Assembly (NCBI GenBank): GCA_030651135.1
Contig: JAUSCS010000006.1
Coordinates: 132,851-196,850, forward strand
Reading direction: 5' to 3'
Length of the DNA stretch: 64,000 nucleotides
From: Candidatus Woesearchaeota archaeon
GTDB taxonomy: Archaea > Nanobdellota > Nanobdellia > Woesearchaeales > JACPBO01
A program made the position numbers and the translations under genes. Of this stretch, positions 1 to 64,000 are shown in pieces. The notes under the pieces were generated by a model, which saw only the letters and a program-made list of their open reading frames with translations, searched no databases and was not told the origin of the DNA. Numbering within the stretch: the first letter of the stretch is position 1; every line of letters starts with the position of its first letter.

Positions 1-308
1 AAAATTTCTTTAATCTCTTTGCATACTTTTTCAAATTCCTTGTATTTTCTTATGAAATAATGCCTGTCTTTTTTATACATATCCAATGCCCACTTCAGCA
101 TATTTCTAGACTCATCAGCTGAAACCCATTCATAGCCGTAATTATTTGACAGATAATATGCTGAAAACGTGTAGAGTTTTCTTTTGTAGGCGTATTTGCC
201 TTCCAGATGGCATGTCTTGGCTAGATCCAGTATTATAGGAGAGACCTGGCTTTCTTCCTCTTTCCAGTCATGCTCATTTAACACTTTAAAGATGTCTTCT
301 TTGTTCAT
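1..308 (-). CDS. Hypothetical protein, N-terminal part (cut by window edge)
   Basis: An open frame reads from ATG at 308 off the left edge, giving 102 complete codons that begin [20 protein letters not shown]. The ATG overlaps the stop of the upstream swivelling-histidine gene (ATGA, 305-308), so it is the last visible member of that operon. The visible part is charged and probably helical, with aromatic stretches around residues 40-60; there is no signal peptide or membrane segment. I do not recognise the family. Its position directly behind two PEP-utiliser proteins suggests a related role, but that rests only on operon context. Confidence 0.6.
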
Positions 309-1789
309 TTTATTATTTTGATTACGCCCTCGTTTGCATCGACTTCTATAAGCTGCCCGTCTTTTATTGCCCGTGTAGCTATCTTAGTTCCTGTTATGCA
401 GGGAATCCCGAGCTCCCTGCTGATTATGGCAGCATGGCATGTGATCCCGCCTTCATCTGTGACTATGGCAGCTGCTTTTTTCATAGCAGGAACATAATCA
501 GGCAAAGTCATTCCGCAGACAAGGACGTCTCCTTTTTTTATTTTTTTAATTGCTTCTTCAACCCCTGCGCATACTCTTGCAATGCCCTTTGCAATTCCAG
601 GTGATGCAGGCTCGCCTCTTATTTCCACAAGAGCATAAGTTTGTTCAGGAGCAACTTTCTGTTTTATCATGATGGCATCATTGCCGCTCCATTGCGTAAT
701 CTCTTTGTTTTCTATCAGGACAGCAATGCCTTTTTTTCTTCTCTCCACTTCTTCCTTATCGAGGCCCTTCCCTCGCAATAATCCTTGAACCTCTTCATGC
801 CAGAGCCATTCAAGGTCATCTGTTTTATAGTTCTTTCTTCTTGCGGTCTCGCAGAGCAGGACATGAGCCGCATATATCGTCTTAACCTGCATCTCTTTCC
901 TTCTGTCATGCCACAATGCATATTCGTCAAATAATTTTATCTTGTATTGCAGTTCTTTTGACAATCTGTATTTTCTTGTCAGCTTGTTTCTTTCTTTTTC
1001 TGCATTTTTCGCATAATTTTTGATCTCTTTCAGGCGTTTTTCAATATCGTCTTCCTCGAGATGCTCTTTTATCATGCCTGCGAAGCTCTCTTCTGTATTT
1101 GGCTTTACGGTCTCCCATCCCAGGGCAGTCCACCAGAATCTGCTGACCAGAATTTTTAACTCGTTTACATCAGAATAGCCTCCTTTCTCGAATTTCTGTC
1201 TCAGCTTGTTGTTTTTCTTCAGCCTTTTTGCTGCCTTTAGCACAAGTTCCTCCTGGCCATGAACATAGCTCTTATGAACAGGCGCTGTCAGCTTGTTGTA
1301 GACTGAAATAAAAGCCTTTTCGCTTATGTTGTTCAGCTCTTTTCTCAGCATTTCTTTGAGAACTTCGACCGGATAAACATCAACAGCATCTATATCCACG
1401 CCAAGGAATGCTGATGCAGGATAAGCCTCTTTTTTCAATAAATCATAAAGCCCGATAAGCTGCTGGCTGCTTGATTTTCTTAGGTTTTTTTTAAGTATCT
1501 TATGAGAGACATTTATCGCCATCTGCCAGACTTTCTTCATCAGGCCAAAATATCTCTTTTTTCCTTTCTCATCATTTGTCTTTTCCAGGATGAGCCTGCC
1601 AACTGCATTTATCTCATCTTGGTCCCATGACCACCAGAGCTTCGGGCCCGTGTTTATATAGAAGACTGTTCCGAATATGGCGCCATAATATTTATGAATG
1701 TCTGTGCTTATGACCTTTAGAGTCAGATCTAATCTATGAAGAGGTATTGTTCCTCTTGTATAAATGAGCCAGTTATGGTTAAGATTCAT
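305..1789 (-). CDS. PEP-utiliser (swivelling phosphohistidine) domain protein, copy 2
   Basis: A 494-residue protein whose last ~100 residues are the PEP-utilisers mobile domain: the [17 protein letters not shown] motif carries the phosphoryl-accepting histidine at about residue 452, followed by GIPCITGT and an [11 protein letters not shown] end. In PEP synthase, PPDK and rifampin phosphotransferase this domain moves phosphate between an ATP-grasp domain and the acceptor domain. Here the ATP-grasp half is absent; instead there are about 350 residues of mostly helical sequence, with an [10 protein letters not shown] motif near residue 290 that the neighbouring paralogue shares as LHDRRKE. It starts 3 nt after that paralogue and overlaps the next gene by ATGA. 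The role is probably phosphotransfer or substrate binding by the helical domain; the substrate is unknown. Confidence 0.8.
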
Positions 1790-1792
1790 AGA

Positions 1793-3202
1793 TCACCTTA
1801 TGATTTTTATAACCCCTTCATTGGCATCAACTTCAACATAATCGCCGTCTTTCAACACCTTGGTTGCTATTTTAGTTCCTACAATGCACGGTATTTTCAT
1901 TTCTCTTGATACGATCGCCGCATGGCATGTTACCCCGCCTTCATCAGTTATGATCGCTGCTGCCTTTTTTATTGCAGGGACAAATTCAGGCCTTGTCATG
2001 CTGGACAGAAGAATTTCACCAGCTTTCATTTTGCCTATATCTTCCACGCCGTGTATTATCCTTATCTTTCCTCTTGCTTTTCCAAGAGAAACTGGCAAAC
2101 CCTTAATCTCTTTTGTAGCCTCTAAATCAAAATCCGTTTCTTTCTTAAATATGCTTTCTGCCTCTTCACCGGCATAATACTTCCATATGCCTTTTTCAGT
2201 ATCAATATAAAGGAGAGCATTTTTCAGAAGTTTTCTCATATATTCCCTGTCCAGCTTCTTGTTATTTTTTAATTTCAATAGCTCTTCAATCTGAAAAACA
2301 GATAATTCTTCTTTCGTATATCCATATCGCCTGGCAATCTCTGCTCTTGCAGTATCCAATGTGTAAACAATTCTCAAGAACAGCTCTTTTCTTCTGTCAT
2401 GCAACGGAGCAATTACATCTGCTGCCTTTAGCAGTTTTTTTGTTTCATCATCAATCGGCTTTTTTGACAGGATTCCTTTTTTTATCTTTTCCTCGTCTTT
2501 CCTGAAGTTTTTTAATTTTTTAAGCTCTTTGTCTAGATCCTTTTCTTTTAGTTCATTCAGCCTTTCTTCAAAATAAGAAAAAGGAAGGTCTTTTCTACCC
2601 ACATGGGCTGACTGCAGCCATCTGTATTTATAGGCGTGTTTTTTCAGAAGTTTTTTCTGCTTTTCCTTTTTTTCTTTGGCAATCCTGATTAATTCCTGCG
2701 TTTCTTTGTTGAGAAAAGTTATATCTGCAATTGCCATCATATCTGCAATCTCAGATGTGCTATGGCCCTGTTTCATAAGCTTTGACCTTATAAGGGAAGG
2801 CATGACAAAATCCATTGGCTCGATTATAAATCCAAAATCAAAGATCCTTATATAGAAATCTGTGGTTTTTTTCAGTGTATCAAACAACTCGCTGCTGCTT
2901 AATTCTGAAAAATCTTTTTCATCCAGCCTGTTTAATTCTCTGACCACTTTTTTATACAGTATCCCGTAATCTTTGACAAACCTGCCGGCAAAGCTTTTAT
3001 CTGCAAACCTTTCAACAAGAAAATTGCCCACTTTCTCATTCTCTTTTTCTAAAGTGCACCAGTGAAAGAGATGGCCTTTGCAATAGCACATATGCTCTCT
3101 GAATTTTATGCCTGTCTCTTTCTCCATAGAGCCGCATAAAGATTTAGCTGCTTCAGCAGCTATCCATAAAACGCCATTCAGCTTATCTACATCCCACTTC
3201 AA
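1793..3202 (-). CDS. PEP-utiliser (swivelling phosphohistidine) domain protein, copy 1
   Basis: A 469-residue paralogue of the downstream gene. Its C-terminal domain contains TDEGGVTCHAAIVSREM with the likely phosphohistidine near residue 427, then CIVGTKIATK and [11 protein letters not shown]. The N-terminal ~370 residues are charged and helical, have the LHDRRKELFLRI motif, and lack an ATP-grasp (PPDK_N) domain. A Cys/His patch (MCYCKGHLFHWC, about residues 38-49) in the N-terminal region is not matched in the other copy. The start overlaps the pta stop (ATGA, 3199-3202), so translation is probably coupled. Homology to the PEP synthase/rifampin phosphotransferase superfamily is clear; the reaction is not. 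Confidence 0.8.
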   Translation of the reverse strand: MKWDVDKLNGVLWIAAEAAKSLCGSMEKETGIKFREHMCYCKGHLFHWCTLEKENEKVGNFLVERFADKSFAGRFVKDYGILYKKVVRELNRLDEKDFSELSSSELFDTLKKTTDFYIRIFDFGFIIEPMDFVMPSLIRSKLMKQGHSTSEIADMMAIADITFLNKETQELIRIAKEKKEKQKKLLKKHAYKYRWLQSAHVGRKDLPFSYFEERLNELKEKDLDKELKKLKNFRKDEEKIKKGILSKKPIDDETKKLLKAADVIAPLHDRRKELFLRIVYTLDTARAEIARRYGYTKEELSVFQIEELLKLKNNKKLDREYMRKLLKNALLYIDTEKGIWKYYAGEEAESIFKKETDFDLEATKEIKGLPVSLGKARGKIRIIHGVEDIGKMKAGEILLSSMTRPEFVPAIKKAAAIITDEGGVTCHAAIVSREMKIPCIVGTKIATKVLKDGDYVEVDANEGVIKIIR

Positions 3203-4197
3203 TTTCCATCACTCTTGGCATTAACCAGCATGGCGCAGCTGACAATCATATTCCTGATGACGCTCACAGGAACACTTCTGCCCAATATCCCAACAGGCTT
3301 CACCAATCCTTTCAGAATGGCAAATTCAAGCTTCATATCAGAAAACTGCATTATTCCGTGAGCAAAAATATTTGACGCAGTAAGGTTGGGAAATATGAGC
3401 GTATTTGCATCCCCTTTCAGAGGCGAGTCTGGGCATTTTCTTTCTGCCCCGAATTTGCTTACTGCCGCATCAACCTGAAGCTCGCCGTCAATTAAAATGC
3501 TTTTATCTTTTTCTTTTGCAATTCTTACTGCATCTTTCACAACCTGTATTGAAGGGTGCTCCCCTCCGCTTCCCTTTGTTGAGAATGACAGCAAGGCAAC
3601 TTTTGGATCTAATGTGAAATCCCTGGCGCATTCTGCAGCATTCAGGGCAATTTGCGCAAGCTCTTCTGCATTTGGCTCGATATTAAGGCTGAAATCGCTG
3701 CCAAAAAGTATTCTGTCATTTTTAACATCATTCAATATGGATACTTCTGAAACAAGGGCATCTTTTTTCCTCAATATCTGCAGCGCGGGCCTCATTAATT
3801 CTCCTGTGGGGCATATTGCAGAGCCCACTAAAGCATCTGCATAGCCGCAGTAAACATACATGCAGCCAAAATAATTCTCATTCTGGACTAATTTTCTTGC
3901 TTCTTCTATTGTCATGCCCTTGTGCTTTCTCAGCTCAGTTAACTTTTCTGCAAGCTCTTCCTTTAATTCAGAATTTTTGAAATCAATTATTTCTGTCTTG
4001 CCTATATCCAGGTTAAACTCTTTAACTTTTTCTTTGATCAAATTAAGATCTCCTAAAAGAATGATCTCTGCAAGCTTATTCTTTGCTATGCTTTCAGCTG
4101 CCCTTAAGCACCTTTCATCCCATCCCTCGCAGACAACAACCTTGACTGGTTTTTTTCTTGCGAGCTTTTCCATGACGCTGATTATGTCTAGTTTCAT
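3199..4197 (-). CDS. pta: Phosphate acetyltransferase (PTA/PTB family)
   Basis: A 332-residue protein of the length typical for a stand-alone phosphotransacetylase, which interconverts acetyl-CoA plus phosphate and acetyl phosphate plus CoA in the cytoplasm. Family landmarks are the N-terminal VVCEGWDERCLRAAESIA, the central LLSFSTKGSGGEHPSIQVV, IDGELQVDAAV, and the C-terminal PNLTASNIFAHGIMQ segment. Butyryl specificity is possible, but the GELQVDAA and PNLxxxNI motifs favour Pta. A strong ribosome-binding site (GGGGAGGT, 4202-4209) fixes the start. It lies between an alpha/beta hydrolase and two swivelling-histidine genes; no acetate kinase is visible in the window. Confidence 0.88.
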   Translation of the reverse strand: MKLDIISVMEKLARKKPVKVVVCEGWDERCLRAAESIAKNKLAEIILLGDLNLIKEKVKEFNLDIGKTEIIDFKNSELKEELAEKLTELRKHKGMTIEEARKLVQNENYFGCMYVYCGYADALVGSAICPTGELMRPALQILRKKDALVSEVSILNDVKNDRILFGSDFSLNIEPNAEELAQIALNAAECARDFTLDPKVALLSFSTKGSGGEHPSIQVVKDAVRIAKEKDKSILIDGELQVDAAVSKFGAERKCPDSPLKGDANTLIFPNLTASNIFAHGIMQFSDMKLEFAILKGLVKPVGILGRSVPVSVIRNMIVSCAMLVNAKSDGN

Positions 4198-4217
4198 TTA
4201 AACCTCCCCATAAAATT

Positions 4218-5201
4218 TTATGCTGCCTTTTCATATTTATATTTGTTTTTTGAATATCCGGCTAATTCATTTATATATATTTCATTTACCTTCCTGTGTC
4301 CGCCGCTCATTGCAAGATGAGTTCCTATTGGACCACGAATTACTTTGTGTGTTTTTGCATGGCCATATACTGTATCAGCCGGTGGCACTAATGCATCATA
4401 TTCGCCCGCTATAACGTGAACAGGAACCAGTGGTTTTATGGTTGCCAGTTCAGCGGCATTCCTTTTACCCAAATCAGTTCTGGTATCATCAGCTTTTGCA
4501 AACGGCAGAATTAATCTTTGAGCCAATGTTAATCGCCTTCCTCCAATCCCATAAGGAGTAGGACCTCTTGCCTGCACACCTTCTGTTAGTCCATACTGCA
4601 AAATTCTTTTATCACCGGCCATATACTTCCCAACCACTGCTCCGCTGCTATGGCCACTCAAAGAATCCCGCCTTTTATAAGGCTCTTCAAGCTTGACTTC
4701 TTCCTGAAGTCTATTTATCTGATCAAAAGCCTTGTCTGCTACTTTTTTAGGCCCCAGATAATGAAGTGCTCCTAAATGAACGGCTATGTCGCCGGATTTA
4801 TTTATCTGACTTGCAAGTTTCCATTGAGAACCTCTATTACCAAGAGACCCATGCATGAGATACCTGATATGTTTCGTGGTTTTAGGGTTTTTCTTGAGAT
4901 ATTTTTTTGCAGCATAATCCTGGTATTTCGCTATTCCAAAACCAACTGTATTATCAAATGCATAGTTCATAAGATACGCAGGTGTTCTTACACCTGCGTT
5001 TATCCTTCCTGCAGTAGATGGACGGGATGCTTCTGCTCTATAAGGCTCAACTCTTTTTTGTAGCGCAGCAAAGGTTCTTTCAACATTCGTGTCTGCAGAA
5101 TTTTTACCGGCAGTCGATTTACCTGTATCTGCTTTCTTTATCTTGCCTTCCAGGCTCATAAAAAATAATAGCAGTTTAATCATTTTAATCAATTTAAACA
5201 T
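4218..5201 (-). CDS. Alpha/beta hydrolase
   Basis: A 327-residue protein with the layout of an alpha/beta-fold serine hydrolase: an oxyanion-loop-like HGSLGN near residues 117-122, the nucleophile elbow GHSSG at 183-187 (Ser185), a candidate acid in VIAGEYDALVPP (Asp269), and a candidate histidine in GTHLAMSGGH (His295 or His302). The first ~15 residues are hydrophobic, but a second Met at 5159 would remove them, so membrane association is uncertain; neither start has a clear ribosome-binding site. The start lies 1 nt after the stop of the acyltransferase gene, so the two are cotranscribed. Substrate unknown; an esterase or lipase acting on an acylated product of its neighbour is a guess. Confidence 0.65.
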   Translation of the reverse strand: MFKLIKMIKLLLFFMSLEGKIKKADTGKSTAGKNSADTNVERTFAALQKRVEPYRAEASRPSTAGRINAGVRTPAYLMNYAFDNTVGFGIAKYQDYAAKKYLKKNPKTTKHIRYLMHGSLGNRGSQWKLASQINKSGDIAVHLGALHYLGPKKVADKAFDQINRLQEEVKLEEPYKRRDSLSGHSSGAVVGKYMAGDKRILQYGLTEGVQARGPTPYGIGGRRLTLAQRLILPFAKADDTRTDLGKRNAAELATIKPLVPVHVIAGEYDALVPPADTVYGHAKTHKVIRGPIGTHLAMSGGHRKVNEIYINELAGYSKNKYKYEKAA

Positions 5202-5202
5202 T

Positions 5203-6306
5203 TTAAACAGCTTTTTTTACAAATTGAGTGGGGCTTCCTCCCCAAACTTCATTTGCAGGTATTTCTTTTTGCGCAAAACTGTATGGCTCTATGATGCTGT
5301 TCTCACCTATTGTTGTTCCTGTCCTTATTAAAACATGTTCTTTTATTACAGCATTCTTTTTTATTAAAACCCTGCCAAAAACAGTTTGGGTTGTGGTATA
5401 TTCGTGCCCTGCTATTTCACTATCCTCTCCTATTACCACATTGTCTTCAACAGTTATTGTATCCGGGTAAATATGGTCAAATGTAACGCCCCTCTTTATC
5501 ATTACATTTTTGCCTATCTTTGCACCAGCCATTCTTAACAAAAAGGTCTTTAATGGCGATGGCCCCATTATTTTTGTGGTTTCTATTATGACGCCGTTAT
5601 ATAATATCCTGAAGACATTTCGCGCTCTCCACCAGTCATCTCCTGCATTAAGCCTTTTCCCGTTATAATGAAATTTAATGAAATTAACATCTTTGTTTTT
5701 TTGGAACTCTCTGACTTTTTTATTAAAATCCGAGTAATATTCCCTGTACTTTCCGTCGCTTGGCTTGAAATACTTTTCAAGCTCTTCTTCTGTGAATTTT
5801 TTAAGCGTTTTTGCCGGCTTGCCCCCCCATAATTCTCCAGGCGGCACTTCTGAATGCAATTCAGAGCCAAGGTTAAGTATGCTGTTTTCATTTATAACAG
5901 CTCCGGGCCCTAAATAGGAAAAGCCTCCTACCAAAACTCTTTTTTCAACTATAACCTTTCCAATTGTAAGTTTATTATCCTTATATTCATGAGCCATCAG
6001 TTTACTTGGACTCCCTACTAAGGCTCCATCCTTGACCTCGATCAGCTCCGGAAAATAAGGGTCAAAAATAATATCATTGGGCAGGCAGACATCACGGCCT
6101 ATCTTCAATCCTGTAAGCCTCACCAGCCAGTTCTTGAATCCTGAAGGAATAATTTTTCTGGACAGCAGTATAATGAGCTTGTTGAACAAGATCTTGAATG
6201 GATGTATGTTGTAGCTCTTTATTGGCATGTCAATAGTGAATTTTTTATTTTCAGGATCAGCTAGCAGCTCCCTGAATTTTTCCTTTATTATTTTTTTATG
6301 ATTCAT
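5203..6306 (-). CDS. Duplicated left-handed beta-helix acyltransferase-like protein
   Basis: A 367-residue protein with two copies of a hexapeptide-repeat (left-handed beta-helix) unit, roughly residues 70-185 and 250-362. Both copies follow the same plan: GRDVCLP..FDPYFPELI matches GKNVMIKRG..FDHIYPDTI, each then has an AHEY or GHEY motif, an I(G)KVIVEKRVLVG or FGRVLIKKNAVI strand set, and a terminal LWGGKPAK or VWGGSPTQ. The final GG(K/S)PA is typical of the acetyltransferase group. A basic, weakly hydrophobic N-terminal segment may contact membrane. It sits 24 nt after gatE. The acyl acceptor cannot be told from sequence. Confidence 0.75.
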   Translation of the reverse strand: MNHKKIIKEKFRELLADPENKKFTIDMPIKSYNIHPFKILFNKLIILLSRKIIPSGFKNWLVRLTGLKIGRDVCLPNDIIFDPYFPELIEVKDGALVGSPSKLMAHEYKDNKLTIGKVIVEKRVLVGGFSYLGPGAVINENSILNLGSELHSEVPPGELWGGKPAKTLKKFTEEELEKYFKPSDGKYREYYSDFNKKVREFQKNKDVNFIKFHYNGKRLNAGDDWWRARNVFRILYNGVIIETTKIMGPSPLKTFLLRMAGAKIGKNVMIKRGVTFDHIYPDTITVEDNVVIGEDSEIAGHEYTTTQTVFGRVLIKKNAVIKEHVLIRTGTTIGENSIIEPYSFAQKEIPANEVWGGSPTQFVKKAV

Positions 6307-6330
6307 TTTCCACCTTCATCATAGACCGCT

Positions 6331-7749
6331 CTACTTGATAAATTTTTTCAAAATAGCCATAATGCTGTTTCCGTCAGCCTTTCCCCTGTACTTAGCCATG
6401 ACAATGCCCATATACGCGCCTGCGCTCAATCCCGGCTTTTCTTTTATTATTTTTTTGATCTCTTCTTCAATCTCTTTATTATCAGCAGCTTCATACTTTT
6501 TGGCTATCTCTTTTAATTCTTTTTTATCAGCAAGCTCGAGCAGGATTTCATTTACACCAGATTTAGGTATTTTTTTATCGTTCAATAGCTCTAAAACAGC
6601 CACAATCTGCTCTTCAGTCACTTCCTTATCATAGCGCGCCTTTATGTCTTTTGGCATTAAGATCAAAGATGATGCTATAAAACCCGGCTCAATGTTTTTT
6701 AATTTTCCAGCATATCTTTCGAAATCAATCTCTTCCTTTACAAGCTGTGTTGCCAGATCCTTGCTTATTTTGTATTTGCTCTCAACCTTGCTTATTTTAT
6801 CCTGTATCAATTCAGGCAGCTTTATATTTTTAATATCGCATTTCACAGGAACAACATCAGTTTCAGGATACATTCTTTCTGCGCCCGGCATTGGCCTTAA
6901 GAAAGAGGTTGTAAGATTTGGCTCTGCTTTTCTCACCTCTTCATTCAGTTTTTTTCCTTTTTTAATTTCCTCTAATTGCCTTTTGACTTCATATTCCATT
7001 ATCTTTGGTATAGACCTCAGCTCCTGGAATCCTTTTATCTCCACTCTTGGATGCCCTTTTATTGACAAATTAATGTCCTGCCTTATTGTTCCGATTCCTC
7101 TTTTGCAGCCTCCTGTGCTTCTTAAAATCATTCCAAGCTTTTCAGCTGTTTCCCTAGCGTGCTCCGGATCTTTCAGTTCAGCTCCAGTTGCAATCTCTAT
7201 CAACGGTATGCCTAATCTATCTAATCTGTATTCTGTGAAATCTTTGCCTTCTTTTATTTTCTGGGCAGCTTCTTCTTCAAGGCAGATTGTCGGAATGCTG
7301 ACATTGCCTTTTGAAGTTTCAATAAATCCGTTTCTCGCAATTAGCGCTGTTCTTTGAAATCCAGATGTGTTTGATCCGTCAATAACAGTTTTTCTCATCA
7401 CCTGAATTTCATCAACAACCTTTGCATTCAGCAGCAAAGCAACTTGCAGAGCTATATATAGTGCATCTTTGTTTATTTGATGCGGAGGTTCATCATCGTA
7501 TTCTACTAGGCAGGTATCTTCAGAGCTGCTTTCATAAAGGAATTTTTTCCCTTTTGCCATCTCATACTTTGCAGCTTCATCTATTATGCCAAGCTCGCCG
7601 GCAACTGCCCTGAGCTTTCTTTCTGCTTGTATATCTGCTTCTTTGCCGGAATTCAGTGTCAGGCAGTTGCAGAACAGCTTTTTGCCTTCAAGCTGCTGAT
7701 GGATCTCCAGGCCTGCCTTAAAGCCAATCTCAGCATAGTTGCTCTCCAT
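6331..7749 (-). CDS. gatE: Glu-tRNA(Gln) amidotransferase subunit E, short form
   Basis: This 472-residue protein is the archaeal GatE subunit, which with GatD converts Glu-tRNA(Gln) to Gln-tRNA(Gln). GatE-specific landmarks are GLEIHQQL (residues 13-20), FCNCLT, YESSSEDTCLVEYDDEPPH (72-90), the metal-site segment RRDINLS-like TIRQDINLSI, and PMPGAERMYPETDVVP (287-302); GatB proteins have different sequences at these positions. Classical GatE is about 600-630 residues because an AspRS-type GAD domain is inserted before the MPGAxRMYPETD motif. Here the flanks join directly around residues 255-285, so that insertion is missing. A TATA box (7768-7780) about 26 nt upstream suggests a leaderless start. 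gatD is not in the window. Confidence 0.9.
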   Translation of the reverse strand: MESNYAEIGFKAGLEIHQQLEGKKLFCNCLTLNSGKEADIQAERKLRAVAGELGIIDEAAKYEMAKGKKFLYESSSEDTCLVEYDDEPPHQINKDALYIALQVALLLNAKVVDEIQVMRKTVIDGSNTSGFQRTALIARNGFIETSKGNVSIPTICLEEEAAQKIKEGKDFTEYRLDRLGIPLIEIATGAELKDPEHARETAEKLGMILRSTGGCKRGIGTIRQDINLSIKGHPRVEIKGFQELRSIPKIMEYEVKRQLEEIKKGKKLNEEVRKAEPNLTTSFLRPMPGAERMYPETDVVPVKCDIKNIKLPELIQDKISKVESKYKISKDLATQLVKEEIDFERYAGKLKNIEPGFIASSLILMPKDIKARYDKEVTEEQIVAVLELLNDKKIPKSGVNEILLELADKKELKEIAKKYEAADNKEIEEEIKKIIKEKPGLSAGAYMGIVMAKYRGKADGNSIMAILKKFIK

Positions 7750-7809
7750 GCATAAGGCTTATTCTATATTGTTTAAATATTTTTGCATAAAAAATAAAAA
7801 AGAAATAGA

Positions 7810-7829
7810 TCCAACCCTTTCGGGTTGGA
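7810..7829 (-). terminator. Hairpin with GAAA tetraloop followed by U-rich tract
   Basis: On the minus strand TCCAACCC-GAAA-GGGTTGGA forms a perfect 8-bp stem closed by a GNRA tetraloop. The RNA then runs into a strongly U-rich stretch (7809-7782). It lies 23 nt past the stop of the 16-residue reading frame at 7853-7903, so it probably ends that small transcript before the gatE promoter. Confidence 0.6.
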
Positions 7830-7852
7830 CAAGGTTTCGTTGGAGGCATTAG

Positions 7853-7903
7853 TTAATCAGAGAAATCTTCAATTTCATCTTCAGTATAATAATCGTGATT
7901 CAT
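7853..7903 (-). CDS. Very small acidic protein (16 aa), second gene of a micro-operon
   Basis: A 16-codon frame, MNHDYYTEDEIEDFSD then TAA. An excellent ribosome-binding site (GAGGTGGTC at 7907-7915) sits just upstream of the ATG, better than most in the window. The ATG overlaps the stop of the preceding 46-codon frame (ATGA, 7900-7903), and a hairpin terminator follows. The product would be very acidic (Asp/Glu 7 of 16) and could act as a small binding peptide or antitoxin-like partner, but no family is recognisable. The coupled start, ribosome-binding site and terminator argue that it is translated; composition alone cannot prove it. Confidence 0.45.
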   Translation of the reverse strand: MNHDYYTEDEIEDFSD

Positions 7904-8040
7904 ATTGACCACCTCTTGCTCATTTGAAAATCAAGCGCATTTTCTTTTTCAATGCTGCAGGTTTTAGCTGTAAGATCCTTGATCTGCTGGAAAAACAGGC
8001 TTCCTATTGTCTGCAGGCTGAGATCGATTTTGCTTATCAT
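7900..8040 (-). CDS. Small hypothetical protein (46 aa), first gene of a micro-operon
   Basis: A 46-codon frame starting MISKIDLSLQTIGSLFFQ and ending MSKRWSI. A TATA element (TATTTAAATA, 8061-8070) lies about 26 nt before the ATG, the spacing seen at leaderless starts elsewhere in the window. The stop overlaps the start of the 16-codon gene. The first half is amphipathic to hydrophobic and the second half charged. No domain recognised. It runs divergently from the gene at 8208 and is separated from it by the origin-like patch. Confidence 0.5.
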   Translation of the reverse strand: MISKIDLSLQTIGSLFFQQIKDLTAKTCSIEKENALDFQMSKRWSI

Positions 8041-8085
8041 GATAAAAATACAGATGACCTTATTTAAATACCTGGCCACCGCATC

Positions 8086-8156
8086 TGTCCACTGGTTTTT
8101 CTGAAATGTCTGAAATGCCTGAATTTCAAAGAGTTAGGGCTTGTTTGCAGTGGACA
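8086..8156. other. Origin-like intergenic patch (inverted CAGTGGACA pair, tandem 9-mers)
   Basis: Two copies of CAGTGGACA face each other: 8086-8094 on the minus strand and 8148-8156 on the plus strand. They resemble the TCCAGTGGAAAC core of archaeal origin recognition boxes. Between them is a tandem 9-bp array, TCTGAAATG (8100-8108), TCTGAAATG (8109-8117) and the divergent CCTGAATTT (8118-8126). The orc1/cdc6 gene begins 1.8 kb away. Inverted boxes flanking an unwinding region next to the initiator gene is the usual archaeal origin plan, but the cores are imperfect and a regulatory operator for the divergent genes is an alternative. Confidence 0.35.
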
Positions 8157-8177
8157 TCGAGGAAAAACAACAAAAGG

Positions 8178-8185
8178 TTTATATA
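8178..8185 (+). promoter_or_regulatory. TATA box of the 8208 gene
   Basis: TTTATATA is centred about 26 nt before the first of two adjacent ATG codons (8208 and 8211), predicting a leaderless or near-leaderless transcript. A purine-rich BRE-like stretch (AAAAGG) precedes it. Confidence 0.55.
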
Positions 8186-8207
8186 CCGCTCTTGAATTAC
8201 ATCCTCT

Positions 8208-8846
8208 ATGATGTGGCAGTATACAGTTGAATTTGGTAAAGTGCCTGAATCTGATTTTGAACGTAATGGAATGTTCATCAAACCATTTGAAACCTTTTCT
8301 TCAGCATTAGATATATTAGAGATGCTTGGTTTTATTCCTGAAACATTCCAGCAAACTTATTACGCAGCAGACGAGGGCCATTTAAGATCAAAATTTAAGA
8401 ATATTGATGTTCCTCTTTCTGCAAGAATATGTAATGATGAGAGAGGATATTCATTAAAAATAATCAACACCAGTCTACATAGAGGTTTTTGGAAAGAGCC
8501 AGAGCCAAGCACACCTAAACATGTTGGAGATATTGTTAGCTTTTACAATTTTGTGAAATGGGAGAGTCCTAAGCCTTTTGAATCTTCTTCAAAATTTAGA
8601 GTCATCAAACAGGATAGAGATCTTCATAGGACTTTAATTATGGCTGACAGAGATGGCTATATTCCAGGCAAGATCAAACAAACAGAGGGTGCAGGCGGGG
8701 ATGCTCATTTAGTTCTTCACAATAAAAAAACTGAATCAGAGAGCTATGGACTAATAACCTCAGAATTATTTGATGGGAACATATGGTATGTTTTTTATGA
8801 GCCTGTGTTAGAAACTTGTAAAAAAGAACTTATTTGTAAAAACTAG
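8208..8846 (+). CDS. Hypothetical protein (212 aa)
   Basis: A soluble-looking protein of 212 residues with no signal peptide or membrane segment. The N-terminal third (VEFGKVPESDFERNGMFIKP) and the middle (HVGDIVSFYNFVKW) alternate strands and helices; the C-terminal part has HLVLHNKKTESES and YVFYEPVLETCKKELICKN, the latter with two cysteines. I do not recognise a family. It is transcribed from a TATA box next to the origin-like patch and runs convergently with orc1/cdc6, whose stop is 9 nt downstream. The start could be either of the two adjacent Met codons. Confidence 0.6.
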   Translation: MMWQYTVEFGKVPESDFERNGMFIKPFETFSSALDILEMLGFIPETFQQTYYAADEGHLRSKFKNIDVPLSARICNDERGYSLKIINTSLHRGFWKEPEPSTPKHVGDIVSFYNFVKWESPKPFESSSKFRVIKQDRDLHRTLIMADRDGYIPGKIKQTEGAGGDAHLVLHNKKTESESYGLITSELFDGNIWYVFYEPVLETCKKELICKN

Positions 8847-8854
8847 AGCTGTTA

Positions 8855-9922
8855 TCAAAATTCCGTCAATTTCTTTGTTGTCTGGTATGTTATTATCGAC
8901 GTGCTTCCGCCTGATCCTATGATCTTCTTAATGTCCACAAATTTATTCTTTTCAAGATCAGCTATCTTCCTCTGGAATGTCTTGTAAGATAACTGTCCGC
9001 TTTTCTTCTGGTAAATATCAAACAAATCACCTATTTTTTTCCCGGAATTCTGCTTTATGATGCTTAATATGAGCTTCTCATCATCTTCCAATGAGTCGCT
9101 GCTTTTTATTGAAAAATTTTCGAGCTTTTTTAATGCTTCTTTTGCATGCTCTATCTTTATTTTTCTGCTGCTTTTGTTTTCAGCGCAGTTTCCTGCCTCT
9201 TTCATTAAAAACAAGCCCGTTCTTATGTCGCCGAGCTCTGCTGATTTTTTTGCAATTATGCCGAATGCATCTTCATCCCAAACCCCGGAAACAAAGGCAT
9301 ACTCTAATCTGCGCTTCAAAATTTCATAAGTTTCTTTTTCATCATAAGGCGAGAATTCAACCAATTCCGGCAGCAGCCTGGACTTCAGCCTTTCATCAAG
9401 CTGCTCAAGCCAGGATTTGTAGTTTGTTACTATAATTACTGTTTTCCTGTAAATGTTTTCCAGGATGAAATAAATAAAATCAACATCCTCTGCCTTGTCG
9501 ATTTCATCGAAAACAAAAACAGCGGATTTTTTGTTGAGAATTTCCTTTACAATGTCAAACAGCTCGTCTGTTTTCTTGTTCTGCGTGAATTTGTAATCGA
9601 GCTTGCTGCATAGCTCCAGCATAATCTTATAGCTGCTGTTCCGCTGCCAGCAGTTTATGTAGATCGGGATAATGTCAACTGTTTCCTCTTCAAGCTCATT
9701 CACAACATGCCTTGTTGCAACTGTCTTGCCGACACCTGGCCTGCCATAGATGAGAACATTCTTCCCGTTTCTTTTCTGGAACAATGGCTTTATGCACGAT
9801 GCAATGAATCGCTGCTCTTTCTCGCGGAATGGAACGAGCTTCGGAATATAATCATAATCAAGGGCAACTGTATCCTGGAATATTGATTCATCTGATCTTA
9901 ATATGTCTTTGAATAAGGCCAT
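8855..9922 (-). CDS. orc1/cdc6: Orc1/Cdc6-family replication initiator
   Basis: A 355-residue AAA+ ATPase with a C-terminal winged helix, the archaeal origin-binding protein that loads the MCM helicase. Walker A is GRPGVGKT (60-67), Walker B is VFVFDEID (135-142), sensor 1 lies in TVIIVTNYKSW, and an arginine-rich segment (ERLKSRLLPELVEF) matches the usual SRL position. The last ~70 residues (LILSIIKQNSGKKIGDLFDIYQ onward) are the winged helix. Length is slightly below the common 380-420. A TATA box (9943-9953) sits ~26 nt before the ATG, predicting a leaderless mRNA. It is the only initiator gene in the window. Confidence 0.92.
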   Translation of the reverse strand: MALFKDILRSDESIFQDTVALDYDYIPKLVPFREKEQRFIASCIKPLFQKRNGKNVLIYGRPGVGKTVATRHVVNELEEETVDIIPIYINCWQRNSSYKIMLELCSKLDYKFTQNKKTDELFDIVKEILNKKSAVFVFDEIDKAEDVDFIYFILENIYRKTVIIVTNYKSWLEQLDERLKSRLLPELVEFSPYDEKETYEILKRRLEYAFVSGVWDEDAFGIIAKKSAELGDIRTGLFLMKEAGNCAENKSSRKIKIEHAKEALKKLENFSIKSSDSLEDDEKLILSIIKQNSGKKIGDLFDIYQKKSGQLSYKTFQRKIADLEKNKFVDIKKIIGSGGSTSIITYQTTKKLTEF

Positions 9923-9998
9923 ATCTTAATTAAAAACAAATAGATATATAAAAGTATTTATTGCATTATTGCAAAGAAAATAAATAAAAAAATAAAAT

Positions 9999-11150
9999 CT
10001 AGCTGGTGGAGTTTGTTGACGCTGCACAAGCTCCATTCTTGCATCCATTGGGGCAGGCATACATCTCAGTGACCCTCGTATCATTCTGGCAATAATTCTC
10101 AAGCACAAATCCAGTAGGAATAGGATATGAAGAACATGCATCTATATAGATCACTCCACCATAAGAAACATTACCATATGTCCCATAGTTTTTCCCGCCA
10201 TCAGAATCTGTGCATGTCGAAGATAATAACAACTTCGTTTTTATGATATAATAATTATCATCCTCTCTTAATTGCAAAGCTAATTTAATATTTTGTTGGG
10301 ATACACAAAAAAGCCTATAACCATAAGGTCCTTTAAATCCAGATTGAGAGAACTCATCACCAGTACATTCTTCAAATGAGATATCATCAATACCAATACG
10401 TGGCTGATTTTGCATTTGCATCTTATAACCTTCTGCCCACAATATCGCACATTCATTTGCCACCCCTTCGATTCCATAGGTACAAGAAATAGCAAAATTA
10501 TCCTGCGAAGGTTTCTGATCTGACACCTTAAATCCATCCTTATCAAAAGAAACATATTTTATTTTAGTGCCATTGGTTTTTTCAAAGATAATCTCCTCCT
10601 TAGCCCATACACAAGCGCCATCTTGGCAGCCATTGGGGCATTCAGTTGGATAATTAGCTACATTGCCATATTCGTCACAAACATGCTCTATAACCCCTGT
10701 TGTTCCACCCAGTTCTTGTAGTATTTCATAAGGGAGAATACCTACATTAGACATGTTGATACAAAAATCAGAATGTGGTCCTGAATAGGAATTTCCGCCA
10801 TTTGTAAATCCCTTCACATAATAATTCATTCCGCCATCAGAGTCTGTGCATGTCGTTTTCTTTAAAATCACATTTATTTTGAATGTTTTTCCTGCATAAA
10901 TATTCAAAGCTGTGTAATAAGTCTCGTATCCTGACTTGGCAACATTAATTTTATGCACACCAGCAGATAAAGATATTGTCTTAGGCGTTGTTCCCTTATA
11001 GACGCCATCTGCGTTAATAGCTGCTCCGCTCGGGTTTGATGTTACATATAAGCTGCCTGTTTTTATTTTTGCAGCTTCTCCAACAGTGCAGCCAACCAGA
11101 AAGACTGCAATAAACAAGAATGCCAAAGCCAGAAACATTTTTCCTTTCAT
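9999..11150 (-). CDS. Secreted lipoprotein with PEGA domain and duplicated CTDSDGG modules
   Basis: A 383-residue exported protein. The signal peptide ends in a lipobox (AVFLVGC, Cys21), so it is probably lipid-anchored outside the membrane. Residues ~32-98 are a PEGA-type domain (GSLYVTSNPSGAAINADG, GVHKINVAKSGY). Next come two cysteine-rich modules that each start CTDSDGG and end CPNGCxxGAC, at about residues 100-182 and 315-378; between them is an unclassified beta-rich segment. Such CTDSDGG/CPNGC modules recur in secreted proteins of DPANN archaea, where they probably bind metal or surface polymers. A TATA box lies at about 11206-11217, and AAGGT precedes the start. Confidence 0.75.
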   Translation of the reverse strand: MKGKMFLALAFLFIAVFLVGCTVGEAAKIKTGSLYVTSNPSGAAINADGVYKGTTPKTISLSAGVHKINVAKSGYETYYTALNIYAGKTFKINVILKKTTCTDSDGGMNYYVKGFTNGGNSYSGPHSDFCINMSNVGILPYEILQELGGTTGVIEHVCDEYGNVANYPTECPNGCQDGACVWAKEEIIFEKTNGTKIKYVSFDKDGFKVSDQKPSQDNFAISCTYGIEGVANECAILWAEGYKMQMQNQPRIGIDDISFEECTGDEFSQSGFKGPYGYRLFCVSQQNIKLALQLREDDNYYIIKTKLLLSSTCTDSDGGKNYGTYGNVSYGGVIYIDACSSYPIPTGFVLENYCQNDTRVTEMYACPNGCKNGACAASTNSTS

Positions 11151-11246
11151 TTTATGACCTTTTTAAGCTATTATGTGTTCTTCTCTATTCTTTCTGAAAT
11201 CGCACATATATATATCTTTCGTTTTTTCGAAAATGATATAATGTTG

Positions 11247-11801
11247 TTAAAACATCCAGCGAATCATCCCTGAAAACAGCAGCATGCTCCCAAGATCTGC
11301 CACAGACGTTGTTATCGGAATCAGCATGTCATCAGGATCTTCTTTTCTATGGTAAACATAAAGCCCGCCGATAATTGAGATCAAGAATATTATCGCAACG
11401 AGCAAGATTGTTGTCAGGACAACCAGCCCGATTATTTTTAATAATAAAATAAGATCAAAATTAAAGCCCCTCATATATGCAATAAAAACTGACAAAACAG
11501 AAATGTAAACAGCAGAGATCAATGCAATCGGAATTATGACCTTGTAAAGATGCTTCACAAAATGCGAGTGCCACCAAGGCCTTTTAATCTTTCTTTCATA
11601 TAATGCTGTTGTGAATTTTGCAGTTATTACGATGCCGTAATTTCCTATCATTCCGTTCAATGATGGCAGAAGTATGAGCAGGGGCACCAGCATTACTAAT
11701 TTATTTTGGACACTCTGCAAGCCAAGCCCTCCGATGGAGCTCAATATTGATGCCAATATCAGCACCTTAAAGCTCTCTTTGACTATCTTGCCGATTATCA
11801 T
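11247..11801 (-). CDS. MgtE-like divalent cation transporter, half-size subunit B
   Basis: A 184-residue polytopic membrane protein with about five transmembrane helices that matches the MgtE/SLC41 membrane domain: LVPLLILLPSLNGMIGNYGIVI in the first helical pair and DPDDMLIPITTSVADL, the segment that lines the Mg2+ pore. It has no cytosolic CBS or N domain. The ATG overlaps the stop of the upstream half-transporter (ATGA, 11798-11801), so the two are made together and presumably form a heterodimer equivalent to a two-domain SLC41 protein. Mg2+ is the likely substrate by family. Confidence 0.75.
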   Translation of the reverse strand: MIIGKIVKESFKVLILASILSSIGGLGLQSVQNKLVMLVPLLILLPSLNGMIGNYGIVITAKFTTALYERKIKRPWWHSHFVKHLYKVIIPIALISAVYISVLSVFIAYMRGFNFDLILLLKIIGLVVLTTILLVAIIFLISIIGGLYVYHRKEDPDDMLIPITTSVADLGSMLLFSGMIRWMF

Positions 11802-12355
11802 GCAACCACCATTATTGCGAGCAATATTGAAAACACGCTTATTATGTCACCCGTTGTTGTAATGTACGGTCCCATTATGTTGTCAGGGTCATACCCATGC
11901 TTGAAAAGCCAGAATGTGCTTATCACTGTTAAGGATATTTCAATGATATTGGAGAGAATAGCTGCGATTACAGCAATATATATTATTGCCGGATTGTTTA
12001 TATTAAAAATAAAAAAATTGGCAAGGTATGCAACAATGCCCAATATGAAAGCAACCAAAACAACAAGCAGAGAAGAAGCAACAATGTTGTCTTTTAAAAG
12101 AACATTGTTTTTAAACTTTAAAGCGGGCTTTAATTTTTTCAGATGTAGGTCAACGCTCAATCTTCCTGCCAATGATCCGCTTATATTGCCACGCATCTCA
12201 AGGAATCCCGGAAGCAGGATAAGCAATCCTGGAATGAGAAATAATTTATTGACAAAAACAGCAAGCATTGTTCCTGCAAATAAGCCGCCTGTTATTGAAA
12301 TTATCTCGCTGAAAAAGATTTCCTTGAATTCTTCGTCCATTTTAAATCTTGTCAA
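11798..12355 (-). CDS. MgtE-like divalent cation transporter, half-size subunit A
   Basis: A 185-residue membrane protein homologous to the next gene, with FLIPGLLILLPGFLEMRGNISGSLAGRLS and, near the C-terminus, YDPDNIMGPYITTTGDIISV, the counterpart of the DPDDMLIPITTSVADL pore segment. About five transmembrane helices; no cytosolic gating domain. It overlaps the 3' end of serS by 14 nt and overlaps subunit B by 4 nt, so serS and both subunits form one operon. In bacterial MgtE, CBS domains sense Mg2+; their absence means any gating here works differently. Confidence 0.75.
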   Translation of the reverse strand: MTRFKMDEEFKEIFFSEIISITGGLFAGTMLAVFVNKLFLIPGLLILLPGFLEMRGNISGSLAGRLSVDLHLKKLKPALKFKNNVLLKDNIVASSLLVVLVAFILGIVAYLANFFIFNINNPAIIYIAVIAAILSNIIEISLTVISTFWLFKHGYDPDNIMGPYITTTGDIISVFSILLAIMVVA

Positions 12356-13622
12356 TCTTCTTTATTCCGTTCATATAAGGAACTAGAACTTTCGGCACAG
12401 TTATTGTTCCGTCTTTATTTTGGTAATTCTCAAGAATTGCCCTCATTGCCCTTGATGTGGCGATTCCTGTATTATTCAGAGTGTGCAGATATTCTCTTGT
12501 GCAGTCTTTTCTCTGCAGTTTTATGTTAAGCCTTGCTGCCTGGTATGCTGTGCAGTTTGAATTAGAGCCTACTTCAAAATACTGCTTTTCCCTTGGGGAC
12601 CATGCTTCAATATCATATTTTTTTGCAGCTATTACGCCAATATCCCCTGTGCACACGCTCACAACCCTGAATGGAATCTCCAATCCCTTATACATGTCTT
12701 CTGAATTCTTCTGTATTTCCTCATGCATTTTCCATGAATCCTCGGGCTTGCAGAATACAAACTGCTCGATCTTATTGAACTGGTGCACTCTGAATAACCC
12801 TCTTGTATCAACTCCGTGGCTTCCGATCTCCCTTCTGAAATTCGTGCTCATGCCGCAGAATCTTATTGGAAGGTCTTTCTCATCAATTATTTCACCAGCA
12901 TGCATTGCTCCCATTGGGTGCTCTGATGTTGCAATCATGTAAAGATCCTCATCCTGTATCTTATACATTACTTTTTCAAAAGCTTCAAGCTCAATAACTC
13001 CTTCATAGCTTTCCCTGTTCATCATAAATGGCGGCTCTATAAGCGTAAATCCGCGTTTTATCAGAAAATCAATTGCAAATCTCTGCAATGAAATATCAAG
13101 CAATGCTAATGCTCCCTTAAGATAATAGAAGCCTGTTCCTGCAATCTTTGCCGCTCTTTTGAAATCCGCAATATTCAGCTCTTCCATGAGCTCGCCGTGC
13201 GGCTTTACTTCAAAATCAAATTTCTTCGGCTTGCCGACCGTCCTGATAACAGCATTTTCAGAGGCATCCTTGCCATAAGGCACAGAATCATGCAGAATAT
13301 TCGGGAGCCTCATAAGATAATAATGTATCTTCTCCTTTAACTCAGTCTCTTTTTCCTCGAGTTTTTTTATTTTATCCGGAATTTCCTTTATTTCTTTTAT
13401 AAGCTTTGAAATGTCCTTGCCCTGTTTTTTTGATTCATTAATTTCCAAAGAAGCCTTGTTTCTTCTTGCCCTCAGCTCATCAGCTTCCTGCTTTGCCTTT
13501 CTCCATTCTTCATCTTTTTTTAGAAGGTCATCCAGCCAGTCGATCTTCTCTTCATCGTGCCTTTTCTTAAGATCTTTCTTTACAATATCCGGGTTTTTCC
13601 TTATGAAGTTTATGTCAAGCAT
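12342..13622 (-). CDS. serS: Seryl-tRNA synthetase (class II, common type)
   Basis: A 426-residue cytoplasmic enzyme that charges tRNA(Ser). The N-terminal coiled-coil arm (MLDINFIRKNPDIVKKDL to ~residue 110) binds the long variable arm of tRNA(Ser). The catalytic core has class II motif 2 (FRREIGSHGVDTRGLFRVHQF) and motif 3 (GIATSRAMRAILENYQN), ending VPKVLVPYM. It is the widespread form, not the rare methanogen type. A TATA element (13648-13657) lies about 28 nt before the ATG, suggesting a leaderless mRNA. It leads an operon with the two MgtE-like subunits. Confidence 0.95.
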   Translation of the reverse strand: MLDINFIRKNPDIVKKDLKKRHDEEKIDWLDDLLKKDEEWRKAKQEADELRARRNKASLEINESKKQGKDISKLIKEIKEIPDKIKKLEEKETELKEKIHYYLMRLPNILHDSVPYGKDASENAVIRTVGKPKKFDFEVKPHGELMEELNIADFKRAAKIAGTGFYYLKGALALLDISLQRFAIDFLIKRGFTLIEPPFMMNRESYEGVIELEAFEKVMYKIQDEDLYMIATSEHPMGAMHAGEIIDEKDLPIRFCGMSTNFRREIGSHGVDTRGLFRVHQFNKIEQFVFCKPEDSWKMHEEIQKNSEDMYKGLEIPFRVVSVCTGDIGVIAAKKYDIEAWSPREKQYFEVGSNSNCTAYQAARLNIKLQRKDCTREYLHTLNNTGIATSRAMRAILENYQNKDGTITVPKVLVPYMNGIKKIDKI

Positions 13623-13663
13623 TTTAATTATTCTTTATACTTGGGCTTAAATAGTTTTTGTTT

Positions 13664-13996
13664 TTATAAGCCAAGTAATTGTCTTATCTGCTCATTTGCT
13701 GAATTTATAACATCAGCATTGCCATTAACCTTAACAACAGTTTCGTCTTTTTTATAGATGGTTATCTTTTCAGGCAAAGAGCTATTTTTACCTTCATATA
13801 CCAGCAGCAGCTCCATATCGTTGAATTCCCTTCCATTCAGCACTTCAATATTTTCTTCAAGCCTCATCCCTTTAGGATATTTAATCAAAACCATTCTTGG
13901 CTTTTCTTCGCCAAAGATCGCTTCTGCAATTTTATAAATAAGATCTTCTGTCAAACGCACTCCGCCATTATTGTAATACTTTGTTTCGATGAGCAT
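13664..13996 (-). CDS. Hypothetical protein (110 aa)
   Basis: A 110-residue soluble protein, MLIETKYYNNGGVRLTEDLI onward, with alternating beta strands (RMVLIKYP, MELLLVYEG, KITIYKKDETVVKVNG) and a helical C-terminus (ADVINSANEQIRQLLGL). I do not recognise a family. It lies 42 nt upstream of serS, whose own TATA box falls in that gap, so it is probably a separate transcript. No clear ribosome-binding site or TATA box is visible for its start. Confidence 0.55.
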   Translation of the reverse strand: MLIETKYYNNGGVRLTEDLIYKIAEAIFGEEKPRMVLIKYPKGMRLEENIEVLNGREFNDMELLLVYEGKNSSLPEKITIYKKDETVVKVNGNADVINSANEQIRQLLGL

Positions 13997-14293
13997 TTTT
14001 GATCACTTTGTTATTGGGTTTTTTAATGTTTTTATTTTGATTTTAAAAAACAGATAAAAAAACATGAATTTAAAACAATGAAAGCAGCCTAACAGCTGCT
14101 TATAGAACAAGACATCCAGCAACCAAATATTTCATTCATAGGCTAAAGAATACAGGGCAACTATATAAATTTTTTCAATAACTTTATAAATCAGCCCACT
14201 TTTCCCTGCTTCATTACCAAAACTGTGAGGTTATAAAGACGCAGCAAATTCTGCTCGTTTATGGTAATTAAGCTGAACAAACAGGTGAATAAT
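13997..14293 (+). promoter_or_regulatory. rpsB promoter and leader region
   Basis: A 297-nt stretch without a recognisable gene. It holds a hairpin with arms AAGCAGC (14082-14088) and GCTGCTT (14095-14101), and two TATA-like elements, CTATATAAAT (14161-14170) and CTTTATAAAT (14182-14191). Starts from these would give a 5' leader of about 80-110 nt for rpsB, unusual in a window where most mRNAs look leaderless and long enough for autoregulation by the ribosomal protein. No tRNA or other known RNA could be fitted. Confidence 0.4.
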
Positions 14294-14896
14294 ATGACAA
14301 CTGAAGAATCGTTTTTAGTTCCGCAGGACATTTATCTGAAATCAGGAATACATATAGGAACAAAATTCAAAACAAAATATATGGAGCAGTTCATCTACAA
14401 GACAAGGCCTGATGGATTGTCAATCTTAAACTTACAAAAAATAGACGAAAGAATAGCGGCTGCTGCAAGGTTCCTTGCCCAATTCGCTCCTGAAGATATA
14501 ATTGTTGTTTCAAGAAGGGAAAATGGATGGAAGCCAGTTAAGATTTTTGGCGATATGACTGGAGCAACAGTATTTGCAGGCAGATACCCTCCAGGAATGC
14601 TCACCAATCCTCAGCTGGAGATCTATAGGGAAGCAAAAATGCTGCTCGTCACAGATGCATGGCCTGACAGAAATGCTGTTATGGATGCCATCAAAATCGG
14701 AATTCCGGTTATTGCATTATGCGACACAAATAATCAGTCTAATTTCATTGATTTGGTTGTTCCGTGCAACAACAAAGGTAAGAAAAGCCTGGGCCTTTTG
14801 TTCTATATATTGACAAGAGAGTACATGAAGCTTAGGGGCATTATAAAAAGCAGCGAGGAATTCACCAAAACAGCGGATGACTTTACAGAAGAGTAG
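14294..14896 (+). CDS. rpsB: 30S ribosomal protein uS2
   Basis: A 200-residue small-subunit ribosomal protein of archaeal type. Recognisable segments are LKSGIHIGTKF, MEQFIYKTRPDGLSILNLQKIDERI, GRYPPGMLTNP, VTDAWPDRNAVMDAIKIGIPVIALCDTNN and CNNKGKKSLGLLFYILTRE. A Met 33 nt upstream (14261) is possible, but AGGTGA at 14283-14288 sits 5 nt before ATG 14294 and family alignments start near TTEESFLVP, so I use 14294. The 3' end overlaps the convergent radB by 14 nt. The usual archaeal neighbours (L13, S9, RNA polymerase subunits, enolase) are not present. Confidence 0.95.
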   Translation: MTTEESFLVPQDIYLKSGIHIGTKFKTKYMEQFIYKTRPDGLSILNLQKIDERIAAAARFLAQFAPEDIIVVSRRENGWKPVKIFGDMTGATVFAGRYPPGMLTNPQLEIYREAKMLLVTDAWPDRNAVMDAIKIGIPVIALCDTNNQSNFIDLVVPCNNKGKKSLGLLFYILTREYMKLRGIIKSSEEFTKTADDFTEE

Positions 14897-15572
14897 CTTT
14901 TATAATTCCTTCATTTTTTATTTCGAAGCACACTTCTTTTCCTTCTTTTATTGATCTGTGCTTTTGCAGAACTGCTTTTCTGCCAAAATTGTCTTTTCTT
15001 AGTTCAATCAGGCATTTGCTCCCGTATTTCATTATGTCGCCGCCAACCATATTTACTTTTGTCTTGTCTTCAAAATCCGCATAAACCTGATTAGTTAACA
15101 GAACAGGTATATTTTTATCGCGCGCAATCTCGCTGAGAAAAGAGATCTGCTGGACAAGCGCATTATTTACATTATAGCCGTTTTCAGCTGATGCGAGCTC
15201 CAGCCTGTAAAGCATTGAAATTGTGTCAACAATAACCAGCCCTATTTTTTCGTTTATAATGTCTTTTAACTTTTCAAAAACTTCTTTTTGCTGGATAAAA
15301 TTCATCGGCTTCAGAAACAGGATGCCATTAAGTATATTTTCATAATCAGAAGTTATCTGCTTGAATCTTTCAACAGAAAACCCGCCTTCGCTATCAATAA
15401 AAATTACTTTCTTGCCTTCTTTTACAACACTTATTGCAGCAAGCATGCACGAGCATGTCTTCCCTGAGCTTGCCGGGCCATATAAGGTTGTTATTATGCC
15501 TTTTTCATAGCCACCTTCCAGAAGAAGATCAAGAGCATCAGAGCCTGTGCTTAGGATGTTTTTCATGAGCAT
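14883..15572 (-). CDS. radB: DNA repair/recombination protein RadB
   Basis: A 229-residue RecA-family ATPase lacking the N-terminal HhH domain of RadA, which identifies it as the archaeal Rad51 paralogue RadB. Walker A is GPASSGKT (32-39), Walker B is GLVIVDTISM (111-120), followed by PVLLTNQVYADFEDK and KYGSKCLIELRK. RadB regulates RadA and Holliday-junction processing. A second Met at residue 3 is an alternative start. It lies 12 nt behind the epimerase gene and is probably cotranscribed with it. Confidence 0.9.
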   Translation of the reverse strand: MLMKNILSTGSDALDLLLEGGYEKGIITTLYGPASSGKTCSCMLAAISVVKEGKKVIFIDSEGGFSVERFKQITSDYENILNGILFLKPMNFIQQKEVFEKLKDIINEKIGLVIVDTISMLYRLELASAENGYNVNNALVQQISFLSEIARDKNIPVLLTNQVYADFEDKTKVNMVGGDIMKYGSKCLIELRKDNFGRKAVLQKHRSIKEGKEVCFEIKNEGIIKATLL

Positions 15573-15584
15573 ATAAATGCAGCA

Positions 15585-16520
15585 TCATTTATTAATTTTG
15601 CCCTTAAACCACGAAATAGTTTCTTTTAACCCTTTCTCCAACTCACAACCTGCTTTCCACCCAAGCTCTTTTTCAGCAAGCTTAACATCGAGGTAGATCC
15701 TATACACTTCGCCAGGAATTGCTGCTCCATGACTTGCTTTTGCATCTTTGCCGAGAAGCTTCTTTACTGCATTAAAAAGCTCATTAACAGATGTTTCTTT
15801 TCCTGCCCCTATATTGAAAATCTTCTCTTTTGTATTTCTTTCAAGCGCCATTAAATTAGCTTTTGCAACATCCTTCACATAAACAAAATCCCTGGTTTGA
15901 TCCCCATCGCCATTTATAATGCATTCTTTTCCATCGAGCATATTATTCAAAAAAATTGCAACAACTCCTGCTTCTCCATTCGGATCCTGCCTTGGCCCGT
16001 AAACATTGGAATAACATAAGGCAGAGTAATCAATTCCAGCATCGCTGCAAAAAACCCTTAATAAATGCTCTGCAGCATATTTTGAAACCCCGTAAGGTGA
16101 AATCGGCGAACATGGATGTTTCTCATCGCAGGGCAGGTATTTAGGCTCTCCATATCTTGCCCCTCCAGAACCGGCATAAACAACTTTCTTAACTTTATAT
16201 TTCTTGCAAAGAAGGAAAACATTAGCGCTTCCAATCATATTAACACGGGCATCAAAAATCGGATCTTCCATTGATTTCCTGACGCTTACCTGAGCAGCCT
16301 GATGAATTACGAAATCTGGTTTTTCCCTGCTGAAAACTTCATCCAGTTTTTTTTCATCCAGAATATCAACATTATAGAAAACTGCTTTTTCATTTATATT
16401 TTCTTTAACGCCAGCTGACAGATTATCAACCGCTGCAACATTATAGCTATTTTCAGCCAATAAATCAACTATGTGGCTGCCTACAAATCCTGCTCCGCCA
16501 GTTATAAGCACAGTCTTCAT
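15585..16520 (-). CDS. NAD-dependent sugar-nucleotide epimerase (GalE/WbpP type)
   Basis: A 311-residue extended short-chain dehydrogenase. NAD-binding GGAGFVG (8-14), HQAAQVSVRKSMEDP, catalytic Ser in YAGSGGARYG and YGVSK (Tyr143, Lys147) are all present. The sequence NVYGPRQDPNGEAGVVAIFL and INGDGDQTRDFVYVKDVAKAN is typical of UDP-glucose or UDP-GlcNAc 4-epimerases. It is divergent from a GT-C-type gene cluster and fits provision of UDP-galactose or UDP-GalNAc for that cluster. The ATG at 16520 is ~26 nt from a TATA box (16540-16552). Confidence 0.85.
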   Translation of the reverse strand: MKTVLITGGAGFVGSHIVDLLAENSYNVAAVDNLSAGVKENINEKAVFYNVDILDEKKLDEVFSREKPDFVIHQAAQVSVRKSMEDPIFDARVNMIGSANVFLLCKKYKVKKVVYAGSGGARYGEPKYLPCDEKHPCSPISPYGVSKYAAEHLLRVFCSDAGIDYSALCYSNVYGPRQDPNGEAGVVAIFLNNMLDGKECIINGDGDQTRDFVYVKDVAKANLMALERNTKEKIFNIGAGKETSVNELFNAVKKLLGKDAKASHGAAIPGEVYRIYLDVKLAEKELGWKAGCELEKGLKETISWFKGKINK

Positions 16521-16591
16521 AAGCCTTGATTTTCAGCGCTTTATATATATTTTTCTAAAATTATTTAAAGTAAGGCTTACCTATGCACTAT
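16521..16591. promoter_or_regulatory. Divergent promoter pair between epimerase and glycosylation cluster
   Basis: TTTATATATATTT (16540-16552) reads toward the epimerase (start 16520), and TTATTTAAAG (16561-16570) reads toward the membrane protein gene (start 16592). Each lies about 26 nt from its ATG, consistent with two leaderless transcripts from a 71-bp shared spacer. Confidence 0.55.
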
Positions 16592-18091
16592 ATGGAGATA
16601 AAGAAGCATGTTTGGGTGTTGATTGCCATCTTCATCATTATACTAGGCATAAGGCTGTTTTTTGCATTCTCCACTCCTCACTTCTCATCAAGCGAGGCAT
16701 ATTTCAATTTAAAAGAGATTGAAAAAATAAGGCAAACCTGGCTGCCGTCATTCTATGATGATCTCAGCTTTTCAGGAAAAACAAATGTTTATCTGCCGAC
16801 TTTCCATTACATAATTGCCTTTTTTGCCCTCGTCATGCCATTAACCCTTGCTGCAAAACTAATTCCAAACATAGCTGCAGCATCTCTGGTTTTCGTAGTT
16901 TTCCTTTTAGCAAAGAAATTCACAAAGAATAACAAGGTGTCATTGCTGACTGCATTTATCTCTGGCTTTATTCCGATATTCTTCAAGCAGACAATAAACA
17001 GCATTTCCATCTATTCTTTTGTTATTCCGCTGCTGTTCCTTGCCTTTTATTTCTTTATGCAGGTTACTGATAATAAGAAATACCTGCCTCATTATCTTTT
17101 TCTCATGGTGCTGCTGACATTCCTATATCCGACAATGCTTTTATTTGTATTCGCCCTTGTCATTTATTTGATTTTCATGTTCATTGAGAGGATGAAATTA
17201 AGCAGGTCTGAGCTGGAAATCTCCCTCTTTTCATTGTTTTTTGCATTCTGGTTTTATTTTATCTTCTTCAAAAAAGCTCTTTTAATGCACGGCATAATGG
17301 TGGTTTGGCAAAACATACCTATGCAGATACTGAGAGATTATTTTGCAAGCGTAAATATACTTGAAGCAATTTATAAAATAGGCATAATTCCTTTCATTTG
17401 CGGGATCTATGTAATATACAGGTATCTTTTCAGGGAGAAAAACAGGCAGATATACCTGCTTACAGCATTTGCAATTTCAGTTTCTCTCCTCTTATGGCTG
17501 AGATCTATACAGCTCGACATAGGGCTGATTTTTTTAAGTGTAACCTTGCTTGTTTTATTCAGCCAATTCTATAGGGATTTTCTCGATTATATCAAAAAAA
17601 CGAAATTTGCAAAATATGAGAATTATGCCTTTATTTTAATTGTGCTCTTATTGTTTTTATCATCTGTGCTGCCCTCCGTTTCTTATGCTTATTCGGAAAT
17701 TAAAAATACGCCAAGCGCAGATGAAATAAATGCTCTTCTCTGGCTGAAATCAAATACTCCTGAAAGCAGCGTAATTCTTGCGTCAGTGAATGAAGGCACA
17801 ATGATAAATGCAATCGCAAAAAGAAAAAATGTGGTTGACACAAATTTTCTGATGATTGAAAACAGCGCTGAAATATTTGATGACGTGAAGAACATATTCA
17901 CTGCAAACTCGGAAATAACTGCATTAGAGCTTTTAAATAAATACAATGTTAATTACATATTTTTTTCAGAAGAAGCAAAAAAAGAATTCAAAATAGAAAG
18001 TTTAAATTTCATAGAAGAAAGATGCTTTGAATTGGTCTATAACAATTCTGTTCAGGTATACAGGCCGTTATGCGCGGTGGAGGAAAAATGA
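16592..18091 (+). CDS. Polytopic GT-C-like membrane protein 1
   Basis: About 499 residues with ten or more transmembrane helices in the first ~355 residues, followed by a soluble C-terminal domain of ~130 residues. The arrangement, and the first external loop with FSSSEAYFNLKEIEKIRQTW, resemble GT-C glycosyltransferases that use lipid-phosphate sugars. The C-terminal domain (DEINALLWLKSNTPESSVILA and LNKYNVNYIFFSEEA) is the same kind found at the end of the following gene. ATG 16583 is possible, but the TATA spacing favours 16592. It overlaps the next gene by ATGA. Donor and acceptor unknown. Confidence 0.65.
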   Translation: MEIKKHVWVLIAIFIIILGIRLFFAFSTPHFSSSEAYFNLKEIEKIRQTWLPSFYDDLSFSGKTNVYLPTFHYIIAFFALVMPLTLAAKLIPNIAAASLVFVVFLLAKKFTKNNKVSLLTAFISGFIPIFFKQTINSISIYSFVIPLLFLAFYFFMQVTDNKKYLPHYLFLMVLLTFLYPTMLLFVFALVIYLIFMFIERMKLSRSELEISLFSLFFAFWFYFIFFKKALLMHGIMVVWQNIPMQILRDYFASVNILEAIYKIGIIPFICGIYVIYRYLFREKNRQIYLLTAFAISVSLLLWLRSIQLDIGLIFLSVTLLVLFSQFYRDFLDYIKKTKFAKYENYAFILIVLLLFLSSVLPSVSYAYSEIKNTPSADEINALLWLKSNTPESSVILASVNEGTMINAIAKRKNVVDTNFLMIENSAEIFDDVKNIFTANSEITALELLNKYNVNYIFFSEEAKKEFKIESLNFIEERCFELVYNNSVQVYRPLCAVEEK

Positions 18092-19518
18092 AGCTGACAG
18101 AAAGGAATTCCTTGCTTCTGCTTTTAATAGCAGCAGTTCTCATATTGGCGCTTCCGCAGGTAATCAGGTATTTCTTTTATGATGGCATTATGATTGGCAC
18201 GAGGCCTTATTATGAAGCAAGAATGGCATTGGCAATTGCAGAACAAGGCATACCCTCGCAGGACAATATGGTTTTTTCGCCAAAGCCCTATATCTTCAAT
18301 CCCTATCACGTGATTTTATCTAAATTATCCTTCATCGATGTAGAATTGATTTCAAAAATAATGCCATTTATCGCAGGAATTCTGTGCATCATTTTATTTT
18401 ATTTAATTCTGAAAAAATTGAATATGGGCATCAAGGAAAGATTTTATATTTTGCTCATTTTCATAATATCTCCAATATTTGTCTATCTCTTTGTCGTTTC
18501 AAATTCCGATGCTATTGCCTTGCTATTGAATCTCCTGGCATTCTATTTTTTCATCCAGGATAAAAGGATGGCTTTTATTTTATCCGGGCTGATTTTTGCC
18601 ACAATACCTTTTTTCGGGTTATTTCATGCCCTTATTGCGCTGCTAATAACCCTGCCTTATCTCTCATTAAACAAGGAAAAGAGAAGAGATTTTTTAATAA
18701 TTGCAACCATAATAATTGTACTCAGCCTCGTCATTTATCTGCCTCTTTTGGTGAATTTTGGAGTCCCGCGCAGCATAAGCTTAAGGCAGAATCTTCTGCA
18801 GAACTTCGTATCTGATTTCGGCTCCCTGACAGGCCTGAGCATATTTGGCATTTTGCTTGCGTTGGCTGGATTGGCCATAACATGGAAAAAAAACTATCAT
18901 TATTCCTCCTTTTACCTTATTGTGATCATGTCATTTGTCCTTTCTTTCTATGCAGATATTTTCAGATTCTATATTAATTTCCTTGTTGCAGTTTCATCCG
19001 GCTTATGCCTGGTGTACATTTCAAAAATGAAATGGCAGTTTAAGCTGATAAGAAATCTCACTGTTCTTATTTTGGTTTGCGGCCTGCTGTTTTCATCAAC
19101 TTCCTTTATTGCGAGGTTAAGTGCTTATCCTCCGACTGAAGAGATGATCAAAAGCCTGGAATGGCTTAATGGCTATGATGATTCGGCCAATACTGTGCTT
19201 TCGCATTACAAAAATGGCTTTTGGATAGAATATTACGGCAAGAAGGCTGTACTGGACAAAAACTTTTATTTTACGCCAAATCTGCTGCTCACTTATAATG
19301 AAACTGAAACAATATTTTATTCAAGAAATCTCGAAAGAACGGCAAAACTTTTAAATAAGTATGATGTAACATATATCTGGATAACTCCTGAAATGAAAAA
19401 TGGCGAAGTATGGAGCAAGGAAAATGAAGGTCTGCTTTTCCTGTTCAGAAACAAGGAATTTTTTGACAAGATTTATGATGAGAATTCAATAGAGATATGG
19501 CAATATAAAAGAGGTTGA
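18088..19518 (+). CDS. Polytopic GT-C-like membrane protein 2
   Basis: A 476-residue paralogue of the preceding protein. Multiple transmembrane helices run through residue ~345, then a soluble tail with EEMIKSLEWLNGYDDSANTVL and LLNKYDVTYIWITPEM aligns in layout with copy 1. The first external loop reads GIMIGTRPYYEARMALAIAEQGIPSQDNM, containing acidic residues where GT-C enzymes keep theirs. The start at 18088 is set by GGTGGAGG (18076-18083) and by the ATGA overlap. The downstream GT2 gene begins 1 nt past its stop. Likely works with copy 1 in surface glycosylation. Confidence 0.65.
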   Translation: MKLTERNSLLLLLIAAVLILALPQVIRYFFYDGIMIGTRPYYEARMALAIAEQGIPSQDNMVFSPKPYIFNPYHVILSKLSFIDVELISKIMPFIAGILCIILFYLILKKLNMGIKERFYILLIFIISPIFVYLFVVSNSDAIALLLNLLAFYFFIQDKRMAFILSGLIFATIPFFGLFHALIALLITLPYLSLNKEKRRDFLIIATIIIVLSLVIYLPLLVNFGVPRSISLRQNLLQNFVSDFGSLTGLSIFGILLALAGLAITWKKNYHYSSFYLIVIMSFVLSFYADIFRFYINFLVAVSSGLCLVYISKMKWQFKLIRNLTVLILVCGLLFSSTSFIARLSAYPPTEEMIKSLEWLNGYDDSANTVLSHYKNGFWIEYYGKKAVLDKNFYFTPNLLLTYNETETIFYSRNLERTAKLLNKYDVTYIWITPEMKNGEVWSKENEGLLFLFRNKEFFDKIYDENSIEIWQYKRG

Positions 19519-19519
19519 A

Positions 19520-20758
19520 ATGAATTTTGATGCGCTGCTAATATATGTGGTTTCTTACTTTGGCTTATTCACCGCCATATTTTTCTTTTCCACATTGCTC
19601 GACTATAAAGACAGGCTTAAAACCCCGAGAATAAAGGAATACGCCAAGGTTTCAGTTATAGTGCCCGCTTATGATGAAGAAGCCACCATATTAAAGACAA
19701 TAAAATCCCTGCTTAACCTGGATTACCCGAAAGACAAACTGGAAATTATAGTTGTTGATGATGGCAGCACAGATGGCACGCTTAAAGTTGCAAACTCAAT
19801 TAAAGAGCCGAATGTAAGGGTATTCACAAAGAAAAACGGCGGCAAGGGATCTGCCCTTAATTTCGGGCTGAAAATATGCACAGGTGACTTCGTAGCTGCC
19901 TTGGATGCAGATTCTTTTGTGATGAGGAATGCCCTTAAAAAAATGCTGGGTTATTTTGAAGACAAAAATGTTATGGCTGTTACGCCTTCATTGAAAGTCT
20001 ATAAGCCAAAAAACTTTTTGCAAAGAATCCAATTAATAGAGTATCTTATAGGCATCTTCCTCAGAAAAATATTTGCCATTCTTGATTCCATCCATGTTGC
20101 TCCTGGCCCGTTCAGCATATTCAGAAAGGAATTTTTTGACAAATATGGCGGCTATGATGGAGATAATCTTACAGAAGATATAGAAATCGCTTTAAGGATA
20201 AAAAGCAAGAAATTCAAAATAGAGAATGCTGCTGATGCAATAGTCTATACGCTTACACCGCCCTCATTTATGAGCCTTTTAAAGCAAAGATTAAGGTGGT
20301 ATTATGGGTTTATAGAAAATGTACTGCAATACAAGCATCTCTTCAGCAGAAAATACGGCGACCTAGGCATTTTCATCTTGCCTGCAGCATTCATCTCAGT
20401 TGCTCTTGTCATTATTGTCCTTTTCTACACAATATTCCGTTTTATTACAAGAACGCTAATTCAAAATTATAAAAATCTCAGTTCAATAAATTTTGACTTT
20501 GCAAAGCTGTTTGATTTTCATTTTGACCTTTTTTTCATAAATTTCAACTCAGTTGCTGTGCTCTCCATATTGTGCCTGATAATAGGCATATGCATGATTA
20601 TTATGGCAAAAAAGATTTCAAACGAGACATCTAAGATAAAAATGTCCTACCTGTCTTATCTGCTGTTTTACTGGGTGCTGTTCGGAGTCTGGTGGCTTAC
20701 TGCTATTTTTTACAAGCTGTCCGGGAAAAAAGTAATTTGGAGGCATAAGGACATATGA
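19520..20758 (+). CDS. Membrane-bound processive family 2 glycosyltransferase
   Basis: A 412-residue GT2 enzyme with one N-terminal transmembrane helix and several C-terminal ones, like the BcsA/NodC/hyaluronan-synthase group. Catalytic landmarks are SVIVPAYDEEATI, VVDDGSTDGT (79-87), the DAD metal site (129-131), TED (218-220) and QRLRW (256-260), which marks processive or membrane-embedded enzymes. It would polymerise or add sugars from a nucleotide sugar at the inner membrane face. It overlaps the thioredoxin-like gene by 4 nt and follows the two GT-C-like genes closely. Confidence 0.85.
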   Translation: MNFDALLIYVVSYFGLFTAIFFFSTLLDYKDRLKTPRIKEYAKVSVIVPAYDEEATILKTIKSLLNLDYPKDKLEIIVVDDGSTDGTLKVANSIKEPNVRVFTKKNGGKGSALNFGLKICTGDFVAALDADSFVMRNALKKMLGYFEDKNVMAVTPSLKVYKPKNFLQRIQLIEYLIGIFLRKIFAILDSIHVAPGPFSIFRKEFFDKYGGYDGDNLTEDIEIALRIKSKKFKIENAADAIVYTLTPPSFMSLLKQRLRWYYGFIENVLQYKHLFSRKYGDLGIFILPAAFISVALVIIVLFYTIFRFITRTLIQNYKNLSSINFDFAKLFDFHFDLFFINFNSVAVLSILCLIIGICMIIMAKKISNETSKIKMSYLSYLLFYWVLFGVWWLTAIFYKLSGKKVIWRHKDI

Positions 20759-21378
20759 TGAAATCAAGATCCAGGTATTTTTTTGTTTTCGCTGCAACTA
20801 CGTTGATATTCCTCATAGGCCTGATAATTGGCGCAAAGACTGCTGATACAAAGCTTTCAAAGCTCGGCGACCTTGAGCAGGATATGAGAATTGACACGAT
20901 GGCTGTTGAAATCGAGTACTTGCTTGTCAGCGAGGATCCGTGCAGATGGATAAATTCAACTCCGCTTACTGATGACCTCTATCAAATAGGCTCAAAATTA
21001 GACTATATGGAAAATCAGCTTGGAAAAAACAACATGGATGTGATAAGGCTCAAAGAATATTATTCCCTGCTGGAAATAAGGCATTGGCTTTTTATGCAGA
21101 AGACGAATGAGCAGTGCAAATCAAACAGAACGCTGATCCTCTATTTCTATTCAAATTACAAGGACTGCGATAAATGCGAAGAGCAGGGATTCGTTTTGAA
21201 CTATCTGCATAAAAAATATCCGGCAATGAGCATTTACTCCTTCGACATAAACATAGACAATTCTGCAATCAATGCTATCAAAAGAAAATACAGCATAAAA
21301 ACAGCTCCGAGCCTGATAATAAATGACGTTGCTTATGAGGGATTTAAGACAAGCGACGAAATAGATGCCTTAATTTAA
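20755..21378 (+). CDS. Membrane-anchored thioredoxin-fold protein
   Basis: A 207-residue protein with a single N-terminal transmembrane segment (about residues 9-26), a helical linker, and a C-terminal thioredoxin-like domain: LILYFYSNYKDCDKC has the CDKC active site (Cys138, Cys141) and KTAPSLIIND supplies the cis-Pro (Pro185). Two more cysteines (63, 121) lie in the linker. With the N-terminus inside, the redox domain would face outward, so it may oxidise or reshuffle disulfides in exported proteins. It is coupled to the GT2 gene (ATGA) and converges with the gene at 21370. Confidence 0.65.
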   Translation: MMKSRSRYFFVFAATTLIFLIGLIIGAKTADTKLSKLGDLEQDMRIDTMAVEIEYLLVSEDPCRWINSTPLTDDLYQIGSKLDYMENQLGKNNMDVIRLKEYYSLLEIRHWLFMQKTNEQCKSNRTLILYFYSNYKDCDKCEEQGFVLNYLHKKYPAMSIYSFDINIDNSAINAIKRKYSIKTAPSLIINDVAYEGFKTSDEIDALI

Positions 21379-22722
21379 GACCCTGTAAATATAGGCTTCC
21401 TGGCTGCACTCCCCATCTATGTGCTTTTCTAATTTTAACCTGTTGTTTTCATCCAGTGTTGTCCTGTTAAATGGCACGCCGACTAAATTATTGTAGGCAA
21501 AATAACTGGGCTGAAACTGGTCAATAAGTGCATCGATGTCTTCGCTCCATATCGACTGTATCCTGAAATTTCCGTAATATCCGAACCATGGCCAGAAATT
21601 GCTGATTACATATCGGTCTTTAGGCGCAAATTCCTTAAGGTAATCTGCGCTTTGAATTATGGCTCCGTCTTTTTCACAGCTTCCACGAGATGATATTTTG
21701 TCAAAACCAAAAAGAATGGCTGTTAAAATGGCAAAGACGATTACTGCAGCATAAAAAAATCTTCTATACTGTACATCTTTGATTTTTTCCATTAAAAACA
21801 AAAATCCAGCATAACATAAAATAAATAAAAAAGCCAGATCTGCAAGGTAATACCTTGAAAACTTCAGCCTTACAAAAAACAGGTAATAAGCAAAGAAAAT
21901 AATTGTATAAAATATCATAATCCAATTTTCCTTTCTTTTTTTAATCAAAGGATGAATGCCGAAAGGCAAAAATATAGAAAGTGCTGCCATCACAACAAAG
22001 AAATTAGCTATCTGCTGCATTATTGGCTCATTCACAGTATACTGCGCTATGACAGACATCTGCATTACTAAATCCCATAACGGATTTTTGTAAGTGATAA
22101 AATTATAAATCAGCCAAGGCAGTAATGCTATGATGCTGCCTGTTGAAAAATAAATGAGCTTCCTGTATTCCTTGAAAAAAATGAAAAAAACCGCAGCTGC
22201 AAGGCCGAAAAGTGCATTTGGGAATTTTGCCATAAAAGAAAGTCCGCTCAAAATACCTGCAATTATGACGAACAGTGCAATAAATCTGCTTTTTTGTTTC
22301 ATAAGAAGGTAAAAAGACAAGATTAAAAAAAACAAAGCAGGGATTTCAGTGTAAATCTTAGATCCCCATTCAATCATTAAAGGGCAGATTGAAAAAAGTG
22401 CTGTGATAAAAAGCGCATGCTTGTGCTCGAAATTCTCTTTGGCGATTAAGTAAAAAACATATATTGTTGCCAATGTAAAAAATATCATGATCAGCTTTGC
22501 AATAAAAATGCTTTCTCCAGTGAAGAGCCAAAAAAATGCAATTATATACTCCACTAAAGGAAACCTGAAATCTTCTGTAAAGTTTGACTGCGCAATATGG
22601 CTTCTTGCATTTCCAAGATAAACATTCTCATCCCAAAGGAGAACAGGATCGATGAAATTAAGGATTAAAAATAAAGCGAGAAAAAAAGCCAGTAAAATAA
22701 AGATATGATGTTTTTTATTCAT
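21370..22722 (-). CDS. GT-C glycosyltransferase (ArnT/PMT-like)
   Basis: A 450-residue polytopic enzyme with about eleven transmembrane helices and a short soluble tail. The first external loop has DPVLLWDENVYLGNARSH, whose Asp-Glu pair is the catalytic motif of the PMT/ArnT (GT39/GT83) group; a second motif, GILSGLSFMAKFPNAL, is also usual there. Such enzymes transfer a sugar from a polyprenyl-phosphate donor to protein or lipid on the outside of the membrane. The DPM1-like gene that would make that donor starts 4 nt upstream in overlap, which supports the assignment. Confidence 0.8.
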   Translation of the reverse strand: MNKKHHIFILLAFFLALFLILNFIDPVLLWDENVYLGNARSHIAQSNFTEDFRFPLVEYIIAFFWLFTGESIFIAKLIMIFFTLATIYVFYLIAKENFEHKHALFITALFSICPLMIEWGSKIYTEIPALFFLILSFYLLMKQKSRFIALFVIIAGILSGLSFMAKFPNALFGLAAAVFFIFFKEYRKLIYFSTGSIIALLPWLIYNFITYKNPLWDLVMQMSVIAQYTVNEPIMQQIANFFVVMAALSIFLPFGIHPLIKKRKENWIMIFYTIIFFAYYLFFVRLKFSRYYLADLAFLFILCYAGFLFLMEKIKDVQYRRFFYAAVIVFAILTAILFGFDKISSRGSCEKDGAIIQSADYLKEFAPKDRYVISNFWPWFGYYGNFRIQSIWSEDIDALIDQFQPSYFAYNNLVGVPFNRTTLDENNRLKLEKHIDGECSQEAYIYRVLN

Positions 22723-23411
22723 TTTCTTGCAATTTTATATTTTATCAGTCTCGCCAATGTCACTACATAGTTCAGATATTCCCCTGCACCAAGCTTGCTT
22801 TTTCCCACTCTCCTGTCCTTGAAGATGTAAGGCACTTCTTTTACAGTTTTGTAGCTGCCTTTAACCAGGATTTCAAGGCATATTTTGAAGCCTTTTGAGT
22901 CGAATTTTATTCCTTTAATCACGGATTTTTTCAGGAAAAACAGTCCGCTCATTGGATCTTTAACATTGGTTACGGTTTTTGCCAGCAATGTTGCGCCTTT
23001 GCTTATGAGCTTTCTTAATAAAGGCCAGTTCTCAATTCCGCCGCCTTTAACATGCCTGCTTCCAATCACAAAATCAATGTTTTCATTTAAAATCGGCTTT
23101 ATCAGTTCAGGGATTATTTCAGGCGGATGCGAGAAGTCCGCATCCATAACGCCAAGAATAGAACCTTTTGCAGCTTTAAACCCGGCAACAACAGCGCTGC
23201 TCAATCCCAACTTTCCTTTTCTGTGCAGAACTTTAACAGAGTATTTCTTGCTTAAATTTTCAGCGATCTTCCCTGTCCCGTCTGGCGAGTTGTCATCAAC
23301 TATTATGATCTCGCCTTTGATCTTGTTCTTTTTAAAAATATTTGAGATTTCAGCAATAAGGTTTTTTATGTTCTCTTTTTCGTTGTATGTCGGGATTATT
23401 ATTGAGATCAT
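22719..23411 (-). CDS. Polyprenyl-phosphate mannosyltransferase (DPM1-like, GT2)
   Basis: A 230-residue GT2 enzyme without C-terminal membrane helices. It has IIPTYNEKENI, IVDDNSPDGTGKIAE, GVMDADFSHPPEII with the DAD metal site, and DPMSGLFFLKK, a set specific to dolichol-phosphate mannose/glucose synthases. It makes the lipid-linked hexose donor used by the ArnT-like gene with which it overlaps (ATGA). It in turn overlaps the mbf1 stop by 4 nt, so all three form one operon. Confidence 0.88.
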   Translation of the reverse strand: MISIIIPTYNEKENIKNLIAEISNIFKKNKIKGEIIIVDDNSPDGTGKIAENLSKKYSVKVLHRKGKLGLSSAVVAGFKAAKGSILGVMDADFSHPPEIIPELIKPILNENIDFVIGSRHVKGGGIENWPLLRKLISKGATLLAKTVTNVKDPMSGLFFLKKSVIKGIKFDSKGFKICLEILVKGSYKTVKEVPYIFKDRRVGKSKLGAGEYLNYVVTLARLIKYKIARK

Positions 23412-23863
23412 TTTTTTATCTTCACGAAATCCCCTAATGTAAAGCTGTCTGCTGCCTTTTTTGCTTCCTTTTTATGAATCTCTTCATGCTCTTCAACCAG
23501 CTTTATTTTTAAAAATCTTTCAAGCTTTCTTGCAAGCTCAACATTTGGCTCAAAATGCCCTGATTCGATCTTGTGGATCAAAGAAGCCTTCTCATTTATT
23601 TTTTTGGCAAAATCCTCTTGTTTTAAGCCAAGCGCTTCCCTTTTTGATTTTATCAGTTCAGGGTAGTCTGGAACTATTACTTCCATTAGCTCCTTTTCTT
23701 CAGCCATTATGCTTTGGGTTTTTTGCTTTTTTGGATCAATCTGGCTTATTCTGATTTCGCCCAGGGTCTTGCCGAATTTGGAGCATTGATCGCATACAAA
23801 TAATTCGCTTCCTTCAACTAATGCCTTGAATCTTGCCTGTTTCCCGCACATATCACATTCCAT
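23408..23863 (-). CDS. mbf1: Archaeal multiprotein bridging factor aMBF1
   Basis: A 151-residue basal transcription coactivator homologue. An N-terminal zinc ribbon uses Cys3, Cys6, Cys24 and Cys27, and a Cro/C1-type helix-turn-helix (about residues 68-125: ELIKSKREALGLKQEDFAKK, SLIHKIESGHFEPNVELARK) is the conserved core. The basic tail is typical. GGAAGG before the ATG and a TATA-like element at 23908-23917 support the start. It leads the operon with the DPM1-like and ArnT-like genes. Confidence 0.92.
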   Translation of the reverse strand: MECDMCGKQARFKALVEGSELFVCDQCSKFGKTLGEIRISQIDPKKQKTQSIMAEEKELMEVIVPDYPELIKSKREALGLKQEDFAKKINEKASLIHKIESGHFEPNVELARKLERFLKIKLVEEHEEIHKKEAKKAADSFTLGDFVKIKK

Positions 23864-23994
23864 TCTAGCCTTCCATCGTTATTCTTAATACAAGGCAGAA
23901 AAACAGGGAAAATATAAAAAGGTTGTTATTTATAGCTTCAACTTCATTCAAAGCTTCCGCAAACTATTTAAAAAGCACTCCATATGCCAACCAT

Positions 23995-24591
23995 ATGTCA
24001 AGAGAATCGTTTTTATTGGTGTCTTTGAAAGAAGACAAGGCAAAGCGCCTTGCCGAGGTTGTCAGCAACGAATCCTGCAGAAAGATCCTTGATTATCTTT
24101 CGGAAAAAGAAGCTACAGAAACAGAACTGGCGCAGCATCTTAATCTGCCGTTGTCAACAGTGCACTATAACCTTAAAAATCTGACAGAAGCGGAATTGGT
24201 TATAGTTGAGGAATTTCATTACAGCGAAAAGGGCAAGGAAGTCAACCATTACAAGCTGGCAAACAAGTACATAATCATTGCGCCAAAAAGCACATTCGGC
24301 ATAAAAGAAAAGCTGAAGCACATACTGCCTGTTGCAGTGATTGTGGTTGCAGCAGCAGCTCTTATCCGTGTTTTTTCTTCAGGATTTGGAAGCCAGGCAT
24401 TTGGAGCAGTAAAAACTGATCTGGTGAAAACAGCAGCAACAGGTGCAAGTGAAAATGCGCTGATGGCAGCACCTTCAGCACAATCAACAGCAGCATATTT
24501 AACACCGCCAAACATTGCAATGTGGTTTTTGTTCGGAGCTTTATTCGCAATCTTGGTTTACGCAATTTGGGATTGGATCAGAAAAAAGTAA
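23995..24591 (+). CDS. Membrane-anchored winged-helix transcription regulator
   Basis: A 198-residue protein with an N-terminal ArsR-type winged helix (residues ~20-95: ESCRKILDYLSEKEATETEL, LPLSTVHYNLKNLTEAELV) and two transmembrane helices (~110-127 and ~173-192) flanking an Ala/Ser-rich extracytoplasmic loop. A longer frame begins at 23923, but a TATA element (about 23964-23974) lies ~26 nt before ATG 23995, so I use the shorter start. It is 77 nt upstream of an ABC exporter on the same strand. A one-component regulator that senses membrane or exterior conditions and controls the exporter is a reasonable inference. Confidence 0.7.
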   Translation: MSRESFLLVSLKEDKAKRLAEVVSNESCRKILDYLSEKEATETELAQHLNLPLSTVHYNLKNLTEAELVIVEEFHYSEKGKEVNHYKLANKYIIIAPKSTFGIKEKLKHILPVAVIVVAAAALIRVFSSGFGSQAFGAVKTDLVKTAATGASENALMAAPSAQSTAAYLTPPNIAMWFLFGALFAILVYAIWDWIRKK

Positions 24592-24668
24592 AATATCTTG
24601 AAAATGTTCTATAACTTCTCGAGAGTAGTCTCATTAAATTTATTAATCAGCTTTTTTATCCTATATAT

Positions 24669-25622
24669 ATGAGCAGCAGTATTGCCGTAAAATTCGATAA
24701 TGTAACAAAGAGATTCGGAGATAATCTTGTTCTGAACAAAATAAACCTCAATATCAATGAAGGCGAAATATTTGGCATCATAGGAAGAAGCGGATCAGGA
24801 AAGACAACAATGCTGAATCTTTTGATCGGCTTCATGCAGCCACAGGACGGCGATATTCTCTACAACATAACTGAAAGCGGGGTTGAAAGCTTCAAGTCAG
24901 TTTTCAGAAATCCTTTTGATGTAAAGAAGAAGTTCGGATTTGCTGCGCAGACGCCTTCTTTTTATCCTAAACTGACTGTAATGGAAAATCTGAGGTATTT
25001 TGCAGCCCTGTACAGCATATCAAAATCAGGCATAAACAGCAAGGCAGATGAGCTGCTTGAAATGACAAGCTTAACCAAATTCAAGAATCTGATTTCCCAG
25101 AATCTTTCAGGAGGTATGCAGAAAAGGCTGGATATTGCATGCTCTCTCATCCATAATCCTTCGCTATTGATTTTGGACGAACCGACAGCTGACCTCGACC
25201 CTATTTCAAGAAAGCAGATATGGGATCTTATAAGAAATGTAAATGACAGGGGGGTTACAATAATACTGGCGAGCCATTTCCTTGCAGAAATGGAAACTCT
25301 GTGCACAAGGGTTGCAATACTGGACGATGCAAAGATAGTAAGATCAGGAACAGTGGATGAATTAAAGACCTTGTACACAAAAGAAAAGGAATTGATTCTT
25401 GAAACCAGCTCAAGGAATTATGATGCTTTGATTAAAAACTTAAGAAAAATTGGAATTAAGAACGTAAAAGTAGAGGAAAACAGGCTCATCATCTACACGC
25501 TTGAAGGCGAAAAAACACTCGCAAAATTATTAAGAATGCTCAGCAAAAAGGAATCCCTGCTCGGAGTTGAATTAGGCAGGCCGTCTTTGGATGAAGTATT
25601 CGTATCATTGGCTAAAAAATGA
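24669..25622 (+). CDS. ABC transporter ATP-binding protein
   Basis: A 317-residue nucleotide-binding subunit. Walker A is GRSGSGKT (39-46), the Q-loop lies in FGFAAQTPSFYPKLTVMENL, the signature is LSGGMQKRLDIA, Walker B is LLILDEPTADLDP and the H-loop is in ILASHFLAEME. A ~90-residue C-terminal domain (LILETSSRNYDALIKNLRKI) is typical of exporters of the ABC-2 type. A ~25-residue insertion between Walker A and the Q-loop is slightly longer than usual. It overlaps the permease start by 4 nt. Confidence 0.92.
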   Translation: MSSSIAVKFDNVTKRFGDNLVLNKINLNINEGEIFGIIGRSGSGKTTMLNLLIGFMQPQDGDILYNITESGVESFKSVFRNPFDVKKKFGFAAQTPSFYPKLTVMENLRYFAALYSISKSGINSKADELLEMTSLTKFKNLISQNLSGGMQKRLDIACSLIHNPSLLILDEPTADLDPISRKQIWDLIRNVNDRGVTIILASHFLAEMETLCTRVAILDDAKIVRSGTVDELKTLYTKEKELILETSSRNYDALIKNLRKIGIKNVKVEENRLIIYTLEGEKTLAKLLRMLSKKESLLGVELGRPSLDEVFVSLAKK

Positions 25623-27634
25623 AACTATTCAGCATAATAAAAAAGAACTTTAAGCTTTTGCTTAGGTCAAGGACTTCTGCTTTGATAGTTATACTTGGGC
25701 CTTTGTTAATAATCCTTCTTGCAGGAATAGCATTCAACACATCAAAATCATACAGCCTCAATATTGGAACTTATTCTCCGAGCTATAATGCGCTGATCAA
25801 TTCTTTCATAGAACGATTGACTGACAAGCAGTTCGCAGTAAGGCAATTTGAAACAGAAAATTCATGCATAGATGCCATTAAAAAAGGCACAATACATACA
25901 TGCATTGTTTTCCCGAAAGATCTTGACTTTGAAAACCCCTCTATTGAGAATGAAATAACATTTCATGTTGATTACTCCAAGATTAATTTAGTCTGGATAA
26001 TCCTTGATATTGTCTCTTCAAAAATATCTTCAAGGTCAAGGGAGCTGAGCATTAATCTTACAACTGTTATTTTAGATAAGCTGGACAGGACAAAGCAGGA
26101 ATTGCAGAATGACCTGATTGTTATTGATGCTCTTGTATCTGAAAACAAGGATGTGAATGACAAAGTTTCAGAGGTTAAAGCTTCTTTAAGCTCAATGCAG
26201 CTTTCTTTCAATAAAAATGATCTAAAGGCAGATGAGATTGCAGCTAAAACAGCAGAGGTGAACAGCAAAGTAACCTTGCTGCTAGGTTACAGTTCTGCAT
26301 CAATTGCCACAACACAGCAATTGATTGATAATGTAAATAACGCAGCAGGGATGATGTCTGCAAATGCAAGCGGCAAAGGCATACTGGTAAGTTCTGCCAA
26401 CGATGCGCAAACACAGGTTACAGATCTGTCTTCAAGCATAAGCAACATCAGCAGCCTTATCTCTTCATACAATTCAGACATTGCTTCTTTGCTGTCTGTT
26501 ATGCAGGCAAGCTCAGATGATTTGCAGGCAAGGCTTGACAAAGCAGCTTCGCTTAAAAGCTCAGCTTCGTCAAAGCTTGATGTTATAAAATCAACATTGG
26601 ACAAAGCAGCTTCAGAGCTTAGCGCAGTCAAGAATTCTGTCCGCAATATAATTGCAAATATCGAAAGCACTAAAGTCAAGGATGCCCAAAGCATTGTAAG
26701 CCCTGTCAAGACAAAAATATCACCTGTAACGCCTGAAACAAGCAACCTCAATTATGTATTCCCGAGCCTGATAGTTCTTGTCATAATGTTCATAAGCATA
26801 TTGCTTTCGTCGACATTGGTTATGATGGAAAAGATGTCAAGAGCTTATTTCAGAAACTTTGTAACTCCGACAAGAGATGCAACATTCATATTTTCAGCTT
26901 ATCTTACCAATATGCTGATCCTTGTATTGCAGCTAATAATCATCCTTGCAATCTCAACAATATTCTTAAGGGAGATTGTGCTGCTGGGCCTGTTAAAATC
27001 CCTTCCTTTACTGCTGCTGATAACAACAATATTCACATTCATCGGAATCTGCATAGGCTATTTGTTCAATTCAGAGGAAACATCAACAATGGCTTCAATA
27101 TCTGTTGGCGCGATAATGATCTTCCTGTCCAACCTCATACTGCCGCTGGAAAGCATGCCGGATTATGTCAGGCAGATAGCTGCTTATAACCCATTTGTAA
27201 TAAGTGAAGTAGTGCTTCGAAAATTAATGGTGTTCAATTCACCTTTTATTGTTATTAAAAATGAGATCGGGATGCTTATAGCTTTTGTTGTGCTTTTCAT
27301 TGGTTTAACGCTTGGAGCTCAGCAATTGATGAAGCACCGCTTTTTGGCAGAGGGAATAAGCATTTTCAGGAAGAAAAAGAAAGAAGAGCCTAAAGAAAGT
27401 GAAGAGCAGAAAGAGACAAAGCTGAGTTTCAAATCAATAGGAGAGCTTGTCGGGAATATCTTTTCCATGCCGGATCATGACTTTGAAGAAGCGATCAAAG
27501 AGAAAAACATCTATGCAGAATGGGTATTGGAAAGTTACAAGGATGAAGCACTGTACAGCAAGTTAAAGGATATAAGGAAGAGAACGCAGTTCTTAAGCAT
27601 TATAAAGAAGCATTTGGAAGAGAAAACAAAGTAG
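25619..27634 (+). CDS. ABC-2 type permease with large extracytoplasmic coiled-coil domain
   Basis: A 671-residue membrane subunit. One transmembrane helix (about 20-38) is followed by ~340 residues outside the membrane, rich in Ser/Ala/Leu heptads and predicted coiled coil (residues ~165-350), then about five to six transmembrane helices (380-580). A charged cytoplasmic tail (KKKKEEPKESEEQKETK onward, ~90 residues) resembles a helical hairpin. This plan resembles the YhgE/Pip and ABC2_membrane_3 groups, which export substrates or act as phage receptors in bacteria. The substrate is unknown. Confidence 0.8.
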   Translation: MKLFSIIKKNFKLLLRSRTSALIVILGPLLIILLAGIAFNTSKSYSLNIGTYSPSYNALINSFIERLTDKQFAVRQFETENSCIDAIKKGTIHTCIVFPKDLDFENPSIENEITFHVDYSKINLVWIILDIVSSKISSRSRELSINLTTVILDKLDRTKQELQNDLIVIDALVSENKDVNDKVSEVKASLSSMQLSFNKNDLKADEIAAKTAEVNSKVTLLLGYSSASIATTQQLIDNVNNAAGMMSANASGKGILVSSANDAQTQVTDLSSSISNISSLISSYNSDIASLLSVMQASSDDLQARLDKAASLKSSASSKLDVIKSTLDKAASELSAVKNSVRNIIANIESTKVKDAQSIVSPVKTKISPVTPETSNLNYVFPSLIVLVIMFISILLSSTLVMMEKMSRAYFRNFVTPTRDATFIFSAYLTNMLILVLQLIIILAISTIFLREIVLLGLLKSLPLLLLITTIFTFIGICIGYLFNSEETSTMASISVGAIMIFLSNLILPLESMPDYVRQIAAYNPFVISEVVLRKLMVFNSPFIVIKNEIGMLIAFVVLFIGLTLGAQQLMKHRFLAEGISIFRKKKKEEPKESEEQKETKLSFKSIGELVGNIFSMPDHDFEEAIKEKNIYAEWVLESYKDEALYSKLKDIRKRTQFLSIIKKHLEEKTK

Positions 27635-27664
27635 AGCATGTGTTTTATTTTACCACAACTTAAA

Positions 27665-28072
27665 TCAAAATGAGATGTTTCTTTCAGGATTATATCCTTT
27701 ATAATCGATCTTGAGCCCTAGTGTTGTTAAAATTTCTACATCTCGCTTCATCTCTTCTTCCAGACCTTCCCAACTACCTTCCCAATAAAAGTGCATTGGA
27801 AATAAAGTCCATTCCCACCTTTCAATATCAAAATAAAGTGTGAAATTTCTTGATTTGGACTCCTTGCCCCTTATCGCTTTTTCAATTGACGAACCATAAC
27901 GGCCAAATTCAACGTGAATTGTCCTTTGTTTTAAATCTTCGAGTTCTTGTTCTTTTTCTCCTCTTATATCGGTGTAAGCATCAACAATATTTGTGATTTG
28001 GTTTCCTAAGAAACCTAACTTACTTTCTACTATCAATCTTTCAATCTGCTCCAATACTGAATTTAACGCCAT
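27665..28072 (-). CDS. Hypothetical protein (135 aa)
   Basis: A 135-residue soluble protein: an N-terminal helix pair (MALNSVLEQIERLIVESKLG), a charged middle, and a C-terminal part rich in Trp and Phe (FDIERWEWTLFPMHFYWEGSWEGLEEE). I do not recognise a family. A TATA element (28096-28106) lies about 28 nt before the ATG. It sits next to the insertion sequence, so it may belong to the accessory segment. Confidence 0.5.
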   Translation of the reverse strand: MALNSVLEQIERLIVESKLGFLGNQITNIVDAYTDIRGEKEQELEDLKQRTIHVEFGRYGSSIEKAIRGKESKSRNFTLYFDIERWEWTLFPMHFYWEGSWEGLEEEMKRDVEILTTLGLKIDYKGYNPERNISF

Positions 28073-28270
28073 AGCAAACAGGAATACTCTCTACTTTTTA
28101 AATATAACTCAAAATTTTTAAACATGACATACTCCCAAAATAAATCCAGCTAAAGCTGGGGGTTTCTCACGCAAACCATTTTACTTAAACTTTTCCCTCT
28201 TGCGAGGTCGCTCATCAGCTAAAAGTTTAATGTATGGTTCGCTAAACGAGAACCCCTAACGATACAAGCA

Positions 28271-28292
28271 ACCACCTTCAGATTGAGGTGGT
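28271..28292 (+). promoter_or_regulatory. Hairpin sequestering the tnpA ribosome-binding site
   Basis: ACCACCT (28271-28277) pairs perfectly with AGGTGGT (28286-28292), which contains the Shine-Dalgarno sequence placed 4-5 nt before ATG 28297. In IS200 a stem-loop over the ribosome-binding site is known to suppress transposase synthesis; this element appears to use the same device. Confidence 0.65.
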
Positions 28293-28296
28293 CGCT

Positions 28297-28851
28297 ATGA
28301 CTAAAAACATATATCAGCACTTTAATCCAGAAGTGCACAAAATTGAAAGTAAAATCGCAACGGTGAGAACGTCTCATCATTGCAAATACAACGTCAATTA
28401 TCATATTATTTGGATTCCAAAGTACAGAAAACCTGTTCTTGTAGATAAAGTCAAAGAAGTGCTAAAAACAATTATTGACGGACAATGCCAAGAATTAGGC
28501 ATTTATAATCTAGCGTTAGAGATTATGCCAGACCACTTGCACTTATTCGTAGGTGCAAAGCCAACAGTAACACCATTTAAGATAATCCATAAACTTAAAG
28601 GAAACACAAGCATACAGTTAAGACGTTGCTTTCCAGAGTTAAGGTATCTCGGATACAAACAACATTTCGGAAAAGGATTTGACAATCTCTGGGCAAGAGG
28701 TTATTATTGCGGCTCTGCTGGGCATGTTTCGCAAGAGCAAGTCAAGAGATATATTCAAGAGCAGATGGGCAAAGACGTCTTTGAATATGATATTTTTGGT
28801 TGCCCAACAGAACTGAAAGGGCAATTAAAGATAGGAGATTTCATAAATTGA
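28297..28851 (+). CDS. tnpA: IS200/IS605 transposase TnpA (HUH Y1)
   Basis: A 184-residue single-strand transposase, of usual or slightly long size. The HUH motif is PDHLHLF (His80, His82) and the catalytic tyrosine is Tyr152 in VKRYIQEQ. NVNYHIIWIPKYRKPVL and GNTSIQLRRCFPEL are standard Y1_Tnp segments. A GTG at 28288 would add three residues but lies within the sequestered ribosome-binding site, so ATG 28297 is preferred. All catalytic residues are intact, so the element could still be active. Confidence 0.92.
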   Translation: MTKNIYQHFNPEVHKIESKIATVRTSHHCKYNVNYHIIWIPKYRKPVLVDKVKEVLKTIIDGQCQELGIYNLALEIMPDHLHLFVGAKPTVTPFKIIHKLKGNTSIQLRRCFPELRYLGYKQHFGKGFDNLWARGYYCGSAGHVSQEQVKRYIQEQMGKDVFEYDIFGCPTELKGQLKIGDFIN

Positions 28852-28981
28852 TTTAACTAATCTCTTATTTTCTAAACCTTTTTAATTTGTAACAACTAGG
28901 GAAGTTAAAATTACAAAATATAGATAAAAATTTAGATAAGTTCGGCAGTATCGCTTTCAAGCATTTTAACCAACAAATATC

Positions 28982-31201
28982 TTATTTCGGAACAAAGTCA
29001 GACATTACATTCTTGTCCAATGCTAGTCTTGCAATCAGATATGCGATTGTAGATTCTGCACCTTGATTTAAATTAACTGAGAATTGCCCTATTCCATCAT
29101 GGCATCCTCCTGAACTATGGTCATATAATGCTTGGTTTAATGAATTTTTGCCTAAAAACCACTGGAATGCAATAATTGCAAGTTTTCTATATTTCTCATC
29201 TTTTGTTACAGAATATGCAACTTGCAGTGTTTGAACCATCGAAGCAGTATCAACCGGCTGTTGATCAAAATATGCCCTATGCCCTTCTTTGATGTACCAT
29301 CCTTTCTGACCTATGGGAGCAAAACGATTTTTTTCAAAGTTTATAGATATCAGGAAATCTAGCGACGATTTTGCTGCTTGAAGGTATATTTCGTTTCCAG
29401 TTGCAGGATATGCATAAAAAAGCGATTCAGAAAGTTTACTATTACTATAAGTTAGATATGGCTCAAACCATTTCCACTCATTTGAGAGATTGTCTTTTTG
29501 AAGAGAAACTAAATGGTCAGCTAATGCTATTATTTTTTTCCTTATCTGCTCTGAAGGTTTTGCAGAATTAAGGTAATAAAGCCCTAATATTGTGAATGCT
29601 ATTGATCGTGGAGATTTTTTTAGATCTATATGTTTGATGGCTTTGCGAAAGATTGTTTCTGCATCATCGACAATTTCTTTTGGAAGGCTATCAATTGATA
29701 ATAAATAGCCCAAACACCATATTGCCCTTCCATGTGCATCTTGGCTCCAGTCATCATAATTAATTTTTTTATCCTTATCTACATAATTAAATAGCCTGCC
29801 ATCTTCATGTGCAACATACTTAATAAATTCAAGGTATTTTTTTATTGATGATATTAATGATTCATCTTTAGATTTTTTATATTGCATACACTCTACAAGC
29901 ATTGCTCTTGCATTATCATCCAGCGTATAGCCTGAAGAGATGTCAGGCTCTTTTAGATTTGCAAATTGGATGATTCCAAAATTATCTGTCATCTTATTTA
30001 GGTGATTTAGATTTAGATGTGGCAGGGTCAATCCCTCTTTCTCTTCAAATATTGCATATCTCCTAAATACATCCATATATGATTTGACAACATTAGGCCA
30101 TACCATCTGCCTTGTAAATGCGTAAGCATTCTTTTCCATCTTTTCCTTTAAATCATCGTCTGATAGAATCTTTAGGATTCCTTCACTAATTGAATCAGGA
30201 TTTTTAAAATCTGCCAGAACTCCTCGTTCAGGAGTTACTATCTCTTTTGCGTGCAGGAAGGGTGTAGAGACTACAGCTCTTCCTGCGCCCATTGCATATA
30301 CAAGTGTACCGCTTGTTATCTGGTTTGGCTCGGTGCTAGATGATATATAAACATCAGTAGCCTCCAAATACTTAATAATTTCGCTAAGCTTAACATACTT
30401 ATTATAAAATTTTACATGCTTCTGTATCTTCAGCTCTTTTATCTTATTTTGGAGCATGTTTCTGTATTGCTCTCCTTCTTTTTGCCTGATTGCTGGATGG
30501 GTTTCTCCAACTATTATGTATAGTATACTTGGAAATTTTTCTAGTATCTTAGGGATTGCTTCAAGAACATATTCATAACCTTTGCCAGGACTCATCATGC
30601 CAAAAGAAGATAAAATAATCCTTTTCCCGTAGTTCAGTTTAGCCTTTTCCTTGTGGCTTTGAACATATTCCACAGTTGGAATACCATGAGGAATGAACTC
30701 TATCGGTTTTGTAATGTTGTAATCATTTCTCAAGATATCAATCGCAGTATTAGCCATTACAACAATGCATACACATTTTTCTGCAAGTGACTGCACAACC
30801 TTTTTCAGTTTGTCGTTAGGTGATGGCTGAACAGAATGAAATGTGATTACCATAGGCTTGTTAATTATTTCCATAAAGGCAATTAGATAGCTTCCGTATT
30901 CCCCACCAAAAATTCCAAACTCATGCTGGATATTTATAATCTTTATGTTGTCATTATCATTTATTTTTTTTGCAGCGTCAATATAATCCTGAAGGTCTGA
31001 GTCATTTATCTCTGCAATGACATCATCAGGATAGTTATAGATGTTAGTAACATCATTATTCATTGCAACCACTTTTGATTTTGCAGAATGTGAAAATGCC
31101 TTATCCATTGATGTCACTATATCTTTTGTAAAAGTTGCAATTCCGCATTCTCTTGGCGGGAATGTAGATACATATAAAATCCATGATGTTTTTTCTCTCA
31201 T
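28982..31201 (-). CDS. GT4-type glycosyltransferase fused to an alpha-helical sugar-processing domain
   Basis: A 739-residue two-domain protein. Residues 1 to ~390 are a GT-B glycosyltransferase: STFPPRECGIATFTKDIV, a nucleotide-sugar-binding FGMMSPGKGYEYVLEAI, and SSSTEPNQITSGTLVYAMGAGRAVV. Residues ~400-735 (LDDNARAMLVECMQY, WSQDAHGRAIWCLGYLL, YDHSSGGCHDGIG) form an alpha/alpha-toroid resembling six-hairpin glycosidase domains. It lies 125 nt downstream of a GH130 gene on the same strand, a pairing also seen in other prokaryotes. It has its own TATA box at about 31222-31231. Substrate unknown; a mannose-containing glycan is plausible because of GH130. Confidence 0.78.
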   Translation of the reverse strand: MREKTSWILYVSTFPPRECGIATFTKDIVTSMDKAFSHSAKSKVVAMNNDVTNIYNYPDDVIAEINDSDLQDYIDAAKKINDNDNIKIINIQHEFGIFGGEYGSYLIAFMEIINKPMVITFHSVQPSPNDKLKKVVQSLAEKCVCIVVMANTAIDILRNDYNITKPIEFIPHGIPTVEYVQSHKEKAKLNYGKRIILSSFGMMSPGKGYEYVLEAIPKILEKFPSILYIIVGETHPAIRQKEGEQYRNMLQNKIKELKIQKHVKFYNKYVKLSEIIKYLEATDVYISSSTEPNQITSGTLVYAMGAGRAVVSTPFLHAKEIVTPERGVLADFKNPDSISEGILKILSDDDLKEKMEKNAYAFTRQMVWPNVVKSYMDVFRRYAIFEEKEGLTLPHLNLNHLNKMTDNFGIIQFANLKEPDISSGYTLDDNARAMLVECMQYKKSKDESLISSIKKYLEFIKYVAHEDGRLFNYVDKDKKINYDDWSQDAHGRAIWCLGYLLSIDSLPKEIVDDAETIFRKAIKHIDLKKSPRSIAFTILGLYYLNSAKPSEQIRKKIIALADHLVSLQKDNLSNEWKWFEPYLTYSNSKLSESLFYAYPATGNEIYLQAAKSSLDFLISINFEKNRFAPIGQKGWYIKEGHRAYFDQQPVDTASMVQTLQVAYSVTKDEKYRKLAIIAFQWFLGKNSLNQALYDHSSGGCHDGIGQFSVNLNQGAESTIAYLIARLALDKNVMSDFVPK

Positions 31202-31326
31202 AAAACTAGAAAAATTTTATTTTTTATAAACTTATGCCTAATTTTATCTGATTTTTATGAACAGTTGTTCTTCTATCATTAATAATAAGCTACGCAATTG
31301 AAGGAGCAATATACTAATAGTTATTT

Positions 31327-32400
31327 TCAGGAGCTCTTTAAGAGTTCATTAAGAAGTTCATTTAAGCTTAAGGATACTGCTGCAATTCTCTTGTCAGCTG
31401 CCCCATAATAAATATATAATCTATCGCCGAAAATCGCTGTACCCGTAGGAAAAACCACATTATTGACATCTCCATATTTTTCATAATCTTCTTTTGGAGA
31501 AAATAAAGGATAGTCAAGCCTGCCTATCATCTTATAGGGATTGTTCTTGCTAACTAAAGCTGCGCAGGCCCTGTAAATCCTTCCATTAGGTGAATTTTCG
31601 ATTGCATGATAAATCAAAAGCCACCCTTTATTTGTTTCAATTGGAGGAGCTCCTGCGCCAATTGCTCTTGACTCAAACCAATATCTCTGATCAATTACTT
31701 TGCTCTCTCCTAACTTAGAAAGATGTTTTTTCCAATAGCTTTTTGTTAAATCCTTGAAATCTCTAAAAGTTATTGCTTGTACCTCTGGAAGGACCCTATG
31801 CAGCAGATAAAATTTTCCATTTATCCTTTTAGGAAATATAAAAGAATCTTTTCCCCAGATATAAACATTTTTAGGAGTATCTATCTCAGATTTGTCATAA
31901 ATATCCAAATTAAAATATCTTTCTTCTAGCTTTGCCTTGATAAATATGTTCTTAGCTTCAGCATATGAGATTAAATAGGATATAGGGCCTTTTTTCTCCC
32001 ATTTTTTAAGATTTTTGCTGATCGCATATGCTGTAACAACATCTTTACCATTATAAGCCATATAAAACATATAATAGATGTCATTAAACTTTACAATTCT
32101 TGGATCTTCGATGCCATGCTTCTCATAATCATACTCAGGTGCGAGTATTGGAATTTTGCTTCTTTCAATCACTTTTAGCGGACCTTCAAGTTTACAGTAG
32201 CCTATGCTAGAATAGTTGCCATTTCTTACTGCCCTATAAAACATGTGGACAATGTTACCATCTTGGACTATTGATGGGTTAAGGACTGCATGATTTTCAA
32301 ATTCATTTTCAGTTGATTTGAGAACTATGCCTTCTCTTTTTATTTTAATCATATCACCTAAAACTCTAACGTCATATAAATACTTTTTGATAATTTTCAT
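31327..32400 (-). CDS. GH130 family glycoside phosphorylase/hydrolase
   Basis: About 357 residues with the five-bladed propeller signature of GH130: NPSIVQDGNIVHMFYRA, GIEDPRIVKFNDIYYMFYMAYN, GKDSFIFPKRINGKFYLLHR, and the C-terminal VVFPTGTAIFGDRLYIYYGAADKRIA. Members phosphorolyse or hydrolyse beta-mannosides. A longer frame opens at 32421, but ATG 32400 is preceded by GGAAGG and lies just after the likely transcription start (TATA-like TTTATTAAAT at 32431-32440). The substrate class is known at family level only. It pairs with the downstream GT4 fusion. Confidence 0.82.
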   Translation of the reverse strand: MKIIKKYLYDVRVLGDMIKIKREGIVLKSTENEFENHAVLNPSIVQDGNIVHMFYRAVRNGNYSSIGYCKLEGPLKVIERSKIPILAPEYDYEKHGIEDPRIVKFNDIYYMFYMAYNGKDVVTAYAISKNLKKWEKKGPISYLISYAEAKNIFIKAKLEERYFNLDIYDKSEIDTPKNVYIWGKDSFIFPKRINGKFYLLHRVLPEVQAITFRDFKDLTKSYWKKHLSKLGESKVIDQRYWFESRAIGAGAPPIETNKGWLLIYHAIENSPNGRIYRACAALVSKNNPYKMIGRLDYPLFSPKEDYEKYGDVNNVVFPTGTAIFGDRLYIYYGAADKRIAAVSLSLNELLNELLKSS

Positions 32401-32444
32401 AACTAAACCTTCCAAAATCATTTAACCCCGATTTAATAAATCCT

Positions 32445-32600
32445 CCTAAAGCATTTTTTGCAACTCATCTTTTAGAAAATGGCACAGATAGGGGATATAT
32501 CCGAGATTTACTGGATCATTCAGACATAGGCAAAACATTAATCTATGCGAGGATATCCAATAAAGATACTAGTAACATTAAAAGTCCAATGGATGATTAA
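32445..32600 (+). pseudogene. 3' remnant of a Xer-type tyrosine recombinase
   Basis: Reading the plus strand in one frame gives [47 protein letters not shown] and a stop at 32598-32600. This is the C-terminal end of archaeal XerA-like integrases (consensus [36 protein letters not shown]). The catalytic His of the GHSS box is kept as DHSD, and the Tyr nucleophile is kept in LIYARIS. The arginines and the whole N-terminal part are missing; upstream sequence runs into the divergent GH130 gene. It is therefore a truncated relic, marking a past integration or rearrangement breakpoint near 32.44 kb. Confidence 0.75.
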
Positions 32601-32699
32601 CCAAATTTTGTTTTTTGGCAAATTATCTATTGTCACACAAACCAAAGGCAAGTTTAATGTTGCCTCTTAAAGTACATTTGATAGAGGCACAGCATTCAT

Positions 32700-32719
32700 C
32701 CCACAACTAAAGTTGCGGG
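32700..32719. repeat. Foldback with TAAA loop (IS200/IS605-end-like)
   Basis: CCCACAAC-TAAA-GTTGCGGG forms a hairpin with one mismatch. The C-rich/G-rich arms and TAAA loop match the left-end foldback of the IS at 28146-28159 (CCAGC-TAAA-GCTGG). It may be a leftover end of a related element. The rest of the 32601-32820 spacer shows no gene. Confidence 0.4.
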
Positions 32720-32764
32720 TATTCTGCCTACGATTTTATAAATCATCAACAAATTTTTACATAA

Positions 32765-32782
32765 CTTCAACCCAAATCAAAC
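32765..32782 (+). repeat. 18-bp direct repeat, left copy
   Basis: CTTCAACCCAAATCAAAC is identical to 34584-34601. The two copies bracket the GC-richer amidohydrolase gene, a spacing of about 1.8 kb. Both are preceded by a similar AAATTTTT(G)ACATA stretch (closer on the left than on the right). They could be attachment-site or target duplications of an inserted segment. Confidence 0.6.
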
Positions 32783-32820
32783 GCTATTGGCGAGCATCTG
32801 TGCTGCCTACTCTCTGTGTT

Positions 32821-34356
32821 TTAGGGTGAGGCGCTAATAACAACCTTTCTTATACCGCCCGCATATTCCAGAGTTATGGTTGTATCGGCAGAGTTGGACA
32901 CCTCTTTGATTTGAACACTCTGGCCATCCACCTGGGCTGTGAAGTTTCCTCTGACAAGGGTCATCGGAATCTTTATGGCTGCAGACCCAGTCGTCCCAAT
33001 GGAGTCGGCGACTGTGAAGGTGATTGCTCTTGTACTCTGATTGAAAGTCAGAGCCGAAACAGAGGAGGTGGAACTTACGAAAATATGCTCACAATTGCCA
33101 TTTGACGAAACCAAATAATCGTAGGAAGGTTTCTGTTCCTTCAAGAAGAGCGTTCTGGCATTGCCACTTAGGATATTGAGAGCAGAATTGTAGTCTAGGT
33201 TAGAAAGGAGACGTGTCCAGTGTCCGATGGCGTTAGGTGTGGCACCCTCACTTGTTTGGTCTGCATAGTTAAGCCATCTCTCCTTGCCATTTGCGCCTCC
33301 TCCGGCATCTGAACCGAATAGGATACGGGTGTTCCATGTTTCAAAGAACTGCCTCCATTCCTCATTCAATCGACCACCATTTTGATTATCAGTCTCACCA
33401 GGATCTTGCTGGCTTTGTCCCTGACTTGGTGCTTGTTGAGTCTGCGGTCCTTGACCATCAGATTGATTTGCGAGCACCCCCCAATTAGAGCCGAGTTGTG
33501 GTGGAGGGTTTTGCAGTTCCTGAACCCCAGCCGTGTCGAAATACAGATTAGGATATCTCAATAGGAAGTCGTTTAGCGTGGCGCGGTTGAATAGCATCTC
33601 GGCGAATCCGATATGAGCCCAGATGATAATCGCGTCTTTGTTGTAATTCAACATTTTTTCGAAGGCGGTGTTCGCAACAGGGTCGTCAGGTACGAAGTGA
33701 ACCGAGACAGGGACGTGATACCTAGCGGACAGATCCACCAGCTGAAGCCATAGCGGATTATCTGGCGCAACATAGATGTTCGGGGGCGAAGTGTGGGGAT
33801 TATCGCCACTGTAGAACCTTAGGTTAGCTTCGCCTATGCCATAAAATTTTCCCGTCTTCAACTGCGTTTCAGCAGATGTGAAGAATGATTGACCTTGCGT
33901 TAACCAGATAGAGTGTTGCGGCGAGTCAGGAGTATCTACAAATGTTATAAATCTACCCGGGTATTTAGATATGGCTTCGAGCGAACCTGAATATAGGTTC
34001 GACATGCTCACACCTGCCTTATCCATCTCTAAAATTATCTGAGTTGCACTTATTGTAGAGGGTATGTGAACATGGGAATCGAAAATATCCATCTTCTCAG
34101 TGTCAGTAGGTTTGTTGATGCATGAATTGTCGGGCGTACTTATTGTCGTGACAGTCACATTCGGCATTCCCGCTGAAATGTTAGTTGTGGCTGTCATATT
34201 TAGTGCCACCGCTGAAACGTTCTCACCACTTATGGGCAGGGTTGACATGGTTTGCTGCTGTTGCTGCCCTATACAACCGCTGATGAAGAGAATGCCGGCC
34301 AATAGAACCAGAAATGAAAGATAATTCACCTTCTTTTGTACGAGTTTTAACTTCAT
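32821..34356 (-). CDS. Amidohydrolase-2 family lipoprotein (horizontally acquired)
   Basis: A 511-residue exported protein. The signal peptide ends in a lipobox (LFISGC, Cys28), followed by a Gln-rich and Thr/Ser-rich linker. The TIM-barrel metal hydrolase begins at MDIFDSHVHIP (His95, His97); further ligands are probably in VSVHF, WAHIGF and FGSDAGGG. A ~90-residue C-terminal beta domain (SVSALTFNQSTRAITFTVAD) follows. A frame opens at 34416, but the TATA box 34381-34390 and signal-peptide context favour ATG 34356. Base composition is visibly GC-richer and codon use less A/T-ending than neighbours, and an 18-bp direct repeat brackets it, so transfer is likely. Substrate unknown. Confidence 0.75.
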   Translation of the reverse strand: MKLKLVQKKVNYLSFLVLLAGILFISGCIGQQQQQTMSTLPISGENVSAVALNMTATTNISAGMPNVTVTTISTPDNSCINKPTDTEKMDIFDSHVHIPSTISATQIILEMDKAGVSMSNLYSGSLEAISKYPGRFITFVDTPDSPQHSIWLTQGQSFFTSAETQLKTGKFYGIGEANLRFYSGDNPHTSPPNIYVAPDNPLWLQLVDLSARYHVPVSVHFVPDDPVANTAFEKMLNYNKDAIIIWAHIGFAEMLFNRATLNDFLLRYPNLYFDTAGVQELQNPPPQLGSNWGVLANQSDGQGPQTQQAPSQGQSQQDPGETDNQNGGRLNEEWRQFFETWNTRILFGSDAGGGANGKERWLNYADQTSEGATPNAIGHWTRLLSNLDYNSALNILSGNARTLFLKEQKPSYDYLVSSNGNCEHIFVSSTSSVSALTFNQSTRAITFTVADSIGTTGSAAIKIPMTLVRGNFTAQVDGQSVQIKEVSNSADTTITLEYAGGIRKVVISASP

Positions 34357-34380
34357 ATTGCCATTATATATTCTGCAAGT

Positions 34381-34390
34381 ATATAAATAT
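34381..34390 (-). promoter_or_regulatory. TATA box of the amidohydrolase gene
   Basis: On the minus strand ATATTTATAT is centred about 29 nt before ATG 34356. A short inverted repeat, CTTGAC/GTCAAG, abuts it on the upstream side (34394-34410). Confidence 0.45.
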
Positions 34391-34405
34391 TTACTTGACC
34401 ATTTG

Positions 34406-34533
34406 TCAAGAACCACCCATCAAAGATGGGTGGAATGTTGCCACAATTCACCGCATCAGGTGGTTCTTGAGCATGCTCAAAAATTTTCCATAAGCGAAAA
34501 AAGTTGGCTTTCGGCCACCAGTTAAAAACTGGT
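34406..34533. repeat. Cluster of palindromes upstream of the amidohydrolase
   Basis: Several perfect inverted repeats lie in 128 bp: TCAAGAACCACC (34406-34417) pairs with GGTGGTTCTTGA (34459-34470); nested inside, CCACCCATC-AAA-GATGGGTGG (34413-34433); then TTGAGCATGCTCAA (34467-34480) and ACCAGTT-AAA-AACTGGT (34517-34533). The first two are mutually exclusive foldings. AAA-loop foldbacks resemble IS200/IS605 ends; the position just upstream of a promoter would also suit an operator region. The remaining sequence up to 34688 has no gene. Confidence 0.55.
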
Positions 34534-34583
34534 AGAAAATTTTTGACATATTTAACTCAGAAGCAGTCAAGCATAGCCAATAG

Positions 34584-34601
34584 CTTCAACCCAAATCAAA
34601 C
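34584..34601 (+). repeat. 18-bp direct repeat, right copy
   Basis: CTTCAACCCAAATCAAAC, identical to 32765-32782. It marks the right limit of the GC-richer islet; normal AT-rich sequence and the YkgJ-type gene follow. Confidence 0.6.
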
Positions 34602-34688
34602 TTATCGATGGGTATTTATATATGCCCGTCTCTCCATACTGCATGATATTAAAACATATAATCAATTTGCCCAAAAGCGGAGAATAAA

Positions 34689-35063
34689 ATGACTGTAAGC
34701 AAATTAGCCAAAAGCGAGGTATGCCGATCATGTGCTAGGTGCTGTAAAACATTCGGCATGCTTTTTGACAGAGATACTGCTAAACGGTTTATTATGATGG
34801 ATGAAAGAAAAATAAAAGTTGAGGAAATTGAAGTATCTGAAGGCAATTTTTATTACCTTGTTACTTTTAAATACCCTTGCAATAAATTGAAGCATGACAG
34901 GGAAGGAAAGTATTATTGCAGCATCTATGATGATAAAGAATCAGATAGGCCGCAGTTTTGTAAAGAATATCCTGATAATATACCTATTTCATTAATCGAG
35001 CATGATGCTAAAGAATGCCCGCTTTTGGACAAACTATTAAAAGCTAAGCTTTCCAGATTATAA
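34689..35063 (+). CDS. YkgJ-type zinc/iron-chelating cysteine protein
   Basis: A 124-residue protein with the cysteine pattern of the YkgJ family: CRSCARCC (residues 12-19), then Cys in KYPCNKL, CSIYD, and RPQFCKEYP, plus CPLL. These cysteines are thought to bind a metal ion or Fe-S cluster; the family's reaction is not established. A TATA-like element (34653-34662) lies about 26-30 nt upstream of the ATG. The next gene starts 28 nt downstream with its own strong ribosome-binding site, so they may be cotranscribed. Confidence 0.75.
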   Translation: MTVSKLAKSEVCRSCARCCKTFGMLFDRDTAKRFIMMDERKIKVEEIEVSEGNFYYLVTFKYPCNKLKHDREGKYYCSIYDDKESDRPQFCKEYPDNIPISLIEHDAKECPLLDKLLKAKLSRL

Positions 35064-35091
35064 TTTTGAATAAGACGAATAGGAGGTAAAA

Positions 35092-36972
35092 ATGAAAGGA
35101 ATAAAAATAATGTTTGCTTTATTGATTATGGTGCTGATGGGAGTTATTATCTTTTACCCTGAAGCCAAGGTTTCAAGTGTTGATCTGAAGAAGTTCTCTT
35201 CGTATGAAGAAATGAAGGATTTCATAAAGACAAACACGCAGCGCAGTGATTTTGGTTTGTTTGAACAAAAAGTAATGATGACTGGTGTGGTCTCGCAATT
35301 TGCGGAATCTGCTGGCGCAAGCGATTATTCAACAACAAACATACAGGTTGAGGGAGTTGATGAAGCAGATATTGTAAAGAATGACGGCAAATACATTTAT
35401 GTTGTTTCCGGAAACAAGGTCTTTATTGTTGATGCATATCCTGCTGAAAATGCAAAAATATTATCTGAGATGGCAATGAGGGGAACTCCTCAGGAAATAT
35501 TCATAAATAAAAACAAGCTTATTATTTTCGGCCAGGAATATGATAATTACATTCTGGAAAGCGAAGCAGCCACATCAAGCGCAAAGATGAGCGCAGAATT
35601 TATTCCAAGGCGATATTCGTCAAATACATTTATAGAAGTTTATGACATTTCTGATAGGGAAGCTCCTGTTCTGAAGAGAAACATAAGCTTGGAGGGCAAT
35701 TATTTCAATTCAAGGATGATCGGAGACTATGTTTATGCCATAATAAACCAGCCTGCCTATTATACAGACGACAGAATTCCATTGCCCATGATAACTGAAG
35801 GAAGCAAGACAAGGCAGATACAGCCTGAAGAGATTTATTACTTCGATATTCCTGATTATTCCTATAACTTTGCGAATATTGTTTCGATAAATACTCAGGA
35901 CGATGATGAAAAAACAGGAGATGAAGTATTTTTGATGGGATCAGCTCAGAACATGTATGTTTCATTGAACAACATCTACATAACATATGCCAAAGGAGGC
36001 TATTATCCAATCAGAATACTGGCAAATATAATGCCCGAAGATTCTGGAACTGAGAAAACAGTAATTCACAAGATATCCGTAAAAGATGGGATAATAAAAT
36101 ACAAAGCTCAGGGAGAAGTTCCAGGCCATATCCTGAACCAGTTTTCAATGGATGAATACAATGATTATTTCAGGATTGCCACAACTGTCGGCCGTGTTTC
36201 AAGGTCTGCAGAAGCAAGTTCTGAAAACAATGTGTATGTGCTGGATGAGGATTTGGAAATAGTTGGAAGCTTAGAAGACTTAGCTCCTGGCGAGCAGATT
36301 TACTCTGCAAGGTTCATGGGAGAGAGGGCATATCTTGTGACATTCAAAAAAATAGATCCGTTGTTTGTCATAGACCTTAAAGACCCGAAAAATCCTTCTG
36401 TGTTGGGAAAATTAAAGATTCCAGGATATTCAGATTACCTGCACCCTTATGATGAGGATCATATAATTGGAATCGGCAAGGAAGCAGCTGAAGCAGAAGA
36501 AGGAAACTTTGCATGGTATCAGGGAGTTAAGATGGCAATCTTTGACGTAAGCGATGTTGAGAATCCCAAGGAACTGCACAAGGTTGTTATTGGAGACAGA
36601 GGAACTGATTCTCCTGTGCTATATGATCATAAGGCCTTTTTGTTTGACAAAAAGAAAAACCTTCTCGTTATACCAATAACATTGGCTGAGATAAAAGGAG
36701 AGAAAACAAGAGACAATCAATATGGCGAGTTTACATTCCAGGGAGCTTATGTGTATGATATATCGCTGGAAAAAGGATTTGATCTTAAAGGAAGGGTAAC
36801 GCACTATGAAGATGATGATGCATTTATGAAGAGCGGCTATTATTTTAGGGGAGATCGCTCAATCCAGAGAAGCCTTTACATCGGAGATGTGCTTTATACT
36901 CTTTCAAGCGCAATGCTTCAGATGAATGATCTAAGTGACCTGGAAAGATTGAATGCAATAGATTTTAATTGA
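35092..36972 (+). CDS. Secreted beta-propeller protein
   Basis: A 626-residue exported protein with an uncleaved or signal-type N-terminal hydrophobic segment (residues 5-22). The diagnostic TTNIQVEGVDEADIVKNDGKYIYVV (about residues 81-105) and later YLVTFKKIDPLFVIDLKDPKNP and VFDVSDVENPKELHK-type blades identify the archaeal/bacterial beta-propeller family that is distantly WD40-like. It is outside the cell, probably membrane-tethered, and likely binds protein or sugar partners; the family has no agreed biochemical role. AGGAGG at 35081-35086 fixes the start. Confidence 0.82.
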   Translation: MKGIKIMFALLIMVLMGVIIFYPEAKVSSVDLKKFSSYEEMKDFIKTNTQRSDFGLFEQKVMMTGVVSQFAESAGASDYSTTNIQVEGVDEADIVKNDGKYIYVVSGNKVFIVDAYPAENAKILSEMAMRGTPQEIFINKNKLIIFGQEYDNYILESEAATSSAKMSAEFIPRRYSSNTFIEVYDISDREAPVLKRNISLEGNYFNSRMIGDYVYAIINQPAYYTDDRIPLPMITEGSKTRQIQPEEIYYFDIPDYSYNFANIVSINTQDDDEKTGDEVFLMGSAQNMYVSLNNIYITYAKGGYYPIRILANIMPEDSGTEKTVIHKISVKDGIIKYKAQGEVPGHILNQFSMDEYNDYFRIATTVGRVSRSAEASSENNVYVLDEDLEIVGSLEDLAPGEQIYSARFMGERAYLVTFKKIDPLFVIDLKDPKNPSVLGKLKIPGYSDYLHPYDEDHIIGIGKEAAEAEEGNFAWYQGVKMAIFDVSDVENPKELHKVVIGDRGTDSPVLYDHKAFLFDKKKNLLVIPITLAEIKGEKTRDNQYGEFTFQGAYVYDISLEKGFDLKGRVTHYEDDDAFMKSGYYFRGDRSIQRSLYIGDVLYTLSSAMLQMNDLSDLERLNAIDFN

Positions 36973-37029
36973 TTATGAGCCGCGTTATGTTGAAAAAAAC
37001 CGAAAGGTTTAAATGTAGTATATACTTAT

Positions 37030-37055
37030 ACCATGATATAAAGTTATAGTATGGT
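37030..37055 (+). promoter_or_regulatory. Palindromic operator over the start of TA module 1
   Basis: ACCATGATATA-AAGT-TATAGTATGGT: 11-bp arms with 9 matching positions. It overlaps the predicted transcription start (TATA-like TTTAAAT at 37009-37015) and the first possible ATG (37051), the place where TA antitoxins commonly repress their own promoter. Confidence 0.5.
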
Positions 37056-37329
37056 AATCAAGATGCAGCAAATATTGCATTATCCTAGATTGGATACAAT
37101 TTTGAAAATTGAAAGAGTGCTTAAATTTGCAAAAGAACCCCTTTCAAAGAATGAAATAGATAGAAGGCTAGAGGCGCAGATCATGAGGCCTACGTTAAAC
37201 CTTATCTTGGAGTATTTGGAACAGAGTGGAAAAATAGCAATACTTGAAAAAGGGGTTATTTGGATTTATTCTCAGGATGCTAGCAAAAAGCTAAAAGCCA
37301 AACTTCAGAAAGCCGTAACTGTGATGTAA
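37051..37329 (+). CDS. Winged-helix antitoxin-like protein, TA module 1
   Basis: A 92-residue protein with a compact winged-helix: YPRLDTILKIERVLKFAKEP, LSKNEIDRRLEAQIMRPTLN, LILEYLEQSGKIAILEKG, and a terminal VIWIYSQ. It aligns along its length with the protein at 47715-48020 (ILxYPxLxTxLxxE, TLxLILEYLxxSGKI, GVxWIYS). Its stop is followed immediately by the ATG of a RelE-like gene. It is presumably the DNA-binding, toxin-neutralising partner. ATG 37063 (MQQILHYP) is an alternative start, as the first ATG lies inside the operator. Confidence 0.65.
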   Translation: MVIKMQQILHYPRLDTILKIERVLKFAKEPLSKNEIDRRLEAQIMRPTLNLILEYLEQSGKIAILEKGVIWIYSQDASKKLKAKLQKAVTVM

Positions 37330-37698
37330 ATGAACAAAGAAACAGTTGTTCAATTTGATGCAGATGCGTATAAGGAGTATACTGAACTGCAGGAAGCTGT
37401 AGCTCAAGGCAAACATTCTTGTTCAAATCCAACTTATGAGCAGCTATTATCTTCTATAAATAATGCAATCAAAAATATCAAAGCAAATTCATTCTGCGGG
37501 GATTTGATACCTAGAAAATACATCAGTAAAGGTACTGTCAATAGATATGGCACTGATAAAATATTCAGAATCGAACTCGTAGGATATTGGAGATTGCTAT
37601 ATACCGTCATAGGTGATGAAACCAAGATCATCGCATTCATTTTGGAATATATGAACCATGAGAGATATAATAAAATATTTGGATATAAAAAAATATAA
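37330..37698 (+). CDS. RelE/ParE-fold toxin-like protein, TA module 1
   Basis: A 122-residue protein whose C-terminal half has the RelE-type core: GTDKIFRIELVGYWRLLYTVIGDE, then IIAFILEYMNHERYNKIFGYK. The same core, FRxEL-YWRxLYT and H-x-x-YNKxFGYK, recurs in the gene at 47366-47713. RelE-fold toxins cut mRNA at the ribosome; ParE-fold relatives poison gyrase. Arg/Tyr/His residues in the C-terminal stretch could be catalytic. It starts directly at the antitoxin stop (TAA ATG). Confidence 0.7.
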   Translation: MNKETVVQFDADAYKEYTELQEAVAQGKHSCSNPTYEQLLSSINNAIKNIKANSFCGDLIPRKYISKGTVNRYGTDKIFRIELVGYWRLLYTVIGDETKIIAFILEYMNHERYNKIFGYKKI

Positions 37699-37713
37699 AA
37701 TGTTAAAAACCTT

Positions 37714-38184
37714 ATGAAAGTCATAATAGTTACAGGAACACCTGGAACCGGGAAGACAACGCTTGCTAAAAAACTGTCTAAAAGATCAGGCTATAATTAC
37801 ATTGATGTAAGCAAAATAATAAAAGGCAACAAGCTGGAAGAAGGCTATGATAAAAAAAGAAAATGCAGGATTGTTGATATTAAAAAATTAAACATGGTTT
37901 TAATTAGATTAATACAAAACTCTAAAAAACCCCCGATCATAGACTCTCATCTTTCACACTATCTGCCTAAGAAATATGTTGATCTCTGCATTATCACAAA
38001 ATGCGATCTTAAAACATTGGAAAAAAGGCTGAAAAAGAAAGGCTACAGCAAGGATAAAATAAGGGAAAACCTTGACTGTGAGATATTTGATGTTTGCTAT
38101 AATGAAGCAAAAGAGAGGGGGCATAAGGTTATGATTGCAGATGAAAAAATAAGTTTTGAAAACATAATTAAAGAAATTATTTAG
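37714..38184 (+). CDS. Archaeal AK6/Fap7-type adenylate kinase
   Basis: A 156-residue P-loop kinase: VTGTPGTGKTTLA (Walker A at 8-15), YNYIDVSKII, a central PPIIDSHLSHYLP, and RENLDCEIFDVCYNEAKERG, the DVCxxEA signature of the Fap7/hCINAP family. It phosphorylates AMP with ATP and in yeast and archaea acts in 18S/16S rRNA maturation with uS11. The size is normal for archaeal forms (~160-180). It follows the TA toxin by 15 nt but is a core gene; the TA pair probably inserted upstream of it. Confidence 0.85.
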   Translation: MKVIIVTGTPGTGKTTLAKKLSKRSGYNYIDVSKIIKGNKLEEGYDKKRKCRIVDIKKLNMVLIRLIQNSKKPPIIDSHLSHYLPKKYVDLCIITKCDLKTLEKRLKKKGYSKDKIRENLDCEIFDVCYNEAKERGHKVMIADEKISFENIIKEII

Positions 38185-38188
38185 GGCC

Positions 38189-39145
38189 TTATTTTCCTGT
38201 TGCAGCTAAATACGCGTTTGTAAGCGTACATACAGGAAGATCAATCGGAGCTTTTTTTGCCAAATGATCCCTTAATGAAATAATTTTACAGCTATCTCTG
38301 GCATCAATTGCCTTCATTGCATCATAAATCTCTGTTATAAGTGGTTTTGGAACACTATAACCGGAATTCTGTAGTTCATTGTATAATGTTCTCATTTCAT
38401 TTTCTCTTTTCACAGTTTCTTGTTCATGTAGAATAGAGTCTACTGCATCATGCCCATAACTAAATGAGCGGGATTCCTTAGGTAAATTTTTTATTCTGAT
38501 GTTGTCCATAAATTTGCCAATCTTTCCACCCATGCCTATTAGACCTAAAGAACCAAGAGAAAACAATATTCCTGCCATAGACCAAAGCAGTATAGGCAAT
38601 GTGTTTGGGTTTTCATTGGCTAATTTAGTAAGCTTAGAAATCATTGATGTGTACTCAAATCTTCCTGATGAATTTCCATAACCCGCTACTGCTCCATCAA
38701 TAAGAATGCCGCTGCCTGCAATAAGCCCTGCTAATAAACCATTTGATATGCACCAGTCTTCTCCATTCTTTTCATCTAATCCTCTTGGCGGCCATGAAAA
38801 CAATCTTTGCTCTAAAACCTTTTTAGAAAGTTCAATTGCAGTGCTATCAACAATTCCTCTTGACTCGTCTGATGCGATATCATCCAAATTTCCAAGGAAA
38901 ATTGTTTGAGGTTTTCCTTTTTTATTAAAGTACACAGCACAGAAGCCGTCCAATGCGCTTTGATTTTCATTACCCAGAAAAAAGGGTATTACAAATTTTT
39001 CTCTTTCATGGATTTCCCACTGCCCTTTTCTAGTATCAAGTTTTCTTAAAGGAAGAGTATATAAGGTGGGAATAGAATCTAATCTATATACAGAATATGG
39101 TTTTCTCACCAACTCTACAATATTATTATTGCTTGCCAAGTTCAT
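38189..39145 (-). CDS. Hypothetical membrane protein (318 aa)
   Basis: A 318-residue protein with a soluble N-terminal half (~1-130), two hydrophobic segments (about 134-152, GLLAGLIAGSGILIDGAVAG; and 184-203, LLWSMAGILFSLGSLGLIGMG) and a helical C-terminal part. I do not recognise a family. A TATA-like element (about 39157-39170) precedes it. It converges with the AK6 gene, leaving 4 nt between stops. Confidence 0.5.
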   Translation of the reverse strand: MNLASNNNIVELVRKPYSVYRLDSIPTLYTLPLRKLDTRKGQWEIHEREKFVIPFFLGNENQSALDGFCAVYFNKKGKPQTIFLGNLDDIASDESRGIVDSTAIELSKKVLEQRLFSWPPRGLDEKNGEDWCISNGLLAGLIAGSGILIDGAVAGYGNSSGRFEYTSMISKLTKLANENPNTLPILLWSMAGILFSLGSLGLIGMGGKIGKFMDNIRIKNLPKESRSFSYGHDAVDSILHEQETVKRENEMRTLYNELQNSGYSVPKPLITEIYDAMKAIDARDSCKIISLRDHLAKKAPIDLPVCTLTNAYLAATGK

Positions 39146-39214
39146 ACCTATATTTTAAATAAATTTTACATATTTAAACATTTATATTATGTATTAGTTA
39201 GTTCATATGTTATA

Positions 39215-40135
39215 TCACTCTAACACATCCACTTCATCCACAATCCCGTCAGAATCCAGATCAATCCCTTCTACAACCTTTGCGTTGATCTCTTTATTGA
39301 ACTTGTTGCCTTCGCATATCTCCTTGAAGTGCTTTATAAAAGCAAGCATTACTGCCTTTGTTCCCATGTACCTTTTTCCCGCCACCAATAAAATGCTTTT
39401 TTTATTGTTAAAGGGATTCTTGATCTTTTCAATGATTCCTGTTTCATCTGAATGATAGCTTTTGCCTGAAATCGAGGAAACAATGCACCAGTTATTGTTT
39501 TTGTCAAACTTTATTGGCAGCTTTTCATTCAGCTGGCCGGTTATGGTATTGACCACAGGCCCGCCTATAATGATTAGGTTTTTTTGCAGGTCTTCTGCCC
39601 TTGCTTCAGTATCAAGCTTCACATTAAGCTCTGGCAGATAGTTAAGAAACGAGCCGAGAAACAATGCCAGATCAATGCCGTAATAGCCGTCTCTTGACCT
39701 TGCTTTTTCAGGGCCGTGCGGATCAGGAGAGCCAACAATAATAACAGCGTTCAGCTGCCCTTCCTCAATAAAAGGCTCTAAAAACTCAGTTGGCTGCTTT
39801 TCAAAAGCAATTTTCTGCGTTGTCTGGAATTCCCTGAGCTTAATGACAAAAGCAGGCTCTGTAATGCTGTAAACATTCGCAGCTGCTCCCTGTATTGTCT
39901 CTGTCCTTGAAACTTCAATGATCCTTGCCTTTTCCAGCTTCCTGACATGATAATACACTTTCTGCTCATTGACCTTTAATTTTTTGGCTATTTCCATTGC
40001 ATAAGACGGCTTTTTGGCTATTTCAAGCGCTATTTTCTGTGCTAATTGCGAGCTTAATGACTTTATCTGGCTGAAGCTAAGCTCCCTTGCAGGCAATGAC
40101 GACATTTCTCCTTTTGCTTTTTCAACAACAAACAT
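39215..40135 (-). CDS. Winged-helix regulator fused to an S-layer-like C-terminal domain
   Basis: About 306 residues. The N-terminal ~95 residues are an ArsR-type winged helix (QLAQKIALEIAKKPSYAMEI, VNEQKVYYHVRKLEKARIIE). The remainder (KNLIIIGGPVVNTITGQLNEK, WCIVSSISGKSYHSDETGII, SILLVAGKRYMGTKAVMLAF, DLDSDGIVDEVDVLE) matches the C-terminal domain found in archaeal S-layer and S-layer-like proteins, here intracellular. A GTG at 40144 is possible; ATG 40135 is the better start. It is divergent from the GlmU-like gene and may regulate surface biogenesis. Target unknown. Confidence 0.7.
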   Translation of the reverse strand: MFVVEKAKGEMSSLPARELSFSQIKSLSSQLAQKIALEIAKKPSYAMEIAKKLKVNEQKVYYHVRKLEKARIIEVSRTETIQGAAANVYSITEPAFVIKLREFQTTQKIAFEKQPTEFLEPFIEEGQLNAVIIVGSPDPHGPEKARSRDGYYGIDLALFLGSFLNYLPELNVKLDTEARAEDLQKNLIIIGGPVVNTITGQLNEKLPIKFDKNNNWCIVSSISGKSYHSDETGIIEKIKNPFNNKKSILLVAGKRYMGTKAVMLAFIKHFKEICEGNKFNKEINAKVVEGIDLDSDGIVDEVDVLE

Positions 40136-40185
40136 ATTGACCACTAAAAATTATTTTGTAATACTATTATGAATATTTTAGTAAT

Positions 40186-40199
40186 GCTTATATATAAGC
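40186..40199. promoter_or_regulatory. Palindromic TATA element for the GlmU-like operon
   Basis: GCTTATATATAAGC is a perfect 14-bp palindrome and includes a TATA box ~26-35 nt upstream of ATG 40229. Because the box is symmetric it could serve either direction, or be an operator for the divergent winged-helix protein. Confidence 0.45.
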
Positions 40200-40228
40200 T
40201 TTTTGTTTGCCTTTCTCTTCAGGTTAAA

Positions 40229-41410
40229 ATGCAGGCAATAATACTCGCAGCAGGAAACTCAACAAGAACATTACCTTTAACAGTTACAAGGCCGAAAAGC
40301 CTGCTCAAAATAGCAAATAAGAGTATTCTAGCCCATAATCTGGAGCAGTTAGAAGATCTGGTAGATGAAGTTATCCTGGTTGTCGGATTCAAGGCAGAAA
40401 TGATAAAGGCTACATTCGGCAATAAGTACAAGCAAATAACAATAAAATATGTTGAGCAGAAAGAGCAGCTTGGAACAGGCCATGCATTATTGCAGGCAGA
40501 AGAATATGCAAAAGAAAGGTTCATTGTTCTTGGAGGAGATGATCTGTTTTTCAGGGAAGATTTATTGAAACTGAAAAACGAAAAATATGTGTTATTAGCG
40601 CAGGAAGTTGAAAAGCCTGAGAATTTCGGGATAGTGGAAGAAGAAAAGGGTTATTTAAAAAAGATTGTTGAAAAATCATCCAAGCCAATTTCTAATCTTG
40701 CCAATATCGGATGCTATTTGCTTGATAGGAATATTTTTTCTTTAATAAAACAAGTCAAAAAATCAGAAAGAAATGAATATGAGCTTACTGATGCAATCAA
40801 TGAACTGGCAAAAAAAGAAAAGCTCAAAGTCATAAGATCACAATACTGGATCCCAATAGGCTATCCATGGGATTTATTAAATGCAAATCAGATTTTATTA
40901 TCAAAAATAAAAAGCTCTGAAATTAAAGGCAATATTGAAGAAGGTGTTACAATAAGAGGAGAAATTATTGTCGGAAAAGGAACCATTATCAAAGGCGGCA
41001 GCTACATAGAAGGCCCAGTTATTATAGGTGAAAGCTGCATTATTGGGCCAAATGCATATATCAGGCCAGATACAGCAATAGGAAATAACTGCAAAATAAG
41101 AGGTGAGCTTTTTGACACAATTGTAATGGATAACTCGGTCGCAAAGCACAATTGCTATCTGGGGCACTCAGTAATTGGCGAAGATGTAAATATCAGCGCA
41201 GGGACAATAACATCGGATTACAGGCACGACGGAAAATCAAATATAACTATTGTAAAAGGCAAAAAGGTGGATTCTGGCAGGATAAAACTTGGCGCGTTTA
41301 TTGGCGACCATGTAAGAACCGGGATAAACACATCAGTCTATCCTGGCAGGAAGATCTGGCCCAATAAAACAACATTGCCAGGAGAAATTGTAAAAGAGGA
41401 TGTTAAATGA
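40229..41410 (+). CDS. GlmU-like bifunctional sugar-phosphate nucleotidyltransferase
   Basis: A 393-residue protein with an N-terminal nucleotidyltransferase (residues 1 to ~225: IILAAGNSTRTLPLTVTRPK, QLGTGHALLQA, VLGGDDLFF) and a C-terminal left-handed beta-helix (about 240-385: GVTIRGEIIVGKGTIIKGGS, GPNAYIRPDTAIG, LGHSVIGEDVNISAGTITSD). This matches archaeal bifunctional GlcN-1-P acetyltransferase/UDP-GlcNAc pyrophosphorylase. An upstream in-frame Met (40169) would add a spurious hydrophobic leader; ATG 40229 has AGG before it and opens the conserved domain. Overlaps the YvcK gene by ATGA. Confidence 0.85.
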   Translation: MQAIILAAGNSTRTLPLTVTRPKSLLKIANKSILAHNLEQLEDLVDEVILVVGFKAEMIKATFGNKYKQITIKYVEQKEQLGTGHALLQAEEYAKERFIVLGGDDLFFREDLLKLKNEKYVLLAQEVEKPENFGIVEEEKGYLKKIVEKSSKPISNLANIGCYLLDRNIFSLIKQVKKSERNEYELTDAINELAKKEKLKVIRSQYWIPIGYPWDLLNANQILLSKIKSSEIKGNIEEGVTIRGEIIVGKGTIIKGGSYIEGPVIIGESCIIGPNAYIRPDTAIGNNCKIRGELFDTIVMDNSVAKHNCYLGHSVIGEDVNISAGTITSDYRHDGKSNITIVKGKKVDSGRIKLGAFIGDHVRTGINTSVYPGRKIWPNKTTLPGEIVKEDVK

Positions 41411-42417
41411 AAAAAACAAAAATAGTTGCAATAGGCGGCGGAACTGGGCTGCCAATGGTATTGGAAGGGTTAAAAAATTATGATTGTGAACTGACAGCAA
41501 TTGTGACTGTAACAGATTCAGGCAGGAGCTCAGGAGCTTTAAGGAAAGATTACAATGTGCTGCCTCCCGGTGATATAAGAAACTGCCTGATTGCATTGTC
41601 AGAGTCAGAGAAATTGCTGCAGGATCTGTTTCAGTACCGTTTTGAGAATGGATGCTTGGAAGGCCACAGCTTTGGAAACTTGTTTATAGCTGCATTGAGC
41701 AAATTAACCGGCAGCTTTGAAGAGGCAATAAAAGAAGCAAGCAAAATATTAAAAATAAAGGGAAAGGTGCTGCCATCAACTCTCGAGGATGTTCATATCT
41801 GTGCTGAGCTGGAAGATGGAAGTGTTTTGGAGCAGGAAGATAACATAACAAGAAGATCGCAAAAGACAAATAATGATCCGAAAATAAAAAGGGTTTTTTT
41901 AAAGCCTGACAGAATAAATGCAAATCCTGAAGCTGTAAAGGCTATTGAAGAGGCAGATGTGATTGTTATAGGGCCAGGAAGCGTTTATGTGAGCATTGCT
42001 ACAAATCTTCTGATAGAGGGAATAAGAGAGGCGATTAAAATTTCAAAAGCCAAAAAAATATACATCTGCAACATAATGACCCAGCCATTCCAGTCTGATG
42101 ATTTCAAGGCATCTGATCACATAAAAACCATTATAAATTATATTGGCAATGGTGTTTTGAATTATGCTATATTAAATAATGGTGTTCCTTCTAAAGAGCT
42201 TCTTGATCTGTATGCCAAAGAGCATGCTTTCATGGTTGAGAATGACCTTGATGAAATCAAAAAATTAAAAGTAATGCCTGTTCTTGCAAACCTGATCGAG
42301 AAAACAGATGAAAAAAGAATACTTTGGGAGAAAAGGGATCTGCTGAGGCATGACAGCGAAAAGCTGGCAAAGATAATAATGGAATTGAGCCAAATACCTT
42401 ATGAAAACAAGAAATAA
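41407..42417 (+). CDS. yvcK: YvcK/CofD-like protein (gluconeogenesis factor family)
   Basis: A 336-residue member of the CofD/YvcK family: VAIGGGTGLPMVLEGLKNY (GGGTG at 9-13), AIVTVTDSGRSSGALRKDY, LPPGDIRNCLIALSES, HSFGNLFIAAL, and VIVIGPGSVYVSIATNLLI. YvcK-type members bind UDP-GlcNAc in bacteria and are needed for cell-wall precursor homeostasis. The TDSGRSSG and PPGDIRNCL motifs place it with YvcK rather than the F420 enzyme CofD. Translational coupling to a GlmU-like enzyme supports a role in UDP-GlcNAc control. Confidence 0.85.
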   Translation: MKKTKIVAIGGGTGLPMVLEGLKNYDCELTAIVTVTDSGRSSGALRKDYNVLPPGDIRNCLIALSESEKLLQDLFQYRFENGCLEGHSFGNLFIAALSKLTGSFEEAIKEASKILKIKGKVLPSTLEDVHICAELEDGSVLEQEDNITRRSQKTNNDPKIKRVFLKPDRINANPEAVKAIEEADVIVIGPGSVYVSIATNLLIEGIREAIKISKAKKIYICNIMTQPFQSDDFKASDHIKTIINYIGNGVLNYAILNNGVPSKELLDLYAKEHAFMVENDLDEIKKLKVMPVLANLIEKTDEKRILWEKRDLLRHDSEKLAKIIMELSQIPYENKK

Positions 42418-42445
42418 ATGTCCATTAAGTTAGAATCCGAAAGAT

Positions 42446-42952
42446 TTATTGCGGAAAATCAGTCCAACCAACCAAATCTCCATTTGGCAATTTATCCTTA
42501 TCGCTAATGACGTGTCTTGCATTTCTCATTCTATACACAGAAATATCATGTTTACTTGTTCTTACTCTAAAAGAAAATTCTTGTTCATCAATAAAATCGC
42601 CCAATTCTCTTGATTCTCGCAATCGGTTTTCGCTTTCCGGGATTAATGCAAATTTTTCAATTTGTCCACAAAAATCATTAATAATTTTTGAAATTGGAAT
42701 TTGTTGTTTAATACCATATTTTCCAACAGGTTGGATTGTAAAAGGTTGACCAATGCTTAATCCTCTACCTGCATTTGATGGGCTTCCATAAGTTTGTACT
42801 ACGCCAATATAAAACCAATCATCTCCAATCATCATAACATTTTCATCAATTGCCTTACCAGTTTCAACTTGCACTTGAGCGGCAATGGTCCTAATAACTG
42901 TTCTCACATATCTATCATGCTCTAGAGTTGCGAAATGTGGTTGGTTTTGCAT
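42446..42952 (-). CDS. Hypothetical protein (168-176 aa)
   Basis: A soluble protein of unknown family with strands around FYIGVVQTYGSP and FSFRVRTSKHDISVYRMRNA and an acidic, aromatic C-terminus (DLVGWTDFPQ). The frame opens at 42976, but a TATA-like element at 42978-42986 abuts that ATG and would place the transcript start near 42955, at the next Met (42952); I use the latter. It converges with yvcK and stands alone. Confidence 0.45.
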   Translation of the reverse strand: MQNQPHFATLEHDRYVRTVIRTIAAQVQVETGKAIDENVMMIGDDWFYIGVVQTYGSPSNAGRGLSIGQPFTIQPVGKYGIKQQIPISKIINDFCGQIEKFALIPESENRLRESRELGDFIDEQEFSFRVRTSKHDISVYRMRNARHVISDKDKLPNGDLVGWTDFPQ

Positions 42953-43115
42953 TTGTAATTGAGAATAAATGGGCATTTATAAATCTTTCTATTGTTTACC
43001 ACTTACAAAAGATAACATCTAGGATTTAAGCCGTATAAGTTTAAAATTTTTTACTCTAGATACTCATCAATTTTGATAATTTGCTCTGGTCGATTTTAGA
43101 ACAAACCGAAAGAGA

Positions 43116-43232
43116 TTTATATACTTTCGATAGTATATGGTTATCATAAATGATAACTACGGTGATTTGAAAGTGAGAAAAATAGAACTAATAAAAGAGC
43201 TTAAGCGCATACAGGTGTATAAAAAACCATGA
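43116..43232 (+). promoter_or_regulatory. rqcH promoter with palindrome and a possible 31-codon upstream frame
   Basis: A TATA box TTTATATA (43116-43123) is followed by GTTATCAT-AA-ATGATAAC (43140-43157), a perfect 8-bp inverted repeat around the expected transcription start. A frame of 31 codons (ATG 43137, MVIINDNYGDLKVRKIELIK, stop 43230-43232) overlaps the rqcH start by ATGA; a GTG at 43173 would give a shorter version. The ATG at 43137 lies at or before the predicted transcription start, so translation of the full frame is doubtful. The rest of 42977-43115 shows nothing. Confidence 0.4.
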
Positions 43233-44341
43233 AAACAGAATTATCTGCTTTGGAGCTGCATTATCTGGTTGAAGAGTTCGATGTTTTGGTAAATGGCAGA
43301 ATAGACCAGATCTACCATCCTGACGGCAATGAAGTCATATTGCAGTTCCATGTTCCTTCGCTTGGAAGGAAGATATTAAGGATTTTGCTGCCGCGTTTCA
43401 TTTATCTGACTGATGAGAAAAAAGAAAACCCTGAGAAGATAAGCGGATTCTGCCAGTTCTTAAGAAAAAGGCTTGAAAACGCCAAGTTAAAGATGATAAA
43501 ACAGAAGAATTCCGAAAGAATCCTGGAGTTTTTGTTTGAAGCGAAAGAAGGAAAAATAATACTGATTGTTGAATTGTTCAGCAAAGGCAACATAATAATC
43601 TGCGATGAAAATTACAATATTCTCTCTGTTCTTGAAAACCGGGAGTTTAAAGACAGGATTTTAAAGCACGGTGTGAAATACGAATTTCCAAAGAATATAA
43701 AGGATTTTTTTGATTTGAGCTTTGAAAGCTTTAAGGAGATTGTCAAAAAATCAGAGAAAGATATTGTTAAAACGCTTGCAGCAGATGTTGGCTTGGGCGG
43801 CTTGTTTTCTGAGGAGATCCTTTTATTGTCAGACATTGATAAAAACAAGAAAGAACTGGATGAAAATGAGCTGAAAGCGCTGTTTTCAAATTTTAAGAAG
43901 CTATTTTCCAGAAAATCAGAGCCAAGAATAATCTATAAAGATAATATGCCTGTTGACATTGTTCCTTTTGATCTTGAAAAATACAGGGATTTTGAGCAGA
44001 AGCCAGTTAAAGCCTTTAATGAGGCGATTGACTCTGTCATAACTAAAGGCCTTATTATAGACTCCATAAAGCCTTCAAAGAAAGACAAGGATATGGAAAA
44101 GCTCAATACACTTTTACAGAAGCAGGAAGCGCAGATCAAAGAAATGGAGAAAGAGGCTGAGGAGAACCAGAAAAAGGGCGAGTTCATTTATGAGAATTAT
44201 CAAAAGGTAAAGGAGATCCTTGAAGCAATGATCAAGGCAAGGGAAAAGTATTCCTGGAAAGAGATCATGGAAAAGGCCAAAGGGAACAAGATCATAAAAG
44301 AGATCAATGAAGCAAAAGGAGAGGTTGTGGTGGAGATTTGA
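43229..44341 (+). CDS. rqcH: RqcH/NEMF homologue lacking the NFACT-R domain
   Basis: A 370-residue protein with the NFACT-N domain (residues ~1-250: LSALELHYLVEEFDVLVNGRIDQIY, FCQFLRKRLENAKL, IVELFSKGNIIICDENYNIL), an HhH-like middle (DVGLGGLFSEEILLLS) and a coiled coil (~285-345). Full-length archaeal RqcH is roughly 600-700 residues and continues with an NFACT-R domain; this one stops (TGA) right after GEVVVEI, just where that domain usually begins, and no NFACT-R sequence follows downstream. RqcH binds 60S/50S-peptidyl-tRNA complexes and adds Ala tails to stalled chains. Whether the loss is natural, split to another locus, or a nonsense event cannot be decided here. Confidence 0.85.
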   Translation: MKTELSALELHYLVEEFDVLVNGRIDQIYHPDGNEVILQFHVPSLGRKILRILLPRFIYLTDEKKENPEKISGFCQFLRKRLENAKLKMIKQKNSERILEFLFEAKEGKIILIVELFSKGNIIICDENYNILSVLENREFKDRILKHGVKYEFPKNIKDFFDLSFESFKEIVKKSEKDIVKTLAADVGLGGLFSEEILLLSDIDKNKKELDENELKALFSNFKKLFSRKSEPRIIYKDNMPVDIVPFDLEKYRDFEQKPVKAFNEAIDSVITKGLIIDSIKPSKKDKDMEKLNTLLQKQEAQIKEMEKEAEENQKKGEFIYENYQKVKEILEAMIKAREKYSWKEIMEKAKGNKIIKEINEAKGEVVVEI

Positions 44342-44373
44342 GTGGTTTATTGAATCTTATTCGAGGTGGGGCG

Positions 44374-45354
44374 TTACTCAATTTTTAGCATTTCTTTATA
44401 AGCAGGCATCCATGTTTCATAGATCATGATTAAATGTTCGTGATTTTTTATAACGTGAGGAAATCTTTTTCTCAAGTCATTGATTATTTTATTAAAATGC
44501 TGGTAACTTTCAACTGCAAACTCAAATTCAACTTCCCATGGTGCCAAACTTCTAATATAATATAAAGAATTTGGATTGGTTCTCATCCATTCAAATAGTG
44601 ATCTTTCATCTTTTTCTGATAAAGTTCTGAAATAAATAATTGCTTTGAAAAATTCCAAACCTAGTTTGTTAAAGTCTACAGCTATTCTGTAATTAAGAAT
44701 TATTCCTTTTTCTTCTAATTTTTTAATTCTTCCTCTTACAATCTCTATAGTGGAATTGATTTTTCTTGCCAATTCTGCAATAGGAATTCTCGCATCGTTT
44801 GCTAAGATGTTGAGGATTTTATAATTTAATTCATCAATCTCATTTTCTACAACATTCCCGCCAAATACAACATATTGTCCATTTTTATCATCAGTGAAAA
44901 ATCTTTTATTGTATTGTGTAGTATCAACCATAATTCCGAGTATTTTATTCACAATTAAATGTTCCCATTTCGATAATAGAAAGTTAATTTTTCCATAATA
45001 CTCGGTTATGCTTTTGGATAATATGGCGAACACACAATCAAAAGCACCATCTGAAATTCCCATCCAATAAATGTCTTTATTATGCTTCAATTCCTCAAAG
45101 AATCTTTCTCTTTCTTCAGGGATATTTTCTAATTTAAGATATACTTTAAACATATAATAACCCAATTTATTAGGGTTAATTGATGTAATAAATTTTTCAA
45201 TAATACCTTTATTTTGGAGCTGTTGAATCCTATATTTTACGGCTTCTCTTGACTTATTTACTTTTTTTGCCAAGATCGAATTAGCAACCCTGCAGTTTTT
45301 ATCTAATTCCGAGAGTATCTTGCGGTCAGTTAAGTCCAGTTTAATTTTATTCAT
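44374..45354 (-). CDS. Tandem Lrp/AsnC-type transcription regulator
   Basis: About 326 residues containing two Lrp/AsnC units in one chain. Unit 1: LTDRKILSELDKNCRVANSI and SREAVKYRIQQLQNKGIIEK with a following ligand-type domain; unit 2 (from about residue 172): LNYKILNILANDARIPIAEL and TIEIVRGRIKKLEEKGIILN with its own C-terminal domain ending ETWMPAYKEMLKIE. Standard family members have a single unit of ~150 residues. A TATA element at 45379-45390 puts transcription start at about 45358, favouring ATG 45354 over 45366. Divergent from the gene at 45517. Confidence 0.8.
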   Translation of the reverse strand: MNKIKLDLTDRKILSELDKNCRVANSILAKKVNKSREAVKYRIQQLQNKGIIEKFITSINPNKLGYYMFKVYLKLENIPEERERFFEELKHNKDIYWMGISDGAFDCVFAILSKSITEYYGKINFLLSKWEHLIVNKILGIMVDTTQYNKRFFTDDKNGQYVVFGGNVVENEIDELNYKILNILANDARIPIAELARKINSTIEIVRGRIKKLEEKGIILNYRIAVDFNKLGLEFFKAIIYFRTLSEKDERSLFEWMRTNPNSLYYIRSLAPWEVEFEFAVESYQHFNKIINDLRKRFPHVIKNHEHLIMIYETWMPAYKEMLKIE

Positions 45355-45516
45355 TATTATTACCATAATCTGTTATTATATATAAATTTTTCTATAAATC
45401 GGTCAAAATATCAAAGAAAGTTTAATATATATGTCGGTGTATACTAATAAGTAACAACAAATAAGTTGTGATTGACAAAATGGTCGCATCGGACCTTAAA
45501 CGAGGAGGTAAACAAA

Positions 45517-46233
45517 ATGTCAGGATGTGGAGGAAAACCATTAGTATTTGATGAAATCGGAGAAAAGCGTTTTGATGGCTTTTTAGGCAATTTGTATACT
45601 GATACTGCCAGAGCAAGGGCTATCAGATTGCTTTATGAGTATCTCTGGAAAGATTCTAAATTACCGGATAAATACAAAAAGTTTGTAAATGAAATTGACG
45701 GTCTTGGATGGAACGCCGAGCGGCACCGAGAGTATGGAATAAACTGCACTGAAGAAGAGAAGGAGGATGCTAGAAGTAGATTTGAGGAGGTATGTAAAAG
45801 GGGATTAATAAAAAGCGCTCAAAGTTATTTTACAGATCAGTTAAATAATGCCTATATAAGAAGAACCAATAAGAATATCGGGTTACTGGCAGCCGAGGCA
45901 ATATTGGATGGCAAAACTGACCTTGGAATTGCTGCATTCATTTATATTGGAAATATTAACCTGGAGTATCTAGGACATGACGTCCCGCCTGATTTTTTTA
46001 AAGCCGCCATGGTTGCCCAGAAATCTGGTAAAAGCGACCTCGCTGTGAAGATTATTAAAGGGTTATTGGTCCATTACGAAGAGGCTGCGTATGATTTCAA
46101 GGCCATAGCATGGAAGGGTGGAGAAGTTCTGGAAAACGCTAAATCCATACTGGAAAAAGATAATTTTCAAAAAGCAGGATTTAAAAATAAATTGATAAGA
46201 TATAAGTCCCTTGATTCAATTTTGTATGGATAA
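45517..46233 (+). CDS. Hypothetical helical protein (238 aa)
   Basis: A largely helical soluble protein. The N-terminus MSGCGGKPLVFDEIGEKRF is followed by DTARARAIRLLYEYLWKD and helical pairs resembling tetratricopeptide/ARM-like repeats (AAEAILDGKTDLGIAAFIYI, AAMVAQKSGKSDLAVKIIKGLL). I do not recognise a family. A strong ribosome-binding site (GAGGAGGT, 45502-45509) sets the start and follows a ~64-nt leader from a TATA box near 45419-45432. It is divergent from the tandem Lrp gene, a possible regulator. Confidence 0.55.
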   Translation: MSGCGGKPLVFDEIGEKRFDGFLGNLYTDTARARAIRLLYEYLWKDSKLPDKYKKFVNEIDGLGWNAERHREYGINCTEEEKEDARSRFEEVCKRGLIKSAQSYFTDQLNNAYIRRTNKNIGLLAAEAILDGKTDLGIAAFIYIGNINLEYLGHDVPPDFFKAAMVAQKSGKSDLAVKIIKGLLVHYEEAAYDFKAIAWKGGEVLENAKSILEKDNFQKAGFKNKLIRYKSLDSILYG

Positions 46234-46267
46234 GAAATAAAAAGAGATATTATAACCTTAAAAACAT

Positions 46268-46316
46268 ACCATTACAAATCACTCAAAAAGCAAAAATTTA
46301 AATAGTTTGTAATGGT
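46268..46316 (+). promoter_or_regulatory. Perfect inverted-repeat operator spanning the fic promoter
   Basis: ACCATTACAAA (46268-46278) and TTTGTAATGGT (46306-46316) are perfect 11-bp complements flanking a TATA box (TTTAAATA, 46297-46304). A dimeric repressor bound here would occlude TBP. The right arm contains the first ATG of the frame (46312). Confidence 0.6.
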
Positions 46317-46326
46317 AATGATCCGT

Positions 46327-47187
46327 ATGAGAGTGTTAAAACGGAGAGCTGGCAAAAAAGAATACTATTATCTGCAGCATTCCTTCAGGATAAAAGGCAG
46401 GGTGGTGACAAAAGAAAAATATCTCGGCAAGGGCATACCTGAAAACATAGAAGAGCTAAAGAGGGTTTTTCTTGAGGAGTGCTATGAGAGCGGCCTGTTC
46501 GGGCTTTTTGAAAAAATAAAAAAGGGGTTTCAGAAAGAATGGCGAAGATACCCTGAGTCGATAAAAGAGAAAGTAGAGGAGCAGATTGCGATAGCTTTCA
46601 CATACAACACAAATGCCATTGAAGGCTCAACAATAACGCTTGAGGAAACAAGCGAATTGGTAGAGCATAAGATAGCCCCGAATAAGCCGATGAGGGAGGT
46701 AAAAGAAACTGAATCGCATGTAAAGCTTTTTTTGGGCATACTTAAAAAAAGAGAAAATTTTTCCATTCGGCTTATTTTGAAATGGCACAAAGAGCTATTT
46801 CAAGGCACAAAACAGGACATCGCCGGAAGATTTCGCGATTATCTTGTCAGGGTGGCTGCCTACCTTGCTCCAGACTGGCAGGATGTAAGGCATTTAATGG
46901 GGGATTTTGTTAAATTCTATAATAGAAACGAAGGAATGAATGCAGTTGAGCTGGCAGCAAGAATGCACTATAAGTTTGAGAAAATACACCCATTCGGAGA
47001 TGGGAACGGAAGGATTGGCAGGCTTATAATGAACTATATTTTATGGCATAACGGCTGCCCTATGCTCATAATTGAGTATAAAAAGAGAAGATCTTACTAT
47101 AAGGCATTGCAAAAAGGCGAAGATGGCTTTTTCAATTATTTTGCAAGGAGATATTTGAAAGTGCACAGCAAATACTTGAAAGAATAA
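46327..47187 (+). CDS. fic: Fic-domain protein (AMPylase-type) with inhibitory motif
   Basis: About 286 residues. The catalytic Fic motif HPFGDGNGRIGR (about 221-232) is complete, and an N-terminal inhibitory-helix motif TNAIEG (about 95-100, consensus S/TxxxE G/N) marks a class II, self-inhibited Fic. The fold start NFSIRLILKWHKELF and RFRDYLVRV match. Fic proteins transfer AMP or other nucleotides to target protein hydroxyls. Frames open at 46312 and 46318, but the TATA spacing (~26 nt) and operator position favour ATG 46327. The N-terminal ~45 residues (KRRAGKKEYYYLQHSFRIKG) form a small basic beta region found in archaeal/bacterial Fic proteins. It ends 8 nt from the convergent 5S gene. 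Confidence 0.85.
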   Translation: MRVLKRRAGKKEYYYLQHSFRIKGRVVTKEKYLGKGIPENIEELKRVFLEECYESGLFGLFEKIKKGFQKEWRRYPESIKEKVEEQIAIAFTYNTNAIEGSTITLEETSELVEHKIAPNKPMREVKETESHVKLFLGILKKRENFSIRLILKWHKELFQGTKQDIAGRFRDYLVRVAAYLAPDWQDVRHLMGDFVKFYNRNEGMNAVELAARMHYKFEKIHPFGDGNGRIGRLIMNYILWHNGCPMLIIEYKKRRSYYKALQKGEDGFFNYFARRYLKVHSKYLKE

Positions 47188-47194
47188 AAAAAGT

Positions 47195-47309
47195 TTGGAC
47201 AGCTTTCCTGGTTTCCCATGTATGAGCACAGTACACCCAGAAACGGTGGCTTGCTTAACGGTGAAGTTCGAGATGAGTTTCAGTGATCCAAGCCCCTATG
47301 ACCGTCCAA
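47195..47309 (-). rRNA. rrf: 5S ribosomal RNA
   Basis: Read on the minus strand, the 115-nt segment begins TTGGACGGTC and ends AGCTGTCCAA; these ends pair to form helix I (UUGGACGG with CUGUCCAA). Internal landmarks fit the universal 5S pattern: loop B/helix III CTCATCTCGAACTTCACCG followed by TTAAGC, and a helix IV/V segment (GGGTGTACTGTGCTCATACA). It stands alone, without 16S, 23S or tRNA genes beside it, and is followed by a run of T's (ACTTTTTTTATTC) as terminator. A properly spaced TATA box precedes it. Ends are predicted from pairing and may be off by a nucleotide or two. Confidence 0.88.
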
Positions 47310-47327
47310 TATGGAGAAATACCCGTT

Positions 47328-47339
47328 TATTTATAAGTT
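47328..47339 (-). promoter_or_regulatory. TATA box of the 5S rRNA gene
   Basis: On the minus strand CTTATAAATAAA is centred about 25 nt before the predicted 5S 5' end at 47309, indicating that the gene has its own promoter. Confidence 0.6.
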
Positions 47340-47365
47340 TTTCTCTTGTGTTCTTCAAAATCACC

Positions 47366-47713
47366 CTAACGATCCTTATACCCAAACAGCTTATTGTACT
47401 GCTTATGATCAACTATATTTAAAACAAAAAGAAAGATCTCGACAGTGTTCCCTTCGATAGTATACAGCATTCTCCAATAATTTGACAGCTCAACCCGGTA
47501 CAAGTTCTGGATTCCCATTCTTTTAAGCTCTTCAGGTATTAATTCTTTGTTTATGGGATCGCCATATTGCGGATTGTCTTTAAGAATATTCTTGACCCTT
47601 TCAAAAGAATTCAAAATAGACAGCGCTTCTTTATCAGTTCTTTTCTTTAATGCAAGATAGGCTTCTTTTCCCTGCCATTTCAATAATATCCTGACCTCTT
47701 TTCCTGCAAACAA
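47366..47713 (-). CDS. RelE/ParE-fold toxin-like protein, TA module 2
   Basis: A 115-residue homologue of the toxin at 37330-37698: LERVKNILKDNPQYGDPINK, IPEELKRMGIQNLYRVELSN, YWRMLYTIEGN and IVDHKQYNKLFGYK. The core is the RelE/ParE fold. The start is TTG 47713, supported by GAGGT (47720-47724) at good spacing and by lying 1 nt past the antitoxin stop. The N-terminal half is a helical pair rich in Lys/Glu. It converges with nothing; the 5S promoter lies just beyond its stop. Confidence 0.7.
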   Translation of the reverse strand: MFAGKEVRILLKWQGKEAYLALKKRTDKEALSILNSFERVKNILKDNPQYGDPINKELIPEELKRMGIQNLYRVELSNYWRMLYTIEGNTVEIFLFVLNIVDHKQYNKLFGYKDR

Positions 47714-47714
47714 T

Positions 47715-48020
47715 TTATACCTCTAATGATCCTTCCATCATGCTTCTCAGATGCTCTGGCTTAGAATAAATCCACTGAACTCCTCTGGGCCCATAAATTA
47801 TTTTTCCGCTTCTCCAAAGGTATTCGAGTATCAACTTCAAAGTTTGATGCATAACCTGCCTGGGAAGCATCTTTCGCAGTTCAGAAATCTGCAAAGGCGC
47901 ATCTCTGTGTTTTTCAAGAAAATCTTCTACCATCAACACAGTATTCAAATTAGGATATCTTAATATTTTGCTGTCTTTCTTTTCGATTAGCTCATCTTTA
48001 GTAAGTTTTAATGTTTGCAT
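47715..48020 (-). CDS. Winged-helix antitoxin-like protein, TA module 2
   Basis: A 101-residue homologue of the protein at 37051-37329, sharing ILRYPNLNTVLMVEDFLEKH, QTLKLILEYLWRSGKII and GVQWIYS. The N-terminal ~15 residues (MQTLKLTKDELIEKKDS) are extra relative to module 1 and look like a short binding tail. Its gene is preceded by a multi-copy TTGATAT operator and followed 1 nt later by the toxin start. A winged-helix antitoxin would be unlike the common RHH, AbrB or Xre types. Confidence 0.65.
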   Translation of the reverse strand: MQTLKLTKDELIEKKDSKILRYPNLNTVLMVEDFLEKHRDAPLQISELRKMLPRQVMHQTLKLILEYLWRSGKIIYGPRGVQWIYSKPEHLRSMMEGSLEV

Positions 48021-48035
48021 TTTTATCCCTTTTTA

Positions 48036-48077
48036 ATATCAATTGATATACATATAATATCAACCCATATATAAATC
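48036..48077 (-). promoter_or_regulatory. Operator array and TATA box of TA module 2
   Basis: Three copies of the half-site TTGATAT: ATATCAA (48036-48042), TTGATAT (48043-48049), forming a perfect 14-bp palindrome, and ATATCAA (48057-48063), forming a second spaced palindrome with the middle copy. A TATA box (minus-strand GATTTATATATG, 48066-48077) predicts transcription start inside the array. This suits cooperative autorepression. Confidence 0.6.
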
Positions 48078-48089
48078 TTTCGTTTTTTA

Positions 48090-48890
48090 TTACGATTTTA
48101 AAAAGCCAATAATATCCTTTTTCGTGTGTATGTGCGTTTCTTTCTGGCTGCTTAAATGGCCCTGCAGCAGCCCTTTCAAAGCCAAGACAGGGAAAACATC
48201 CTTTTCAAGGCTTGCTCCGCCATATTCCATGATCTCCGGCTCTGCGGCAAATATTGAGCTAAATCCGATATAAATGTCGCTCTGCCTCGGCTTCTGGACA
48301 AATTCAAGGATTTTATCGCCTTCCATCCTCACAACCCCTTTCTTTGAAGGCATTGGCGAGCTTGTCAGCATCAGCGTTGCTATGCTTCTGTGCCTTAAAT
48401 GGTCATTCCACAATTCCTCAATGTTGATTTTGTCAAATATTATGTCAGAGTAAACAACAAGGAAATTATTCTTTATTTTGCCCTTCAGCAGCCTTAAGGA
48501 ATCTGCAGTTCCGTTTGATTCTTTTTCCTCAACATAGCTTATTTTCATGCCGTATAAGCTTCCGTCTCCTATAAGGTCAAAAACCCTGCTCATCACATTG
48601 TGCCTTGCAATAAAAAATATTGTTTTAAAGCCATTCTCCTTTAATTTTTTAATCGCCATTTCAATAACAGCGCTGCTATTGATCTTTGCAGTCATCCTGT
48701 ATTCCTTGCCGATCTTCAGATCTTCTTCGCTGCCTCCGGCAAGTATGACCGCTACTTTATTCTCCCCGAGAGAGCTGTTCACAAGAAACTCCATTGCCTG
48801 GCTCCTGTTCCTTATGTATATGTTGTCAATTATGGAATCTATCTCTCTCAATGTTTTTTCGTTTATTGTAATGCTTATTTTCTTTTTCAC
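48090..48890 (-). CDS. Ribbon-helix-helix domain fused to a sugar-nucleotidyltransferase-like domain
   Basis: A 266-residue fusion. Residues 1 to ~45 (KISITINEKTLREIDSIIDN, YIRNRSQAMEFLVNSSL) are a ribbon-helix-helix DNA-binding unit. Residues ~46-266 are a Rossmann-like nucleotidyltransferase domain: VAVILAGGSEEDLKIGKEYRM, VEEKESNGTADSLRLL, FLVVYSDIIFDKINI, VRMEGDKILEFVQKP, YIGFSSIFA. The usual GxGTRxxPLT loop is degenerate, so catalysis may be lost and the domain may sense a nucleotide sugar. The start is GTG 48890, just behind a TATA-like element (48913-48925). It is divergent from the sugar-nucleotide dehydrogenase and a candidate regulator of this locus. Confidence 0.8.
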   Translation of the reverse strand: MKKKISITINEKTLREIDSIIDNIYIRNRSQAMEFLVNSSLGENKVAVILAGGSEEDLKIGKEYRMTAKINSSAVIEMAIKKLKENGFKTIFFIARHNVMSRVFDLIGDGSLYGMKISYVEEKESNGTADSLRLLKGKIKNNFLVVYSDIIFDKINIEELWNDHLRHRSIATLMLTSSPMPSKKGVVRMEGDKILEFVQKPRQSDIYIGFSSIFAAEPEIMEYGGASLEKDVFPVLALKGLLQGHLSSQKETHIHTKKDIIGFLKS

Positions 48891-48981
48891 AAATTAAAGA
48901 AAACACACCTAATATTTAAATTTATCGCATAAAGTAGGATAATGGTAAGATATTTAAAGAAGCTCTGTTTTCAAAGCAAGC

Positions 48982-50247
48982 ATGGACATTTCAATCATTG
49001 GAGCAGGCTATGTTGGGTTAATACAGGGAGCAGGGCTGGCTAAACTAGGCAGCAAAGTAATCCTTGTAGATGTGGATCAAAACAAAGTGGATAAAATAAA
49101 CAGGAAAGATCCTCCCATATACGAAAAAGGGCTGAAAGAATTGTTGAGAGAAGTTGTCCCAAAAAGTCTGACAGCATCAACAGACCTGAAAAAAGCAATT
49201 AATAATACAAAAATAACATTCATCTGCGTCGGAACGCCTTCAAAAAAAGAAGGCAGCATTATTCTAAACCAATTAGAAACTGTTTCAATGGAAATTGGAA
49301 AAATCCTGAAAAACAAGAAAGACAAGCATCTTATTGTCATAAAAAGCACAGTTGTTCCGGAAACATGCGAAAAAACAGTCATCCCGCTTTTAGAAAAATA
49401 TTCTGGAAAGAAATTCGGAAAGGATTTTGGCGTTGCAATGAACCCTGAGTTTTTGAAAGAAGGCTCTGCATTGGATGATTTCTTTGCTCCAGACAGAATT
49501 GTAATAGGCAGCGCAGACAAAAAGTCAATTAAAACATTAAAGCAGCTTTACAGGAATTTCAAATGCCCAATATTAGAAACATCATTCAGAGAAGCTGAAA
49601 TGATAAAATACGCAAGCAATGCTTTTTTGGCAACAAAAATTTCCTTCATAAACGAGATAGGCAATGTCTGCAAAAAAATAGGCATAGACACGAATATTGT
49701 TGCAAAAGGGATTGGCTTTGATAAAAGAATCAATCCGTATTTCTTAAGATCGGGAATTGGGTTTGGAGGATCATGTTTTCCGAAAGATGTTGTTGCTTTG
49801 ATTTACAAGGCAACAGAGCACGGCTATCATCCAAGGTTATTAAGTGCAGTATTAGACGTCAATAAAGAGCAGCCATTGAAGTTATTGGAGATAATTGAAA
49901 AGCACAATGTAAAAAACAAGAAAATCGCAATTTTAGGATTAACATTTAAAGCTGGAACTGATGACATAAGGGAAAGCCCCGCAATAAGCATAATAAAAGA
50001 GCTTTTGATTGAAGAGCCAAAGCTTTATCTTTACGATCCCATGGCCATGGAAAATGTAAGAAGAATTTTCCCGCATCTGAATTACACAAAGACAGCGCAG
50101 GAAGCGGTTGATGAAGCAGATATTGTGCTTATTTTGACAGAATGGCCTGAATTCAAAGATCTCAGCTATGGTAACAAGCCCGTGATAGACGGCAAGAATG
50201 TTTTTGATGGAAAAAAGCCAAAGAATTACGAAGGAATATGCTGGTAA
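48982..50247 (+). CDS. ugd: UDP-glucose/GDP-mannose dehydrogenase family enzyme
   Basis: A 421-residue NAD-dependent enzyme that oxidises a UDP-sugar C6 hydroxyl to a carboxylate in two steps. The NAD-binding GAGYVG is at 7-12, VVPETCEKTVIPLLEK, PEFLKEGSALDDF, and the catalytic Cys265 in GIGFGGSCFPKDV; the C-terminal domain has LGLTFKAGTDDIRESPA. UDP-glucose is the most likely substrate, UDP-ManNAc or GDP-mannose are alternatives. A TATA element (about 48950-48961) precedes a leaderless start. Confidence 0.88.
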   Translation: MDISIIGAGYVGLIQGAGLAKLGSKVILVDVDQNKVDKINRKDPPIYEKGLKELLREVVPKSLTASTDLKKAINNTKITFICVGTPSKKEGSIILNQLETVSMEIGKILKNKKDKHLIVIKSTVVPETCEKTVIPLLEKYSGKKFGKDFGVAMNPEFLKEGSALDDFFAPDRIVIGSADKKSIKTLKQLYRNFKCPILETSFREAEMIKYASNAFLATKISFINEIGNVCKKIGIDTNIVAKGIGFDKRINPYFLRSGIGFGGSCFPKDVVALIYKATEHGYHPRLLSAVLDVNKEQPLKLLEIIEKHNVKNKKIAILGLTFKAGTDDIRESPAISIIKELLIEEPKLYLYDPMAMENVRRIFPHLNYTKTAQEAVDEADIVLILTEWPEFKDLSYGNKPVIDGKNVFDGKKPKNYEGICW

Positions 50248-50249
50248 AA

Positions 50250-50981
50250 ATGAAAGCAATTATTCTTGCAGCAGGCTATGCAACAAGGCTTTATCCTTTG
50301 ACATTAGACAAGCCAAAAACACTGCTTCTTATAGGAAACAGGCCAATGCTTAATTACATTATTGAAAAGATAGAGCAGATAAATGATGTTGATGTAATTT
50401 ACATCATAACTAATAACAAGTTTTTTAATCAATTCGCTGAATGGTCAAAAACTTATAAATCAAAAAAGCAAATAAAAATACTGAATGACAATACAAACTC
50501 GAATGAAGACCGCTTAGGCGCAATAGGTGATGTGAATTTTTTAATAAATAGTGAAAATATAGATGACGATATTATTGTGGTAGGCAGCGATAATATGTTT
50601 GAATTCGATTTAAGAAAAATGGTTGATTTTTACAAAACAAAAAATGCGCCTGTTACAGCATTATATGATGTAAAAACAAAGGAAAGGGCAAAGCTGTACG
50701 GCGTTGTTTCAATAGACAAAAACAGCAAAATAACAAGCTTCAAGGAAAAGCCGCAGGAGCCGGAATCAACACTGATCTCAACATGCATTTATATTTATCC
50801 AAGAAGATGCCTATACAGAATAAAAGAATTTCTGGAAGAGAAAAGCCTTCCTGACAAGCCCGGATCATTAGTTGAGTGGCTCCACGCAAAAGAGAATGTT
50901 TATGGTTATTCCTTTGCAGGCGAATGGTTTGACATAGGCACATTTGAAGAGCTGGAGATGGTAAGAGAAAGGTATGCTTAA
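50250..50981 (+). CDS. Sugar-1-phosphate nucleotidyltransferase
   Basis: A 243-residue NDP-sugar pyrophosphorylase: MKAIILAAGYATRLYPLTLDK with PKTLL lysine, LIGNRPMLNYIIEKI, VVGSDNMFEFDLRKM, LYGVVSIDKNSKITSFKEKP, and GEWFDIGTFEELEMV. It activates a hexose 1-phosphate with a nucleoside triphosphate, base preference unknown. ATG 50250 opens the conserved domain; a Met 12 nt upstream overlaps the ugd stop. It probably supplies the substrate of the upstream dehydrogenase. Its 3' end overlaps the convergent gene by 4 nt. Confidence 0.85.
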   Translation: MKAIILAAGYATRLYPLTLDKPKTLLLIGNRPMLNYIIEKIEQINDVDVIYIITNNKFFNQFAEWSKTYKSKKQIKILNDNTNSNEDRLGAIGDVNFLINSENIDDDIIVVGSDNMFEFDLRKMVDFYKTKNAPVTALYDVKTKERAKLYGVVSIDKNSKITSFKEKPQEPESTLISTCIYIYPRRCLYRIKEFLEEKSLPDKPGSLVEWLHAKENVYGYSFAGEWFDIGTFEELEMVRERYA

Positions 50982-51928
50982 ACCCTTTCTCTCCAGTAAT
51001 TAAGAAGGTCTTTCAATGTCTGCTCGAATTCTATTGTCTGCTTCCACCCTGTCTGCTTTACGAACTTAGAATTATCACCAGTAAGGATTATTACATCGCT
51101 AGGCCTCATTCTTGCAGGATCCTGCTGCACCTTTATCTTTATATCTGAAAATTTCAATAAAATATCCAGCACTTCCTGTATCTTATGGCCTTTTCCAGAG
51201 CAGATGTTATAAACTTCTCCCGGAATGCCTTTTTCAACAGCAAGCAGATAGGCGTTGACCATGTCGCGAACATCTGTGAAGTCCCTTATTGCAGTCAGAT
51301 TTCCTACAAAAATAACTGGCTCTTTTTTGCCTTTTTCAATTTCTACAATTTGCTTGGAAAAATTAGATGTTACAAATACCTCGCCTCTTCTCGGGCCGGT
51401 ATGGTTGAAGCCGCGCGTCCTTATTATTTTCAACCCGTATGATTTAAAATACTGATAGCCAAGCATATCTTCGGCAACTTTGGAAACTCCGTAAGGGCTT
51501 AATGGCCTCAACTGGTGCGTTTCTTTTATTGGGATTTCGTCTTCCTTTACCTCGCCGTATTCTTCAGATGAACAGGCAAGCTGTATTGTCGGATTAATGT
51601 TTGCCCTCCTTACAGCTTCAAGAAGATTTATTGTGCCGATTACATTTGTTTCCATCGTATCGGCTGGAGAAACCCAGGATGCCTGCACAAATGACTGCGC
51701 AGCCAAGTGAAAAATATAATCTGGCTGCGCTTCCTTGATCACCTTATCCATGCTGTGGGAATCCCGCATATCCGCTTCAATGAGCTTTATTTTGTTTTTA
51801 ATGTGATCAATGTTTTCAGTCTTGCTTCTCCATCTTGAAGTTCCGAAAACTTCATGACCTTTACTTAATAGAAGTTCAGCCAAATGGCTGCCTGCAAATC
51901 CGGTTATTCCTGTGATCAAGCATCTCAT
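50978..51928 (-). CDS. GDP-mannose 4,6-dehydratase/reductase-like NDP-sugar epimerase
   Basis: A 316-residue extended short-chain dehydrogenase: ITGITGFAGSHLAELLLSKG, FHLAAQSFVQASWVSPADTM, SSEEYGEVKEDEIPIKETHQL, YGVSK, and FNHTGPRRGEVFVTSNFSKQI, a segment typical of the GDP-mannose 4,6-dehydratase and Rmd branch. The C-terminal PARMRPSDVIILTGDNSKF also fits that branch. It would make GDP-4-keto-6-deoxymannose or reduce it to GDP-rhamnose; which of the two cannot be settled here. Confidence 0.8.
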   Translation of the reverse strand: MRCLITGITGFAGSHLAELLLSKGHEVFGTSRWRSKTENIDHIKNKIKLIEADMRDSHSMDKVIKEAQPDYIFHLAAQSFVQASWVSPADTMETNVIGTINLLEAVRRANINPTIQLACSSEEYGEVKEDEIPIKETHQLRPLSPYGVSKVAEDMLGYQYFKSYGLKIIRTRGFNHTGPRRGEVFVTSNFSKQIVEIEKGKKEPVIFVGNLTAIRDFTDVRDMVNAYLLAVEKGIPGEVYNICSGKGHKIQEVLDILLKFSDIKIKVQQDPARMRPSDVIILTGDNSKFVKQTGWKQTIEFEQTLKDLLNYWRERV

Positions 51929-52049
51929 AATACCACCTAAGTTTCAGATTTATTAAGGGTATTTAAATTTAATGAATTACTCGTTATAAACCTAAAATTC
52001 ACTAAATTTATAAATGGTTCTTTGCGCCGATATGAGGGGGTATAAGGTC

Positions 52050-52532
52050 ATGATAGAAGGCGTGAAAATAAAGGAATTGAAAGTGTGGAAAGACAAGCCT
52101 GATCTAAAGCAGGACATTGAGCCAGGAATCTTCATGGAAATCCTGAGAGATGATGATAATCTAATGCCGCATTTCGGCCAAAGCAATTTTACAATAGCAC
52201 ACAAAGGAACAATAAAAGCATTTCATTGGCATAAGCACCAGGACGATCTGTGGTTTATTGCATCAGGGAAGGCAGCTATTGTTTTGTATGATCAAAGAGA
52301 TAACTCGCCAACAAAAGGCCAAACTCAGGTAATTTATGCCGGAACAGACGACTATAAGCTTGTAAAAATCCCCGTAGGAGTTGTCCATGGCTATAAGGTG
52401 CTGTCAGATGAGCCATGCCTGCTTTTCTATCATGTTACAAAAGCATACAACAGGGAAAATCCTGATGAAGAAAGGATTGATCCGTTTGACAAGAAAATAA
52501 ACTTTGACTGGGGTTCATTAAAAGAAGATTAA
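52050..52532 (+). CDS. rmlC: dTDP-4-dehydrorhamnose 3,5-epimerase-type cupin (RmlC-like)
   Basis: A ~160-residue cupin: FTIAHKGTIKAFHWHKHQDDLWFIASGKAAIVLYDQR, IPVGVVHGYKVLSDEPCLLFYHVTK and RIDPFDKKINFDWG follow the RmlC plan including the HxH and Asp positions, though shorter and more divergent than classical RmlC. It leads the rhamnose operon: rmlB starts 1 nt after its stop. Frames open at 52014 and 52032; a TATA box at 52004-52015 and the GGGGGT ribosome-binding site point to ATG 52050. Confidence 0.75.
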   Translation: MIEGVKIKELKVWKDKPDLKQDIEPGIFMEILRDDDNLMPHFGQSNFTIAHKGTIKAFHWHKHQDDLWFIASGKAAIVLYDQRDNSPTKGQTQVIYAGTDDYKLVKIPVGVVHGYKVLSDEPCLLFYHVTKAYNRENPDEERIDPFDKKINFDWGSLKED

Positions 52533-52533
52533 A

Positions 52534-53544
52534 ATGAAACTACTTGTTACAGGCGGAGCAGGGTTTATCGGATCTAACTTTGTAAGGCATATTTTGAATA
52601 AATACGGTGATTACAAGATAATCAACCTCGATACACTTACATACGCCGGTAATTTGGATAATCTAAAAAATATTGAAAATAACCCGAACTACAAATTCGT
52701 TCAAGGAGATATCTGCGATAAAGAGCTTGTTGAAACTTTGGTTAAGAACTGCGATGCAATAATCAACTTCGCAGCAGAAACTCATGTCGACCGCTCTATT
52801 GGAGATCCTGATGCTTTTATCAAAACAGACATCTTTGGAACGCACATTTTATTGGAAGCAGCAAGAAAATTTAATATAAAAAAATTCATTCAGATCTCGA
52901 CAGACGAAGTGTACGGCTCCATTGACAATGGCTCTTTCAGGGAAACAGACATTTTAAAGCCGAGCTCTCCTTATTCTGCAAGCAAGGCAGGCGCAGAGAT
53001 GCTAGTTCATTCTTATTTTGTAACATTCAATCTGCCAGTCATAATCACAAGAAGCTCAAATAACTTCGGGCCTTACCAATACCCTGAAAAACTGATCCCG
53101 CTATTTGTCACAAACCTGATAGAAAACAAGAAAGTGCCTGTTTATGGCACAGGCCTCAATATAAGGGACTGGATATATGTCATCGACAATTGCGAGGCAA
53201 TAGATTTTGTCCTTCATAACGGCCAGATCGGGGAAATCTACAACATTGGCGGCGGAAATGAAAAGACAAATCTCGAGATAACAAAGATGATCTTAAAGGA
53301 AGTTGGAAAAGACGAGTCTTTCATAGAATATGTCAAAGACAGGGCAGGCCATGATAAGCGATATGCTCTGGAATGCTCTAAGATTCACAAGCTCGGATGG
53401 AATCCAAGGTTCAGCTTTGAAAATGCAATGAAAGAAACAGTCAAATGGTACAAGGAAAATACAGCGTGGTGGAAGAAGATAAAATCAGGCGAATTCAGGA
53501 AATATTATGAGCAGCATTACAAGGAAAGGCATGGGATGAAATAA
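52534..53544 (+). CDS. rmlB: dTDP-glucose 4,6-dehydratase
   Basis: A 336-residue enzyme of standard length. TGGAGFIGSNFVRHIL, FAAETHVDRSIGDP, ISTDEVYGSIDNGSF, YSASKAGAEMLV with the catalytic Tyr/Lys, RSSNNFGPYQYPEKLIPL and DRAGHDKRYALECSKI are hallmarks of RmlB. It converts dTDP-glucose to dTDP-4-keto-6-deoxyglucose. It is 1 nt from rmlC and 1 nt from rmlD. Confidence 0.95.
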   Translation: MKLLVTGGAGFIGSNFVRHILNKYGDYKIINLDTLTYAGNLDNLKNIENNPNYKFVQGDICDKELVETLVKNCDAIINFAAETHVDRSIGDPDAFIKTDIFGTHILLEAARKFNIKKFIQISTDEVYGSIDNGSFRETDILKPSSPYSASKAGAEMLVHSYFVTFNLPVIITRSSNNFGPYQYPEKLIPLFVTNLIENKKVPVYGTGLNIRDWIYVIDNCEAIDFVLHNGQIGEIYNIGGGNEKTNLEITKMILKEVGKDESFIEYVKDRAGHDKRYALECSKIHKLGWNPRFSFENAMKETVKWYKENTAWWKKIKSGEFRKYYEQHYKERHGMK

Positions 53545-53545
53545 A

Positions 53546-54388
53546 ATGAAAACACTTATTTTGGGTTCACGGGGAATGCTGGCATTTAAGCTAATTGATG
53601 TTTTTAAAGGCGATGATCTGATAAAATGGGATCTGCCTGAGCTGGACATAACAAAAAGAGAGGACGTCATAAAAAAGGTAGCTGATCTTAAACCGGAACT
53701 TGTCATTAATGCTGCTGCTTATACTGATGTTGATGGCTGCGAAACTAATAAAGAGCTAGCAATGAATGTCAATGGCTATGCCGTGGGTTATATTGCAGAA
53801 GCCTGCAATAAAATTAATGCTCCATTAGTCCACATAAGCACAGACTATGTTTTTGATGGAAAAAAATCAGGCGGTTATTTGGAAGAAGACAAAAAAAACC
53901 CGATCAATGTTTATGGCCAGTCAAAAGCATTGGGTGAAGATCTTTTAATGAAAAACACAAAAAAATTCTTTTTAATAAGGACAGCCTGGCTTTACGGCCC
54001 AAATGGCAAGAATTTTGTTGATACAATAGTAAGGCTTGCATCAGAAAGGCCTGAGCTGTCTGTTGTAACAGACCAGATTGGAAATCCAACTTACACTGGC
54101 GATTTGGCTGAAAAAATAAAGGAAATTGTAGAAAAAGGGATTTTTGGCATTTATCATGTAACTAACAGCGGCAGCTGCAGCTGGTTTGATTTTGCAAAAA
54201 AGATTTTGGAAATCAAAGAAATAAGAACGCCAATAGAGCCAACAACAAGCTCGGAGTTTAAAAGTACGGCAAAAAGGCCGGCATATTCGATTTTGATAAA
54301 CAGGAATCTTGAAAAATATGGCATTTCAAAGATGAGGCCTTGGCAGGATGCTTTAAAATATTATCTGGAGGCTGAAAAAAATGGTTAA
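53546..54388 (+). CDS. rmlD: dTDP-4-dehydrorhamnose reductase
   Basis: A 280-residue reductase: ILGSRGMLAFKLIDVF, VINAAAYTDVDGCETNKELAM, APLVHISTDYVFDGKKSGGY, VYGQSKALGEDLLM and IRTAWLYGPNGKNFV. These are the RmlD signature segments. It reduces dTDP-4-keto-L-rhamnose to dTDP-L-rhamnose with NAD(P)H. It overlaps rmlA by 8 nt. Confidence 0.93.
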   Translation: MKTLILGSRGMLAFKLIDVFKGDDLIKWDLPELDITKREDVIKKVADLKPELVINAAAYTDVDGCETNKELAMNVNGYAVGYIAEACNKINAPLVHISTDYVFDGKKSGGYLEEDKKNPINVYGQSKALGEDLLMKNTKKFFLIRTAWLYGPNGKNFVDTIVRLASERPELSVVTDQIGNPTYTGDLAEKIKEIVEKGIFGIYHVTNSGSCSWFDFAKKILEIKEIRTPIEPTTSSEFKSTAKRPAYSILINRNLEKYGISKMRPWQDALKYYLEAEKNG

Positions 54389-55118
54389 AGGAATTATTTT
54401 GGCTGGCGGAACAGGATCAAGGATGTATCCTTGCACTAAGGTAACTAACAAGCATTTATTGCCTGTGCATAACAAGCCAATGATCTATTATCCGCTGCAG
54501 ACATTAATTAGCGCAGGAATAAAGGAAATATTAATTATTTCCGGGACAGAGCATGCCGGAGATTTCCTGAGGCTGCTCGGAAGCGGAAAAGAATTTGGAG
54601 CCAGATTAAGCTATGAAATACAGGATGAAGCAGGAGGAATAGCACAGGCATTGTCTTTGGCAGAAACTTTTGTTGATAAAGAAAAGTTTGTTGTGATACT
54701 GGGTGACAATATCTTCGAAGACAATATAAGGAAAGATGTTGAAGATTTTGCTAGCGGGTTTAATGGAGCAAAGGTATTCTTGAAAGAAGTGCCTGATCCG
54801 CAGCGCTTCGGAGTTGCTGAAATCAAGGGTGACAAGATAGTCTCAATAGAAGAAAAGCCAAAAGCTCCAAAAACAAATTACGCTGTTACAGGGCTGTACA
54901 TGTATGATGCAGGGGTTTTCAATATTATAAAAAATCTTAAGCCATCGCGAAGAGGCGAACTTGAAATAACAGATGTGAACAACGAATACATAAAAAACAG
55001 CTCAATGACCTTCTCAATCTTAAAAGGCTTCTGGAGCGATGCAGGAACATTTGATTCCTTGTATAGGGCAACTACATTGCTGAGGGAGAAGGAACAAGGG
55101 GGAAAAAGCAAAACTTAG
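54381..55118 (+). CDS. rmlA: Glucose-1-phosphate thymidylyltransferase
   Basis: A 245-residue nucleotidyltransferase with LAGGTGSRMYPCTKVTNKHL, VHNKPMIYYPLQTLISAGI, EIQDEAGGIAQALSLAE, VILGDNIFEDNI and FWSDAGTFDSLYRA, diagnostic for RmlA short forms. It makes dTDP-glucose from dTTP and glucose 1-phosphate. GGAGG (54368-54372) precedes the start. With rmlC, rmlB and rmlD it completes dTDP-L-rhamnose synthesis. Confidence 0.93.
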   Translation: MVKGIILAGGTGSRMYPCTKVTNKHLLPVHNKPMIYYPLQTLISAGIKEILIISGTEHAGDFLRLLGSGKEFGARLSYEIQDEAGGIAQALSLAETFVDKEKFVVILGDNIFEDNIRKDVEDFASGFNGAKVFLKEVPDPQRFGVAEIKGDKIVSIEEKPKAPKTNYAVTGLYMYDAGVFNIIKNLKPSRRGELEITDVNNEYIKNSSMTFSILKGFWSDAGTFDSLYRATTLLREKEQGGKSKT

Positions 55119-55153
55119 AAATGTTTTTAAAGTGCTGCTGGCTTTTACAATTC

Positions 55154-55843
55154 ATGTCATTATCCATCATCATACCCGCGTATAACGAGGAGAAAAGAAT
55201 TGAAAAAACGATAAACTCAGTATATGGCGCTTTTCGCGATGATCTTGAGCTCATTGTTGTTTCAAATGGCAGCACAGATAAAACAGTTTATGTTTTAAAG
55301 GGCTTAAAAAGAAAATATAAAAGTCTGAAAATCCTTGTTTTTAAAAAAAAGCTGGGCAAAGGCGGCGCAATAATAGAGGGCCTTAAGATTGCCAAAAAAG
55401 ACATCATGGGATTTTTGGATGCGGATGATGCCTTTGATCTGAAAGAAATAAAAAAGGCGATGGCATATTTTAAAGGTTATGACTGCATAATTGCTTCAAA
55501 ATGGAAGGGCCAATCATTTTTTAATGTTGACGAGCCGTTTTTAAGAAAGCTCTTCAGCAGGGGATGGAATCTGCTTGTAAGATTGCTGCTTGGGCTTGAT
55601 TTTTATGATACGCAGGCAGGAGCTAAATTTTTAAAAAAGAGAGCTTATGAAAAAATAAGCAAGAAGGGGTTCATCACAAAAGGATTTGAATTCGATGTTG
55701 AATTGTTATATCGATTAAAACAAAATAACTTCAAAGTAAAAGAAATATTCATCCCAAGCAGATTTATTGCAGGCAGCAGGTTCAGCCTCAAATACATGCC
55801 CCCTATGTTTAAAAACCTCATAAAAATAGCGCAGTCAAGATGA
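55154..55843 (+). CDS. DPM-like family 2 glycosyltransferase
   Basis: A ~229-residue GT2 enzyme: SLSIIIPAYNEEKRIEKTI, VVSNGSTDKTV, KKLGKGGAIIEGLKIAKKDI, GFLDADDAFDL with the DAD metal site, and YDTQAGAKFLKKRAYEKI. It lacks membrane helices. The DTQxGxK motif is common in polyprenyl-phosphate glucosyl/mannosyltransferases such as ALG5. The frame opens at 55121, but ATG 55154 begins the conserved domain. Overlaps the radical SAM gene by 4 nt. Confidence 0.8.
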   Translation: MSLSIIIPAYNEEKRIEKTINSVYGAFRDDLELIVVSNGSTDKTVYVLKGLKRKYKSLKILVFKKKLGKGGAIIEGLKIAKKDIMGFLDADDAFDLKEIKKAMAYFKGYDCIIASKWKGQSFFNVDEPFLRKLFSRGWNLLVRLLLGLDFYDTQAGAKFLKKRAYEKISKKGFITKGFEFDVELLYRLKQNNFKVKEIFIPSRFIAGSRFSLKYMPPMFKNLIKIAQSR

Positions 55844-57201
55844 AAGTAGCATTAATAAATCCATATGTCGGATCAGCCACGCATGGCAGGAAAGAAGGAG
55901 AGCAGCTTATTTATAACTACAGAAGGCCTCCGCTAGAGCTTTCTTATATAGCGAATCTTCTGCAGAAAAAGGGCGTTAATGTAAAAATTATTGACGGAAA
56001 CATTGAAGAACTACCGCCAAAAAATGCAGCTTTAAGAGCCAAAGACAGCGATATAATATTTGTTGCAACAGCGCCTTATGACAAATGGCAGTGCCCTGTT
56101 CTTCATTTTGATCATGTGATGCCATACTTAAAGGCATTAAGAGAAATTAACTCGCAATCAAAGATCTACCTTTTTGGCCCGCATGTGAGCATTGACCCGG
56201 AATATTTTCTGAATTCAGGTTATGTTGATGCTTTAATAGTTGGCGAGCCTGAAATGAAGGCTGTTGATCTCTGCTTCAAAAGAAAAGAGGATGTTCCATC
56301 TGTAATGTGGAAACATAATGGCAAATACATAAAATCAAAGAAAAAAGATGAATATGCGGATATAGACAAACTTTTCCCGGCATTTGAGCAGCTTCCGATG
56401 AAGAAGTATGAGTATCAATTCTTGGGAAAGCCAACAGCTGTTCTTGAAACATCAAGGGGCTGTCCTTACCAATGCACTTTCTGCTTCAAGGACATGGTTT
56501 CAAGCAATTACAGAATGAAGAGCATAAGCCATGTAATTTCTGAGTTAAATTACACTGTGAATAAATTCAAGGTGAGAAATATATTTTTTCATGATTCTGA
56601 GTTAACATTAAACAAAAAAAGAACAGACGATCTGTGCAAGGCGATAATTAAAAATAATTTAAAAATAAGATGGGCGTGCCAGACAAGAGCAGACACCATA
56701 GATCTTGAGACTTTAAAGCTGATGAAAAAATCTGGCTGCAGGCTTTTGTGCTTCGGCATAGAATCTGGCTCTGATGAAGTGCTAAAAAGGATAAGAAAGA
56801 ACATCAGTGTGGAAAAAATCAGGAGGGGCATAAGTTTGTCAAACAAAGCGGGGATTGAAACAGCAGGGTTCTTCATAATAGGCCTGCCTGATGACACTGA
56901 AAAATCAATTAATGAAACTATAAATTTGGCGAAACAGCTTCCCCTTGACTATGCAACATTCCAGATTTTAACGCCATACCCGAATACAGCAATATACCGT
57001 GAATTTAAGAGCCATTTCAAGGAAAAGTTCCCTAAAAGCTTTACTTTGAATTTTACGCCTGCCGAACTGGAAGAAATAAAAAACAAGGCATTTGCTCAGT
57101 TTTATTTTAGGCCGTCTTACGTATTCAGAGTATTTTTGAAGCTCATAAAACATCCGATTTTAACATTCAAGAAATTCAAATTATTTTTAGACTATATTTA
57201 A
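55840..57201 (+). CDS. B12-binding-type radical SAM protein
   Basis: A 453-residue protein. The N-terminal ~190 residues resemble a cobalamin-binding Rossmann domain (VALINPYVGSATHGR, PPLELSYIANLLQKKGVNVKI, IYLFGPHVSIDPEYFL). The radical SAM core has RGCPYQCTFCFKDMV (Cys208, Cys212, Cys215 for the 4Fe-4S cluster), RIKWACQTRADTIDLETL-like segment and FGIESGSDEVLKRIRKNIS. Such enzymes methylate or rearrange unactivated carbons in lipids and sugars. No DxHxxG cobalamin motif is evident, so actual B12 binding is uncertain. It sits in the glycan operon between a GT2 and a methyltransferase. Confidence 0.82.
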   Translation: MKVALINPYVGSATHGRKEGEQLIYNYRRPPLELSYIANLLQKKGVNVKIIDGNIEELPPKNAALRAKDSDIIFVATAPYDKWQCPVLHFDHVMPYLKALREINSQSKIYLFGPHVSIDPEYFLNSGYVDALIVGEPEMKAVDLCFKRKEDVPSVMWKHNGKYIKSKKKDEYADIDKLFPAFEQLPMKKYEYQFLGKPTAVLETSRGCPYQCTFCFKDMVSSNYRMKSISHVISELNYTVNKFKVRNIFFHDSELTLNKKRTDDLCKAIIKNNLKIRWACQTRADTIDLETLKLMKKSGCRLLCFGIESGSDEVLKRIRKNISVEKIRRGISLSNKAGIETAGFFIIGLPDDTEKSINETINLAKQLPLDYATFQILTPYPNTAIYREFKSHFKEKFPKSFTLNFTPAELEEIKNKAFAQFYFRPSYVFRVFLKLIKHPILTFKKFKLFLDYI

Positions 57202-57207
57202 GATAAA

Positions 57208-57843
57208 ATGAGTAAGATGAAAAAAGTAAACCAAGAAGCAGATTATTATTACAAGGCATATTTTTCAAAGCTGGATCCTACGCATTATTTTCATAAGCCG
57301 AAAATAGACAAAATACTCTCGCTTGTTCCTGAAAAATCATCTATACTTGATGCAGGCTGCGGATCGGGTGTTTTATTATATCTGTTAAAGCAAAAAAAGA
57401 AATGCGATATATGCGGCGTAGATATAAGGGAGGAATGCATAGATTTTGCATCCAAAAAATGCAAAAGCAGGAATTTCTATAAAAAAGATTTAAGAAATTT
57501 CAATCTTAATAAAAAGTTTGATGTTGTAACTTGCTTGGATGTGATAGAGCATTTCAAGAAAAAAGAGAGATTGGCTGTGCTTGAAAACCTCAACAAACAT
57601 TTAAAGAAAGGCGGGCTCCTGATTTTGGCATTTCCTTCAAAGTTTTACATAGAAGTTGTTGAAAAAGTATGGAAGATAGTCAGGAGAACATTGCATCCGA
57701 AAACAACATTTGACGATGAAGGCATTCATGATGCAGTTGATGATTTGGAAATAAAAAATTTTCTTTTCAGCAAAGGCTACAAGCTGAGGAAAGAGGGGCT
57801 TTCAAGCTTTTGTTTGATAAAATACCTGGTTTTTGCAAAATGA
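57208..57843 (+). CDS. SAM-dependent methyltransferase (class I)
   Basis: A 211-residue Rossmann-fold methyltransferase: SILDAGCGSGVLLYLLKQ (motif I), CGVDIREECIDFASKK, FDVVTCLDVIEHFKKKE and LKKGGLLILAFPSKF. The IEHF motif is common in UbiG-like and sugar or lipid methyltransferases. In this locus it probably methylates a sugar or lipid precursor. Overlaps the deacetylase start by ATGA. Confidence 0.8.
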   Translation: MSKMKKVNQEADYYYKAYFSKLDPTHYFHKPKIDKILSLVPEKSSILDAGCGSGVLLYLLKQKKKCDICGVDIREECIDFASKKCKSRNFYKKDLRNFNLNKKFDVVTCLDVIEHFKKKERLAVLENLNKHLKKGGLLILAFPSKFYIEVVEKVWKIVRRTLHPKTTFDDEGIHDAVDDLEIKNFLFSKGYKLRKEGLSSFCLIKYLVFAK

Positions 57844-58631
57844 AAACAATACTGCTTACATTCGATGTTGAGGAATTTGACCTTCCAAAAGAATTTGGCT
57901 TGAACATATCTAAAGAAGACATGAGCAAAATACCGGCAGAAGGAGTTAAAAAAATGATTGTGCTGTTAAAAAAGCACAAAATCATGGCAACTTTCTTTGC
58001 AACGGCATATTTTGCATTAAAAAATAAAAATTTGATAAAACAGATAAAAAAAGAAGGCCACGAAATAGCGCTTCACGGTTATCTTCACGAGCATAATTAT
58101 AAAAAAATGAGCGAAAAAGAGGCGCTTTATTACCTAAAAAAAGGAAAACAAGAGATTGAAAAAATAACAGGAACACGAATTCTTGGCTTCAGGGCGCCGC
58201 GAATGATGCCGCCGGCTTATTCAGTTCTCCAAGAATGCGGAATCAAATATGACAGTTCCATACACCCAACATACATCCCCGGCAGGTATAATTATTTTTT
58301 TAAAACAAGAAAGATTACAATCAAAAACAACATTGTTTCGATCCCATTGTCAACAACACCCCTGATAAGGCTGCCTTTTTCATGGCTATGGTTCAGGAAT
58401 CTTGGCTTAACTTATGCAAAATTTTGTACCTTAATTTCATTCGCCGATGTTAATTTCATAAACCTCTTTTTTCATCCCTGGGATTTCATAAACCTGAAAA
58501 AATTTAAACTGCCTTTCTTGATAAAAAACAATACCGGAGATAAATGCATCAATATGCTGGAAAATTATATCTTGTGGTGCAAAAAAAGCAAATACGAATT
58601 CAAAACAATAGGAAAGTATTTAAATTTATAA
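57840..58631 (+). CDS. Polysaccharide deacetylase (NodB/CE4-like)
   Basis: A 263-residue protein: TILLTFDVEEFDLPKEF supplies the motif 1 Asp residues, HEIALHGYLHEHNY the metal-binding histidines of motif 2, and GFRAPRMMPPAYSVLQECG motif 3; LFFHPWDF near the C-terminus is motif 5. It removes N-acetyl groups from glycan or from a lipid-linked sugar such as the PIG-L/ArnD-type substrates; this group is intracellular here as no signal peptide is present. The frame opens upstream, but ATG 57840 overlaps the methyltransferase stop. Confidence 0.82.
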   Translation: MKTILLTFDVEEFDLPKEFGLNISKEDMSKIPAEGVKKMIVLLKKHKIMATFFATAYFALKNKNLIKQIKKEGHEIALHGYLHEHNYKKMSEKEALYYLKKGKQEIEKITGTRILGFRAPRMMPPAYSVLQECGIKYDSSIHPTYIPGRYNYFFKTRKITIKNNIVSIPLSTTPLIRLPFSWLWFRNLGLTYAKFCTLISFADVNFINLFFHPWDFINLKKFKLPFLIKNNTGDKCINMLENYILWCKKSKYEFKTIGKYLNL

Positions 58632-58637
58632 AGATGG

Positions 58638-60239
58638 ATGAGGAAAATGAACATGCCAACAAGCAAAAAAGCAAGCACAGCCAAGATTTTGACAATCATC
58701 TGTTTTTTGCTGTATTTCTCGTTAGGCCTGGCTTTTGTCTTTTTGGGCAGGATTCATACTGATGAGCAGATTTACCTTTATTCAGCATTTGCCTTGACAA
58801 AAGGCCAGATTCTGTACGAGGATTTTTTCTACCAGCACGGCCCAATAATGCCTTATGTTTATTCAATCCCGCAGCTTATTTTCGGGCAAAGCCTGATTAC
58901 AGGAAGGCTGACTTCCTTGTTTTTTGGGATTTTAATGCTTTTTATGGTTTATAAGATTTCAAAAAAACTGGGAGGCGAGGTTTCAGCCCTGATTTCAGTT
59001 GCGCTCATAAGCTTCAGCCTTGTAAGCGTCTATAATTTTACTGCAATGATGACTTACACTCTTTCGATATTCCTTGCTTTGTCTTCAATATACCTTCTTC
59101 TAACCAAGCTGAAAGAGCCGATCAAGATTTTTGCATCTGTTTTTCTTATGGCGCTTGCAGTAGAAACAAGAATTGTAATTTTTCCAGGACTGATTTTGCT
59201 TTTGATTTACGTTCTTGTTAAGCATCTTAAAAACATAAAGAATCTGCTGGCAGCTCTAGTGTCTCTTATCCTGAACTTTTTAATTGTAATTTTCCCATTT
59301 TTATTGATTGCAAAGAAACAACTGATATTTGACACGCTTATATGGGCTTTCTCGCAAAACAAGTTTTTTGAGGAATTCGGAATTTTGGTGAAAAACAGGT
59401 TCTTCGGCATAAATTTCGGAGTTTTTTATCTGGATTTTATACTAGACACGACAAGGGATTTCTTCATACCGATTGTCGTGGCATTAGCTGCGATAATCTT
59501 CTTTGTAGTTAAAGTAAAAAACAAAGAAATAAGGATCAAGAAATTCATGCAAAAGAATCCAATTCTGCTTCTTGTTTTCGGAACATTTGTTTTGGTTGAG
59601 GCCGGCTATATTTATGCGGTTTATCTTCCGCCGCATTATACCAATTACATTTATCCTTTAATGTGTATATTCTCGGGAGTTGTAATTTCAAGATTTCTGT
59701 CAAAGATTGAAGATGCAACTATATTGAAAACTCTAAAGATGCTGCTTTTTATTTTAATACTTCTCTCACCCCTCATACAGGAAAGGCCTGCAATAAACTT
59801 CAGCCAGAACACAACATACAGAATAAGTGATGTTTACCAGGCAAAACTAGTTTCAGAAAAAATAAAACAATACACCGCAGAAGAGGATAAAATATTTACT
59901 TTCACGCCGCTTTATGCAGCTGCAGCCGACAGAATGGTTATGCCTGGCATGGAGCGCTTTTATTATAGCTTCTTCCCCACGTGGAGCACTGAGAAAGCCA
60001 AAGAATACAATGTAGCAAATGCTGATATGCTTCTTGACTATCTGAGCTCAAAAAAAGCAGGGGCAGTAGTTCTTACAGACTGGTTCTTCGGCAACCAGAC
60101 AGCAAGAGCCAGGGCGATCATAGACAAATACAGGCCCGCAATGCAGGAAGCAATTGAAAAGAATTATTATTTGAAAGAAAAGATAGAAGGCATAAGATTC
60201 GAGGGAGATGTTTATATTTATTTACCTAGGCAGCCTTAA
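58638..60239 (+). CDS. GT-C type membrane glycosyltransferase (PMT/DUF2029-like)
   Basis: A 533-residue polytopic protein with about eleven transmembrane helices and a C-terminal soluble domain from ~400. The first external loop GRIHTDEQIYLYSAFALTKGQILYEDFFYQHGP has the Asp-Glu pair expected of GT-C catalysis. ETRIVIFPGLILLLIYV and PPHYTNYIYPLMCIF resemble the PMT superfamily. A TATA-like element (about 58618-58630) just before the start would need a later transcription start, so transcription probably comes from upstream. Converges with the flippase gene (18-nt overlap). Confidence 0.75.
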   Translation: MRKMNMPTSKKASTAKILTIICFLLYFSLGLAFVFLGRIHTDEQIYLYSAFALTKGQILYEDFFYQHGPIMPYVYSIPQLIFGQSLITGRLTSLFFGILMLFMVYKISKKLGGEVSALISVALISFSLVSVYNFTAMMTYTLSIFLALSSIYLLLTKLKEPIKIFASVFLMALAVETRIVIFPGLILLLIYVLVKHLKNIKNLLAALVSLILNFLIVIFPFLLIAKKQLIFDTLIWAFSQNKFFEEFGILVKNRFFGINFGVFYLDFILDTTRDFFIPIVVALAAIIFFVVKVKNKEIRIKKFMQKNPILLLVFGTFVLVEAGYIYAVYLPPHYTNYIYPLMCIFSGVVISRFLSKIEDATILKTLKMLLFILILLSPLIQERPAINFSQNTTYRISDVYQAKLVSEKIKQYTAEEDKIFTFTPLYAAAADRMVMPGMERFYYSFFPTWSTEKAKEYNVANADMLLDYLSSKKAGAVVLTDWFFGNQTARARAIIDKYRPAMQEAIEKNYYLKEKIEGIRFEGDVYIYLPRQP

Positions 60240-61700
60240 TTTCTTCAAGAAATGCATCATTATTTTTAACTCTTCTCCTACAAATACCTTAAACAAGAAA
60301 ATCAAAGCAACATACAGTGCCATTCCCAAAACAATAGCTAAAATCTTCATTAATGCAGCTTGCGGATTTATAAGATAAACAATGATTGCCATAATCAATG
60401 ATGCAGCAACTATCCTCCACACCCTTATAAACTTGTAGTTTATCACTAGATCTTTTCCGCATATGAAGAGCAAACTGATCAAGATTAACAGATAGCTTGC
60501 AACCGCAGCAGCAGCAGATCCGTAAAAGCTGTATTTGGGAACAAGCAATATGTTCAGAGCTATATTCAACAGCAATCCAAGAACATAGACGACTCCTGCC
60601 GCTTTTGTTCTGTCAGATGTTATTGAAAACTGATAAAGCAGATAAACCAAAAATGAAAGAAAAGGCACAAGAGCCAGCCACGGCACAATATTCGCAGACT
60701 GGATGTATTTTTGCCCGGAAATCAATGTTATGATCTGGGTTTTCAATGCAAGAAACAGCAGCAGGGAAGGAATGAGCACAACAAGGCCGTATTTCAGGGA
60801 TGCATTGAATAATATGCCGTGATTTGTTTTCTTATGCCATGCTTCAGCAAAGTAGGGATAAATTATGTTTGCAGTGGTTGCAGCAAAAATATAAGTTATG
60901 CTTAACAGCGAATATGGCAGGCTGTACAGGCCAACGCTTTCTGCCCCCCAATAATTATTCAGCACAAACCTGTCAACAACAGTCAACAGCCAGCTTCCGA
61001 CATGCACAACTACAAGGGGCATGCTGAAATGAAGGGCTTTTTTTACAGCATTTCTGTCAAATCTTGTTTTTGATTTAATGAAATATGCAAGGTCTTTTCT
61101 GGTAGATATAAAATAAAGCACAAGGCTTATGAAGAATCCCAGAAGCCATGAGTAAAGCACAATCTGCAGATCCAGTCTTTTAAACAGCAAAAATGCAAAA
61201 AGAAGAATCACCGCCCAGAAGCTTGATGATATGAACTCGTAAAAATTTGCAAGCTCGAGCCTTTTGTCCGCAGTAAGGTATGCGGTATAAAGCTTTACAA
61301 TTATGCTGAAAAAAACAATTAAAAGGCATATTCTGAATTCTATTGCATAAGCGCTTAAATTCAATGAATAAAGGAAGATTTTTTCAAGCGGGGTTAATAT
61401 GAAAATCAGCAGCACAGCAATAATAAAGATGATATCAAAAATAACTATTGAAAAAAAACTCACTGTTCTTGCTTTGATTTTCGCTCCGCTTAATTTAGTC
61501 ATTATAAACTGGAAAAGCCCAAGGTCAAGAAGTGTTGCGGACACGAGGACGATTATTGAAAGCAGCGAGTAAATGCCATACTGCTCAACACTTAAATTTC
61601 TCGTCAATAAAACAGCCAGCAAAGGTGCAAATATGAAAATCAAGACCCTTACGAAATAAGAAAACACAATCTGCCTGGTTATCCTGTGGTATTTTTTCAT
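60222..61700 (-). CDS. Polysaccharide/oligosaccharide flippase (Wzx/RfbX type)
   Basis: A 492-residue membrane protein with about 14 transmembrane helices: TRQIVFSYFVRVLIFIFAP, LLTRNLSVEQYGIYSLLSII near the N-terminus, and the middle VDRFVLNNYWGAESVGLYSL typical of MOP-superfamily flippases. It would move lipid-linked glycans across the membrane. It overlaps the upstream epimerase by 4 nt. It lies amid glycosyltransferase genes, as Wzx does in O-antigen loci. Confidence 0.85.
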   Translation of the reverse strand: MKKYHRITRQIVFSYFVRVLIFIFAPLLAVLLTRNLSVEQYGIYSLLSIIVLVSATLLDLGLFQFIMTKLSGAKIKARTVSFFSIVIFDIIFIIAVLLIFILTPLEKIFLYSLNLSAYAIEFRICLLIVFFSIIVKLYTAYLTADKRLELANFYEFISSSFWAVILLFAFLLFKRLDLQIVLYSWLLGFFISLVLYFISTRKDLAYFIKSKTRFDRNAVKKALHFSMPLVVVHVGSWLLTVVDRFVLNNYWGAESVGLYSLPYSLLSITYIFAATTANIIYPYFAEAWHKKTNHGILFNASLKYGLVVLIPSLLLFLALKTQIITLISGQKYIQSANIVPWLALVPFLSFLVYLLYQFSITSDRTKAAGVVYVLGLLLNIALNILLVPKYSFYGSAAAAVASYLLILISLLFICGKDLVINYKFIRVWRIVAASLIMAIIVYLINPQAALMKILAIVLGMALYVALIFLFKVFVGEELKIMMHFLKKLRLPR

Positions 61701-62632
61701 TTACTTTGCTTCAGCCATTCCTTTGTAAGCTCCAGTCCTTTCTCCAAAGATGTTGTTGGCTCCCAACCCAGAATCCTTTTGGCCTTTGAATAATCGCACA
61801 CCATTTTGCCAACTTCAGACTGAGGATGCGGGTGCTTGGCAAAAGCCAATTTGCCAGAATCTTTGCAGATAAAAAGCGCAAGTTCCTTCATTGATATGTC
61901 CTTTCCGGATCCTGCATTAAATATTTCGCCATTTGCTTTTTCAGACAATGCAGCCCTAACGATGAAATCAGCGCAGTCTTCAACATAAAACAAATCACGC
62001 GTTTGAGAGCCGTTTCCATAAACTTCCAATTTTTTTCCTTCGATGCAGCGCTGTGTAAATATGCTCGTAACCCCTCCCTCTGAATTGCCTTTTTGATATG
62101 GGCCATAAGCTGTAAACGGCCTTACTATTGCAACTGGAAGCCCATACGCATTCCAATAAGATGATGCTAAATTCTCCCCGGCTATTTTTGAGGCAGAATA
62201 TGGCGAGCTTGCTTTTGTCGGATGCTCTTCATCAATAGCCCTGCCTTTTGCCTCGCTATAGACATGGGCGGAGCTCATGAAAACAACCTTTGTTTTGCTT
62301 TTTCTTGCTTCTTCAAGCACATTTAATGTCCCGAACACATTGTTCTGCACAGTTGCTTCAGGATCAACTATGCTGTCATGTATGTTTATGCTTGCAGCAA
62401 GATGAAGGCAGACATCAATTTTGTTTTTGAAAATTTCAGATAGGATTTTTTTATTTTTTATATCTCCGACAATTAAACCTTTAAAATTTTCATTTTCTTT
62501 GAATTCATCAAGGTTTTCTTTTCTTCCATTTGAAAGATTATCCAATGCAAATACATTTATTTTTTTGTCCAGCAAAGCCTTTACAACCCATCTTCCAATA
62601 AACCCTGCGCCGCCAGTTACTAAAGCATTCAT
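61697..62632 (-). CDS. NAD-dependent sugar-nucleotide epimerase/dehydratase
   Basis: A 311-residue extended short-chain dehydrogenase: VTGGAGFIGRWVVKALLDK, LHLAASINIHDSIVDPEATV, FMSSAHVYSEAKGRAIDEEH, YSASK and VRPFTAYGPYQKGNSEGGVT. Close in size and pattern to GalE/WbpP and to the gene at 15585-16520. The substrate (UDP-glucose or UDP-GlcNAc) cannot be told. It is 9 nt downstream of the radical SAM gene and overlaps the flippase, forming one operon. Confidence 0.82.
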   Translation of the reverse strand: MNALVTGGAGFIGRWVVKALLDKKINVFALDNLSNGRKENLDEFKENENFKGLIVGDIKNKKILSEIFKNKIDVCLHLAASINIHDSIVDPEATVQNNVFGTLNVLEEARKSKTKVVFMSSAHVYSEAKGRAIDEEHPTKASSPYSASKIAGENLASSYWNAYGLPVAIVRPFTAYGPYQKGNSEGGVTSIFTQRCIEGKKLEVYGNGSQTRDLFYVEDCADFIVRAALSEKANGEIFNAGSGKDISMKELALFICKDSGKLAFAKHPHPQSEVGKMVCDYSKAKRILGWEPTTSLEKGLELTKEWLKQSK

Positions 62633-62641
62633 TCTGATCCT

Positions 62642-64000
62642 TTACCCTTTGTATCCTATATCCCACCAATTAACAGGCAAGCCATAGCTGGCCATCTGTT
62701 TTTTTATTTCACTGAAAGCATGTTCTTTAAATTTGAGAATGTCATCTGCTGTCAGGCCATTTGGCAGGCCAACAATCGTATTGCAGTCATATAATTCCCA
62801 GTTTTTGTGCAATATCTTGAAATTATATTTTTCAGGATTTTTTGCCAGAGGTGTCCCGGGATTTGGAGCAAGAAGATTGAATTCAGCGCGGGAATTTTCA
62901 ACAATAAGCTTAAAGGGCATCAGATCAAGCAGATCATCAAAATTCTTCTTAACAGTAGAAAAAGTTGCATCGCAGCATTTTTTTGCAACTGCCAGAGTCT
63001 GTTTCATTGTTTCCATAGTTTCGCCAGGCAGGCCAAGCATGAATCCAGAGTGGAACAGCATTTCGTTTCTTTTGAATGTTTCGGCTATTTCAAGTATCTT
63101 CTTTACAGTCATCCCTCTGCTGTTGAACTTCAAAACCTCATCAGAGCCGGATTCCATTCCAATATAAAGGTTGCTGCAGTTCGCCTTTTTCAGCAATTGC
63201 AGCACTTTGTCATTCACGCCATCAGGCCTTGTTGCAGTCCTGAACGGCAATACATTTTTCTTTTTGATCATATTTAATATTTCTTCTGCCCTCTGCATAT
63301 TTAAGCCAAGGAACTCATCTTCGAGTCTTATTTCAAGCTTTGGATTTAAAGAAAAAGCAAGTTCAAGTTCTTTCTCGATCTTTTCATAAGGCCTGTACCT
63401 TATTCCGCAGCCATGTGTATAAGGAACCTCGCAATAGCTGCATTTATGAGGGCAGCCGCGTGTGCACATCAGCACAACATAAGAATAATCGCGCATATCA
63501 ACAAGATCATAAGCCGGAACAGGTATTTCATTTTCTTTCAGTATTTCTCTGTCAGGGTTATTTATTATTTTTTTATTTTTCCTGTAAGAAATCCCTTTTA
63601 TTTTGTCAAATGACATCCCTTTTGCCAGCTCAAGCATTGTTTTTTCGCCTTCGCCTCTTGCAGCAACATCAATGAAATCATTTTTCAGAGTGTCTTCTGG
63701 TGTGTGAGTCACATGTATACCGCCTATCACAACAATTGTCTCTGGAGAAGCTTCTTTTACAGCTTTTGCGATTCTTAAAGCAGGAAGATAGGAAAGTGTT
63801 GATGATGTTATGCCGACAATTTTTGGATTTTTTCTTTTTATTTTGTTTTTAACAACAACGCATATCTCTTCTATAGAGCGCCTCAATAAAGAGGGCCTTT
63901 CAAACTGCATCTTTTTTGTGTCAAGAACTTCAACATCAACCCCATTGCCCCTTAGAAAGGCAGCTATATATAACAGGCCTTTTGGCGGAAACAGTGTCAG
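62642..64000 (-). CDS. B12-binding-type radical SAM protein (5' end beyond window)
   Basis: An open frame of ~452 codons that runs off the right edge; a Met at 63908-63910 is internal, because upstream codons continue a typical sequence, FPPKGLLYIAAFLRGNGVDV. The N-terminal domain continues VVIGGIHVTHTPEDTL, as in cobalamin-type proteins; the radical SAM cluster is CTRGCPHKCSYCEVP (CxxxCxxC at about visible residues 183-190), and LYIGMESGSDEVLKFNSRGM follows. Related to the gene at 55840. Perhaps a methylase or isomerase acting on polyprenol or sugar lipids. It is first of the epimerase-flippase operon within the window. Confidence 0.82.
   Translation of the reverse strand: MTLFPPKGLLYIAAFLRGNGVDVEVLDTKKMQFERPSLLRRSIEEICVVVKNKIKRKNPKIVGITSSTLSYLPALRIAKAVKEASPETIVVIGGIHVTHTPEDTLKNDFIDVAARGEGEKTMLELAKGMSFDKIKGISYRKNKKIINNPDREILKENEIPVPAYDLVDMRDYSYVVLMCTRGCPHKCSYCEVPYTHGCGIRYRPYEKIEKELELAFSLNPKLEIRLEDEFLGLNMQRAEEILNMIKKKNVLPFRTATRPDGVNDKVLQLLKKANCSNLYIGMESGSDEVLKFNSRGMTVKKILEIAETFKRNEMLFHSGFMLGLPGETMETMKQTLAVAKKCCDATFSTVKKNFDDLLDLMPFKLIVENSRAEFNLLAPNPGTPLAKNPEKYNFKILHKNWELYDCNTIVGLPNGLTADDILKFKEHAFSEIKKQMASYGLPVNWWDIGYKG

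Follow-up and report, generated by a model that had tools for sequence, protein, structure and literature searches.

PutA has an RHH (ribbon-helix-helix) N-terminal domain fused to proline-catabolic enzymes and represses the divergent put genes; NadR has a kinase domain and, fused to a helix-turn-helix (HTH) domain, a domain of the NMN adenylyltransferase fold; among archaea, the one-component regulators RbkR and GfcR pair an HTH with a domain that derives from an enzyme, riboflavin kinase and a PRTase-like domain, respectively. The orthologous group of RHH–nucleotidyltransferase (NTase) proteins analysed here, designated group B, shared with PutA an N-terminal RHH on a metabolic-enzyme fold, an operator in a divergent spacer, and predicted autoregulation, but PutA is catalytically active and of another fold, while group B had no catalytic loop. 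Group B resembled NadR in coupling a DNA-binding domain to an NTase-fold domain as putative metabolite sensor, while NadR has an HTH instead of an RHH, belongs to an unrelated adenylyltransferase superfamily, serves NAD metabolism, and is bacterial. NikR, also a one-component regulator, contained the solved RHH closest to that of group B, but it has an unrelated ACT-like metal-binding sensor domain, a palindromic operator with long spacing, and nickel as its ligand; RbkR and GfcR differed in both DNA-binding and enzyme folds and in pathway. The PF00483 sugar nucleotidyltransferases (RmlA, GMPP, AglF, and archaeal GlmU-like enzymes) resembled the group-B C-terminal domain in fold and overall sequence, but group B lacked GxGTR, the PK lysine, and the second metal Asp and had the additional RHH domain. 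By analogy, group B would belong among the enzyme-derived one-component regulators, with PutA and NadR as the closest kinds. No description of an RHH–sugar nucleotidyltransferase regulator was found in the literature searched (mostly outside subscription papers), nor in PMC6393860 and PMC8204110 on DPANN/archaeal dark matter.

The window (the whole stretch of 64,000 nucleotides analysed) contained a group-B gene separated by a 91-bp spacer from a divergent UDP-sugar dehydrogenase (UGD) gene at 48982 (Table 1). The C-terminal domain of the window protein matched NTP_transferase PF00483 at residues 47 to 232 (E 1.4e-17; 64.5 bits versus the curated cut-off of 21.2), and the Foldseek structure search returned sugar nucleotidyltransferases including RmlA/GMPP (TM ~0.7), placing this domain within the PF00483 fold. 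For the N-terminal domain, Pfam RHH_1 gave no match in the window protein and remained below threshold even in the best family members (E 0.002 to 0.04), and NCBIfam NikR matched residues 4 to 45 below its cut-off (E 0.04). A profile of 18 family N-termini matched RHH domains of known structure, with E values of 2.9e-6 for E. coli NikR, 1.6e-5 for a mycobacterial antitoxin, and 1.5e-4 for another NikR. The AlphaFold model (mean pLDDT 92; 63-row alignment) displayed the extended segment-helix-helix order expected of an RHH across residues 1 to 42. This ~45-residue strand-helix-helix unit, together with its similarity to known members, assigned the domain to the RHH (MetJ/Arc) superfamily, and its residues T8, D18, N28-R29-S30, A32, and E34 were invariant in the 80 to 81 orthologues covering them. 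An earlier note on this DNA had proposed both an RHH unit in the first ~45 residues and the divergent arrangement with UGD, and both were borne out. Since the RHH lay below the Pfam and NCBIfam cut-offs, automatic annotation would probably label such regulators as sugar nucleotidyltransferases.

Table 1. Coordinates of the group-B gene, its domains, and the divergent UGD region in the window
Feature	Position	Strand	Basis or remark
RHH-nucleotidyltransferase pseudoenzyme (group B)	48090..48890	minus	266 aa, GTG start; ORF, Pfam, alignment, and model
RHH domain, predicted DNA-binding	48756..48890	minus	residues 1-45; profile search and model
NTase-fold domain, degenerate loop	48093..48755	minus	PF00483 match, alignment, and fold search
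Predicted RHH-NTase TATA box TTTAAATA	48913..48920	minus	22 bp before GTG; conserved across sites
Predicted operator TATCGCATAAAGTAGGATAATGGTAAGATA	48923..48952	plus	three tandem repeats, 10-11 bp period
Predicted UGD TATA box TATTTAAA	48951..48958	plus	overlaps repeat-3 end; 23 bp before UGD ATG; conserved across sites
UDP-sugar dehydrogenase (UGD), predicted target	48982..50247	plus	PF03721/PF00984/PF03720

The domain pair singled out by the earlier note recurred in a scan of named genomes at 80 further group-B loci (81 proteins with that of the window), nearly all labelled Candidatus Woesearchaeota or Nanoarchaeota, and UGD was immediately divergent from the group-B gene at 57 of these 80 loci; a match (E up to 1e-5) was present in 41 of 60 relative genomes. 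The architecture and the degenerate loop both recurred in many lineages of the order at family level, so neither was due to chance. The RHH-bearing proteins were divided by alignment into three groups plus a few others: (i) group A with an intact loop, (ii) group B, and (iii) group C without the loop. The NTase-domain tree, in which the bootstrap was not fully settled and the support values were rough, recovered group B as one clade (97/94), 11 of 12 group-C rows as another clade (98/98), and a split of all degenerate rows together from group A and the stand-alone NTases (92/93). Group B is an old, conserved orthologous group with a degenerate loop.

The comparison also covered the paralogous groups A and C. 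A group-A paralogue with the same architecture and 35% identity was found in the window's genome (G000:C13:32352-33110; L055:5275-6111, minus strand); it had a complete catalytic set (AGGKGTRLRPLT, NGDEL, and GQWFDTG), its gene overlapped a phosphohexomutase gene, and it was a candidate self-regulating enzyme. Group-A genes were followed by a phosphohexomutase gene in most loci and were sometimes divergent from FBPase and aldolase genes. A predicted group-A operator, GTATGATAAAGTATGATA, was related to that of group B: ATCATACnnnATCATAC occurred upstream of group-A genes, 19 of 26 scoring above at least 95% of shuffles, and its reverse complement GTATGATnnnGTATGAT had the GTAnGAT core in common with the group-B operator; in a genome-wide search, most matches with 0 to 2 mismatches lay just upstream of group-A genes. 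A palindrome, GTATGAAnnnTTCATAC, preceded six of eight group-C genes as their predicted operator, likewise related to that of group B, and several of these loop-less genes (L079, L085, and L087) were divergent from SIS, PfkB, and HAD domain genes, read as a heptose operon.

The group-B operator was first recognized by side-by-side reading of the spacers, and its logo was built from 64 non-redundant sites. It consisted of three tandem repeats of 10 to 11 bp with the consensus TATCgGATAAA (also written TATCgcATAAA), GTAGGATAAnG, and GTAAGATATTTA(A/T)A; its core in the window (48929-48952) had 0 mismatches to this consensus. A scan of the 350 bp ahead of the group-B gene for the 24-bp core (at most 3 mismatches) found it at 67 of 80 loci, 55 of them with at most 1 mismatch, while the reversed pattern used as control gave 0 of 80. 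In the commonest layout, exactly 38 bp separated it from the regulator's start codon and 28 to 29 bp from the UGD ATG. The operator sat between two divergent TATA boxes: repeat 3 ran into that of UGD, and that on the other strand commonly lay 9 to 16 bp before the operator core. Both predicted TATA boxes were ~22 to 29 bp from their start codons, a distance that would be expected for leaderless archaeal transcripts. These conserved tandem repeats would be suitably placed for RHH proteins, which bind tandem or inverted repeats as cooperating dimers.

The ligand step aside, group B is highly likely to be a DNA-binding pseudoenzyme regulator, and a dedicated role in gene regulation is very probable for the protein. 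According to the proposed mechanism, RHH dimers would sit on the three GTAGGATA-like tandem repeats that separate the divergent core promoters and would obstruct both of them, the third repeat overlapping the UGD TFB/TBP site and the first lying a few bp from the regulator's own TATA box, with UGD repression and autorepression as the outcome. The NTase-fold domain, no longer catalytic, would be kept as a ligand pocket; its ligand would most likely be a pathway UDP-sugar, either the substrate that UGD normally uses (UDP-glucose) or the UGD product (UDP-glucuronate), and ligand binding would alter DNA binding. Physical binding of the predicted operator by the group-B protein is, in our judgement, very highly probable. 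Repression rather than activation is likely from the overlap of repeat 3 with the TFB/TBP site, and the genes repressed would most likely be UGD and that of the regulator itself. It is fairly probable that the ligand is a nucleotide sugar, and the fold, the partner genes, and the retention of K200 and G127 point to a UDP-sugar as the best guess.

It is unlikely that group B works as a ligand-free repressor whose NTase fold serves solely as a scaffold for oligomerisation, spacing the RHH dimers on the repeats: three regularly spaced repeats would suit a multimer, and sugar nucleotidyltransferases are commonly oligomeric, but the pocket-side and group-B-specific residues Q199, K200, F210, S211, E251, H253, and H255 were invariant or nearly so, which exceeds the needs of a scaffold, and the three RHH-NTase branches adjoined different sugar-nucleotide pathways.

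The catalytic set was compared across the 81 group-B proteins. None of them contained the GxGTR loop: the window protein had GG-SEED at residues 52 to 57 where GGxGTR was expected, and the acidic E55, located at the expected triphosphate-binding loop, was present in 67 of 81. The second catalytic/metal Asp (W-x-D-x-G motif) corresponded to H253 in the window protein (His in 73 and Lys in 6 of 79), the PK-motif lysine corresponded to R65, and the first metal Asp, D149, was kept in 71 of 81 and was His in the other 10. With the loop absent and the two Asp not both kept, group B lacked the features of an active sugar-1-phosphate nucleotidyltransferase, and this uniform loop loss across the orthologous group supported the reading of its NTase-fold domain as a retired enzyme; the degenerate nucleotide-binding loop and the retired enzyme that the earlier note had described from a single sequence were thereby extended to the whole group. 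The domain was strongly conserved at G53, E121, G127, K200 (80 of 81), F210, and the E251-x-H253-x-H255 strand, and some residual chemistry may persist through D149, K200, and R65 as a possible stand-in for the catalytic Lys. Retention of D149, K200, G127, and E121/E122, as well as the intact-loop paralogues of the same architecture that look like working enzymes, would favour the view that group B retains sugar-1-phosphate nucleotidyltransferase activity despite its unusual loop, the RHH making it bifunctional and self-regulating in the manner of PutA and proline; this is nevertheless decidedly improbable in view of the loop lost from every member, the acidic E55 placed where triphosphate would bind, and the changes at both metal Asp positions. 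Fusion homologues with the full loop and pyrophosphorylase activity but no DNA binding had been named in advance by the earlier note as evidence against a regulator; half of this case was found, in that homologues with the full loop did exist, one of them in the same genome, but many carried their own operator and look like self-regulating enzymes, so they were not taken as a refutation. Having lost catalytic residues, group B did not fit the PutA type of bifunctional protein; group A kept the catalytic residues and had an operator; intact group A would be the closer PutA analogue.

Another reading, in which the pocket has been remodelled into a metal site (D149 plus E251/H253/H255) and group B senses a metal as NikR does, is very improbable: the near-invariant E251, H253, and H255 did alternate on one strand at the former catalytic metal Asp, and NikR was the closest solved RHH, but the partner genes concerned nucleotide sugars and not metal transport, H253 was replaced by Lys in some orthologues, and the likeness to NikR was confined to the RHH.

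A survey of 371 genomes from the phylum addressed the co-occurrence of the group-B protein and its operator. The operator occurred in 41 genomes, all of the same order and with one site per genome, and the protein in 49: 39 genomes had both, 2 the operator only, 10 the protein only, and 320 neither, the protein thus being present in 39 of 41 operator genomes versus 10 of 330 others (Fisher 6e-41, a value that ignores shared ancestry and is inflated by relatedness). One operator-only genome (G056) contained a group-B fragment truncated at a contig end. At the threshold used, no operator accompanied six group-B-like proteins that belonged to other orders within the class, or four from the same order. 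Among the UGD-bearing genomes of a 60-genome sample, the operator stood at UGD in 13 of 15 with the protein (one gene standing ahead of UGD in G007) versus 1 of 30 without it (Fisher 2e-8, likewise ignoring shared ancestry), and in that lone genome the contig ended ~120 bp past the operator. Three genomes (G019, G055, and G211) had UGD apart from the regulator gene and the operator directly before the remote UGD, which implied regulation in trans; these cases are a stronger argument than the Fisher values. At 14 of 80 loci there was no divergent UGD, yet the operator preceded the regulator gene; at L253 it lay between a GalU-like gene upstream and the start of the regulator gene, and at some loci a GalU-like enzyme or GHMP kinase gene adjoined UGD or the regulator. 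Together, the co-occurrence and trans pattern is the trace that would be expected of a trans-acting, self-regulating repressor. That the spacer element is instead a general UGD promoter element or the site of an unrelated factor, with the RHH-NTase a mere neighbour, is scarcely credible despite the overlap of the last repeat with the promoter BRE/TATA region, since all but 1 of the 30 UGD genomes without the protein lacked the element (on which ground a general promoter element was rejected), the element stayed with UGD when the genes were apart and with the regulator when UGD was absent, and the paralogues had related half-sites.

The earlier note had suggested a regulator controlling the polysaccharide locus. 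The DNA-binding half of this proposal was strongly supported by the conserved operator in the very spacer it had named, by the co-occurrence, and by the trans cases; its regulator reading is very probably right, and its nucleotide-sugar sensing step would fit the retained fold, some kept pocket residues, and the partner genes. However, the predicted target narrowed to UGD and the regulator itself, with one strong site per genome, and did not extend to the whole locus. A large regulon was rejected, as the 24-bp pattern (at most 3 mismatches) matched only once in the window's genome, and the search of the phylum likewise gave one site per genome. A second match in the window at 26900 had 3 mismatches to a shorter pattern and was within chance, and the operator matches away from UGD in G032 and G058 were probably due to chance as well. 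In G110, the genome's only operator match preceded a 43-aa zinc-ribbon-like ORF (L262:1499-1677) and not UGD.

Little is known about specific regulators in DPANN archaea, and group B with its operator offers a testable cis-trans pair (a 30-bp operator and a 266-aa protein) for DPANN transcription control. The chances appear evenly balanced that the RHH-NTases constitute a lineage-specific set of sugar-nucleotide switches in Woesearchaeota-like DPANN, comprising a branch of working, self-regulating enzymes that accompanies phosphohexomutase and enzyme-dead branches that evolved into dedicated sensors, one of UDP-glucose/UDP-glucuronate (at UGD) and one of heptose nucleotides, with a separate operator version for each branch. 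The family would offer a compact series leading from a working enzyme to a regulator that is enzymatically dead, and its DNA-binding domain, operators, and targets can all be read from sequence.

Several neighbouring elements and genes were recorded. A 111-nt multi-hairpin element lay between the operator and the regulator gene in the sister genome (G001:C6:4117-4227; L034:4117-4227); it had a fold z-score of -8.6 and no Rfam match, and its matches (4 in the window's genome and 11 in G001) identified it as a dispersed structured repeat. A ~302-aa protein without a Pfam match was encoded between the group-B gene and UGD at L035:8754-9662 and likewise at L151, L156, L157, L160, L206, and L207. 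The window contained two gene pairs (47366-48020 and 37051-37698) with a similar first member (winged-helix-like, ~92 to 101 aa), and a weak ParE-like match of 47366-47713 made a toxin-antitoxin family possible. In both the window and G001, this ParE-like gene and its partner (47715-48020) lay downstream of the group-B gene and shared its strand; the pair was not beside the orthologues examined outside the genus, and group B as the RHH antitoxin of a type II toxin-antitoxin system was rejected. A Fic/DOC family protein (PF02661, E 3e-23) was encoded near the locus at 46312-47187.
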